64,000 nt of DNA from assembly GCF_021917145.1 (NCBI RefSeq), contig NC_061062.1:7819428-7883427 (forward strand). The letters are read 5' to 3'. The notes under the pieces are model-generated. The model made no database searches. It was given only the letters and a program-made list of their open reading frames with translations, and had not been told where the DNA came from. Positions 1 through 64,000 of this stretch are shown here, piece after piece. Origin of the DNA: Hypomesus transpacificus. Lineage: Eukaryota > Chordata > Actinopteri > Osmeriformes > Osmeridae. The translations under genes and the position numbers were made by a program. The stretch's first letter is position 1; every line of letters begins with the position of its first letter.

Positions 1-3000
1 ACTTAAAATGCCAAATACCATATCATTTAATATGTTACCTACATGAAACACATTATGTTTTCAATTGGGTTTAAGATACATTTTAGAAAATATTGGGACT
101 GTAAAAAAACAAGTGATAATGCAAATACTGATATGACAGTCAAGGGTTCGACAACCCTTGGTATAGTAGTGGAGAATAGCTAGAATATTATCTTACATAT
201 CAAAAACTGTGCCAGGCAAAAAGTGGAATTACCTTTTGTTCAGTACTTATGTGGAAGCTATTTAAACATGTTTAAAGTGTTACTAATTTGATGCTGTGCA
301 TTATACTTCTAGAAACTTGACATGTATGACAACATGACAACATGTATTAAAGAACATGTACTGTAAACAAAAGCACAAACCCTAAAATTCAGGCCACAGG
401 GATGATCCTCACCAAGCCTCTCGTAAATAGTATACGTCATTAGCAACCCTTGTTTAAAAAACATACTGAAGAATAATGCTGCACCATCTTTAAACCAAGT
501 GAACTCAAACTACTTTTTCAATGATCACCATAAGTTCAGGGTATATATTTTACATCTGCCACTCAAAATGAAAACAACAACACTGTGACACAAGTTACTA
601 AATGGACACATAAGTGTAATGAGTGTAGAAATATATGTCAGTACTGTAAGGGACACATTTATAAAGTTATATATAGGATATATGTCAATCAATGTAGTGT
701 TTATTCAGTTTAGTATTTGTTGAGTAGTCTCCTGATATGGAGATACTGTATGTAGATCGTGCCCACACATGAGTCTAGTGTATTTAATCCGTGGGAGATG
801 GATAGAGGTTATTGTTTTTTTTTACAATAATTCTTAAGAACAAGCATCTCGGGTTTTCTGTAAGATTTGAATCACTTGTGGACAAAATTGTTTCTGATGT
901 CCTATGTGTCTCTACATCACCTTGTGAAATGTTAGTATTATGCATATCATTGTTATCAGAAACTGTTTCTATGTTTGTAAATTTGTATCTTAATTTTTAT
1001 GTTTCTATGTTAATATACTGTACACAAATGTGGTATATCAAAAAAAGTTACACAAAACATTCCAATTACAGATAAGACACAATTATGATATCTAATTGTT
1101 TTGTAAAATGTTTTTATGTGAAGTCTGAGTGAATTTGATCTTGTTTTTCTCATGCTCAAAATGTCAAAATCAATGGGAAAAAAAACTATTTTTTAATAAA
1201 GTTTTGCACATTTTAATTCATTACTTGATTTGAAATCAAAAGGGCAACTGTTTATCATCCCTCCATTGACTGGTCTATGTCAATCAACTCGGTCCCACCA
1301 TAGTAATTTACAAAAAACCAGACACAGGTGATGAGCGAGTGACACCCTATTTTCGTGTGCCTCCTTGTGTGTCACGTGATCAAAACGAGGCACTGAAGAC
1401 TGCAATATTGACTCCAACATCAACCGTTCAACGGTTGTGTAGTCAACACGAGGGTGCATCAGCGAAGCGCAACGCTATCAGGAAAATGTACAGAAATTGA
1501 ATAGATTAATTGACCAATGTACACGTTTTTATATTAAGAATGCTATCAACCTACAATTCCCATCAGGGTTAATAATTGTTTCTGCTCAATCAAAATGTAG
1601 CTTTTACTTGGAGCTGAATTTGAGTTTGTTGGATGCCAACATTTGGCCAATGAGCGAAACCCAATGAGCCCAGTGCACATAGTCCAAGTGGGCCTTAATT
1701 ATAGCCCAAGGTAGACCCCTATTGCTCCAACCTGGTCATGTCTGCAGGAGACTTGAACCTTGCCACTGAATGGTAGAGTTCAATGCCTACTGTAAGCTTA
1801 ACAACACTTAATTGTGTAGATATGGAAATATGCATGTTTGGGAATAAATGTACTGAATGAATTAGGATTAGGGATTAAGGGGAGGATTAAGAGGATTGAG
1901 GATTAAGCCTTCAATCAGGAGAACCTCTTCCACCAAAAGGACATGCCTATGGTTGAATATTATGAATGTTTTAATATTGTGGATCAACTACCCTCTTCCC
2001 TATAACTCTACTTGTATACATTTCATATCATGTGAAATTACATGTTCATTGACAACAAAACGTAAAAAAATACAAAATAAAAAATAACTTTAGAACTCTC
2101 AATGTTGAAATATGTTCCAGTCACATTTCATTTAAAGTGGCAGATGGAACCTTGCGCACGTTTAAGCTTCAAAATGAATCAAGCTTGTCCACATACAAGC
2201 CACCCCTTAAGCAGTCTCAGCTCTCCTAGCCAACACACATGCAAGAGTCAGCAAGACATCTAGTGCATGCGTCCACAGCTGAAATCTCAGCACTGCTACA
2301 ATGTGAAACACTGCTGATAGCAAGTTTGAGTATTAAATGCTTGGACTTGCCCAAAAGTCCACAATCAATACATAGAGGCTATGCAAGAAAACAGCAAGTG
2401 CTGCACAGTTCATCAGCAGATTTACCTCTGTGTGAAGTCTCACACTTAATCCTCAACCTGCTTCTGCATCATTAGTCACAGTTACTGTCTGCTTTTGAAT
2501 GATCTACCCACTCTAATAAAAACCCACGACTGGCACTTTACAGTAAGATGTAAATAAATCAACCCATTGAATGTTATTTTTGTTGAAGTTCAAGCAGAGA
2601 CTTGAATGGCTCCAGTATAATTTACACTTTATTACAGACTAATTTAGTGCTAGAAAAACTGTTTTCATGGTCATTAGGTCTCTCTGTGGATAAACACTGT
2701 CCAGTACAAAACTGTTAATTCATACATAAATTTCAACTACCATAATTACAGTTATTAACCATCAGTAAGTAAATAGTCTGTCACGTTTTAAATTTGAAAA
2801 CATTAAAGGCGGTAATGATCCATAATTAAGACCGGAGACTTGTAATAGAGAAGTAAATTCATTAGATTAATAGCAGAATTATTGGTGGTATGTAAACATT
2901 AAACATTTTTTCTTTAGTTGGATACAACACACCGGATGGACAACCAGTTACAATATTTCCAATGATACAACTAAATGGAACTAAGAAAAGATCACACCCC

Positions 3001-3980
3001 ATACCAGCTGTTGAAGTTAAAACTCTGCAAACTACCTTTGGAGTCTTAACTACATGGCTGCATTATCATTAAGATCAGCAATTAAGTAACAAACCTCATC
3101 ATTCAGCTGTCCACCAAGCAAGACACAACTTTGACAGTTGCTCATCGTCTTTTTTTCCTCATGAGAAAAACATGCTGTCGGATAAAGATGAGCTATCATG
3201 TGTGCTATGTGTATTTTATTTTAAAAAATATTATCAAATTTATCAGTGTCACAATCGCTGGATAATCTGACCATTGTCATTTCTATTTTAGCACATGAAG
3301 AATAAAGAATGAATTGTATATCCAACTCCAGTTATTATCAGCCCAATCCCTAACTATTCTATTTCTTGACACATTTCTCAAATGTTTTTACATACACTGA
3401 CACACTGTTTGCTGTTCGATGACCAGAAGATGTGACATAAAAGATGAACAAAATAATGGTAGAAGACTGACTGTATAACAGCAGTAAAGGTAACATGTAA
3501 AATGGTATGAGGGCTGTAAAGGAGGATACACTGTTATGCCTTATGCAGGATCTAGGTTCAGAGCAGAGCTGGCCTGAACATGGAGATCAAATGTGATGAG
3601 TGGTGTTATTAATAGATTTGTACAGAAAAAGAGACAAAGACTGTATGTGGACAATGTCAGTACCTCAGGTACTTTGCAGCGCTCTTGTGAATGCTTATGG
3701 TTTACATCTCCATGGTGACATTTCATCTCCTTTCAAACTCAGTATGCATTTTTGACTGCTGTCTCATTGCCTTTGTTCCCTTTAACTTTGTCTTTTGCTA
3801 AGCTTGGCCTAGAAAACAAATGTTATTTGAGGAAATTAGGTTCTAATTGCATACGTTTTTAAGTACAGGGCATTACATCTCAAATAATGGTGGTTTATTG
3901 AAAAGGGTGGGAAATTGCTGTGCAATAGATTGACTAGCACAGTATTTCACAGCTTGAACACAAGCAGAGCCTCAGCATTC
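1..3980. other. gene-free stretch at left edge
   Basis: I see no exon with a recognisable protein and no RNA gene here. Open frames are short and have no family resemblance. The stretch is AT-rich. A slightly more GC-rich patch at about 1260-1480 contains a 17-base palindrome (CAACCGTT-C-AACGGTTG, about 1424-1440). The first 1.2 kb could be the 3' untranslated end of a plus-strand gene outside the window, because of the poly(A) signal at 1195, but nothing proves that. Confidence 0.5.
1195..1200 (+). promoter_or_regulatory. candidate poly(A) signal (AATAAA)
   Basis: A canonical AATAAA follows a T-rich run and is followed by a GT/T-rich stretch. It could end a plus-strand transcript entering from the left. 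No coding exon in the window belongs to it, so the call rests on the motif only. Confidence 0.25.
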
Positions 3981-3984
3981 TTTA

Positions 3985-5130
3985 CTCACAACCCTCCACG
4001 CATGCAATTGTCTTCTGTGTGCTAAGGGGTTTTGGAAAGTTTTTCAAGCCAACCCTGTCTAGAAAACAAAACAAAAACAAAAAAACTATGTTGCTATTCA
4101 GTAGCATCATGGGACATTCAATCAATATTTTAAACAAATGACAACTGAGGAAACCCAGTCCATCATCCGTCACACAAATATTGTGTAGGTTGCAGCAGGC
4201 ACAAGTCACCTTCGGGGCGACCAGAGGCTGGATCTCCAGGGTCCTCAAAAAGAAGCTGCATCAGCGTTTTCGAGATCCCAAAGGTGCGCTCAATAACGTT
4301 TCTTGCTTTTGCATGGTGCCAGTTGTTCTGGGCTTCAGCTCGGCCTGTTCACGTTGAAAACATATGGTGTATATTTAAGTCACCAATGTAACAATTTGCT
4401 CTGTGTGTGCGTAAAAAACTGTCAGATGGATTTATAATAGCATTAGGACATTGTGGTTATAGGTATCCTCCAGCTCTCCCAATATAAAGTATCTAGCTTG
4501 TGGATGCAGCGCCTGTTGGTACATGGGCAATCTCCATAGGACAAGTGCATCCTATACAGATCCTGTATTGCCAGTGTAGAGTACACACCCTGAAGTGTAG
4601 CCAGGGCCGGCGCGAGTACCTTCACCGCCCTAGGCAGGATGTTTCAACAGCCCCCCCACTCCATCTTGGCGCCCTCTACTGGTGGTGCGGGACAGTTAAT
4701 TAATGGACGCACTTGGGTACTTGGGGCCCCCCTCTTCATGGCGCCGTAGGCGGCTGCCTAGTTCGCCCATAGCAAACGCCGGCCCTGAGTGTAGCCTTGG
4801 CATTGCAGACGCCCTGCAGTAGCACAGATGGAGAAAACTTTCTGCTAATTTAACATTTCCTCTGTGACTCTGCGGGCAGAAGAATCTTGACGTGGCACAC
4901 GTCAATGACACCGGCAGCGCAATGCCTCATGGCCATTCAGGTGAACAATGCCAGCCTCCACCTCCTCCGTTTTCTCTGGTGTTGGGAAAGCTTTTTTGAG
5001 GATGGTCATCCTTTCCTCCATAACATTGTGAACGGTCCTGGAAACTGTGGCTACTGGCATGGCAAAGATGTCTGCAGCTACCCCTCTAGGCGTTTTCACA
5101 GACTAGCTAGTAGACCAATCTCAACTTGCG
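3985..5130 (-). pseudogene. decayed Harbinger (PIF/HARBI1-like) transposase
   Basis: Read on the minus strand, several broken frames match the order of a HARBI1-type DDE transposase. About 5099-4900 gives a helix-turn-helix-like part (VAADIFAMPVATVSRTVHNV) and then FPTPEKTEEVEAG. About 4911-4850 gives IDVCHVKI, in the place of the family's IDGTHIPI motif. About 4620-4450 gives SYGDCPCTNRRCIHKLDTLY. About 4320-4260 gives WHHAKARNVIERTFGISK, and 4230-4150 gives ACCNLHNICV, the usual C-terminal motif. At least two frameshifts and several stops separate these parts, and a MITE is inserted at 4602-4787. It is a dead copy. Family assignment is firm; the ends were not found. Confidence 0.8.
4602..4787. 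mobile_element. 186-bp hAT-type MITE
   Basis: The element has terminal inverted repeats CAGGGCCGGC and GCCGGCCCTG. Both sides carry the same 8-bp target duplication AGTGTAGC (4594-4601 and 4788-4795). An 8-bp duplication is the hallmark of hAT transposition. The inside is GC-rich and has no transposase, so the element is non-autonomous. It sits inside the Harbinger fossil, so it arrived after that copy had inserted. Confidence 0.85.
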
Positions 5131-5339
5131 TTCTGTATCTGCAGTGGTTTTTCCCTCCAGCTGTAGATACAGAACCTCAGTTTCACGGCTCCACCCACCT
5201 GGACCAGCATGTTACTGCTGCTCCTGTGTGGGCCTCAAGGCTGGCTTCAAGTAAGCTCCAAAAAAGAACTTGGCAAGGGTAGGCACAAGGTCATTCATTT
5301 TTGTGTTTTAAAATATGCTTTACATTGTTTATTATCTTG

Positions 5340-5366
5340 AGGGGGAGGGGGCGGGGGTTGGGGAGC
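5340..5366 (+). other. G-rich tract, G-quadruplex motif
   Basis: Four runs of at least four G are separated by one- or two-base loops (A, C, TT), which fits the standard G-quadruplex pattern. No gene is attached to it. From here to 6492 I see nothing else of note except the upstream region of gabrg1. Confidence 0.6.
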
Positions 5367-6492
5367 CATTGTGCATGTCATTGCAATATGTTGAGCCAAG
5401 CTGTTCTAATATGACAATCAAATTAAATGAGTAACATTTGTATTGTCAGAGGGACTGTGTTGTGTGTGGACATTTGGTCAGTATGCAGACAAGTTGGTCT
5501 TGTACCAGCTATACATTTTTGAGGATCTTGTAATGTAAGATTTGTTTCAATTCAGCCACAACAGCATTAGTGATGTCAGGTACTGGTGTTGGGTGATTAC
5601 ATGTAGGTGTGGGGTTGCAGACGGCTGTACATTTCATCCCAAAGGAGTTTCTATGGGCTTGAGGTATAGTATTCTTGTGGGCCAGTCAAGTCATTTTACA
5701 CTGAAATCTACAAAACATTTGTTATATGGAACTCACAACTATGTCTCTGTTCATTTACTTAAATGCACTCACTAAGCATGATCAATTATTAACACTTGGG
5801 ACACGGAACACTCCATTAAAATGTAAAGATCTGATTAATATTTTGAAACATTTTGTGGATGGTATTCTTTCCACTGGCAAGGTTGCAATTGGTAATGAGG
5901 ATATTCATCCATGGAATAATACATTCAGAAACATCTGCCTCATTTTGCTCCCAGTGCAAAAACGGAAAGCATGAGTGCTCGTTTTTTAAAGGTCAGTGAA
6001 CATTAATGTCCTTTTGTTTACTGTCCGACTAGTTTCTACATTATTGTTACATGGACACAAAATTGTTTTTTACGTAAACACACTGATTATTTACATTAGT
6101 TTCGATACATAAATACGAAAATAAATCATGTTTAGTGTTTGTGAAACTATAGAACAGTAATGGACAAGGCAGCATCTGCAAGGTTAGTGTAACAGCCACT
6201 GGTGCAGTTGAAGATATTTACCTCGACCAAAGAGCGCAGGCTCTCTCAAGTCACATTATAGTCTACCCTATCCTCGCGCTTCTTGCTGGTGCACAACATC
6301 ATAAAGATAATGTATGCAACACTCAAATGCAAGGATTGGTAGAATTTACCGTCAATTCGGAAACATCCTGAACCACCTTCCTAGCGTATCTAGACTTAAT
6401 TGGGCTAAGGCAGCGGTAAAAAGCAACACCAAATTGTGTATCTTCAAAGGACTAATTTGATATATTTGGGGTATAGGCTATATCTTGTAAGC

Positions 6493-9400
6493 ATGAGACT
6501 GAAGATAGTAGCGTTTTGCACTAAGGTTGTGCTGCAACATGTCAAAGGCAAAGCGACTATTTCGTGGCTATTGCTGGCTCTCCTTGGACTCTGGTAAGTT
6601 TGATCGGATCCGCGGAGCTATTTGACTGATAATATTGCGATGGATTTGAATTAAAACATAACGGACAAGGTATCCTGAAAAACGTGAGAGGGGAAAGGGG
6701 TGATAGATTGTGCTGTGTGCAGTGGGCTTGTTATCAAACCAAATGTGTCAGACGGCTCGTGCGTTATCCCCTTCACAAAGCATATACCTATAGGTATTGT
6801 TTGCATAAACATAATCGCACGTGTAAATTGTTTAGTGTATAGGAATTTTGATCCTATTGAATGTGCAGAAAGCCTATATAGGCACCATATCGTTCTGTTT
6901 AAGTTGGCAATGTCATTTAAATCACATGGAAAAAGCAACCTTTAGCAAACATCCCTGCATCTCTGTGTTTAACAGCTTCACCAACAATAGTTCAACAAAT
7001 TCAGTCATTTTGAAGAGGAAGAAAATGACAGTTTGCGTCAAGATGGTTTAAATTGCGTCAAGCAAAACCAAAATATCACATTAAATGTTCAGATTACAAC
7101 ACATAAATGTATCAAACGTGCAACCTATTCCATTTCATATTTGTTTCAGTCACATACATGATTAACAGTGTTTCTCACATTGCGGCAAAAAAGCAACCAG
7201 TACCTGGCAGTCAGAACCAAGGACATGATTTATGGTTTTGATCCTTATGAATCAAAAAGCCTAATACATGACATATACCATACCTCTGGGCGAAAGAGTA
7301 GCCTATTATAAATATGGTGTAAAGTTCACATCAGAATAATTGTCAATTAATCTAACACATTTAGTGAATAAAAAGAAGGTTGTCAGAAAATACTATATTA
7401 GTACTATATTTATCTAATCCCAACAATACTGTGTACTTTGATGACCATATTTAATTAGTTAACTTTATTTTACACAATTTAGGCTATTCAATACAGCAGC
7501 TTTCGTGACCAACTTGTCTGCCTGGTATTGCAAAAGGCTTTGATTCAGCCAAACCCACATAACTATTTACAAAATAGCTAACATGGTACCACAGCATGGT
7601 TATGGGTCAAAACATTTAGCCTCACAGGCTAATTCCGCTGTCCAGTTCAATAATATACTTGATAACATGTGTACAGGTTTATATTAAGTTATTGGATCAT
7701 TGTTTTTGTACTTGTGCCTTGGATCTCTCTGATTCATTCCATCCAGCATATTTCACCCAGACACTTTGGGTAGAACATTATTTACGATATACTTTCTCTG
7801 AGGTCAAAAACTGGTAATGTGATTACTTATAGAGGTGAAATGCACTGCTTTCCTTTACAAAAGTAACAATGTGGAGACATTGAAAGATTTATGAAGTGAT
7901 GAAGGTTTTAAAAAGAAAAAAAAGGTGTCTACAATCAATTTGAGCATGCAGTTGGGAAGTACATCTGTCAATGGATTATTGTAAGGATGAGATCTGTGTC
8001 TCCGAGCAGGCCAAGGATGCACGACAATATAAAAGTGTTGACTCGGTTTTGCGTTGTGTAATATTCCATTGAGTTTATAGCATGACAAGTATAACAGTTT
8101 GAAAGATTGGAGTTTCCTCCTTTTATCAACTCTATCAATATGAACCAGTGGTTATATGGTCAATGTGGTCCCAACCAGTTGTTTAGTGGTCTTCTATGTT
8201 AGGATAAAAAATATACATTTATATTTTTGTCCACAATTGTGTCTACAATACAGATGTTTAGGTAGTTCTGTCACCCTGAAAGTCTACTCTTCACAGTGCC
8301 TAATTTAACTCCTGCCAAAACACCCAGCTTCATGGATCCCTGCATCACCATTTGTGTGTTTCATTAGCTCAGCCCTTTTGTAGGTGCAAGATTATACTGC
8401 ACAGACTGTAGATTATACTTCACAGACTGCACACACACACACACCTGCACACACACACACAATTCTCCACTTTCTCACTTTCTTTTCTCTCTTCACAGTG
8501 TGGCTTTTGGGCCCAGTAAACAGGATGAAGAGGACTATGAAGATGTTCCCATAAATAAGACTTGGGTTTTATCCCCCAAGGTCTATGAGAGTGATGTCAC
8601 CTTGATCCTCAATACATTACTTCAAGGCTATGACAACAAACTCCGACCTGACATTGGAGGCAAGTTCCCATCTATCTGTAATGGCAATGCTCAATATTCA
8701 GTGTCCACTCGCGCTTTTTTACAAATTCATACTGTAGTCCATTGGTTAATGGGGGGATTATTCAACATTACATGACACTCATTACTTAATTTAGCATTAA
8801 ATGTTCATCTCTGTAAATGTCCAGTAGTACTGTATTAATTAATAATTTGGTTATGCTGCGAATTTCAGTTGCAGTTTACAGCACTGCTTTTATTGATATA
8901 GATTTGTGAAGTATTTCAGTAATTCAACACACAAAAACAGACATCATTTAAATTTGATCTTTCCAAAGTGCTCTTAACCTTCTAAGTACAGCAACCATGA
9001 TATCTGTCTGTGTATATTTGACTACTGTTGATATATATACACATCGACATCCTGGTAGAGACTGTACTTTTGTCCTTAAATGTTTTCTCTCTAACCTTTT
9101 AGGACAATCCATTTAAACATTCGTAACAGTTATGAATTTCTTTTGAAAGGGACACTTATATAGATTTTTTAGTGAGATCAATGTTTGCATCCATCAGGTT
9201 TGCATGTAATTGTGAACTCCTATCTTAAATCAGAAATTTGAGCAGCATAACCAGAAACTTCTGAGACTATACAGCAGGTTTGTTTAAAAAAAAATGAAAA
9301 ATTATACAAATTAATTTTTAGTGTTCTGGCTTCAGGCTAGATTAAAGATAATTAATGCAAGAGGATTACTCTTGTCTATATGCAACAGCACTAGAATAGA

Positions 9401-12400
9401 CTGTTACCAAAGAATCTTCAGCCATCGGTTCAGATTGAGTTGAACGTAAAAGCACATGATAGTGTTGAGTTCCATTACACAATCATGTGGCTGTTCACAA
9501 AATATACTCTTTAATCTGATTTTATGGCAAGTAGTTTATCTACAAAAATACATACAAGTCAAAATAAGCATTATATATCCATTTACACAGAGTAGGACAA
9601 TGTCTGTGATGCTTATTCCTGTAATACAGCCGGTGATTAATATATTAGTTAGCTGATTTGGTTAGCTAACTTAAATGGAGTTTGTGCAAATTCACATAAT
9701 GCAGATAGCTTTTTAATCAGTAAACTTTTTAATTCATGAACATAACATAATTCACTGATCTATATTGAAAATAAAGGATCCACTGTATATTGCTTTGCTG
9801 AAAGTTGCATGCCAGAATTTAATCCATATAGAAAACCCTTCTTGGTAGAAGCTGATGTTAACTATTGTGCCAACATTGATAGTCAGCACTGCTCATTAGG
9901 GCATACATGCACTGTAATAGTGATACAAAAATCAGTTTGTAAGTGTGAAAAAAACCATCTGGCGAGCCAGGGTAGCCTAGCAAAGGAATGGAAGTCAAAC
10001 ACCTGTAGTATAGGGCAAAACTGTAGGCCACTAAACAAATGTTTGGATCGTGAGTTGTTTGTGTACCTCCGTCCTTACTGTGAAGTGATTTGCTGAATGA
10101 AAAACTGATGTGTGCAACATGTTTAGGCGGCCTATTGATCACAGGGGTGCTTTCGGCAGCAGAGTTTTTGCATAAAAGGCCTGTGATTTAACCCCATTTA
10201 TTTTTTGCTAACTCGAACAGCTAATCAAAATTATGTCCTTTTCAAATTTACACAGTGCATGGTTCTTGAGATAATCAAGCCACACACTCACACAAACAGG
10301 CAGGCACACACAAATATTCCTGGAATTATAGATATACAGTGCCCTCCAAAAGTATTGGAACAGTGAGGCGAATTCCTTTATTTTTGCTGTAGACTGAAAA
10401 CATTTGGGCTTGACATCAAATAATGAACGTGAGACCAGAGATCAACGTTTCAGCTTTTATTTCCAGGTATTTACATCAGGATCTGATGCACAACTAAGAA
10501 AATATCACATTTTGTTTGAATCCACCCATTTGTCATGTGAGCAAAAGTATTGGAACAGATATACTTAAAACATATTTAAGTGAATAAGACTTAATATTTA
10601 GTTGCAAATCCTTTGCTTTCAATAACTGCAGCAAGTCTGTGACCCATTGACGTCACCAAACTTTTGCATTCTTCCTTTTTGATGCTTTCCCAGGCTTTCA
10701 CTGCAGCCTCTTTCAGTTGTTGTTTGTTTTGTGGGGTTCCTCCCTTCAGTCTCCTCTTAAGCAGGTAAAATGCATGCTCTATAGGGTTTAAGTCTGGAGA
10801 TTGACTTGGCCAGTCTAATACCTTCCATTTCTTGCCCCTGATGAACTCCTTTGTTGTTTTGGCAGTGTGTTTTGGGTCGTTATCTTGCTGCATGATGAAG
10901 GCTCTGCCAATCAGTTTGGTTGCATCTTTCCTTAAATTGGCAGACAAAATGTTTCTGTAGACTTCCGAGTTCATTTTGCTGCTGCCATCATGTGTTACAT
11001 CCTCAATGAAGATTAATGAGCCCGTCCTAGAAGAAGCCATGCAAGCCCAAGCCATGACATTACCTCCACCGTGTTTCACAGATGAGCTTGTGTGTTTGGG
11101 ATCATGAGCAGTTCCTTTCTTTCTCCAAACTTTAGCCTTTCCATCACTTTGGTAAAAGTTAATCTTTGTCTCATCAGTCCATAAAACTTTGTCCCAGAAT
11201 TTTTGAGGTTCATCTCTGTACTTTTTGGCAAATTCCAGCCTGGCCTTCCTATTCTTCTTGCTAATGAGTGGTTTGCATCTTCTGGTGTAGCCCTTGTACT
11301 TTTGTTCATGAAGTCTTCTGCGAACAGTAGATAGTGATACCTTCACTCCTGCCATCTGGAGGTTGTTGCTGATCTCACTAACAGTTGTTTTAGGGTCTTT
11401 CTTTACAGCTCTCACAATGTTTCTGTCATCAACTGCTGATGTTTTCCTTGGTCTACCTGTTCGACGTCTGTTACTTAGTACACCAGTAGTTTTCTTCTTC
11501 TTCAGGACATTCCAAATGGTTGTACTGGCTATGGCCAATGTTTCTGCAATGGCTCTGATTGATTTTCCATCTTCTCTAAGACTCACAATTGCTTGTTTTT
11601 CACCCAAAAACAGCGCTCCGGTTTTCATGTTGTTTTCACCTCTGAATACAGTCTGCACAGACAAAACCTATCTTACCCAATCTGAACCTGAGTGTAGACA
11701 TTCAGTGGTATTTATTGATTGAATAATGTACAGTGCCCTCCAAAAGTATTGGAACAGTGAGGCGAATTCCTTTATTTTTGCTGTAGACTGAAAACATTTG
11801 GGCTTGACATCAAATAATGAACGTGAGACCAGAGATCAACGTTTCAGCTTTTATTTCCAGGTATTTACATCAGGATCTGATGCACAACTAAGAAAATATC
11901 AAATTTTGTTTGAATCCACCCATTTGTCATGTGAGCAAAAGTATTGGAACAGATATACTTAAAACATATTTAAGTGAATAAGACTTAATATTTAGTTGCA
12001 AATCCTTTGCTTTCAATAACTGCAGCAAGTCTGTGACCCATTGACGTCACCAAACTTTTGCATTCTTCCTTTTTGATGCTTTCCCAGGCTTTCACTGCAG
12101 CCTCTTTCAGTTGTTGTTTGTTTTGTGGGGTTCCTCCCTTCAGTCTCCTCTTAAGCAGGTAAAATGCATGCTCTATAGGGTTTAAGTCTGGAGATTGACT
12201 TGGCCAGTCTAATACCTTCCATTTCTTGCCCCTGATGAACTCCTTTGTTGTTTTGGCAGTGTGTTTTGGGTCGTTATCTTGCTGCATGATGAAGGCTCTG
12301 CCAATCAGTTTGGTTGCATCTTTCCTTAAATTGGCAGACAAAATGTTTCTGTAGACTTCCGAGTTCATTTTGCTGCTGCCATCATGTGTTACATCCTCAA

Positions 12401-15400
12401 TGAAGATTAATGAGCCCGTCCTAGAAGAAGCCATGCAAGCCCAAGCCATGACATTACCTCCACCGTGTTTCACAGATGAGCTTGTGTGTTTGGGATCATG
12501 AGCAGTTCCTTTCTTTCTCCAAACTTTAGCCTTTCCATCACTTTGGTAAAAGTTAATCTTTGTCTCATCAGTCCATAAAACTTTGTCCCAGAATTTTTGA
12601 GGTTCATCTCTGTACTTTTTGGCAAATTCCAGCCTGGCCTTCCTATTCTTCTTGCTAATGAGTGGTTTGCATCTTCTGGTGTAGCCCTTGTACTTTTGTT
12701 CATGAAGTCTTCTGCGAACAGTAGATAGTGATACCTTCACTCCTGCCATCTGGAGGTTGTTGCTGATCTCACTAACAGTTGTTTTAGGGTCTTTCTTTAC
12801 AGCTCTCACAATGTTTCTGTCATCAACTGCTGATGTTTTCCTTGGTCTACCTGTTCGACGTCTGTTACTTAGTACACCAGTAGTTTTCTTCTTCTTCAGG
12901 ACATTCCAAATGGTTGTACTGGCTATGGCCAATGTTTCTGCAATGGCTCTGATTGATTTTCCATCTTCTCTAAGACTCACAATTGCTTGTTTTTCACCCA
13001 AAGACAGCGCTCCGGTTTTCATGTTGTTTTCACCTCTGAATACAGTCTGCATAGACAAAACCTATCTTACCCAATCTGAACCTGAGTGTAGACATTCAGT
13101 GGTATTTATTGATTGAATAATGTATGTAATAGGACACACCTGGGCAACAAAACACACCTGTCAGTCATATGTTCCAATACTTTTGCTCACGTGACAAATG
13201 GGTGGGTTCGAACAAAAAGGTGATATTTTCTAATTTGTGCATCAGATCCTGATGTAAATACCTGGAAATAAAAGCTGAAACGTTGATCTCTGGTTTCACA
13301 TTCATCGTTTGATGTCAAGCCCAAATGTTTTCAGTCTACAGCAAAAATAAAGGAATTGGCCTCACTGTTCCAATACTTTTGGAGGGCACTGTACTTTATT
13401 ATTTGGTCATTGGTTTTGTGTGTTCCAGTGAGGCCAACAGTGATTGAGACTGCGGTGTATGTTAACAGCATTGGACCAGTTGATCCCATTAATATGGTGA
13501 GTCAAAGTCTGTTCTGTTTTAATGAAATAACCCTGATTCATTTAGCAGACACTTTTATTTGAAAGTACCGATAATAAGTGCTGCCAATCAATAACTAGAA
13601 GTGCACAGTCCTAGCAGTAATGCAGAGGTTAATGTCAAGAAACAGTATTTGGTGAAGAATATTACACTATGAAGCAACTTCAACATACCCGGGAAATCTT
13701 TTCGTTTGCTGGTTTCACTAAGCCTAACAACAGGAATTGTGCATAAGCGGCAATTGAAACCGGTGTATAACCGCTTGTGACACTGAAAACTTCCGTTTGT
13801 GACACTGAAAACACTGACAGGGTTAAACCTTAAAAAGTTACTTAAAAGTTACCTCGCTTACCCCAAATCCTGCTTTGTTGTAAAGGCCACTGATTCTAGG
13901 ATACTGTCTGTGGTAAAGTTAGGAACTAGTACCAACCAATAGGAACACAGAACCATGTTTACAGTCATAAACTATATATAAAACTATATATAACCTATAT
14001 ACATTAAACTATCATATAGTTTGAGTTAGGATTAATGAATAACACTTGTGTGGTTAAGGCTATGGTTCAGTTTACTTTAACAAAGGACTAGCACCATTGT
14101 TTTTACCCAGCCAATGTGTTCACTTTAGGTAGCTTCAATGCGGTACTGCCTCTCGCCTTTCTGCGGTCAACCTTGTAAACACAACTGACCATTTCTCAAA
14201 GAACATTTTGGCCAGCTATGCCAGGGAAGAACTTACAACTGGATTCCGGGGGTTGGTTATAATTGAACTAGTATTTTTGAACAATTTATCCCAGTTACAT
14301 ATACACAGTTACAACTTTAGAAAACACTGGGCCTCTCAATGTGTCCATTTGTTTTTGTAATTTGAGGTTCTCATGAACATCACTTAATTGTAGAGGTACT
14401 ACAATGAATGGAAATGGACAGTAATGGCATTCCTACCTACATGGCTCTGTTTGCAGGAGTACACCATAGACATCTTTTTTGCCCAGACGTGGTACGACAG
14501 CCGTCTAAAGTTCAACAGCTCTATGAAACTCTTGATGCTTAACAGCAACATGGTGGGAAAGATTTGGATTCCGGACACTTTCTTTCGTAACTCCAGAAAG
14601 TCAGACGCCCACTGGATCACTACTCCAAACCGCCTGCTTCGACTGTGGAGTAACGGGAGAGTCATGTATACGCTGAGGTAGGAGCGATACTCTGTCATGT
14701 ATTTCAATTTGTTGTGTTTTTTAAATCGTTGTTTGTGCAGCTCTAGTTTGTGCATCTGTTTTCTTTGTCATGTAGCCCTGTTTTAGGCCCCCACTGTTTG
14801 TCAAAGCAGAAGTATTGGATCTTTGTGTGTTGAAACCATTTTTGAGGAAAGAAGCACTTTACTAAAGTAGTTTAACCCACCACTGAGACTTACTTTCTTT
14901 TTGTGACAATTCTGTTTTTGTCAGGTTGACTATTAATGCGGAGTGCTACCTTAAGCTGCATAACTTTCCAATGGATGAGCATTCGTGTCCACTGGAGTTT
15001 TCAAGCTGTAGGTGTTCAAACACTCTCCCCCTCTTCCCGTTTCAATCTGTCATTTTGACTTCAGCTTCCATAACCAGCCCAGAGTGTGAGACAGGGGTGT
15101 CAGAATGGGCTAGAGTTAGAAGCTAAGGCCTTGTCCTTCCTTACCCCCAAAAAGGCCCATCTGCTTTGTCCCATACGATCAATCATCTGCTCCACCAGTG
15201 GAGAAATTAGGTCGGACAGTCCCATTCTCTAACGGACTGATGAATTATGCACCCTCCGTCCCGTCCCAAGCTGATTCATGCTGTCTGTGTCATTGTCTAT
15301 GTCAATTTGTCTCCTGCATCATGCTTCAGCTTTTCATGTCTTGTCATAATCTTAAAGCCTCAACCAATCTTTTAAGTGACTGTAAACTGCAAGGGCATCC

Positions 15401-18400
15401 CATGGGTAGAGGGAAGATATGCTTCATTTTGAATGCTCCCCTTTGCCTGACCATAGTATGCCTTTCCATGTTGTACAAGCTAGAGGTCTTCACAGGTATA
15501 CCAGTCTCCAAAATCCCAGATCCCACCAAGGACCCATGAGACTAGGTGAAAAAGGTTGGACCTGGGTCAAAGTTTCAATATTGCAATTAAAAGATTTGAA
15601 CAGGATTCCACTGGATCCGTCTAGAACTGAATGTGTATTAGGTAAAAAGTGAACTGACCAATTTTATATTCCATTTGATATCACTTTTGCTTTGTATTTA
15701 TCATCACACAAGCGGACACCCGTTGCCAATAGGCCTATTGTATGCCATGCATGTGTCTGATGCATTTAATTCTGAAAGTTCAATATAGTTAAACAGTGTC
15801 TTAAAACTTTTAAATTGCAAGTAATTGTGGATTGGGTACATTGATCAGGTTTTTGGGGGATCTGAACAGAACAAATGTAAAAATAAATTTTTAATCAAAT
15901 GGTCTGACTTTTTATGGGTTTATTCAGTCTTGATTTGGGTAAGATGGGTAAGAAAACCACTGGTCAACTTCAGAACAGGTCCAACCTTTTTGAATTGTGA
16001 AGACCTTTAGAAGAAACATTGACTGTTCCATGGCTGGATCGCCGTTTTCACATGAAGTCTCAAATAACCATGTGTGAGTGTGTCACCCTGTGTGTGTCCC
16101 AACTTTTGTAGATGGCTATCCTAAGAATGAAATTCAGTATCGTTGGCAAAGACGCTCTGTGGAAGTGGCAGACCAAAGGTACTGGAGACTCTACCAGTTT
16201 GCCTTCGTCGGCCTGCGTAATACTACTGATGTGGCACACACCCAATCAGGTATGGAGTATACTTTGAGAATCATGTGAAACAAATGCAAAAGTAATGCAG
16301 AATATTTATTAATAAAGATAGAATAAATACTTTTAAGAAAGGATAGCAATTTCTCTATCTTAGTAATACAAAATAAGCTTTCAATTAACAAAATGTTTTG
16401 TTTATATATTTGTTCACTTCAATATACAGGGGAATACGTCATCATGACAATCTTTTTTGATTTGAGTCGGAGAATGGGCTACTTTACTATTCAGACGTAC
16501 ATTCCTTGCAGCATGATTGTGGTGCTGTCCTGGGTTTCCTTTTGGATCAACAAAGATGCAGTCCCTGCCCGGACTTCATTGGGTATAATCTGGTCTTTCA
16601 CTCTCTTTCAATCTCCCTCTATCATTTTCTATAACACAACTTATGGCAATATGGCCACAAATTTGATCACAATATGTTTTTTCTTCATATTGATCGATGA
16701 TGATCACAATATATATTTAATGATAATAATGCTCAATGTTCAGTTTTAAGTGTATTCACCTTCGAGCAGAACTGTGAAGAAACCAGAAGTGTGATTAGTA
16801 GGTTATGCTTGCTACCACACTACTGCTACCACACATATTATTAGTATGCTTGCTACCATCAAGGCCAACTACTATTATCTCAAATATATATGACTTTTTT
16901 AGCTACCGCTGCTCCTCCCCCAGGTTTTGCAGCAGCCTATGTAGTAGACATGAAAGGTTTCAAAATGTGCATGTCGTTCCTGCTGCAGCGAGGTAGCTGC
17001 ATCAGCAGTGTCAACCTCAGTATGACAGTGAGTGGGAGGGCCTGGAAACGTGCGTCATCTACATTGTTTGTTTCTTTGCGAAACGATTGACTGTTCGTGT
17101 AGTGTTTATGAACATGTTCTAAATTGTTTTGTCACCCAGTCCTCAAACCACTTGTGAGGGTTAACTCTACAGCTTAAAAAAACAAAGTGGTGATGGTTCA
17201 TGGCAAGACTTAACTACTAATTGATTGCTTGTGTAGTCCAATTATTAAGCCAGATGAATTACAAGGTGTCTTTTTCTTTAGGTATAACCACGGTGCTCAC
17301 TATGACGACTCTCAGCACCATTTCCAGGAAGTCCTTACCCAAAGTTTCCTACGTTACAGCCATGGATCTGTTTGTGTCTGTGTGCTTCATTTTCACCTTT
17401 GCTGCTCTCATGGAGTATGGAACTCTCCACTACTTCACAAGCAACCGTCAATCAAAGAAGACCAAAGCTAACAATGCACAGGTAAAAGAACCAGATCATG
17501 AGTTAACTGACCTAACTTAACTGTTATTTAGCATGCTGAATAACTCGTCGCATTTAAGTCTAACACGTGAACTGGTTAGGCCTAGGACATGGACATACGT
17601 GGACAGTTTGTGTGTGTGATTAGATTAGTGATGCAGATGAAAAATGCCAGTCAATTTTAAATATATTTCTGATGTCATTATAAAAACAAACAATTAATTT
17701 GTAAATGTATCTGATATCTTATATGTACATTTACAAATAGTGCATGAAGTAAGTGCATACAATAATCAAGACCAAAGTGGTTCATGTCAAGGAATTGTCT
17801 GTATTTTTATCCTACAGCGCAACAATAGCAACATATTTCAACATCCATATAAATTGTAGGTTGAGCCTGTGTTTAAAAGACATTGCTGCAACAGATTTCA
17901 GATAGAACAAGCAGAAAAGGTTGTTTTTGCAGATATCAAATGAGGTATTGTACAGCTAAGCCCTCTCATTCCAGGCAAAAAGGCCGATGTTTGTTCTCAG
18001 GCTGAAAGGAGTGTAGTTGAACGGGGAGATCTTTCCACCACTGGGGAGCAAGGAAGGAGAAGCACTGCAGGGTGTGTGTGTGTGTGTGTGTGTGTGAGAA
18101 CCCTTATTTCTCTGTGCGGGAGTTACCAAACAACACAATGTCACAGTGGGAAACCAGAGTTGGGGCATTAATAGTAACTTGAATTTCATTCCTTTAGACT
18201 AGCCCTTGTACTTGGGGTGAAAACCGGAGGGCAAGCTGGGCGGTGACATAATGAGGGTGCAGAGCGTCTTCCAGAACCATGAGGAAAACTGAAGTCCATT
18301 GAACCGAAAGACATGCTGCACCTTGAGCTTGGTTGTTTCGTGATGGCAGCCTTGGCACCTCTATTGATGGTGCTCAGCTGTCATCCTCTCTTGGGGCCAT

Positions 18401-19898
18401 GGATGGTAGAATCTTTGTTGTCAGAGGTAGGATCATGGACACAGATGGTTCAGTTTCAGAACACAATGGATGTAATCATTTTGAGGGCTTTGAGCAGAGG
18501 AACTGTTCTGCTACTTTCACGTCATCATCATACAAGGTGATGATGTATTTTTTTTCAGGGTCTTGTCTGTCAGTTTAGAGTAAAAAGCATGAAAACATGT
18601 CAGAAGTTGACTTCCATCTTGTTGGTACATCATATATGAGCTTGTGGGTCGGTGGCGGTAGTATTTCTTGCTTGGTCTTAAGCACGAGTGGCTATTATGC
18701 TTCGGTGGAAACCCCCTTCCTGATCCTTCCAATGAGGCAGTCTATCTGGTTTATTGAGATTCCCCCTTTGCAATGCTAAATTGATGAAGTGCAAAGCAAC
18801 CTGAAAAAATCTGTGGCCCCAGTCTAGGTTCTAGCACTGCATTAACTTGGTTCTTGGCATCTGTGGATATTGGGATGTTGATATGGGGCCTTTCTAGCTT
18901 GCACTGTTGTTACTACTCCTAACACTACCTGTGCTTTATTTGTGCCTGTATGACTCTCATAGAGGAAGCGTGACTGCAGCACTAGACTTTGCATCGCCCA
19001 CTCCTCTGTGGTGTAGTGAGCATTTGCAGTCAAGCGGTTATCCGTTGCCCTGGAGGTCCACCTGTCTGTGATGAGGGCAACAGAGGATGCCTTGGATAAT
19101 TCATCGACCATTTCGATTTTTTTCCCTGTTCATAAAGATCTGGCATGATCTTCATACTGAAGTGGGTGAGCGAGGGGATTTTGTAGCATGGCTTAAGCAC
19201 TTTCACCATATTTTCAAACCCTTTGTTTTCCACAACAAAATATTGCCTCGTGTCTGAAGTGATAAACATCCCAATACGTTTGGTGACGTCTTCAGCCCTG
19301 TCTCATTCTGCAGCAAAGGGCTGCTTAAATGCTGTGGTGAGAAGTTGTTGAAGCTAAGTTGGCTCCCGTCACAAACACACCAGGGGGATGACTCTTTAAA
19401 TGTGTGGCCATGCTGGCTCAGCACGCATCAGAGAGACAGAAAATGAGGGGTATTTAATGTATCAGGTGTAGTGAGGAAGGGGGAGACACCTGGAGGGGGT
19501 GGAGACAAACACAAGACTGGTGAAACAGATCAGTGTGTGACACTAGGCTTCATCTTGTCCAAGTAAAACGAATAAAGGTGTGGAAATGTATATTCTTCAG
19601 AAAATGTGTTTTCCTCCAACAGAAGTCCACCGGAGTAAGCATCCAGCCAGGGACTTCCCTTCTCCAGATGAACAACATTGCCCCCTATCATGAAGATGAT
19701 GATTATGCATACGAATGTCTGGATGGGAAAGACTGCACAAGTTTCTTTTGTTGTTTTGATGACTGTCGCTCCGGAGCCTGGAGGGAAAACAGGATGCATG
19801 TTCGCGTATCAAAGATTGACTCTTATTCGCGAATATTTTTCCCTACAGCCTTTGGCCTCTTTAATCTTGTTTACTGGATAGGTTATCTGTACTTATAA
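6493..19898 (+). CDS. gabrg1: GABA-A receptor subunit gamma-1
   Basis: Pentameric chloride-channel subunit of the Cys-loop family, acting at inhibitory synapses in the plasma membrane. Coding exons: 6493-6593 (signal peptide), 8499-8659, 13429-13496, 14457-14677, 14925-15007, 16112-16249, 16430-16582, 17282-17481, 19623-19898. Together they make 1401 nt, 466 aa, close to the human 465. Visible parts: Cys-loop at about C191-C205 with 13 residues between; TM1 in exon 7; the pore segment [12 protein letters not shown] at the start of exon 8; TM3 in exon 8; the gamma-type cysteine motif FFCCFDDC and TM4 ([15 protein letters not shown]) in exon 9. RPTVIET, SVEVAD and [10 protein letters not shown] fit gamma-1 better than gamma-2 or gamma-3. 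Intron 2 starts with GC (exon end GGAG, then gcaagt) and carries two Tc1 units; the other introns are GT-AG. The ATG opens a basic then leucine-rich leader ending LLLALLGLC. It runs tail-to-tail with gnpda2. Confidence 0.96.
8426..8461. repeat. (AC)n microsatellite, interrupted
   Basis: Two short CA runs separated by CCTG, about 40 bp upstream of the acceptor of gabrg1 exon 2. Ordinary simple repeat. Confidence 0.85.
8660..8661 (+). other. non-canonical GC splice donor of gabrg1 intron 2
   Basis: The exon 2 frame and the homologous codon boundary (after DIG) place the junction at GGAG followed by gcaagt. That is the best-matching form of a GC-AG donor (AG then GCAAGT). No GT donor fits the frame nearby. 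The acceptor is a normal AG just before 13429. Confidence 0.8.
10337..11730 (-). mobile_element. Tc1-like element, copy A, right end missing
   Basis: The unit starts after a TA at 10335-10336 with CAGTGCCCTCCAAAAGTATT. It has the long left terminal repeat of about 215 bp, with the direct-repeat core AAAAGTATTGGAACAG near the outer end (about 10349) and again near the inner end (about 10542). This is the IR/DR layout of Sleeping Beauty-like fish elements. After the transposase it runs to gaataatgTA at 11721-11730, where copy B begins, so it has no right terminal repeat. Against copy B I count three base differences in 1394 bp, which makes the duplication recent. Confidence 0.9.
10591..11664 (-). 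CDS. Tc1/mariner transposase (copy A)
   Basis: Cut-and-paste DNA transposase that binds the element's terminal repeats in the nucleus. The frame of 357 codons is open throughout. The usual family length near 340-345 aa suggests that initiation may be at Met13 ([11 protein letters not shown]). N-terminal paired-like helix-turn-helix parts lie at about 20-120, with the basic GRPRK hook at 70-74. The catalytic triad is complete: D164 ([10 protein letters not shown]), D261 ([11 protein letters not shown]) and E296 (PDLNPIEH), with 34 residues between the last two, so DD34E. No stop or frameshift is seen. It differs from copy B by two residues (V3M, F19S). Whether it is active cannot be told from sequence; the unit lacks its own right end. 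Confidence 0.93.
   Translation of the reverse strand: MSVQTVFRGENNMKTGALFLGEKQAIVSLREDGKSIRAIAETLAIASTTIWNVLKKKKTTGVLSNRRRTGRPRKTSAVDDRNIVRAVKKDPKTTVSEISNNLQMAGVKVSLSTVRRRLHEQKYKGYTRRCKPLISKKNRKARLEFAKKYRDEPQKFWDKVLWTDETKINFYQSDGKAKVWRKKGTAHDPKHTSSSVKHGGGNVMAWACMASSRTGSLIFIEDVTHDGSSKMNSEVYRNILSANLRKDATKLIGRAFIMQQDNDPKHTAKTTKEFIRGKKWKVLDWPSQSPDLNPIEHAFYLLKRRLKGGTPQNKQQLKEAAVKAWESIKKEECKSLVTSMGHRLAAVIESKGFATKY
11731..13391 (-). mobile_element. Tc1-like element, copy B, complete
   Basis: A 1661-bp element with both ends. The left end CAGTGCCCTCC follows TA at 11729-11730, and the right end GGAGGGCACTG is followed by TA at 13392-13393. The terminal inverted repeats are about 215 bp and match closely, though the right one shows several substitutions. 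Each repeat holds two direct-repeat cores (left about 11743 and 11936, right about 13170 and 13364). The outer right end lies 37 bp before gabrg1 exon 3. Structurally this copy has all the parts of an autonomous element. Confidence 0.93.
11985..13058 (-). CDS. Tc1/mariner transposase (copy B)
   Basis: A 357-codon open frame, equal to copy A except M3 and S19. It has the same intact DD34E triad (D164, D261, E296), the GRPRK hook and helix-turn-helix parts. It lies between the two terminal repeats of a complete element, reading opposite to gabrg1, in gabrg1 intron 2. The intact frame and close agreement with copy A argue for recent arrival or recent duplication. Confidence 0.93.
   Translation of the reverse strand: MSMQTVFRGENNMKTGALSLGEKQAIVSLREDGKSIRAIAETLAIASTTIWNVLKKKKTTGVLSNRRRTGRPRKTSAVDDRNIVRAVKKDPKTTVSEISNNLQMAGVKVSLSTVRRRLHEQKYKGYTRRCKPLISKKNRKARLEFAKKYRDEPQKFWDKVLWTDETKINFYQSDGKAKVWRKKGTAHDPKHTSSSVKHGGGNVMAWACMASSRTGSLIFIEDVTHDGSSKMNSEVYRNILSANLRKDATKLIGRAFIMQQDNDPKHTAKTTKEFIRGKKWKVLDWPSQSPDLNPIEHAFYLLKRRLKGGTPQNKQQLKEAAVKAWESIKKEECKSLVTSMGHRLAAVIESKGFATKY
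13536..13566. repeat. short SINE-end fragment
   Basis: The text ATTTAGCAGACACTTTTAT matches the end of the tRNA-derived SINE seen more fully at 37876 and 47177. Only about 30 bases remain, in gabrg1 intron 3. Confidence 0.5.
18072..18096. repeat. (TG)n microsatellite
   Basis: About 12 TG units in gabrg1 intron 8. Ordinary simple repeat. Confidence 0.9.
18300..19430 (-). pseudogene. decayed hAT transposase (ZBED/Ac-like)
   Basis: Minus-strand fragments in several frames follow the order of a hAT transposase. They are [20 protein letters not shown] (about 19210), then [20 protein letters not shown] and [10 protein letters not shown] (about 19085-19000), then [14 protein letters not shown] near 18810, in the place of the family's CFAHTLNLA motif. 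Next come [16 protein letters not shown] (about 18640-18595), in the place of the RWNST motif, and [18 protein letters not shown] (about 18450-18395). Stops and frameshifts separate them. It lies inside gabrg1 intron 8, opposite to the gene. The ends and target duplication were not found. Confidence 0.75.
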
Positions 19899-20168
19899 AG
19901 ATTTTGAAAGAGGAGCTTTTGCCGTTAATGTGCTTCTTTAGGAGAAAACTAGTTTTTTCTTTCTACCGCCTTGCTATTGTTGGTAATGGAAACAAATGAG
20001 TTTATGGAGTTCAATTTCATCTATTGTGTTTGAGCAGCTCTTATATTTGTAAGGGTTCTATTTTTATAGGCAGAGACGTGTTAGCTATAACAAACAGGGC
20101 TAGAATGGGGTCATTGTTTGAAGAATGAGATGGTTTCTATCATCGGTGGATTTGAGAATTATAATGCC

Positions 20169-20174
20169 AATAAA
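20169..20174 (+). promoter_or_regulatory. candidate poly(A) signal of gabrg1
   Basis: First clear AATAAA after the gabrg1 stop codon, 271 bases downstream, followed by T-rich sequence. Longer 3' ends using later signals are equally possible. Confidence 0.4.
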
Positions 20175-21002
20175 TTAGGATTTTTTCATGTTAGATTTTT
20201 TTTGTAACTGAAATTGTAGCAATTTATAGAATATTAGAACAACAAAAAAAGAAGTAACTAGTATAATTTAATCATATGCTACTAACCCTTGCAGTATTGT
20301 GTTGCAGTAAACGTTATATATTCCCATAATTCATTGTAATAGTTGACACTGTGAATCCCTTTTTAAAACAGTACTTTCAGAGGCATTTTTGTTAAGTTAT
20401 TTTACAAAACTGGCCTATTTTGAAGTGGCACCCACGTAAATTCTCAAGCTACAAAAAGGATTATAAACAGAATCCTTTACCTTTTCAAATGACAGTAGAT
20501 TTAATAACAATGGCGGGTGCTTACAGTGTAATTTAAAGATGATAAATTAACTTTTTAGAAACTTGCATTTAGAGAAATGTACGTCATGTGATACCATAAA
20601 TGCCGAAATACGAGTGACAGAATGGATTATGGTATGTATTAATATGGTTACATAAAAAATATGGCTAGTTTGTATTCAAATAGCATGAACCTTACATTTT
20701 AAATGATTAATATTGATGATATCATGCAAAGTAAATGCTATTTTTGATTAATGATTCCAATGAATCTTGACAGGCATTTAGAGAAATGAAAATCAGAGAA
20801 ACTGTTGGTTTTTGGTAATTGTAAAATTAGTATTTGGCTAACAATGCTTGTTCCAGGACACCAAACCAAAGAAACTATTGTACCTGGTTTTGTAGCATAA
20901 ATGTTTGATGTTGTGTTGAAAATCTCTGTGAATCCGTAAAGCATTAAAGACTGTGACATACAACATGGTAAAAATAAAGAAATAAGCAATTGTAAATGTA
21001 AA

Positions 21003-21039
21003 GGGGGGGCGGGGCGGGGAGGGCGGGGGGGCAGTGGGG
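21003..21039 (+). other. G-rich block, G-quadruplex motif
   Basis: Runs of 7, 4, 4, 3, 7 and 4 G are separated mostly by single bases in otherwise AT-rich DNA, about 1.1 kb after the gabrg1 stop. It fits the G-quadruplex pattern on the sense strand of gabrg1, so it would be in the RNA if the 3' untranslated region runs that far. Confidence 0.65.
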
Positions 21040-23779
21040 ACTAGCAGCACAAGATCCTGTGAAAAATGAAAATAATTGGAACCTACATGAACTATAGAAA
21101 ATGTTTAATTTACTGTCAGCTACCCCAAACAATCACTGTAATTTAAAGTTAATTGTCTTTATTTTCCCTGAATGATTTACAATGATTTAGGCAATGATGT
21201 ACTCTATTTAAAAGTTTAAATGAGTGACCAGTTTGAACTTCAAATGTAAAAAAATAAGAATCCTCACTTCAGCAATATTAGACCTACTTGTACAAATAAA
21301 TAAATATATAATTAAGATATGCATTCAAGAACATTTCTCACAATGCAGTAAAAATTACAGTTAAGGTTAGTTGAAAACATGTCATATACGTTCCTGAATG
21401 GTACAAGATTAAAAATGTATATTTTATTAGAGTATGGCTCAATTTCCACAATACAGATGGTAAATGTATTGGTAAAGCAACTGGCTGGTGGCAGCAAAAA
21501 CTACTATTGAAATTATATTTTACCAAAAAGGACACTTCTGGATTTTGGTTCATAGCTATCCATTACAAGAACATAAAGCTTTGAGTGCTGACTGGTGGGA
21601 ATCTATTTCAAACAGATAGTATCTCCTGGTCATAAATCCTTAAATGCAAGCCCTTGTATCCTCCAATTCCTCAAAGGAAATGTATAGATGCCATGCTTGC
21701 TGAATTCTTGCCACAATAATGCTTCTATGGTGTGCTGATTCTGTATTATTCTAATGTACCATCATTTGTTTTCATCTGTTTGTCCAATACCTTTAGGAGT
21801 ATTTAATGCTAAATGTGTTACTTGAAATACATATATACGATGACAATTTATTTAGCTCCTCCTCCTCTGTCCATCATCGTCATGATTGCGATTTTAAAAG
21901 ATATTAGAATCTATTCAGACAGTGGCATGTGCCTACAACATTGGCTTTGTGCCATGAATACAGTTGGAGCCTGCTCGTCCTATTTGTATAGATTTCAGAA
22001 TATATCATAGACACATGAATGGCTTACCGGGTAGAACACGTATACCACAAAGGCTAAGGCTATGACGCAGAGGCCGAGTTTAATTCTGGCTTGGGTCATT
22101 TTCTGCATGTCTTCCCGTCTGTCTCTCTCCCCGCTTCACTGTCTCTTTTCAACGGTTTTTATCAATGTGAAAAAGGTAAAAAAAAGTATTGCCATTTCAT
22201 GAAATGTAAAATGTTATCCTCTTCAAATGTTGTATCTGATGTTTTGCAAACATTACATGTACACTGTACACACAGAATAAAGCAGTGTCTGAGAGAGCCA
22301 ACATTTGTTTTGTATCATTGAAGTCACATTTAGAGAAATTTAACACCAGAAGCGCCCAGCCCCTGTCATTTGACCATAGTGAAGATAAAAATAAATACCT
22401 CACACTTGATCAAATTACAAGACTTTGCTTTCTTGACTTTTCCTAGCTCTTTGTGTTTTCTCACACAGTATTTACATTTTATAATTTTACTTATTCATTT
22501 ACTTTAAAAAATATATATTTTTTAGAATTTTTAAAATATCCACTCAAGCATGTCTGAAAAGTGCATGGCTTTGAGGTCTTCTCTGATTGAAAGTATTTTC
22601 TTGGTACCAAAAATCCTCCATTCGCATGGCTGCTTTGCCTTCACACACAGCTAAAGATAGATAGGGGGCCTTTTTGAGAAGACATTCAGAATCCATCAGC
22701 TTTAATAAATAATAAACCTAATCTTGGAATCCGTCTAAAGTGTTCAACATTTCAGGAGAAAAGCCTCAGTTACAAGCCCAAATTAATGCTGTTCCCAAGA
22801 AAGGTAGGATAATTTCACAACAGTGTCTTTTAAACAATTCTGCTTGAAGTGATTGTCATTTGGCCATCCTGTAGATTTTATCTATATATTGGTGATAGAA
22901 TGTGCCACAAATTCAAGGAAATATTATAAATTATGTTTGTTGCTAACATTTAGAAGTCACTGGGCAAAACGATTTTTGAAAAATTAGTTGATTCTTATTG
23001 TAATGAGGACATGGTCATTATGTAACTATTTGTTGATCACATAGGTTCATATTCCATGACAGCACATATCCATAGAGACATCACAATGTTTTGAGCCTCA
23101 AGAAGAACGGAGATGTAGTGATCAATTATTCCACTGCTTCAATGTGTCAGAAGTGACATAACAATTCCTACTCCCACTTCTTACCGTGACTGTTGGTTAT
23201 GGATATGGCAAGGTGAAAGTTTTCATTATTAAGAATAAACAATAAAGCGTGAAGCACCCATTTTCAGTCATATTAGGCTAATAGCAGCTAAGCCACTTTG
23301 GCTTCTGCATCATAAATGGCCTTTTGGAATGAGCTGTATTCCTGATGGTGGCATGAAAAGAGATACAGATAATTACAGAAATTGTGTTTGCCATGGATGT
23401 AGAGGGGAAGGCCAATTTAATTGGTTTCATGTGGATGTGTAGACGATAACAGATATTTACAATACTACTCAATTATAACTTGTAGATTCTGGAACATCTG
23501 CTCTGTACAGTTGCAAAATATTGATCCATTAATATCAAAGACTGAAACATTTAATCGTATTAAAACAAAAAATATATATTTACTCAATTATAATCTATCT
23601 AAACTGGAATTATACTACCATAAAAATCTGAAATCCCTTGGAGTTTTATCTCAGTCTCTACTTCACCTCATGGCCATCTTAGTTTGCTGAGTTACAAGTT
23701 TAATATTTTGTTAGTTAGTTACTATCAAAGTAAATAATACTGCATGCTTGGTCACTGAACCATCACCTTGCAAGCTCCT

Positions 23780-24235
23780 TGTTGTAACCAACCAGGGAAT
23801 AAATTATACTCACCAATAAGTGCAGCTACTTCAGGCAGGGCAATCGGGCAGTGCGCATCATACACTCATTACCACACCTGTGTTAGTAGCACAAGCCCAT
23901 TGGGCCACGTCCAATAAGAAGGCATTAAAAGGCTGAGCGGATATGCACACACACACACACACTCACAACGGTTGTTGTATGATCAGTGCTGAGGCCGCCC
24001 TCCACCATCCCCTTCTCCCCCATGCTGTCTGGATGTTCTATCCATTAGGGGGATTACATCTCTATTGCTCCCTGCCTCATATGTCATGTATGTATGTGTT
24101 GCATCGAGGAGGCAGGGAGTGCTTCCCTTAGATCATCCGCCAAAGTCAAACCTACATGTCCATGTATTGTAACAATAAATGCTCAAATCAAATATGTGAT
24201 TGTCTTGACTGAACTGAAATGTCCCACATACAGGT
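23780..24235 (+). repeat. possible solo LTR or other interspersed repeat
   Basis: This block is more GC-rich than its surroundings. It has a TATA-like TTAAAAGG (about 23926), a CA run just after it and, 240 bases on, AATAAATGCTC in front of TGTCTTGACTG. That order (TATA-like box, then poly(A) signal in a block of about 450 bp) is what an LTR looks like. I found no matching target duplication and the ends are guesses. Confidence 0.3.
23943..23963. repeat. (CA)n microsatellite
   Basis: About nine CA units inside the LTR-like block. Ordinary simple repeat. Confidence 0.85.
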
Positions 24236-27200
24236 TTTCTTAAGAGTTTAACACATATTCAATGATATTCTAATTCCCTTTTCTAGTACGTATTCTTGTT
24301 GTGCCTGGATGTCCACACAATGTATAGACATGATCACATCCTAGAGTTATTTTAGGAGGCATGACCTTTGTGACATTCTAAGTAAGACAAAGGGCCCTTT
24401 CCATCAAATCCTAAATCCTAGTATCGCTATAAACCCAAAAGGTATAGAAATATGAAATGCATGAAGAAAATGAAAAGACATGGTTTAGAAAAACAAGAAG
24501 TCTGTGGCAAGCCTGCAGCTATCTATTCCTTCACTCAAACCGTTTCAAATGGACCTAGGGTATACATTTGTTTAGCACCAAAGACATCCTTAGGTTATGT
24601 TTCCAACAACATGCAAGTTGTAAACAAGGTGACACAATATATTACGTCTCTCTACCACGTAACAGCTTTTCTGCATCATTAAAATACCTTTAATTTCATT
24701 TCAATAATACCTGCCACATCTGGATCATTGGTGTTATTCTCTCTGTAGAGTGTCTTCGTTTCCATGGAAGCAGACGATGGCCAGTGTGGTCATGACTTGC
24801 ATACTAGCACTGTGAATGATGAGAGTGCATGCATAATACAGATCAGATGTAGACTTAAACTGTGAATTGTATGAAACTACTTGAAATAGATTTTCCCTCT
24901 GGAGCAAATATTATGTGAAGTAAATGTCAATGGCATATTGGTTGCTTAGATACAAGGAATCACAAGGGTGCTCTCACGGGCTAAATATATTTGTGACATG
25001 AGTGCCATAAACAAGATGCTTAGTAGAATAACTGAATCTCTCATCATATATCACATAAGTATCAACATATAGAAGTAAGCAAACACAAGATTTCTTTTTC
25101 TATGGGTGTAAGGTCATCAAAGACCGTCATTTAATCTGTGAATCATCAGTTCCATTACCAAAAGAGAGAACTGAGGGTAAAATTGAAAAACATTGCAATG
25201 CATTTTTAAGGTTTTCCGACCAGGGAGCTGTTATCCTACATATAAAAAAAATTAGTATTTTCATTTATTTCTGAATTGAACTCTAACCCTTTCATTTGTT
25301 AACAGACAATACCCTGTTTGACCTTCCACATTTAGCCTTCCCTAACCTTAGTGATGGACTCTGCAGTCATTAGGACTGGTGCATATAGCTACGAGACCAG
25401 TCTTGGACACATAGAGTAGATTGTCAGTTTCCATGGTGATAGAGACCAAACTCTACAGAAGGGATGTCCGAAGATGCTTCCAAAGGGAATTCTAATCATA
25501 CGCTGAGATGCTTCGCTGCAGTGATGTGGAGGACATCATGGGTCAAACTACAGCAATGTCTATTTGGTCTAAAGTAACAATGATCCTTCACACACCAAGA
25601 CATTAAATTATTCAATAATTATAGATTTAAGCTCTGCAGTAAAAAAGTGTATTTAAAGAAAACAGAAAAAGTATTTTCTAAAATAAGGGTAAACGATAAA
25701 CTGATCGTGGAACTAGCTTTGCAGTGTGGTTCAGATGGAAAACCTTAGGGCATTCAAGACCATAGCAACAGTGTCCTAGATTGTGATTTCAACTCTTCTA
25801 CAAACAACACATCACATTCTTACAATCACAGTCTTACATTCATACAATTGTTCTTGGATAATAGTATTTTTTAATTATTGTTAATATAATTAGTGGTGCT
25901 ATTACCTGTCAGCAAGAATCAGAAACATTACATAGACCCTACATTGACCTTTGGATGAGAAAACATACCCTGCTCTGAAAGAAAGGATGCCTGCCGCACC
26001 CTTTTGTTGTTCACCACATGTATTACACATTGAACCAGTTCCAAACCACGCATATCACAGTGTTGTTATCTTCAAGAAAGGCTTGTTACTATGGAAACCC
26101 CTCTTCCTGTCAAATTGATTATCTGAAATGCAGAACCAGTCAAAGAGAACTGTGCCAATGAAAGCAAGAGTAATGCCATGGCCTTTTACACACAATTCTC
26201 CTTAATACACTCATGTATTTACACACATACATTATCTATTCTTATACATTAATAAAAAACAACACGACTGATGGAAAAAAACACAGTTGTCCCTCCTGAC
26301 TTCTCTTACCTCAACCAACAATTTTTTTATGTAACCTTCACATTTTTTGTGGCCAATGTCATTGACTCAGAATGAGTGAATCTTGGGCAAAAGAAAGATT
26401 CATCTCTGTGTATGAAATGATGATGAGTTTTGGTGTTTTCATTTGATTCTCATCCAGAAGTACACAGAAGCACATTCTCATCCCACATCTTTCTACATCT
26501 GATCTCATGGCTGTGATTTTAATTATTTTGACAGTATGAGATATTACACCCATGGGTGATCTTCCAATAAATTGTAGGAATAAAATTGTTAAAAGAAATG
26601 TAGAATTGCTACCGTTAGTAGAAAAAGACAAAAGCACAACACATTTGGTGAAAGTTCAACTTTAGAGTTCTTAGTTGGAATAAGAATGACGTACAATGTA
26701 CTTTACACAAGAGTTGTAAAGGAAGTTGATGACCTAACTTTTTAAATATATCAATTGTAATGTCTTTATAGCAATGCAATTTCTCATAGAAAAAAAACTA
26801 AACATATGACACATTAAGCACATTTTTATTAAAGTAGCTGAGCAGGATTCCATACGTACAGATGTTCCTCATTTAAATTGAGGGCATTGTGGCAAGATGT
26901 GACATGATGCGAGATGTTGCGTGATGGGTGTATTATAAATGTTTGCTATAGGAGGCAGTATAACACTAAGAATGTGATACTGATCAGACAATCTGATTGA
27001 TCCCTGTTCCTGGTATTGAGATTTGTTGGGGGGGATCAAATTAAAACTGACTTAAAGTTTCACTTTTTGGGAATTTACTTGTTATTGTTGTATTGCTGAA
27101 TTATTTTTACTGTAAGTACTTATGGATTCTGCGTAGCACTATTCTGCTTGATAACGTTTTACACATATGTTGTACATACATAAGTATGTTGCACATTTTA

Positions 27201-27523
27201 CAAGTTTGCATGGTAATACAATGTTGGAGCTAATACATCTAAAAGAACATCCAAAACAAGTTTAGAACTTAGGTCAGTATGGTGGAAGGAACATCTGAAA
27301 TGTATTTTTAATCTTTCGGTCACATGGGGTAGTCAGGCCTATATTCTCAGTGTATTTTCATAATTATAGCACCACCTATAGGTTGCTTGTTCCCTTACCC
27401 CATCATTTTAACAAGACCAATATGTATCCAGAATCATTGCCTTTTTTTCTGATAAGACAGAGGTATATATTTGCTTATTGTGAGAGAACATTTCTTTTAA
27501 AAGCTCCCAAGGAATGTATTGAT

Positions 27524-27558
<35 letters not shown>
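27524..27558 (+). repeat. 35-base G homopolymer
   Basis: An uninterrupted run of 35 G between TGAT and CAAGGG. Runs this long are rare and hard to sequence, so the true length may differ. A plus-strand open frame crosses it as polyglycine but has no gene features. Confidence 0.9.
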
Positions 27559-27560
<2 letters not shown>

Positions 27561-29564
27561 AGGGTCTGGAAAGGATTTTTGCCACGTCAGATGTTGTCAT
27601 CATCCCCCTTGATCACTGAAGTAGTTCAGACTGAGCTGTGGTTCACTTCAGTCACTTAGAAGGATATAACATTGTTGTCTGTGATCTTTTCAAGGTACAG
27701 GAAGCATACATTTACATACACAGCCAACACACAGAGGATGACTAGTTTCTGAAAAGAAATTGAGACAGCTACTCTTAACTAAGTTACTTTTCTAAATTAC
27801 TACAATGAACTAAAATTATCATCTCATGTATGACTGACATGGTTTTCCATTCAAATGCATTCACTTCTTCTTAGCTGGCCTCATGTTGTGCCAGATTAAT
27901 TTGGTTCTACAAGTAAAATAGACCAAATCATAAAGTAGAACAGTTCTAAGCATGTTTTTAGATGTGTCAGGGTGACCACCCAGTATACACCAGCCATTAA
28001 GGTTACCATGTGAAACTCCACAATTGTTGAACCTTAGCAGAGAGTGACCTCTTGTGTTTTTATGTTAGTGATACCACAAGGAATCGTATAGAAAAAAGTA
28101 TACGATATTCTGCCCATTCTTGTGTGGAAGGGTTGAAAAGAAATCACGTAATCTAAGCAGACCAGATGACGGAAGACTTTCTTCTCCAAAATGGAATACA
28201 ATCCGTAATGGACCATGAAATCCATATACAAACATTTCTCAATTTCAGGTAAGTAAAATATTTCTGTCCGCAATAGTCCAAATAAAATCTTTATGTACTT
28301 GTTAGTTTGTAATCGTTTGCATTATCATACTGAAAAGAATAGGAAAATTGAGTCCTCTTCAAAATCATCTTTATTAGTCACAAGCTAGCATGTTGTATGC
28401 AACATCTATTAAGTTACTTCTGAAGCCCAGACGTGTGTGAAAATTATTGGTGCATTGAGAAGACTGAACATGGAATGTACAACAACAGGAATCTACTTAC
28501 ATGAAAATAACATTGTAACAGACAATTTGGCCCAAAGACGGCAAATGACTCCCAAAATACTTGACCTAAAATTATAAACTTTTGCACAACTTTTACCTAC
28601 AGTAAAACCAGATCCGGCCATAAGGGGTACTACAGTTCACATTCAAGTTTCATTTTAAAAACGATGGCCTATCCACCCAATCTAACTTACATTTCAAAAA
28701 CGTGGCACCTTTTTCATCCATCGAGTCCATCAAGTCTGCCATAATGGATTTTTCTACAGTGAAAATCTTTAAGTAAATGGTAGGTATGTGAGCCTTATTT
28801 CACCTTTCCCCTATGGAGGAGCTCGTAACAACAGTTGCTTGAAGCTATATTTATGTTTGAAATCCTTTAATTGACTTGGGTTGCTTTTATGTCTCTACTA
28901 TTGGGAAAACCCATTTTAATTCCAAAATGATGAGACAGCTGCAAAATCTTTGCAGCTGTTTGTAGCTTGTGTACAGTATACTATAACAATTATAATTCCT
29001 TCAATACAAGTTCCTGATTTCCTGACAAACAGATTGGGAAACCAATCATAGTGCCATAAAATGATACCAAATAAATGAACGGAACAGGTTGAGTGGTTTT
29101 AACTAGACATTTTGAAACACCCGTGAACAACCGATGCTTATTAAACCTTATCCGTGTTCATTACTGTCTTCCAAGCCGATATCTGCTTTGGCAGGGTGTC
29201 GGGATTAAATTGCTACATTCAAACATGTGACATGATATATTCAACACTTAAGAACTATGATTGGTTGATTAGTGTCTTTGCCCTCCAGAGATGGTTGGCC
29301 AACTCTGTCCATGCCATATGCAGTCACAGAATAAGCGTTTGTAATACCCTTATAGAACTTACCAAGCTAGTCTAACCAATGCAAAAATGACACAGTAGTC
29401 ATAAGTCAACTGTTGGGTACAGAAGTAGATGTACAGAAGCTGGCACAACTGACAGCTGAATCGCAGGATTGTCCAAATGGCCACCTTGGTTATAATTACA
29501 GTATCTGAATACACGCATCTTACGTTTTGAGGTACAAAATATCTGCCTTGGTCTCACCATCCAC

Positions 29565-32102
29565 TCACTGGTCCTTTATACTGAGCACTGGGTCCACCAA
29601 TCTGTTGTGAACATGCATCAGACCTGAAAATGAGTCAAACTTAATTTCACAATTGACCTTGGGAAATAGTGTTGACATAAAACGTATTCAGCATGAACTG
29701 GACTGGGCAATTTGTTGTTATTATGCTTATTATAATAGTGTGGATTGCATTCTATTGAAATGAATGGACTAGAAATTTAAAGAAAAACTCATATATTGTG
29801 ATATATAGTGTTACCATCAGTGCTTCAAATTCTACCGTAATGAACTGTGAGACCTACATGTGTACCTTTATAAACTATGTCCAATTCAATTTGCCACAGA
29901 CGGACTCTAATCCAGTTCTAGACATATTTCAAGTATAAGTAAAGCAAACTGGATGCACCTGACTTATTATGACAATTTGGAGAGCCACATCAAAGTAAAG
30001 GTACAATTATGAAAAATGTCTAATTGAAATAGCTAATTTACATGTTTTTACTTTTTCTATTGGTAACTGAGTGTAGATTAACACAAGCCCCAAGCACCAG
30101 TCATTTGACAAAGAAAATGTATTTTGATCCAATTGCTTTCTTGGCTTTTCCTAAATGTGAATTTGTTATCATTTTAAAATGTTCTAAATCACCCCGGGTC
30201 TATGAACAGCAGATACAGTAAAGTCACTGTAAAGTCAGGATGTGACCATATCCTGCATCTTTACTAATCCTTCCATACTCAAGTGACTCACCAAAGAAAA
30301 AAAGAGAATTAAGTGCAGAAACTGTAACAGACATTACTAAACTGCATAACTTATGAGGAATGGAACTCAAGGTCAACATTACACAAAATTGAACATGTCC
30401 AGAGAATGTAGAATTTCTCTGCAATTTTACACAGTGTCACAAATTGAGACACTAGCATTGTGTTATATTAGGTCATATTAGACCCAATCCTGTGACCCCT
30501 TTGATCCTGCCCCTTGCCATCCTCACCTTTGAAATACTTGACCGTTTTGACTCGCAGTTCCAATGTGGCATCCTCATCACACACAAAAATGGTACGGGGG
30601 TGCTGCTGAAAGGCTGACACAGTCCACATATGGTTAACACCGTCTTCTATTGCTTTATACAAAGCAAAAGCTTTGTGTGCACCTGTGATGACAATCATGA
30701 CCTGAGAAAATAAATCATCATGTGATTGGCATTAAGTTTGATCATCACTTCTGAATGCCTAAAAAGCTATAGAGGGTGTTGTGCTTGGCTGCATATGGTA
30801 AAACGGCAGTATTTGACTATGATTCGACCCATTGCCTCCCAATATTGATACCATTTATATTGAGAATATGGTATAAATAACAACAGTTATTGACACCAGT
30901 CTTATGTGGCTTCTGGCTGTATTTGAACCAAGCTTACCTCTCTGGCATCCATAACAGTACCCACTCCCACTGTTAAAGCCATGGTAGGGACCTTGGATAG
31001 GTCATTGCCAAAGAAACGGGCGTTGGCCACTATGGTGTCCTTGGCAAGAGTCTTGACTCTGGTTCTGGATACGAGACTTGAGCCTGGCTCATTGAAGGCA
31101 ATGTGGCCATCAGGTCCGATCCCTAGACAAATAGGGGATGAGAAATTACCAATATAAATACTCATATTGGGAAGGTAAACTCCCCCCAATCTTCAAACGA
31201 CAATGATGTTTGTGAAAATGAAAATCTACGCCCTTGTAACCAAGTATATACATATTTTCTTATTTTTTTAACTTTTTTTCTCATTAAGTCTTTCATTATC
31301 CAATAGATGGATTGGCGTACTTAAAATGTACTGTTTATATAATTTTTTTAATCTTTTTTGGGGTAATCATTGTTTTTTTATAGAGATATTCGCTGTGTTT
31401 CCGCCAGTTTTCTCCCTTTCATTCCAACGGCAGTCTCCCATCTCTAGAGAACCCCCCCTCCCGTCCATCAGCAAATCTCACCCTACCACCTTGACTAACA
31501 CATTTTCTGCGGGAAACACTGTGTACTGTATATAAATCTCACCCCCTACAAACAGGTCGATTCCTCCTGCTTGGGAAATCTTCTGTTCAAAGGCCTCACA
31601 CTCTGCCACCAGGTCTGTTGCGTTGCCATCAAGGATATGGGCGTTGGCAGGATTGATGTCAATATGTTTAAAGAAATTGTTCCACATATAGGAGTGGTAG
31701 CTCTCAGGATGATTCTGAGGAAGACCTACAGAAACAGAGACGACAAGTTAGATATGTCCACTTCACAACCACAAAAAAGCTGACAGACTATTTTTGGCCC
31801 CTGAATGCTTGTTGGCTGGAGTTACAATCACATCCTTGTCCCTGTTGATCGTCTCTGTTGGTTTGGTGTGAACAATGAGACAGAGACCCGTCTTCTGAAC
31901 CCCAAAATAATTGCTTGTTAGTAGTGCAGTGCCTGTGATGCCCGTGACACAGCCATTGAATAAGAAGTTGGTTACTTTAGTTGATTCTGTGTTGATATGG
32001 TTCCTCAAAACCCCACACCATTAAGGCAATTGGCACATTATGACTGGTTGCTTTACACCCCATTCACTCCAATTTATATCAAGTCTGTCCAATCAATCAA
32101 TG

Positions 32103-32141
<39 letters not shown>

Positions 32142-32899
32142 ATAACCTACATCCTTAAACTTAACTTTCAAACTTTAAGCTTTTTAGCAAAAAGCCGACA
32201 TAATGTTTGTGTTCTTGACAAACTTTATCTAGTTTTTATTTATACATTTTAATTTAACATTTCCTGTTTTTAATATTATTTTAGTGTCTTCTATCAGATT
32301 TGTAACAATTTAGTACCTGTAGATTTTATCACAACAGGTGCAGGTCCGAGCCTTTGCCATAGTTAATTGACAGTGGAAGCAGACAGAGCTTCTGCTTTGA
32401 TGACACATTATAGCTAGGAGTAAAACATAAATAAACAATGCTTACAAAGTATGCAGCAACACATAATAAACGTTGAAAAAGTATGACGTTTTTATTTCAT
32501 GGAAACCCATGCAATGCTTCTGAATAGGCCACTTCTCAGTCATTACTGTGACTTGGCCAAAGTGATCTACATTTAATTTGGTGCAAACTCACCCACATAC
32601 TCATCCATGTTGAAGGTCTTCACATATTTGAAAGAGAGGTCCCCACTCATGTGATACTCAATCAACTTTTTGTAGCAGCCATATGGAGTGCTTCCTGGGA
32701 AAGGAATTTAGAATGTAAACGTACGTGGTCAGTAGTCAGCTGATCTATTTTACGTTTTAGTGCCAACGTGTTTACCTGTTGGTAACCCCAAAGTAAAGTA
32801 TTTGTCTGCATTGGGCTTAAACTGGACGATTCTGTTGCGAATATATTTCGCTGCCCATTCGCAAGCCAAATCATAGTCCTCCAGAATAACAAGTCGCAT
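29565..32899 (-). CDS. gnpda2: glucosamine-6-phosphate deaminase 2
   Basis: Cytosolic enzyme turning glucosamine-6-phosphate into fructose-6-phosphate and ammonia, the catabolic branch of hexosamine metabolism. Coding exons on the minus strand: 32899-32776, 32694-32593, 31725-31543, 31122-30938, 30701-30527, 29623-29565. They make 828 nt, 275 aa; human GNPDA2 has 276. The start gives [20 protein letters not shown]. Active-site motifs of the NagB family are intact: FNMDEYVG (general base Asp) and [15 protein letters not shown] (Asp, His, Glu). The last exon encodes [19 protein letters not shown] and is only 59 nt, about 900 bases from the previous one. Without it the frame would read into the intron as [10 protein letters not shown], which is not real protein. 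The 5' untranslated part of exon 2 begins at 32955 after a good acceptor, so a non-coding first exon must lie upstream near 33.2-33.3 kb. GNPDA2 and not GNPDA1 is inferred from residues and from the gabrg1 neighbour. Confidence 0.96.
32103..32142. repeat. (ATCT)n microsatellite
   Basis: About ten tetranucleotide units in a gnpda2 intron. Confidence 0.9.
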
Positions 32900-33323
32900 T
32901 GTAGATTTTTTTTGATTGAGGCTTGCTGCCTCCAGACAGTTCCAACAAACAGCAGCTGAAACGAAGAGAAATTAACCAATTAGGATTTTAAAAAAAATGT
33001 TAGGACCTAACTTAGCTAACTAACTAGCTGACTAGCTAACACTGGTGGATCATGTCGATGCAGCGTCTTGCCAGCTCCCAAGCACTAGTACTGTACCACC
33101 GTCTCACTACTGTCACTAGATACTAGCATAGCTAACTAGTTGTAACGTTAACTCCTTGATAGTCTAGCGACTGTGTAGTAACCTCCAATACACTATACAA
33201 TAATATAAGTTTTAAATTAACATAATTGGCAGCTACCTTGCCGCTGAAAATGTTACCTAGTTGTAACTACTGATTACAGTATTGCTACTCGAAGTCTCGA
33301 ACTAAGCGTCTGTCGAGTAGCCT

Positions 33324-33330
33324 ACTTCCG
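33324..33330 (-). promoter_or_regulatory. ETS-type site in the probable gnpda2 promoter
   Basis: Minus strand reads CGGAAGT, the core of an ETS/GABP site, in a locally CpG-richer patch (about 33285-33350) just upstream of where the non-coding first exon of gnpda2 should be. Such sites are common at housekeeping promoters. The transcription start was not determined. Confidence 0.35.
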
Positions 33331-33699
33331 CAGTTGCGGTCGTTTCCGTGTAGCAGTGTACCGAGGCTTGTATCGTTTTCGTTACTTTTACTGCCTGGTT
33401 ACTACTGAAGCACTTTTAGAACCAAGCCCCCACCCTCTACTCCGTTCTCGTTTGAAACCAAGACTCGATGCAAAATTACGAAATGCCGGATCTTTTTCTT
33501 CAATGATGTTTGGAAGCAGTTGGCATCCACGTACATGCATTACCGCCACCTTCAGGTTTCACTCTCCCGGGCTCAGTGAACATTTGAAATCCTTATGTCC
33601 AGTCTCAATTATTATTACTTTTTTAATTATCTATAGTGGACATCGGGTTTACATAATAGGCCTTTAATTATGTTCATTTTCATGTGAATTTCTATTCGT

Positions 33700-34221
33700 T
33701 GGTGGAATGTACTCTTCATCATCAGTGCTCATGTCATCATAATCATCACTGGCCATCTTGTTGACCTCACCCACCCTGTGCCTGAGCAATCATTTCTTCA
33801 GCCAGCAAAAGCTTGAAGTCAACATTCTTCTGCCTGTCCTTCTCTCCCAGTGGACCTGGTGGTCTGACCTGTACTTGATCCAACTGTTTGTGGCAGCCAG
33901 GTTAGAGAAATGCCTTCAGAACAGCCTTGTTGTAGTGCCACTTCATCACGGCAACCTCTGATGGTTTTGTGACAACCATTTCACATGTACCTACTTGTTT
34001 TTGTGGTGTCTTCTGACATCTATGATTTTATGCAGTGCTGGGATAGTCCACAATAGTGCATGTTCCCTGAAGACCATTTGCTTAAAAAATATGAATTTCA
34101 TATCCTTAACATACTGGGACCCTGAATCCAATTCCATCGACCGCGCCTCAAGCACACCCTGGGAAGGGTGATCATGGGCCAGGTATATCCAGTAGGGCTC
34201 ACCTTCGCCTGTGGTCTGCAT
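33700..34221 (-). pseudogene. decayed piggyBac-like transposase fragment
   Basis: Minus-strand frames between gnpda2 and rrh give IPALHKIIDVRRHHKNK (about 34060-34000), TKPSEVAVMKWHYNKAVL (about 33975-33915), NSWIKYRSD (about 33890) and KNVDFKLLLAEEMIAQAQ (about 33820-33770), across at least two frame changes. The order W-x-x-N-K-x-V, then NSW-x-x-YR, then a hydrophobic helix (DFKLLLAE) is that of the C-terminal half of piggyBac (PGBD) transposases. The DDD catalytic part was not recognised. A small acidic stretch (SDDYDDMSTDDEEY) follows. It is a broken remnant; the family call is moderate. Confidence 0.5.
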
Positions 34222-34897
34222 GGTACTTAATTAAGTGTGGAACACCCCTGTTGAACTCAGTTGTTGCCACAATATCCTTAACATAACGATTTCAAAGGAA
34301 AAGAAAGTAGCAATTCAATCAAGAATGGAATGCACTTGGGCACTGCGATGGAATGTTACTGTTGGGTTGGAGCCAGAAGACATTGTGTTTTTGGCCTATC
34401 TGGACACTAATCTGGAGATCAAAACATAGCAAAGTCTGTCATATGTTACTGGTAACGTTAGCCATACTAAGGGTGCATCGCCCAGACACTCACCACCAGA
34501 AATAAAAAGCACAACGATACTTTTCCATTGTTGAGCCAAAAGAAAACGTTAAGTTGGGACTCACATGGGATCAACCCCACCATAAAGACATTCCATGTGA
34601 CTGGTAATCCGCTCTTGTGTACTCTCACTCATTACCCATGCTATGCACAAACAATCTCCACAGTGTTGGGAAATTTTGGGGGAAAGAGAATGTTGTAATC
34701 CCTAACACACACTCACTCTCTCGCTCTACACTCATTGCATACACACCCCGTATTTAGACAAGCAATATGCTGATTCGTTGCTTCTATCTTTGAGCATGGA
34801 CCATTCAGTTTCTGGGTAATCAATGAGAGTTCACTTTGACGTTACTTCACTGACTTCTTCGCTTTTCTGTTTCTATTGAGTATTTTTTCTACGGATC

Positions 34898-37800
34898 ATG
34901 GAAACGGAGTCTGGACTCAATACCTCAGGGGAGGCCGTTCCCTATGGAGGAAAGAGTGCCTTTACACAATTTGAGCACAACATAGTGGCTGGATATCTTA
35001 TTACTGCAGGTACACATTCAGTATGGTAATGTACTGCCACTCAAATTGTCTTTTTTGTCCTTTGACTTGACCATCAATATCTTTGATAGATGTTCTTGTA
35101 TCTTAATTTGTGGCAGGTTTGGTGTTAGTGTCGTGATGACCACGAACCATCCACTATCCTATTCCCTTTTTCTTTTATTCAGAGAGTAAAACAAGAGGTG
35201 AAGCAGCCATTGTCCAAAAAACAGTTAGTTTGACTTTTTGATCTACATTGTTTTTTTTACCCATCAAACTTGTCATCTTTGACCTCTGTCATCAAACCTT
35301 CCAATGTTATAGGTGGTGAAAAAACACATTGTGCACATTGTGATTTGGTTCATTTTCAAAGTTAACTGCAAGCCTGTTGGCAGCAGTGATTTCATAAGAA
35401 TCAATTCAAGTCAGCTTAAGCTTTCCCCTACTGTTCGGCAGCTGAAGTCATAATGGAACCAGTCACCAAGCTAGTTCATGGTAATTATTAGTTTGCTGAG
35501 AAACTCAACTTACTCAACAATCTTAATGAATAATAAATGACCTCCACTAGGCAATATATTGTATTAGAACTACAGGGTTTCTTTTCTTGAAATGTCTTCC
35601 TTATTTAGAGCTTGTGATATCAGAGGAAATGTGAGATTCTCTGACAGTTTTCTTGCCTTATAATGTTCATTAATAATGTCTTTAGTAATATTTTTGTGTA
35701 CCAAGCATACTTAAGATTTAATTTTGCTCTCTCAGGTGTCGTCAGTTTAGCCAGTAATATTGTGGTGCTGCTGATGTTTGTGAAGTTTAAAGAACTGCGC
35801 AATGCCACCAACGCCATCATCATTAACCTAGCATTTACTGATGTTGGTGTGGCTGGCATTGGATACCCTATGTCTGCAGCATCTGACCTCCATGGCAGCT
35901 GGAAATTTGGTTACACAGGTTGTCAGGTTGGTAAACTTTACTTTATTTTCAAATTCTTTAATATGCATAGTTGAATCTTCAACACATGTATTTGTAAGAA
36001 CATAATTCAAGTTTTATGAAAATTAATACTAAAATAGTTTTATGATAACGGTTCAAATATGGTTCAAATAAACATGGTGCAGGACATTTGGGAATTTTAG
36101 AGTGGACATTTATAAAGTGTTGTAAACGTCCACTCAATGTCAATGAGAAGCGTAGTGTCAAAATGGTGTGATGTCATGTGATACTAATCCTGGGTTGAGG
36201 TCCTGACCTCAGAAAACCCCAATTGGAACCAGGTTTATATCAAGCCCTTAGATTGTTGTGTTAGCTGAACAAAGGTTAGTGGTTATATACCAAAAGTTAA
36301 GCACTTCATCCCTCTGCTTAGATATGGGAATTGCCATTGATCAGTCACATAAAAATGACCACAAATAAATTTCACAGAAAACTTCCACAAAGCTTCTTTT
36401 CATAATGGACGGCAATGTTGACATCCAACATAATTACAATGGTAAAGTGTAGACACCCGAAACATAATAAAACATAAAAGCAGGTTTCCAAAATTGTAAA
36501 AACCTTTTTTCTCCCTACAGATCTATGCAGCCCTCAACATATTTTTTGGGATGGCTAGTATTGGACTATTGACTGTGGTGGCCATTGATCGCTACCTATC
36601 CATCTGCAGACCTGACATAGGTATGTAACATATTCATATAGAGATGCTTTACTGCAAAGCAAGAACAAACAACCTTGCCTCATTTTTATGAAAACCATTT
36701 AATCCTCGAGACATTGCTAATAGGTACTGCCAACATGCTAAACCAACATTCAATTAATCAAAACAACAAAACTGCCATTTCAACACTTTGGCCAGAGGAG
36801 TTGTTAATATCCATACTTGATCTGACTTCTCTGATAGGTCCAGTGGCAACAGTGATAGACTGTCTGTAAATGTGAGGTGAAATGCCAGACTGAGCTGTGA
36901 AGTTTGACAATGAACAAAAGCTTGAGAAGAGACTGGTTCACCAAAGCATTTCTCAGAAAGTTGCTTTTTGAACGTAAACATTGATCATGTGTTTCTAATT
37001 GGTGGTTAGGGCAGAAAATGACCACCCGATCATACACTCTCCTCATCTTGGCGGCATGGTTGAATGCTGTCTTCTGGTCAGCCATGCCAATCGTTGGCTG
37101 GGCAGGCTATGCCCCCGACCCTACTGGAGCCACTTGCACCATCAATTGGAGAAACAATGATGCGTGAGTTAAAGGCCTTATTTTATAATTTCAGCCAATA
37201 AGTAAAAATGCGAGTACCTTTTCGAGATGTTGTGATGTATCTCAGGGAGAGGTATGGTCTACATGGTCTGACTACCTTCCCCTGAGATGTGTTAGGTGGT
37301 AGCAGCACTAGTCATGTTTGTGGGAGGTTTGTGAATTGGAATTGCCATTGTTGGTAGGGCTGCAGTGTACAGTACATTGAAGCACTATGTGATTAAATAT
37401 GGTTCTTGGACTTTGCTGTGAATTGTGTGCAACCAGTACAGTATGGGTTACAAACATTATGACCATAACCAAATCTTTACTCTCTGTCCCCCAGCTCATT
37501 CATCTCTTACACCATGGCTGTGATCTGTGTGAACTTCATCATCCCCCTGTCAGTCATGTTCTATTGCTACTACAGTGTGTCTGTCACTATGAAAAGGTAC
37601 AAAGCCAGCAACTGCTTAGATACCATCAACATGGACTGGTCAGATCAGATGGATGTGACAAAGGTAAGCCCCCGCTTTAAAGAAAACAAAAAAACAAAAC
37701 CTTTCAAGTGTGTGAGCTAGAATTACGATACAGCTAACTTTCTAACTAAATATCAACACTCACATGAGGCCCAGGTCACCAGCTCTGTGACCATACTTTT

Positions 37801-38579
37801 TGCAAATGCTCCTGTTACTTTATGTTTTTCATGCCGTCTCAGGTGCATTTTATTTGAGATTTTATTGAGAGTTAGCTTACATTTACATTTAGTCATTTTA
37901 GCAGAAGCTCATCCCGAGGGACTAACGTGGCAAGTAGGCACTTCACTTTCACTTTTTTTCTATGCACAGCCAGGAATCGAACCGACAACCTTCTGATTAA
38001 TGGCCCGATTCCCTCACCGCTCAGCCATCTGACCCCATCATTGGGTACATAGCTACATTAACCATCATTTATTTTGTTTTTTGTCAGATGTCGATAGTGA
38101 TGATCGTAATGTTCCTCGTGGCGTGGTCACCATACTCCATTGTGTGCCTCTGGGCATCTTTCGGAGACCCAAAAAAGATACCAGCACCCATGGCCATCAT
38201 TGCTCCTCTCTTCGCTAAATCCTCTACGTTTTATAATCCATGCATCTATGTCATCGCCAACAAAAAGTAAGATAATTTTGTCCTGCTTATTTAAATACAT
38301 TTGTATTCTAAAGTACAACTAAATGTAAACAACGCTGCTTCTTGTACAACCATAAGGTTTTAACAAACAATGGAATTGGATGCAGGGTTTCTATTTGATA
38401 GCTGCATTTGGAATGATCTGAGGCTATGTACAGTATTTGTTTTACAGTATTCTGGGAATTTTGTTTCATTCAGGTTCAGAAGGGCCATCACAGGAATGCT
38501 CCGGTGTCAAACCAGGCAAAGAATCACAATCAACAATCAAGTCCCTATGACAATATCCCAGCTCCCTTTGACCCAATGA
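34898..38579 (+). CDS. rrh: peropsin (retinal pigment epithelium-derived rhodopsin homolog)
   Basis: Seven-helix opsin of the RGR/peropsin group, known from microvilli of the retinal pigment epithelium; it binds all-trans retinal and is thought to act in chromophore handling. Exons: 34898-35009, 35736-35926, 36521-36620, 37010-37163, 37495-37663, 38088-38266, 38474-38579. They make 1011 nt, 336 aa; human RRH has 337. The Schiff-base lysine is K286 in LFAKSSTFYNP. DRY is kept after helix 3 (AIDRYLSIC), the helix-7 motif is NPCIY, the extracellular loop cysteines lie in YTGCQ and GATCTINW, and an N-glycosylation site NTS starts at residue 8. All junctions are GT-AG and match the mammalian exon borders. 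It faces enpep tail-to-tail. No break or missing key residue is seen. Confidence 0.97.
37876..38036 (-). mobile_element. tRNA-derived SINE, internally shortened
   Basis: Read on the minus strand, the element starts TCAGATGGCTGAGCGGTGAG (polymerase III A box TGGCTGAGCGG). The B box GGTTCGATTCC follows at 37983-37973, and the tail ends GCTAAAATGACTAAATGTAA. A second copy with the same parts lies at 47177-47356. The middle of this copy is reduced. It sits in rrh intron 5. Confidence 0.8.
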
Positions 38580-38621
38580 TGAAAGATTATTTCAACTGGA
38601 GACATTGTGCCCCATATATAT

Positions 38622-38690
38622 AAGAATTTGTTCTTAATGATCTTGCCTGGGTAAATAAAGGTGAAATAAAAAATAAAATATATATATTGA
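38622..38690 (+). repeat. repeat-tail fragment carrying the rrh poly(A) signals
   Basis: The stretch AAGAATTTGTTCTTAATGAT, then TTGCCTGGGTAAATAAAGG and A-rich sequence, is a form of a very common teleost repeat tail. It begins about 43 bases after the rrh stop and contains several AATAAA hexamers (first at about 38653). It probably sets the rrh 3' end. Confidence 0.6.
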
Positions 38691-40792
38691 TGCCATTGAT
38701 AGACAAACCCAGAACAATTACTGAGGACAGGAGCAGTGTTACTATAGGTCGAAAGTATATAACTCTTTTAATCTTTTCCTTCATGAGAACTGATGTGAAA
38801 CGACCTTGACAGTACCTACAAAATATTAGGTACCACCTTTCCATGTTTTAAAGTGCCTGCAACTAATTTTGAAATGTACAGATGTGTTTAGTTGTGTAGC
38901 TAAACAATTCTTATACAAACACTGTTCAGAGAACCTGTGTTATTATTCTGAACTAAATAGACAATTTGAAAAAAAGAAAAGAAAAAAGAAATGATACAAT
39001 AAACGTAACATTTGGTGCAAATGCTGCATATGTATATACACATATACACAAATAATCAATGTTTCTTATTGCCGTGTATGAGCTTCCTGAACTTCTCTAT
39101 TAATAGCATTAATAGCCCAGTTTTGTGCAAACTGCCAATGAATGGTGAATTTTCACAATTGTTGTTTTCAGGTCTCTCCACAGGTCTTCATGGTTTTATA
39201 TCTGGACTTGCTGGCCACTTCAATCCAGAATTATGATGAACCCATTCCAGGAAGAGTGACCACAGTGCCATTGGCTTCATCACATATTATTATTACACAC
39301 TATATTATTATGGACATGGTGACATCAATGTCCACATTTCTCAAAATGTAGCCTTGAGATTGTAAATGCTTAGAACGTCTTCTGGATTTATTTTCTCCTT
39401 ACTCATTGCAGTAAACATGTTGACACCAGACAGGATAAGGGGTTGTTTTGTTTATTCAAACTGGTGGAATAAGTCATTATTATATTTCAGACACCTTTAA
39501 TTACAGGTTTAGTCAAAGTAAAGGACGATTATGAGCTAAGATTAAATAAATCGTTCAGCTTTTTATGCATGTTCTCACAGAGGTGAAAATGTGAGCACTC
39601 AGCCAAAGATCTCAATTATCTTATTAGGCTGAACCAAGATGTCCAGCAAGAGAGGGGAGTGGGAGAAAGAAATGGAGCTGCCATCATAGGCCGCTGTGAA
39701 GTAGACAATAAAAAATGGCAGGTTTGAGCAGGTTGTCCCTTTTTCGCATTTCTCACTTACCAATCAGTAGTCTTCAGGCTTTTTCTCGTCACCTTTTGGT
39801 ATCCTAACTATTTGGTTTTGGCTTGTAACCAAGAAGGAGAAGCTTCCCCTGGGTACCAGGTAATGGAATAAATAATTCCCTTTTTCAAGACACTGTATTT
39901 GAAAGATCATTTTGTGAAAATCCATAATACTTTACAGATCTTTATTGTAAAGGGTTTAAACAATGTTTTCCATGCTTGTTCAATGAACCATAAACAATGA
40001 ATGGACATGCACATACAACACTGATAGCTTACTGCTTTCAGCTGACTCACCAAAAAAGAACATATTTATATGTTTTTGGTCCCTCATAATATGTACATTT
40101 ATATACTGATGACAAGAAAGCGTTTTCACTTTAATCATACATTCTACAATTTCATAGTTGATGGCTGATTTCTGAGATAATTTACAAATGCACGTTTCTT
40201 AAATAAAGAATTTACTAATTAACCTTTCTTACATAAATCCGTACAATGTAACTCATAGGACAATAAAGTAAATCATATTTAATGTTTGCAATAATGTGTA
40301 ATGACGTGCTGGGTGATTTTTGTATTTCTTTCTGAACAGTATTTACAAAAATATGAATAAATGCATGAAAGGCCTTGTTTGCATACCTAATTCATATAAA
40401 TACTGTAAAACAATGATCTCTTTATTGCAACAATCCCTCTTGAATCTTTTGGTATTTTGTTTGGCAGTTTTGAGATGGTTTCAACAGTTGAATGAGAGTG
40501 ATTCCAATGTTCAAACCAATTTAATTTTGAGAATGATATTGACATCAACTATGATTTAACTATCGCATAAATTAACCACCTACCCAATTAAAATATTTTT
40601 TTGTTTATTTTCCTTTCTGGCAAATTACAAGAAATCAAGTTGTGCTGTGGGTAAGTTATTACCATTAGACAGAATACCACTTGCTATGTCACATAAATCA
40701 AATGTGTACCCAACATTAGGTCAACACTAGCCACATCGTGTACACTCTGCGCCCCAAAAATGTGTCATCCAGTTTTTTATTCGAGAATATTA
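38691..40792. other. gene-free gap between rrh and enpep 3' ends
   Basis: AT-rich sequence without a recognisable exon. The right end must contain the enpep 3' untranslated region (minus strand). Poly(A) hexamers are frequent because of base composition, so no single one can be picked. Confidence 0.5.
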
Positions 40793-43700
40793 TTATGAGG
40801 GGACATTGCTTTCCAGCCATACACCAATCTCTTCCTTGTTCCTCCTGACCCATTCAATGTTGTTCCTCACAGTCTCCAGAGCTTGCTGCCTGGGCATCTC
40901 TCCAGCACCAGCGTTAGGTGTAAGTTTAAAAAAGTGCTCCATCTGATAAAATGATCACATACAAAGGCTTCTTTGAGTCTTGACCACAAAATGAACTTAA
41001 TACAGAGATATGTCTAGAGGATATATTCTCTATAAACTATAATCCAATGTTAAAGACAAAATTATGCAAACAATCCACAGCCTTGCCAACGATACTTTAC
41101 CATTGTCTGTGAGCAAAGATTTATTACTTAGTATCTAGTAGTTAGTTTGGGAAAATATATTACTAGTATATACCAATGTCATCACCATACGACAACTTCA
41201 GGAACCGTCAACAAATCATAATCTTAATCGATTGTTAGACACGTGGAATTAGGGTAAATAGTGGAATATCATCTACATTGTTGTTACCAGAAACTATTCT
41301 TACCTGCCACAGTTGAAGTTCTGTGTTGTAGGTTGAGCTAATTCGGGTCAGCAGACGCCCCAGGTTTCTGTCATTGATGGTGTATCTATGTCAAGGAGAA
41401 TTAACATACACAACATGATGGTGTATCTATGACAAGGAGAATTAACATACACAACATGATGGTGCATCTATGATAAGGAGAATTAACATACACAACATGA
41501 TGGTGTATCTATGACAAGGAGAATTAACATACACAACACGATGGTGTATCTATGACAAGGAGAATTAATATACACAACTTGCCTCAAGATTTTTCAGTCA
41601 TATCAAGAAGCACAGTGTCTAAATAAGTTAACATTTACTCACAGATACAAAATTGATTTTGTGCATTATTACCTATTCAGATGATCTGTCTTCAGATGAG
41701 CTAAGTTTTGCATGTTGAATAAGGTTGACATAAAATGGCCTACATGTAAAAGGTAATATTAAAATGTATTATACAGTAGCTACTACTATATTAGCTTACC
41801 TCTGTACAAGGTAGTTCCAATTGAGGGTGACCCAGTCCCAGGCCATAGTTATGCCTAATTTATTCAGAGAGACGTAGCGAACCACAGTGAACAGATCCTG
41901 ACTTCTCACAATACTTTCATCTTTAGATGCCTCAAGTAACCTGTAAGATCACACACAGAATCCTCAGCCTCTTAGCATAAAGTCAAAGTATTATACATTC
42001 TTACATTTCTTTTGGATTAATAAAGTACACCGGATGGAATAGAATTGAGTTAACTAACTAGTTAGAAATAATTGTTTGTAGGCTGAATACAGAAGCTATA
42101 TCTTGCATGTTAACATTGATAGTTAAACTGAGACAAATGTTGAATTAACTTTCCTATTGTCCTGGGGTCACAATGACCTGAAATCATGTTCAAACCTAAG
42201 AAAATAATTTTAAACATTTGTCTCAGTCCATGGATTCCTGAGTAGATTTCTAAAATAACCCCAAGAGTTTAAATTTGGGGATTTCAAATAATTTTCAGTG
42301 TAGCTGCCACAAAAACAAAAAAAACGTATGTTGTTTTTTGGCCACAATGACCCAAGACAATACTGATAGGGTCTTGGTTTGAATTAGGTGTGTGTTTACA
42401 TCATATGGTTGTGATTTTGTCTTGAAATCAGTGAAATCACCAAATTCCAATTCACACACTTTCATGGGGCAGCTTATGTGTTCTCATTGGCATTGATTTA
42501 TTTGTAGATGTATCTTTGGGGGAAGAAAGAGCTTAACTAAACAGCTGATGTTGTTGATTGTTTGGTTGCACTTTACAAGTAAAGCTGTAAAAAAAAAAAT
42601 TACTTTTGTATTCAAAAGTTATAAGTTATGAGATCAATTGGACCCCAAGTCACTGTGACAGAAAGGTAATAAATGTTAGTATTTCTTAAGACAATAGGAG
42701 GGTTAACATGACATAAAAGTTTGAGAATGAAAATGTGTTCTTTACCTGTAAAGAAGAGCGACGTTTTCAACAGATGCAAGTCCATAAAGAAGCTTGTCCT
42801 TTTCTTGGGCTAAGGTTGCTTTTTGATACATATCAAACATTTGATTCCACTCTGTCTCTGTGCCGGAATTCTTCATGCCATAGCGATACACAAGCAGACG
42901 TAAGTTAACCTGCACACTGTCAAAGGATAAAAGACCACAAAGCAATGAAGGTTTTATGGGACAAACGTCAGACTTCAAACAAACAAGGTGAATACTGTCC
43001 ATGATACATTGCCACTATAGCATATTGTACCATTCGCCTCAAACTGCAGTTAAAGTGATGTGAGGTTAATTTGCTACCGGTGGTGCTCAAGCCTATTTTC
43101 TAGATGAGCTGTAGTCACATTTTCTACAAATTTGTGTATCTCTATAAGAGAAACTAAGACAAGGCTAGCTAAAGTAAAGTGCTGTGGATGCAATAGTTTA
43201 TTATATGGGTGCATCTCTGAATGTCATCATGGCCAATGACCTACTGACACCAATGTAGAGTGAGGCAGAGGTGGTTGTAAATCCCTAGTTTCCCGTTCAT
43301 AATGTTTGTGACATTCAGTGCTCCAAATTGAATATCATACTAAATTAGTAAACATGTATTAACAATGACTATTAGAATACCTGCCAAAATATATAAAGAG
43401 TACAGTATCTGTCTAGTAATGCCAGGAATCTGTGTGTGTGTTAAATTCATAATCATAAAATCAAAAAATAGCTTGACACGTACAATGGGAACGTATTTCC
43501 CTGAATGTGGTGATTATACAGAATAACATCTGTATAGTGGATCATTTTTTCATTTTTTTTTACCTTATGTTGTCTGTAATCCATTTGGCAAAGATAGCAG
43601 ATGCCTCATGGAGCATTTCTTGATCACCCATTTGACAAGCAATTCCTAAAACCGTTTCCCTCAACAACCTGTGTGAATCCAAATTAATTACAAGACAGAC

Positions 43701-46700
43701 CACACACATTACCAGTTACAATGTCTGGAAATTGTGGCAACCCTGGGACAGGTGATCAGATATGATCCCCTCCCCCCCATCCAATTATCACTCATACCTC
43801 TCATTTTGAGTTCCAACATCATTCCAACCCAGACGCCTGGAAATGACACGCACGTGCTCTCGGAACAAAATCTGTAAAAAAAACAAGATATGTGATATTA
43901 TTAGAATGGTAATTAACTGTAAATGAAACCTCTCTTTCATTTTTAATTACACTCACTTGAAACTTTGGATAGAGAACACTGTCGCTTGACAACATGTCTC
44001 TGACATATGCAATGGAGGATGACACTCGATCCCAAACAATGTATTCCGTCTCGTTGGTCAGGTATTTTGTAAGGTTAAATGCATTGCCATAATCCACAAC
44101 ATCTGCCCTAAAGCGAAAATAACAACAAATCTTTTTGTTAATTCTTTCTACAGATTTATGATTTTTTTTTTGGTCCGTTTCAGTTTTAGTTTTTTCAAAT
44201 GTTTGTCAGCCTACCTTGCCAGAGCAAAGACATCATCAATGTAACTGCTTCGATCTGCTGCATCAAACTCCTAGTAAAAACAGTTTTAAGACCAAGGTTC
44301 ATATCAAATATACTACAATGGTTTCTACCTGTATTGTTAAGTGATTAGCATCCAGTGCTGCTACAATACAAATTTGACATTCTACAATCTCTTTCTTTAC
44401 AGGTTGTTAATTGCTATAAAATATTACACTTCATCCCTCTAAATGTACTCAGTGAAGGACTGCAGTACAATCAAAACATATGATTTATTTATAGAATATT
44501 TTCAGTTTATACAATATAATTACCAGGTGGTTTAGTTCGAGTTGTTGACTTATGGTGCTCCACATATTGCTATCATGATTGACTCTATAGAATCCAATAT
44601 GATCGTTGTTGACCTTTAGGAGCCCATCTGTATTGGTCGAGTAGTTTTCCAGAGTCAATTCTAAATTTGAATAGTAAAGTAATTAGGAGAGATAAAAAAC
44701 ATGTTTTGCAGAATTGAAATTGATGGTTTTGCCTAACAAAGCACAAAAAACGATGTACTGCAATTGTTTGATATTGCCTATTGATATAGGAAGTGAAGCA
44801 TTATATACATATATATAAATATAATGTGCTTATATTATTATATATTTTATTATTTTACCTGTTGCACTTTTGTCAAACATAATTGACATATTCTTCTCAC
44901 TATTCACCGAGTGCCAAGTCACAGGTATGTTCCATTTATATCTGTAAAAAAAAAGCATTGGCTGGATTCTTGAACATCAAACCCACAACAAAAAATACAT
45001 GTATTTGCACCTTAAAATATGGACTTGGACATTTCCCATTAATTGAATTGAAAATAAACCCTACAAAATATGTTTTGCCCTCAATTCAAATGTACATTAC
45101 AACAAATGTATGAAATATTTAATCATAAACAGGAATCTTGATTTCTGAATTGCTGACCCAATTGGTGAGGGGGGCTGGGTAGGATTTGCATTAGGATCAA
45201 GAAGGAATCTTTTCTGGGTTAGTTTGGCTTCAGTGCCCACAATGGCCAAGTCCAACACAGGGTAGCCCATTTGTTTAGTCCATGTGTCCATTACTTCTGC
45301 CACTGGCAACTTGCTTACCTACAGTACATTTTACACAGAATGATACAATAAGAACAAAAATGCATTAAAGGCTGAGTAAGTGGCAAGTTACATTTTAAAG
45401 CTACCTTTCTGACAGTGCTAAATAACAATACCCATACAGTGCATCCAAGATCATTTATTAGGAGCACATATTGAGGGATGATTGGTATAGTGTGTCCTTT
45501 CCATGTATGAGTACAAATGGGAGCATCCAGATATGAGCATAGGCTAATGTGTATTGAAAAACTTGTAAAGTTTCTCTAATGTTGGACTGTAGATGTAGGT
45601 TAAATTCGTATTTATTTCGATATTTTACTCAGTATGTTTTAGTATGTTTCCTCTATGACATTGCCAACCCCAATCGCTTCACTTACTGTTTCTAATTTAG
45701 TTTTTTACAAAAACATAGATTTGATAAATGGATCCACTAATTTAAAACAAATCATGAGATTAACAAATTAATAATAATAATTATTATTAATTAAATAGCA
45801 AAATTTCCATGTACAAAGATTTTTAAATGGCTTATCATAACATTTTGGGGTAATTACGCATGTTTTGAGAAAGGGTTTGTAAGGATTACAACTCTGACAT
45901 ACCTCAGCAAGAGAATCCCAGAAATTTATTGTTCTGGCATTCATGAAGTGATAGTCTTTCAAGTATTTCTGATCGGGGAAACAGAAAAAGTACTACTATC
46001 ATTGCTATTAAAGAGGTGAACAATAAAATACTTAAGTGGCATGTTGCAACTGGAAAACAGATCTGACATTTTGGTAAAATGTTTTAGTGTGAAGCTAACA
46101 TAATGACTATATATTGTAGCCATAATATGTGTGATTTAGGATTAGTGTATCCTACAACATTTTATATGTACACAATGCAATGAAAGTGGCAAATAAGTTT
46201 AGTGTATTTGATCTGATGTTTTGCTTACTCGACAGCCATCTCTGAAAGTATCTCGACCCATCCAGTCCTCCAACATTCTAAGAATTGAAGCTCCCTAGGG
46301 ACATAATGAGAGAGTAATATTGGGTGTAAAGTCGCAGTAAAAAAGGTTTATGTGAGTTTGAATGCAACACAATAGTTAAATGCCATACCCCTTTCATCAA
46401 ATGTTCATAGACACACTGCTTGTTGCAATACATAATGTATAAACAAGCAATGACATAATCAATCACCAGCATTGATATTGTTGTTAGCTTTGCCCTGTAC
46501 CTTTATTGTATGTATTGTAGTACATTACAGTAGTGCAGTTATTAATTTGAGCTGACAGCACATTCACTCTACTGTAATAATGTCTAACTACAGAAGCACA
46601 ATACATTATTTATTATTATTACTATATTGTGATATTGTAGTGAAATTACATTATTATAGATTACCTTGCTGTAGGATATGGCATCAAACACAGAGGTTAT

Positions 46701-49700
46701 CTCAGAAGGAGTTGACACATCCACAATGATTGGATGAGAGGAGAGAAGGGCATCATCCACCATGACCGGAAGTACATCACTGATGATCATGATGTCACGC
46801 TTTTAAACACCATGGAAAGATTGGTTAAACAACCAAATGTCTTGTCAAAGTTTTACATAAAAATGATTTGTTTTAAATTCATTTTTTAAGATCTCACAAC
46901 TGTTAACTTAATTCTAACAGAAGGCCTCAACTTTCTAGAAAAAATTTACCATTTTCCATGTAGGCTCAGCATTCTCAACACCGATGTATTCGAAAAAACT
47001 GGCAAAACCTTCATTCAGCCAAAGGTCATCCCACCAATCCATGGTCACAATATTGCCAAACCACTGCAACAGGAAGATAAATCATCACGCTTTTAAAAAT
47101 CCTCAGTTTGTGGGTGAGTTAGTATTTGTGTATGTGGGAGTGAGAGGATCAATATTTGTTCAGAACTTACATATTTTATATATTTACACTTACTCATATA
47201 TCCAGAACGGCTTACAGTAAGTACAGGGACATTCCCCCGAGGCAAGTAGGGTGAAGTGCCTTGCCCAAGGACACAACGTAATTTCGCATGGCCAGGAATC
47301 GAACCAACAACCTTCTGATTAATTTCCCAACTCCCTAACCGCTTAGCCATCTGATTTCCCATGAGATCAATGGACAATTATGTGGCTGTACCACATAATT
47401 GGTTAATACAACTGTGTGCCACTCTCGTGTGTTATTCATGTATAGCCTATGTAAGTATATCGTATAACCTGTTTATGTTTAACCTAGTGTATAACCTGAT
47501 TGGATTTATTAGATCAGCATCCCACAGAGGATGTGCCTATTGATCTCCAGTGTAAGATTTAACCTTAGCAACGTTTTGTCAATGCTTTACTAAGCACACA
47601 TGAGATGCCCAGCTCTAGCTTGCTAGTGCTCTTCCCTGCCACAGTCACCAGAAAGGCAATCCGTTTAATATTTTTCATGATTCTTCAGGTGCATTTAGCA
47701 TAGGCTCTGCAAATTGTACTTGCTGTTGGGCAAGCATGTTGTGGGAGTGCTGGGAGGAGGTGTCTTAGAGAAGAGTAATTATGTGTGTGGGGGGGTTTAC
47801 ATTTGAATTCTATTTGATCAATAAGTATATACTGGCCATGCTGTATTTGAAAACAAACAGTTCACCATTTGTTCATTCAGTGTTTGTTCCTCATTCAGGG
47901 AAGGAAATAACCTGTTATTGTAGCTATTCCCGCAACTTTGACCAGTTCATAAAACTTAATGGACAACTTCATGCCCTTGTTGCACAGCTCAGGTGGTATA
48001 ACGATAAGGTATATCATAAAATTATGTGATGGATAACTGTAATGCTAGACGTTTGTACAAAAGGTTGACATTAAAGTCAAGGATTTCCATGACAAATCTT
48101 AACTGAATAACTTACTGACAAATTTCTTAAGATCTTTTGCAAAAAAACATTGCTTAATCCCCTCAGCCAATCGCACCATTGCTTTTCTCTTGTATGTAAG
48201 CAAGTCAACAGATAAGCATGAAAGTTGCAATGATACACTCTTGTATCTTTTACCTGGTGAACCAGCTCATGGGCGATAACGCTAGCCACACGTTGTTTAT
48301 TATAAGAGGAAGATTCATTCTCATCATAGAGGAGGTTGGTCTCTCTGTATGTTATCAGGCCCCAGTTCTCCATGGCTCCCGTGCCAAAGTCAGGAATAGC
48401 AATCTTATCTGATAGAATAAAATAATTATTTACATCAAATGTTGACTTTTTGTTTCTTACAGAATGATTTCATTTATAAGTTTTATGCAACACAAAAACA
48501 TACCTAGCTTGGGGATTGAGTATGACATGTTGAAATACTCTTCAAAGTAGTCAAAAATGACTTTGGTTGTGTCAGCGGCATATTCTGCTGTTTTTATTTG
48601 TAAAGGCTGTGCATAGATTCTCAGCTGTTTGAAAAGAATAACAGATTTCATAGTAAGAGAAAACTGATTACACAATGTTTTCATTAGTTTGTGTGAGTGA
48701 ATGTGTTGAAAGTGTAATTTGTCATTTAGAAAAGACAATCATCTGCCAACTTAAAGTTTTACAATTTCGATGTTCCGGATGACACAACATGTTTAACTTG
48801 ACCCACACAATCTTCAGTGTATTATACCAACTCAAAGTCAGTTGTTAGTTGTTAATTTTTAAATTCTAGAGAACGTTTTATACTTACTGGAATCCCTCGA
48901 GAGGAATTTCTTTCCACATAGGAAAACTGGTGCACAGCGAAACACACCAAATAGGTGCTCATTGGAACAGAGTTGAGAAAGGAGGTTCTGAGTTTATTGC
49001 CAGGAAGTATTTGAGGGGTGCCCTGGAACAGAAAGGCGACTGTGGGTTAATGAGCCTCTATTTTTGGGTCATGTTCCCAACTCAACAGGACATGGGAAGA
49101 AGATGGATTGCTCCTGGATTTGCATTCACAGCATTCACTCCTTTCTCTCACTCTCGTTTAGACTCAAGCCACAGAAACCTTTGTCTCCAATTAAAATTAA
49201 ACGGGCGTAAACTCAAACTCCATACATACATACATACATACATACATACATACATACATACATACATACATACATACATACATACATACATACATACATA
49301 CATACATACATACATACATACATACATACTTACATACTCTACATACTTACAGAAACTAAGCATTATTGTTAGATTTGCTGATATTAATGTACCGTGTATA
49401 CCATACATTATGTGTAGCGTAGGGTCCTGTAAACCCATCATTCTTCTGTAAAGGGGATTCTACACCCATAAGCACTGAGGCTGAATATAACTGTACCTCC
49501 ACTGGCATATTGGAGAGGGCTGTGTAAGAATTATCATGGGTGATGGAGATTTTGTAGGTGGCCTTTTTGTTTGGTTCATCAAAACAAGGAAAAGATTTTC
49601 GTGCATCAGTTGGCTCATGGTCAGTGGCAGCAATCTTTCTGGAAAAAGAAATTAATGCCTGATATTCAACAGTATGAACACAATTCAGGACTGTAATCAT

Positions 49701-51339
49701 AATGATCAATTGTAGCTTTCTATTCTGTACCTGTGCTTTGGAAACATACTGTGTTATATTGTAAAATCATGAAAAATAAGCCCAATAATGTCATTATTGT
49801 AGCCCCATCACAGCAATGCATTACTTGTCTTCTTTGTCTTTGAAATGTTATGCACAGATTAATATAACACAATGGCACTTAAACTTATTTTGTCCCATTA
49901 AAACACATTATTTTATAAAGCAAAAATAGTAAGAGTAACGGCATCATATCATTTATCTTTGATAACACATTTACCCACAAATATCTTGCAAAGGAGTAAG
50001 ATGGCAGAAAACAGCAATAAAATTACTCCCCATTTGGAATTGGAACAAAAAAAAATCTCATTGATCATTCTAAGTAGTTTCCCATGATAAATTTCCCATG
50101 TTATCCCATGAGATACACTTGCCTATGTTTGGATTAACTCTATTGCATTAAATCAAATTGTCCAATTGTTATGCCACCTGTTCGAATAAAATATTTAAAG
50201 TAATTGGCAAAATGTACCAAGCTTTGCATGAGAAGATTTCTTGTGGTCAAAAGATGGCAAGATATAAGATTTAAGTTAACTTGTATCATTGTAATATCCA
50301 TTCTTGAAAACGTATACCTTAAATTAAATAGAAATTGAATCTAGTTGGTGGTTTGAAGCTATTTAACAGACAGTCCTCCAGTTCCCTTCGTATATCATAG
50401 ACATGACATATAACTATGTATGTGTAAAAGGAGCATATTCAGTATACATTTCAAAAGAGCAAGATAAAAAGTTAAAGATTTATGTAAACTTTAACTACAG
50501 TTTTGGGAACCTCTGTTCCCATAAATCGATAACACCCTTAACCCTTAGTATTGTTTCAATATGTTCTAGTTATAAAAAGCATTAAATAGGAGAGAATAAT
50601 CCCAAACCTTTAAGCAAATTCTTCAAACAAGAACCCTATATCCTACTGTCTCACACAGAGTAGAAAATAATGTATACAGACAAACACAAACACATAAAAC
50701 TTACTTGGTAGCTCCATTTTCCTCATACGTGACCTTATAGAAGCCTACCAGAGATCCATTGAGCCAGCCTTGGAAGTCCAGGGTGAGAACGTACACCTCG
50801 CCTGGCTTGGTGGCCGCCAATTCCTCCACAGTCTCTACCACCACATACTCCTGTGGTTTGTATTCAAAGCAACTTTTCACTGTCACATCCTTCTGATCCT
50901 GCCCATTTTTCAACACCAACTTAGGAATGTTGTTGACAAACGTTTCTCGGATGTGTAGCCACAGGTAGCGTGTAGGTTGGGTGACCTCCAGATTGATGGA
51001 CACACTCCCAGTATAGAGGTCAGTAGTCAGGTCAGGCTCCAGATGCAGGTTGTAGTGCACAGGCTTCACGTAGGTGGGCAGACGGAAATTCTTCCATTCC
51101 CCGTTGGTTTCATTTGATGGCTTACAGGGCCCTCTCTCAGCCGGAGGAGGTTCAGGGCTAGTGGTAGGCTTGGGAGGAGTTGGAGTTGAAGTTGGAGTTG
51201 GAGAGGTGTCAGGTCGCGTTAGGCCCACCCCAAGCCCCACGGCTACAGCAGAGACCACCACAACTAGGCAGATTATAGCCACATGCTTCCCACGGACACA
51301 ATAGCGCTTCTCTTCCTTTTCCAAGTCCATGCTTTCCAT
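40793..51339 (-). CDS. enpep: glutamyl aminopeptidase (aminopeptidase A)
   Basis: Type II membrane zinc peptidase (M1 family) that removes N-terminal Glu/Asp, for example from angiotensin II, on the cell surface. Twenty exons: 51339-50705, 49638-49497, 49022-48888, 48624-48504, 48408-48254, 47063-46950, 46799-46665, 46294-46229, 45968-45903, 45318-45158, 44941-44859, 44660-44524, 44270-44215, 44107-43957, 43871-43798, 43668-43564, 42916-42746, 41940-41800, 41385-41304, 40942-40793. They make 2880 nt, 959 aa; human has 957. Short cytosolic part, signal anchor at about 19-41, Thr/Pro-rich stalk at about 45-70. Exopeptidase motif GAMEN 355-359; zinc ligands HELVH 391-395 and E414 (WLNEGFA); transition-state Tyr477. 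The TDHEPTD segment (D218, E220, D223) matches the calcium-binding residues that give acidic-residue preference. All junctions are GT-AG. Intron 18 carries a minisatellite copying its own acceptor. Confidence 0.97.
41378..41577 (-). repeat. 41-bp minisatellite repeating the enpep exon 19 acceptor
   Basis: Nearly five units of 41 bp start at 41378, 41419, 41460, 41501 and 41542, with one to three changes between units. On the gene strand each unit holds TTAATTCTCCTTGTCATAG followed by ATACACCATC, that is, a pyrimidine tract, the AG and the first bases of exon 19. The unit nearest the exon is the real junction (exon starts 41385). Copies of the AG lie just before 41426, 41467, 41508 and 41549. 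Confidence 0.95.
42149..42702. mobile_element. piggyBac-type non-autonomous element
   Basis: Flanked by TTAA on both sides (42145-42148 and 42703-42706), the target used by piggyBac. The ends are inverted: CTTTCCTATTGTCCTGGGGT on the left, and CCCTCCTATTGTCTTAAGAA reading in from the right. Sub-terminal GGTCACAATGACC-like palindromes are present near the left end. There is no transposase frame in its 554 bp. It sits in enpep intron 17. Confidence 0.7.
47177..47356 (-). mobile_element. tRNA-derived SINE
   Basis: On the minus strand it starts TCAGATGGCTAAGCGGTTAG (A box), has the B box GGTTCGATTCC at 47305-47295, a core containing CGTTGTGTCCTTGGGCAAGG, and a tail with CTGTAAGCCGTTCTGGATAT. Same family as the copy in rrh but with the full core. 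It sits in enpep intron 5. Confidence 0.85.
49221..49329. repeat. (CATA)n microsatellite, about 27 units
   Basis: A nearly perfect tetranucleotide array of about 109 bp in enpep intron 2. It produces long open frames in several phases that are not genes. Confidence 0.95.
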
Positions 51340-54300
51340 GATCCTGGCCTTTAGAGGACCTCAGGAAACCTCAGGAAGGACAAATGTGGCCCAGTGAGAC
51401 AGCAGTTGTTTTTTTTTGTCACAGTTCCACTGAGTATGTCCCTACAAGACAAACCTATGTGTATCGTCTGTAGGAAAAAACTAACCAGTAATTTAACCCT
51501 CTTATTAAGGATTTAATGTAGAGGTGTGGATTCAAAGCTGACCGCAGATCAGAATTCAAGCGTACCTGCTTAGAACGATTGCACAGCTCAGCTGATCCAA
51601 GCCTTGACTGCCTCTGTCCCAGTGCAGAACCCAATGAGAGATCTAGAGGAGAGAGCCAAGGAAATTAAGAGGAGGAGTGCAGAAAGGGGAGTTTACAAAC
51701 TCACAGGGAGAATACTTTGCACAAGAGGCACGCCTTCCGTTTGCACAGCTAGTCGTCTCATAAGCAATGCACCGCTATTCATTCTCGAGCATTGCGTTAA
51801 AGATCTGTGATTTTCTGTAAATCGACAACCGGAGAGCAGTGCCTGGCAAGAAGTGGTAATACCCTTACAACAGTTCCGTTTTCAACCTTACTTTCTAATA
51901 GAAAATAACATAGTTTTTGTCATCTGTCTACACACAATACATAACCCCTATGAGTCAAGTTAAAACACATTTCAAATGAAAACCAGAAACGTGTACGTTG
52001 CATGATTCACACCTCTAAATTCACCTACAATAAAGGAGTATGTTTGGTTAGATTTTCTTCAGTCTATGACTCATAAACACTTGGTATCTAGCTGTTTGTC
52101 ATTGAAGCTGATGCTACAAACACATTTCAATGTAACTGAATAGACAATAGCAAGTCATCTGTGTGGGGACTTGTGGAAGCAAACCAACATACACCTGCTA
52201 CTGAGGGTCACTGTAGGCATGGAGGACTTCTGCGCTGTTCCTTCAGACCAATCTTTCCAAAGATCTAAAAAATGTAAACTGCTTCAGTAAATGCAATAAA
52301 CATTCTGCCAAGTCTGAAACTTACTTTATTTTAGACCTAAGAAGTGTGTGTAAGGTTGCTTTTGAATATGAAAAAATATTCTGGTTACATATTGGAATTA
52401 TTAAATTGTGGATGGATTTCATGCCAATCCGAAAGGTGAAAATAGCAAGCGAGCATTGGAAAACACTTGTTATGCCCCCATTTCAGTTGTTTCATCTCAC
52501 AGGCCAATGCTTGACCAATATGGAGGCCCATTGTGCTGAGACTACTCATTGGTTACTTTGTTAACATATATGAGAGGAGTACGTTTTTTTCTCACATAAA
52601 CATCAATTTTGTGGGTGACACTGAATCCAAGACAGACAAACAGTGAAATAATAAGTAGAAGTCTTTCATAAAACACTGTCACAAAAACTTATGGCTGATA
52701 TCATTGCTGCTGATTTAACCAATGAGATCTGTTTTCCCATAACAGAGACCTTAAAACTTCTGAGGTCAGACTGCTAACACTGGCTACAATATTTATGATC
52801 AATACATTTATTGGCCTGTTCATGTTATACGAGAAGCTAAAAAGGAAACCACAAATAACTTGAGGAATGGTCCGTGAAATGCAGTGCATTCCACTGCGTC
52901 CCAGTGCACCATTTTATTCTCCAGAGTTCAATGCAAATACTAGAGATTTAGTTTAACTGTGACTGTAAGAGAAAAGGCCTTTGTTTCACTGCACATGAAC
53001 CGTACATAAAAAGCCACGTTGTTTCAGTTTCATATCTTCGTCCCAGATCTTGTTAATCTCACCAAATTACTACATAACAGTTTGAAACACTGGAGCTCAT
53101 GTGAACTACATTCAACCGTTACTGTGAAAACAGTTATTTGCTTAAGTATCCACACCCTTTTATTTCAAACTATTCACCATTTTCAGCCGTACCAACTGAC
53201 AAAATATTATCTAAAACATTTGTTTTTTTGGTCCTACCTGACTATACAAAATATCCAAACAGCTTTTGAAGTAGTAGATGATTAGGATTAGTACTGCAAA
53301 AAAAGCAAGAAAAACTAATCCATGGAGCTAAATGAAACACATTTTACTTGAATAGAATGTTCACTTTTTTTTTGTGCCTTGAACAAAATGCTTCCTAAAC
53401 AGATCAACACCTATGCTTTTAAAGCCGATGCATTATCATTACTGTCCTTCATAGCACAGACAAGTCTAAAAAGATATAATATTTGGTCTAGCCCCACATA
53501 AATCATCACACATAGCAAATAACCAGTACCATAACAATTTAGTATCAGAAAAATGATATTAAAACTGTTTTATATATGTATATTATAATGGCATTTCCAT
53601 AAGCCCTCCTTAAAGTAACAGCTGTTGCATTTAAAAAGAGATAATATATAAATAAAGCATAGAAAAAGTCCACTCCCCTTTCTACTGTGACATTAAAAGA
53701 AACGAAAAGAAGAATTCTAACATTTAAGGATTATTTTCAGTCAGAAAACACTATTGGCATTTTCTTTTCTGTTTGCATCAAGATTTACACAAAATTGGAA
53801 AGGGAAAATGGAAGTCTCTGGATGAGACATCAGAAAGAGAATAACTTAACTACCAGTGTACTATACTTAGAGTGAACTTGTTGCGTTGTTAAGATCACTT
53901 CTTTGAAAATGTCCTTGTGTCTTAATTGCTGGGACAGATGTAACAGAGATAAAAAGATGATAGGGTTATCTTTTATCTCACACATTTGAACTCTCTACCA
54001 TTTGTCTTCACGTTCAGTATATATGTGGAGTGCATAAGGCAATGAAAGCATCACAACCTCCATCACAACTCATAAACAGATGAGTGATAACAAGGCTTAA
54101 CCTTTTGAAACCCTACCCGTCTCCTTTGCTTGATGACACAATGAAGTTAAAGATGTGTTATTCATTAATGTTTTTTATTTATTTGATCTGAAATAAACAT
54201 AATACATTGACCATCCATAAATTTGAATTCTCTAAGACAATATCACTAAAAAAGCATTCAAGACAAAGACAGTTGATGCAATATAACCTTTGATACACCT

Positions 54301-54783
54301 TTCATGTATGTATTAAACGGATAAGAACAAATAAAGAAACAAGAAAGATTGCAAGAATAAATATACAAGGATGCAGAAAATATATTTAAGACAATTAGTT
54401 GTTAACTAAATCTGGTATCCAAATTTCAGATGCTCATTTCTGTAGCAACCAAATATTCTGGGATGGCGCTGAATAGTTACATTACAAAATGATGTTATTT
54501 AAACCTAGTATACAAAAGATCCATAAGGAGCCTGAATTGTTGATTTAATACAGAAAACTGCTACAAGTTAAGGTTGATGTTGGGAGATATAGTAAGGTTC
54601 AAAATTATTTGCACGTAATTAATTGCTTTCATTCAATTCCCTCCATCCTGTTTTGCAGGTAAAGGCCCCACAGTAAGGAATCACTTATTGTATTTAGAGT
54701 GCCCTCTGCAGGCTAATCCTTATCCCCAATCTTCTTTTGATGAATTGTCCACAATAAAGTACAATTGGGACTTGACTTTTGGT
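51340..54783. other. gap between enpep 5' end and lrit3-like 3' end
   Basis: Contains the enpep promoter and any 5' untranslated exons, and the 3' untranslated region of the lrit3-like gene. I found no TATA box at a convincing distance from the enpep ATG. I looked for fibronectin type III or membrane-helix exons that could extend the lrit3-like gene and saw none. AT-rich otherwise. Confidence 0.5.
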
Positions 54784-57410
54784 CTAGGAAGTTTTTTTTT
54801 TACGTCGGACAAATGTTTTCCTTGTGATAATTTCATCCTGGTATTTTCCTTTTGATTTGATAGAGGTATTATAACTTTTTTTTTTTTTCACCGATTTTTT
54901 AAGTAATAGCCTTTTTTTAAATGTGACACTGTTTGCTTTTTCAGTTTTCTCCGTCTTTTTGGGGGGGTTGGATATTGAAATTATAGCTGGTGTTTGTTTT
55001 GTATTTTGCGCAAAAGGGTTTTTAATGGTTTGGGGTGCAGCAAAAAATCCCACTACCTTAAGCCTAATGTAAGCTTCTGCTTTTCCAGCCATGTTCTGTG
55101 CCTGACAGCGGTATTCCCCTGCATCTTTGTATGAAATTCCATTGAGGCTGATGATGGACCATCTGCTTCCTACTCGAGGAGATTCCTGCATTACTGTAAT
55201 GTAATGGGAAAAAAAGGAGCAATAAGGCAGCAAGAATGTTAAAACATGATCTGGTTGTGGAAAGGTCATACTTACAGCTATCTAAGCTCCTAGGTAGATT
55301 TTCAGATATTGCTATGTTGTCCGGTTGTTGGCAGCATTCTGTTGAGATTATAAATGACTATATGATTAATAAAAATATAAAAATGTATATAAAAATTACT
55401 AAATGACTAAATGTAATAAATAGTCAAACACCTACAAACTACAAAACCATTGATAATTAACTTTTTTCCTAAAGGTAATACACAAACATAACCCTATTCT
55501 TCCAAAATGCAAAATCATTATAAATACAATATATTTGGCTTCAGTCTAATCTAGACCTGCACTCTGGGGAAAAAACTATGATACATCATTTTAGATGCGG
55601 CCATAAATAACATTCATGTTTTGCCAACCCTGTACTCCTCATCCTTCTTTACCAGTGTTGTAGACAGACACTTTGGTCCAAGTGATGGTTGGCGTGGGGT
55701 GGCCAGTGCCATCACAACGGAGTATTACGTTGCTACCCAATGGGGAGGTGACCTTAGTGGCCAAGGGTTGAACAGAAGGTCTCATGCACTGGGATGGATC
55801 TGTCTGAGAGAAGGAGACCCCAAGTTGTTTATCAGGCATGCTGCAGGACAGTAACTGATCCGTTAGGAATACAGGGCTTCCTGGGAACTTGGAGAGGGTT
55901 GTCAGCACAGAGATCTGGCAGTCACACAGCCAGGGGTTATCATGGAGACCTGGATATACAAATAGAATAGGATATTGTGCACAATTCAGTTTCAGAATAC
56001 TAGTCTAGACTGCTTTTGTATAGTTCATGTGATTGACAGTATAATGCCAACTTTCAGATATGGAATGAATAGCTCTTCCAGTAAGATTGTGGTGTTCCTT
56101 ACCTAACACTCTTCTCAGTGTTGGCTCTTCTGACTGCCTAGGGAGTGGAAGCCAAAGGTCCAGAAGCTCAGAGGGCAAAGTTGTCAACCTTGAAAAGAGA
56201 CAACAGAGGAAGAATATATCTCATGTACTAGAGCGAGACTGATTGTCATAAAAGGAGAGACTCTTTGCATATAAAAGCTTGTAAAAGTTTTTTTCCCCCA
56301 GTATACAATGGAAATGTGTACAAAATCTACAAATACTTAAGCAGCAAACTTTGCAAACCACAAAACAGCTTGAGGTTAGCTTTTTTTAAGATGATCAAAT
56401 AATTATCAAATTGCCAGTATAACAGACAGATAACTAAATAGTGACATTCATTGGAATGGTAATTCATACAAATCTGCAGACATCCAAAGTGTCTAACTGA
56501 CCTATTGCTGGAGAGGTCAAGATATGTGACGTGTGGAAGAAAGAGAGAAGATTGGGCAGGGAGGCTGGAGAGTCGGTTGTTGTGGAGACTCAAACTGCGC
56601 AAGCGAGGCATGTCTCTCAGCGCCTCCCAGGGAAAGGCCGAGAGAAGGTTTCCATCCAATCTCAGTTCACGCAGGACTTTTAAATTGACGAAGCTGCTAG
56701 GATGGATGGCGTTGATGGTATTGTAGGTCAGCCACAGATACTGCAGCTCAGAAAGGTAGAAGAAGGCAGCACGAGGCACCCTGGAGATGGCAGTCTTCTC
56801 CAGACGGAACTTGACCGTGTCGGCTGGGGCATCAGAGGGAATTACAGACATGCGACGATCACGACAGGACACAAATCTGGAATTGTATTGATAAAGACTT
56901 TTAAATAAGCAACTGAAATACCGACTGTTCCTTAACTCTGACCACCAAAATACTTTATGCACTTCTGGTCTTTGATCTTCTGCTGCACCTTCTATATGCA
57001 TTATTTGACCACTGCTTTGGATAAAAGCATCTGATACATTTATAAAATGTACATGTACTGTAGTTTTAGTCACAGCAGCGTGAAGTCCAAGAACTATGTT
57101 AACCAGCTCAAAACTCAATATCTATGGCTGAGTAGCAAGACACGTGTCTGACTCACTGCAACATTCTGTTGTAATTATGTCAACAAACCACATGGCAAAT
57201 CATGACACATTCCTCTACTATGAATAAATAAAACAATTTGTTTCATTAAAGATCATGTACTATTTCAGACAAGCAAATTAACTTCAATGTACCCAACCTG
57301 AGTCTTGTCCCATTGCTCCCATTTTGATAGACACACAAACACAGAGACGAACAGGAGTGGACTAACAACAGGCAACACTGTAGGAAGTGGACAAAGAGAA
57401 GGAGATACAT
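54784..57410 (-). CDS. lrit3: LRIT3-like leucine-rich repeat/Ig protein, shortened C-terminus
   Basis: LRIT3 of mammals is a synaptic LRR-Ig-FN3 membrane protein that organises the ON-bipolar signalling complex in the retina. Exons here: 57410-57298, 56876-56502, 56188-56103, 55949-55653, 55193-54784, making 1281 nt, 426 aa. Exon 1 gives a leader MYLLLFVHFLQCCLLLVHSC and the LRR N-cap cysteines (CSSLCLC). Exon 2 carries the repeats (LQYLWLTYNTINAI, LRELRLDGNLLSAFPWEAL, LRSLSLHNNRLSSLP, VTYLDLSSNR). Exon 4 has the C-cap (DNPWLCDC) and the Ig half GSNVILRCDGTGHPTPTITW. Exon 5 has the Ig end DAGEYRCQAQNMAGKAEA. After that comes a tail of about 80 residues rich in lysine, then a stop. FN3, the membrane helix and the cytosolic part of human LRIT3 are absent. 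The tail is coded over runs of 10 and 13 A, so a frameshift (real or from sequencing) cannot be excluded. Orthology to LRIT3 rather than LRIT1/2 rests on the match and the rrh neighbourhood. Confidence 0.87.
57008..57060. repeat. SINE-end fragment in lrit3-like intron 1
   Basis: GCTTTGGATAAAAGCATCTG matches the tail of the SINE family at 37876 and 47177. Only the end is left. Confidence 0.55.
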
Positions 57411-57870
57411 TATTCAGTCTACACCACAACCCTTGTTCATCTCCATATTCCTTTACAATTTTCCAGTGTGCTTTTCCTGGTCCAAACTATCTACCACAAG
57501 AGAGAACCTGGCAGATTATCTGGGGATTACAAGGGCTACAGGTCTTAATCCTGTTTAATCCTAGGTAATCACAACATCAATAGGTCAAGTAGTATGGTCC
57601 AAAACAAAATTATGCATTGTGGACAAATGAAAATCAAATGAAAATATAACATTCCGTTTGTATGAGGAGGCTTTTCATACACAGAGAATTTATGTAGGAA
57701 AAATGTGTCTAATGTCTTCACTGAAATGCAAATCTTTTGTAGTAGTCAGCAGGAAAAGTAACTACCGATGGCATACCAAGTTAGATAATGCTGATGGGTC
57801 ATGATAGACAGGATAGTCCTTTGGCAAAGACAAGTGATTTGGCACAAGAGTATAGTATGCACAGAAATTC

Positions 57871-57934
57871 GTCGTCCGCGGGGTTTGTCGTCCGCGGGGT
57901 TTGTCGTCCGCGGGGTTTGACGTCCGCGGGGTTC
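57871..57934. repeat. 16-bp GC-rich minisatellite, four units
   Basis: Units GTCGTCCGCGGGGTTT at 57871, 57887 and 57903, and a fourth with two changes at 57919. Each has CCGCGG and several CpG, which stands out against the AT-rich, CpG-poor surroundings. Confidence 0.95.
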
Positions 57935-58580
57935 GTCCAACACATCAAGATTTCTGATTGTTAATATTCAACATGTTGAATATTTTGGATTCGCGATTGG
58001 GGTACCTACGACGTCCTTACGAGCAGATTCGGTCACTCTTGACACACCTCACACCAAGGGAACATCTGATAAAATAATCTGTAGAACCATCAAGATAATC
58101 GAGATCGGCCCGATTATCCTGTAGTGTGTCCCCAGCATTAGACTATGGAATATTCTGATACTCTTGAGTAGTTTATCAAAAGTTATTGATAAACTATAGA
58201 CTTGTAAACAGTCAAAAGTCTATTAAATATACAGTGACAGTTTCATTTGTATTTTGAAATGCTTTAGACGAGGCTGCAGTACTGTGTAGCAGCGATTTAT
58301 TTAATAAAGATGATAAAAATATGTGATATCTGTCTATTTTAGGTAACCAGCGTCATGGACCTCCAGCTTGCCATTCCAGTAACCCTTGGGGAGAAGCTTG
58401 GGGAAGCAGCTGGGAAGGTCTGCTTGCCAAAGGGAAGTGGTGGAACTCAAACATTGCTTCTCATCTGTAGGGGATAACATCTTCCAGTTCTGGGTCACTA
58501 TGGCAGCTTCTAAGGATATGGACTCGCTTATACTCCAGTTTGTCTGCATGGTGGGTTTGAACAAGACTTGAAGATGATCT

Positions 58581-58878
58581 TGTCATGGCCATGGCCGTGC
58601 CCCCTTGTTTTTTGGTTTTGCTCTGCCCTAGTGTTTCCCTGTCTCATTGTCTTCACCTGTGTCTCGTTCGGTTCTCGTTAGTTTCATTGTGTCCACCTGT
58701 GTCTTGTTTGTTTCTGTGTATTTAGGTTCTTGCTTTTGTGTCCAGTCATTGTCTTGTCTTTACCCCTGTTATGTGAGTACCCTTTCTGTGTCCCTGGCTT
58801 TTTCAATATTAAACCCTTTGTTTCGACATGGCTGCATACTCCCTTGCGTTTGGGTCCTACCCACCACTCATCATGACA
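58581..58878. repeat. LTR-like interspersed repeat (possible solo LTR)
   Basis: The block begins TGTCATGG and ends CATGACA (short inverted ends of the TG...CA type). It is T/C-rich inside with repeated GTGTCT/CACCTGTG text, and has AATATTAAACCC about 70 bases before its end. I know similar text as a common teleost repeat. Only a 3-base flank match (TCT) is seen, so the target duplication is unproved. Confidence 0.4.
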
Positions 58879-60184
58879 TCTGTGCAGTATAAAGGCAATG
58901 TCATAAGCTGTATCTCACACATTGTTAATACAAATCTATGACTCTTTTTATTCAAGTTCAGTTTGCAGTTATCCATAAGTGTCCATTTCAAATGAAATAA
59001 AGTGTATCTGTACAGCTCTATTTACAGGCAACATCACAGAGGCCTTAAGAACTAGACCTAAACCAACTTAAACCCTCCAGGAAGACAAGGAAAAACTCTC
59101 AGGAAGTCTCAAGACTCCTTGACACCAAGACAGCGACAGCCTCCATGGATTAAAAACCAAGTATTTTACAGAGGAGAGAAGCTCTATATAAGAACGCCCT
59201 GTCTCTTTGTTTTAAGCTTGCAACACACAGTAACTCACCACAACACCCATGAGACATGCAATTACACACCTTGAAAACTGCAACACACAGTAATACACAA
59301 GTTTGTATTTATTTGTAATTTCAAGTTGTACTGTAGAGTACAGACATACAGTTTTCAAGAGCACACAAGTTCAAGTTTGCTTTCATTTAAACATACGCAG
59401 TACAATGTAGACGTATAATGTATTAGAATGTCATTCCACACACGCACTCGATGTTATATAACCATGCTACATACAAACACGTGCTTCAGCAGGCATAAAA
59501 CTGACAAGGTTTGTAATCTAGTGTTCTAGTCAGTAGTCTTGCTGCCGCATTTACATTTTAAATAATTAAGCTGCACTATCTGGACCGTTTTAACAGTAGA
59601 TGTAAAGCACAATCAGCAGTATATGCCAATGATTTCACCCTGAAGGAATTATGATTGTAGACTACCCATATCTCATACATACCTTCACATTAGACAGTAT
59701 TATGAGTGGCATCAAGTTGGAACCTTTTATCAGTAGTTTCACACATTACCATTATAATAATAGTGGTATATTCATGTAGCAGACTCTTCAATTCATACGC
59801 CCTACCACTGAGCTATTCCTTTTCCCCCTATGATGAATCAAACATTCAATTATTCTTAACATAGATAAATCATATTCTAATTTAAATAATGAGTTCTGAA
59901 TTAGGTAAGTAACAAACCTCAAGTGAAGCTGATATTACTGTACAACCTAATAAAAATAGAGATCTTACAACAAGATGCATTGATTCAATGCAAAACCTTG
60001 ATTGTTTTTGCACATCTCAGACTCTTGACCAGTCAAGAGACGGCATCTGAGCTGAGGCTGCCGTTATTCCAGTCCCTTCAGGGAATCAAGATAAATCCCC
60101 GATATACTGGTGGCAATGTGTCATCTTTAAGAAACGGATTAAAAATATTTTCAAGCTACACTATGTAGGACCGTGAATCATATG

Positions 60185-60935
60185 CAGTGCCTTGTAAAAG
60201 TATTCAGACCCCTGACCAATGTTATCATTTTAGTGAATTATTAGTGGTCCATTTAAAATTACAACTCAAAATCATTGGTCATTGGTGACATTGGTTTAAT
60301 GGAAAATATTGTTCAACCCCCAAATATTAATATTCAGTAGAGCCACCTTTCACTGAAATAACTTCATGAAGTATTTTGGGATAAGTAATTATCAGCTTTG
60401 CACAGGGTGTCAGAGTGATTTTCTAAAATGTTCTTGGCATATTTGCTCCAGGTGGTTCAGGTTTCACACTTTTGGACCACAATTTTCTAATAGCGATACT
60501 GATTATAAATGGCATTGTGATCAGGATTTTGACTGGACCGCTATAAAAAGGATCACCTTTTTATTAGTAAACCTGTCCAAAGAAGCTTTGGACGGCAATC
60601 ATTTTCCTTCTGTATGATGAATTTCCACCCAAGAGGTTTAGCTGACTGAAACAGGTTCAAGTAATTTTCTTAATTTATTCTTTCTTTAAATGCTAACAAG
60701 ATGCCCCACCCCTGCTGACGAGAAGCATCCCCACAGCATGATGTTGCCACCATTATGCCTCACTGTAGTGATGGTCTAATGAGGCATAGACAGTGTTGTA
60801 CAGTTTGGCTTTATACTAAGTTTCAGTGTTTTAAAATAGAATGTCAAACAGAACAAAATGTATATGTACCATTTGCAATCCAGAAACATAAGATAATTGG
60901 TTAGGGGTCTCAAACCCTTTTGAAAAGGCACTCCA
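60185..60935 (-). mobile_element. decayed Tc1-like element, second family
   Basis: The left end CAGTGCCTTGTAAAAGTATT and, at the right, AGGGGTCTCAAACCCTTTTG...AAGGCACT are degraded inverted repeats. Inside, 60770-60705 on the minus strand gives NGGNIMLWGCFSSAG, the conserved Tc1 transposase segment. Most of the transposase is deleted. It differs in its ends from the Tc1 pair in gabrg1, so it is a separate, older family. Confidence 0.75.
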
Positions 60936-61123
60936 TGTACAGAATAATTGCACTTGTCAAAGTAGTGATTTTAAAGTAAAAAAAGATATGCTTATATTTA
61001 TAATGGACATTCTTCGGAATCATCCAGCTCACAGTATGATATCATGTTTGTGTGTTTTTTTATGGTTTAATATGTAGGTGATTGTATGTATAGCCATATA
61101 TTTATATATATATATATAAATAT

Positions 61124-61205
61124 ACTGGAATTGACCTATTTCCGACCAGGGGTGACTTCTCTTTCTCTCAAGTCACCCCTGGTCGGAAATAGGTCAATTT
61201 CCAGT
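61124..61205. repeat. near-perfect 35-bp inverted repeat (hairpin)
   Basis: Arms 61124-61158 and 61170-61205 are reverse complements with a single one-base bulge. The loop is 11 bases (CTCTTTCTCTC). A (TA)n run lies just left (about 61098-61122). No transposon ends or target duplication could be assigned. Confidence 0.9.
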
Positions 61206-62539
61206 GATATCCCAAATTGAAATGTTATGCAATGGAATTGTGTGGTTAACTCTTAAAGAAGACATCTGGGGCAGTTGATATTTGTGTTCAGACAAATCGA
61301 AATTAACCCTGGTCATTAAGCATACCCACATGAATTACATATAAAAATATAATTATATAATTTTCTGGTTTCATATGTCTGTACATAACAATCTAATAAA
61401 TAAACGGTAATTTACTTAAATGGGAATTTCTTCAATCATTCTCATTGTATTCTCACCTTGTATTTTTCAGTTCAATGCAATTCCTATGTATCAGTACGTT
61501 TGACTTTCTTTTCAAACTGGCCAAGGCCGTATTTTTCCGTCCATAATATGGGCTGAAAGAGGATGAGAAAAGCTCAATTGAGTGCATACAGATGGCGTGA
61601 GGCCCATGTTTCAAAAGAGCAGATGCTTCAAAACTCTTGCACCATAGTCCATTGTTGTGTGGCACAAAAATGTGGGGAATGCCCACTTTGTGTGGACTGA
61701 TCTGTAAAAATACCCTGTTGTGAGAACACTGCAGTATTGAGAACCTGGTTTAAGGTACCATAAGAACAGGAATTAAAAAGAGCAATAATTACACATCCAT
61801 GTTCTTCTTCCCATCACATTTCACCATTGAATTGCATGCCAAATGAGATTTCTTAATTTAAGTAGAGGTACAAGAAAAATAAAACCGTTGACAACCATTC
61901 AAGGTAATTTACTTGAAGTGAGAGGCTAGTAAAAATCATCAGGTAAAATAATCCCATTCCATGTTATTTTCCTCAAGAGAATATTTGGTTTTGATTTTAA
62001 ATGAAGACTATGCTACATTTAGTTAAAATAGACTAAATCCAACTTTGGAACATTCATAGTTATTACACTATAGGTTAACAAATGGCACTAATCAATCTGA
62101 ATGTAGCCTACAGAGTGATCTATTCACATTACATGTTTTTGAAGTGCCTGAACCTCAGTCTGTATAGCCCGGACATTTTGTGAGTCTAAAAAGTCCATAA
62201 TCATAAAACATAAATTAATTTCACATACCTTCTCATCTATCACAAGTGTAGATGAGGGAAGGATATTATTTTAAGAGATAAAGCTAATGTATTTGAGTTA
62301 GAACTGAGCTCCCAAATCCCTTCTGTCAACATGCATGTGAACAAGGCATTCCTTTGACACTCTAGAAGCACATCACCAAATTATTTGGCCACTATAATCC
62401 CAAGTGTCCAGTCCACAGATCCTCGATAAAGCCTGTAGCGTCAGCAAACAAAACAAGCAGACAGCAAAGAGACTACGATTCGTACAATTGTCTCATTATT
62501 AGAACAGAGCTCTACACTGTCATTAGAAATCCTATTTGT

Positions 62540-63721
<1,182 letters not shown>

Positions 63722-63791
63722 GATTTTACAATAATTAGCTTTGCCGACTAGCAAGGGTTTGTTTTCGAAATTAAAACATATCCGGGTTACG

Positions 63792-63799
63792 TGACGTCA
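63792..63799. promoter_or_regulatory. perfect CRE (TGACGTCA) upstream of fam241a
   Basis: The full 8-base palindromic cAMP-response element lies 71 bases upstream of the fam241a ATG, in a CpG-containing patch (about 63780-63960) that looks like the promoter. Full CREs close to the start site are typical CREB/ATF targets. Binding was not tested. Confidence 0.5.
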
Positions 63800-64000
63800 C
63801 CAACAGAGTAACTTTCAAAGTCCACCCACCCCCGGTTCCTTTAGCTTTTTTACTTTAGTAAAAAGAGCGCCCGGTGTTCTGCGATTTGTCCTATCTTGTC
63901 AGATTTTTCTGAACTAGCGCAGAATTATAGTTATACCGATCCTATCACGCTGAAAAATCCTGGAAGGATGATTTTATAGTGCAAAATACCATGTCAGATT

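Follow-up and report, generated by a model that had tools for sequence, protein, structure and literature searches.

A Tc1-type transposable element in the genome of Hypomesus transpacificus is nested in a copy of its own family, forming an array of two left halves and one right end. In the 64,000-nucleotide stretch of DNA analysed here (the window), the 1661-bp element is represented by left halves at 10337-11730 and 11731-13124, which are joined at an internal TA and share a common right end (to 13391). This structure is confirmed, and it very probably arose through the nested insertion of a second copy at TA 1393 of the first, followed by repeat collapse in the window, with an independent event at the same TA being expanded at a second locus, C53.

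Structure of the array

As had been predicted, copy A (the host) stops at the internal TA, and the left end of copy B (the guest) begins there, with the coordinates and the sequence in agreement (Table 1). The A-B junction reads GAATAATG-TA-CAGTGCCC, and the same place within copy B reads GAATAATG-TA-TGTAATAGG, continuing into the right inverted repeat. A recount of the differences between the two copies, put originally at three bases in 1394, also returned exactly three (positions 172, 1273, and 1322).

The TA dinucleotide is present at both the outer and the inner sites of the array, and an intact guest is found at a TA inside a host of the same family. The left boundary of the guest is shown, while its right boundary now adjoins the outer TA, because the right part of the host is gone, which leaves only the left of the two host halves in the window. 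The array is located inside an intron, next to a splice acceptor, with a receptor-like gene as its neighbour.

Table 1. Features of the nested array in the window
Feature	Position	Strand	Basis
Outer left TA, target-site duplication from the insertion of host copy A	10335..10336		sequence
Copy A (host): 1394-bp left portion of the element, up to the internal TA 1393-1394; haplotype G1273A + T1322C	10337..11730		
Copy A transposase frame, open; 345 codons from the first ATG (357 if TTG is taken)	10594..11628	-	
Junction TA: internal TA of copy A, target of copy B; ranked first or second among 78 TAs by the site preference of the family	11729..11730		
Copy B (guest): complete 1661-bp element with both ends; sublineage variant C172A	11731..13391		
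Copy B transposase frame, open, DD34E; 345 codons from the first ATG	11988..13022	-	
Unoccupied counterpart of the internal TA in copy B	13123..13124		
Sole right part of the array, 267 bp	13125..13391		
Right inverted repeat, with the inner and outer direct repeats inside	13167-13391		
Outer right TA of the target-site duplication	13392..13393		sequence

The element and its transposase

The element is a member of Tc1/mariner, of the Tc1 type, with a TA target duplication, IR/DR ends, and a DD34E transposase. The inverted repeats are 225 bp long and about 94% alike, with the core repeats at positions 11 and 206 (left) and 1440 and 1636 (right). In 37 of the 38 single copies fetched, TA is found on both sides, and in the remaining copy (L048) only the left TA was recovered, its right end not having been found.

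The original prediction of two open DD34E frames of 357 codons holds for the open state and the catalytic motif; the length was a product of a mechanical TTG start, and the first ATG gives 345 amino acids. D164, D261, and E296 (357-aa numbering) form the catalytic triad, and 34 residues separate the last two. The transposase of copy B matches PF01498 (E 3.5e-25) and PF13358 (E 1e-13), both over the cut-off, and its N-terminal HTH_38 scores 26.7 bits, slightly under the cut-off of 27. The transposase also aligns to SB100X (5cr4; E 5.6e-55). A Pfam search with the short exon peptide returned no match.

The fetched copies are highly uniform, 25 of the 38 being identical to their majority and 12 having one to four differences, which, together with the open frames in both units, is an indirect indication that the element may still transpose today. 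This Tc1 family is very young and was recently active.

Separate ancestry of copies A and B

The variants carried by the two units, two in copy A and one in copy B, show that these are separate copies from different sublineages. Variant T1322C of copy A is found at two places genome-wide by exact 29-base match, that is, in copy A itself and in one element on C7, which differs from copy A at a single position in 1394. Variant C172A of copy B is found by the same type of match at 17 places, of which ten were fetched. These include copy B itself (L058) and a copy at about 8.16 Mb on C3 (L059), which is identical to copy B at 1661 of 1661 bases and is inserted at a different TA site. Another seven span the whole element and carry 1 to 11 mismatches, and one (L057) matches copy B over 729 bases.

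The junction elsewhere in the genome

A search of the 437-Mb genome for the A-B junction, which had been proposed as a check on the prediction, was run with up to three mismatches allowed, and gave exact matches at one other locus, C53. The exact junction occurs four times at these two loci (once in the window and three times at C53). The other four matches carry two or three mismatches, and in two of them (L014 and L016), the 40 bases upstream are, by eye, not element sequence. A junction at TA 1438 gave no matches at up to two mismatches.

The C53 array (C53:325922-332033) consists of four left halves and a complete last unit, followed by TA and a further right part of 267 bp, and represents an unreduced nested form in which the second right part is kept and the left repeat is expanded to four. 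This right-to-right junction occurs only once in the genome at up to three mismatches. Variant T1438C, which is common to 4 of the 38 fetched single copies, is present in the right end of the last unit and absent from the extra right part, so the two right parts derive from different copies.

The units of C53 carry A1146G, G205T, T444C, T557G, and others, and none of them carries the window variants G1273A, T1322C, or C172A. Given that the two arrays have no variants in common, C53 is considered to be an independent event at the same TA. The flanks of the two arrays also differ, and each array is bordered by TA at its two outer ends. The middle units of C53 resemble hybrids formed by unequal exchange between the outer units. 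On the left, units 2 and 3 share variants 205 and 444 with unit 4, and unit 3 shares 557 with it as well, while on the right both carry variant 1146, as unit 1 does. A four-gamete test restricted to the four C53 units found no four-gamete pair.

A complete self-insertion, in inverted orientation, is found on C2 at TA 224, where both host halves are kept and the structure is orderly down to the TA. This is the only case of its type among the 100 left ends listed.

Target preference at TA 1393

Among the 78 TAs of the element, TA 1393 ranks first in fit to the target preference of the family when three or four flanking bases are considered, and second with five or six, the site-preference matrix having been built solely from the closest copies (37-39 sites). 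The ranks obtained with 39 sites are unchanged when the arrays' own sites are removed (37 sites), and TA 1393 took first place in 441 of 500 bootstraps with flanks of 3 and 4, and in 146 and 134 of 500 with flanks of 5 and 6, respectively. As its sequence (ATGTATGT) fits the preference of its own family, TA 1393 appears to be a natural hotspot, which would account for the same junction having arisen a second time, independently, at C53.

The internal site of the element occurs 1543 times in the genome at up to one mismatch, and simple arithmetic predicts about 0.1-0.6 insertions at TA 1393 genome-wide, versus the two seen. This excess is mild, and the hotspot alone may not fully account for it. 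It is very unlikely that repeated self-docking at one of the element's own best target sites, just inside the right inverted repeat, generates 1394-bp arrays, although the insertion is head to tail at both of the loci found. If this were the case, no left end or transposase gene would be lost from the arrays, which would have one or two right ends in common, and the element itself would offer a way of building gene-bearing tandem arrays and, perhaps, mobile units of larger size.

Origin of the array

In the proposed history, a first copy of the G1273A + T1322C sublineage would have inserted at a TA in the intron, and a copy of the C172A sublineage would later have entered TA 1393 of this first copy by cut-and-paste, in the same orientation. 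The product would have had the order host-left, whole guest, TA, host-right, with the right parts of the guest and the host forming adjacent 267-bp direct repeats separated by just a TA. One of these right parts, probably that of the older copy A, would then have dropped out as the repeats collapsed, whether by single-strand annealing, unequal exchange, or slippage, so that the two left halves now share a single right end. At C53, the second right part would have persisted, and the 1394-bp left repeats would have been raised to four through unequal exchange.

The absence of the right part of the host from the window, the presence of a second right part at C53, and of both host halves on C2 together mark the window array as a reduced derivative. 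The prediction that a second Tc1 entered the TA of a first one, with the duplicated right part being lost subsequently, is thus well supported by the sublineage variants and the unreduced forms at C53 and C2. No trace of copy A's own right part was found in the window, and the loss itself is therefore inferred rather than seen. A collapse between the 267-bp right parts would leave no scar, and a crossover within them would be unrecognisable because the family is so uniform.

The identical junction at C53 and in the window, with TA on both outer sides, together with the complete pair of ends formed by the outer left end of copy A and the right end of copy B, might indicate an array that formed once and then transposed between the two sites as a long element, gaining or losing units. 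This is very unlikely, as the variants of copy A (G1273A, T1322C) and copy B (C172A) have no counterpart among those of C53, and T1322C of copy A recurs in the C7 copy, while copy B is identical to a single copy on C3, so that movement of the composite would need gene conversion from outside copies. The mobility of the composite envisaged in the original prediction thus found no backing in the genome, where the sole other junction locus found carries different variants. Transposition of hybrid ends, a principle known from work on the P-element and Ac/Ds, has a slimmer chance still of having produced the array. By this route, one copy would contribute its left end and a second copy at the same site its right end. 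This pair of ends, moving as a unit, would enter the internal TA and yield the left part of A plus B at a single stroke, the right segment being lost as a circle, which would give exactly two left halves and one right end with no separate collapse. On sister chromatids, however, copies A and B would begin identical, yet their sublineage variants differ, and an event between homologues would require two different elements at the same site; the two right parts at C53 are, in addition, what plain insertion predicts.

The many near-identical copies of the family (reflected in the count of internal sites above) provide material for a collapsed or chimeric repeat, and the analysis is based on the assembly, rather than the reads. 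An artefact of this type is nevertheless highly improbable, given that the exact junction is found in no dispersed copy open to mis-joining except C53, where the variants differ, and that the C2 structure is well ordered as far as the TA itself. If one element had undergone ordinary tandem duplication, or slippage during replication, with a break that fell at the TA by chance, this would explain head-to-tail units that are 99.8% identical and a single right end, but the probability of such an origin is close to negligible. At two loci, each on its own contig, the breakpoint coincides precisely with a TA to which base 1 of the element is joined. Unreduced nested forms are present at C53 and C2, and the two copies hold variants of different sublineages known from other copies, which argues against duplication. 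Tandem duplication is refuted by the present data unless the variants are assembly errors.

A rolling-circle origin, as in the Helitrons, which are not known to make TA target duplications, was also considered and rejected, as the DD34E ends, the TA junction, and the retained right part at C53 are those of cut-and-paste nesting.

Comparison with known systems

The double insertion of TEs, which forms tandem dimers, has been described as a seed of satellite DNA (McGurk and Barbash 2018, as summarised in passages of PMC12628747 and PMC12368964). The arrays described here resemble these dimers, as outlined in those passages, in that a young DNA transposon forms two head-to-tail copies through its insertion-site preference during active transposition, with expansion by unequal exchange, the probable source of the four units of C53. 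In the dimer model of the same passages, however, the second copy is inserted at the duplicated target site beside the first, whereas here it lies at a TA inside the first, so that the unit is 1394 bp of the 1661-bp element, and the right end is found only in the last unit.

The element shares with Tc1/Sleeping Beauty the TA target, the IR/DR ends, the DD34E transposase, and a preference for palindromic AT-rich targets (for Sleeping Beauty, see parts of PMC5481204 and PMC3952818), but is by sequence a separate family, to which no family name is given here. In Sleeping Beauty autointegration, as portrayed in parts of PMC3952818, a Tc1 element also targets a TA in its own sequence, and the choice of site correlates with DNA deformability in two mapped regions. 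That process, according to the same parts, is intramolecular and destroys the excised copy (through deletion circles or inversions), whereas here the second copy entered an integrated one and the whole guest remains.

The h39 cluster of Bari1 in Drosophila, in the sections of PMC4877112 that deal with it, likewise comprises tandem Tc1-mariner copies for which exchange between units has been proposed, although it is far larger and heterochromatic, and has a different unit, in contrast with the two and four units found here, the window array being intronic. Tandem Helitrons, with many 5' ends and one 3' end in the account given in part of PMC12628747, are superficially similar to several left halves with one right end, but are rolling-circle elements, whereas these arrays result from cut-and-paste nesting. 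The literature search found no paper with the terminal sequence of the element, and none on nested self-insertion in Tc1/mariner or on nested mariner tandem arrays with transposase at TA targets.

The arrays illustrate cleanly a process that is already known, in which nested or double insertion is combined with repeat instability. They reveal no new mechanism, and knowledge of how Tc1 elements work is unchanged. A single, very young Tc1 family here provides an apparent series of steps, from the complete nested pair (C2) to the form expanded with a second right part (C53) and the reduced form (the window), and the variants in its near-identical copies allow close relatives of both window units to be named. 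It is therefore possible to read directly the path proposed here, by which a nested transposon becomes a tandem repeat, and the C53 case indicates that jumping genes can seed tandem repeats.

Structure of the Window Array

The array in the window is of the Tc1 type and, as the original prediction had held, consists of two left halves with a single right end, which both the sequence and the repeat comparison confirmed. A TA is present at both outer sides of the array. Copy A, the left-only host unit, and copy B, the complete guest unit, differ at 3 of 1394 positions, precisely the number predicted; both reading frames are also open, and the predicted length of 357 codons applies only with a TTG start, as the first ATG gives 345 codons. 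The inverted repeats of the element are 225 bp long, with inner and outer direct repeats, and its protein contains Tc3-type HTH and DDE_3 domains (Pfam). In the transposase, 34 residues separate the second D from the E, and its alignment with 5cr4, the structure of Sleeping Beauty, has an E-value of 5.6e-55.

An exon start is found 37 bases beyond the end of the array (window 13392-14678), with a splice-acceptor-like CAG, the AG of which lies at 13427-13428; the branch point may be located in the transposon or adjoining it. Read by eye, this exon encodes what is presumably a GABA-A-receptor-like channel. The short exon peptide had no matches in Pfam, and a frame beyond the array matched a channel domain listed in the table.

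Coordinates of the arrays and neighbouring features, with the variants of the units of the second array relative to the majority sequence
Feature	Coordinates	Strand	Details
Window array, Tc1-type	10337-13391		2 left halves, 1 right end
Copy A	10337-11730		left half ending in internal TA
Copy B	11731-13391		complete 1661-bp element
Neur_chan_LBD (Pfam)	frame 14394-14678		E 2.5e-17; beyond array
Tandem repeat	41375-41578		41-bp unit, 5 copies, 95% matches
Transposase-like fragment, weak	60695-60847	minus	33% identity over 51 aa to element protein
C53 array (L017)	325922-332033	minus	6112 bp; four left halves
C53 unit 1			A1146G
C53 unit 2			G205T, T444C, A1146G
C53 unit 3			G205T, T444C, A1146G, T557G
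C53 unit 4			G205T, C406T, T444C, T557G, C1077T, C1283T, T1438C

The Element Family

In the genome of 437 Mb, 2994 left-type ends and 1543 intact internal sites were recovered (at most one mismatch), the ends being approximately twice as numerous as the sites. The number of ends does not equal the number of elements, because two pairs of ends among the matches listed, both on contig C2 (10166215/10167831 and 11743773/11745389), place left-type sequence, by their coordinates, at the two termini of one element. This may point to a subfamily whose ends are symmetrical, or to short derivatives. The 38 single copies fetched were selected as the best matches to the query, a sample biased to the youngest copies, since the closest matches were chosen; 25 were identical to the majority sequence and 12 had 1 to 4 differences, while the right end of the remaining copy (L048) was not recognisable, which inflated its count to 26. 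The family is both young and large.

Origin of the Two Arrays

The insertion of a second Tc1 into the TA of a first, as originally proposed, is supported by the variants of the two copies (numbered by position in the 1661-bp element). Copy A carries G1273A and T1322C, the latter found at only two places in the genome by an exact 29-base match, which misses copies with another change inside those bases, that is, in A and in a single copy on contig C7 that has 1 difference from A in 1394 bases. The variant C172A of copy B was found at 17 places by the same type of match, and 10 loci were fetched from around them, including B itself. Locus L059, at ~8.16 Mb on contig C3 and ~333 kb from the window array, is the same as B at 1661 of 1661 bases, and occupies its own TA site. 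As the variants of A and B recur in different other copies, the two have separate parentage, in different sublineages, which is what the insertion of one copy into another would predict. The tandem duplication of a single element is ruled out by these same variants.

The junction of the internal TA of A (element positions 1393-1394) with the first base of B was searched for in the genome with up to 3 mismatches, and was found, exact, at two loci, once in the window and three times, at 1394-bp spacing, in an array on contig C53. The last unit of C53 is complete; after it come a TA and then another right part, again of 267 bp, which begins TGTAATAGG. This right-to-right junction was found at one place in the genome (up to 3 mismatches), and the locus has the plain nested form, with the right part of the host retained. 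T1438C is present in the right end of the last unit and absent from the extra right part, which has its own A1574T, so the two right parts derive from different copies. None of the variants of A or B was found in the C53 units, and the C53 flanks are also unlike those of the window array, from which we conclude that the C53 insertion used this TA independently. By eye, these flanks contain GC-rich repeats of the type GGGCCGACATCG, with a satellite- or MITE-like look. The original prediction had also suggested that the composite might move, and the search for the A-B junction offers no support for this, given that only C53 was recovered besides the window, with different variants. The movement of the composite between the two loci is rejected on the same evidence of variants and flanks.

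Units 2 and 3 of C53 resemble unit 4 in their left variants and unit 1 in their right variant, as would be expected if units 1 and 4 had undergone unequal crossing over. In the four-gamete test, no pair of sites showed all four combinations in the four units alone, and pairs 205/1146 and 444/1146 showed all four once the majority state of the single copies was added as the ancestor; these pairs, together with the order of the variants, are the basis for reading the units as hybrids. On that reading C406T, which is flanked by shared variants, would have arisen later or through conversion.

Target Preference and the Frequency of Self-Insertion

Tc1/mariner elements are described as preferring bendable, palindromic, AT-rich TAs (PMC5481204, PMC3952818). 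In a site-preference matrix derived from 39 sites where the family has inserted, TA 1393 (ATGTATGT) ranked first of the 78 TAs in the element with flanks of 3 or 4 bases, and second with flanks of 5 or 6, and these ranks were unchanged with 37 sites, when those of both arrays were omitted. The expected share of self-insertions at this TA was 0.19 to 0.40 (39 sites). Of 500 bootstraps with the 37-site matrix, this TA took the top rank in 441 when the flank was 3 or 4 bases, in 146 when it was 5, and in 134 when it was 6, with a median share of 0.14 to 0.37. In the remaining window, 1.5 to 4.6% of the 4629-4630 TAs score as high. Based on 1543 copies, ~33 million TAs, and a weight of 2.6 to 16, ~0.1 to 0.6 self-insertions would be expected at TA 1393 versus the two found, a mild excess.

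With 1500 copies, a random model that ignored site preference predicted 4.3 self-insertions; with 2994 copies, it predicted 17. When 100 left ends were compared with 100 internal sites among the matches listed (contigs C1 and C2, 0 mismatches), the spacing was exactly as expected for 75 of the left ends and off by 1 to 17 bases for 13, and for 10 none of the internal sites listed was as near as 8 kb. One further case (+847) has 837 bases unlike the element between two element pieces, and the other (+1663; L069, C2:3630700-3634700) is a complete element inverted at TA 224 of another, which keeps both host halves (identity to B of 99.8% for the guest and 99.1 to 99.9% for the host pieces). A search for the junction at TA 1438, with up to 2 mismatches, found none. 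On this small sample, self-nesting is rare, at about the frequency expected by chance.

Relation to Known Arrays and Proposed Mechanism

The nearest description to the window array, in the papers describing McGurk and Barbash 2018 (PMC12628747, PMC12368964), is the double insertion of transposons through site preference, followed by the expansion of a tandem array, although in that model, as related there, the second copy uses the flanking target duplication, rather than an internal TA. Sleeping Beauty autointegration, presented as intramolecular and destructive (PMC3952818), is not the same. The Bari1 cluster (PMC4877112), as described, belongs to the same superfamily and is a larger tandem case. 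No report of this particular arrangement was found in the titles and abstract openings of the open-licence papers listed, using few word choices.

In the proposed mechanism, B would enter A by ordinary cut-and-paste at 11729-11730, with both copies pointing the same way, leaving two 267-bp right parts side by side, the collapse of which would produce the window form, and their survival the C53 form. Unequal exchange may subsequently add to the 1394-bp left repeats, of which C53 would be an example. The structure, the separate parentage and the lack of variants shared with C53 are shown by the data, and we infer both the loss of a right part in the window and the exchange between units at C53. 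No sign of the later movement of a short or a long form was seen in anything found, and the anatomy of the array would allow both, the short form being B and the long form running from the left end of A to the right end of B.
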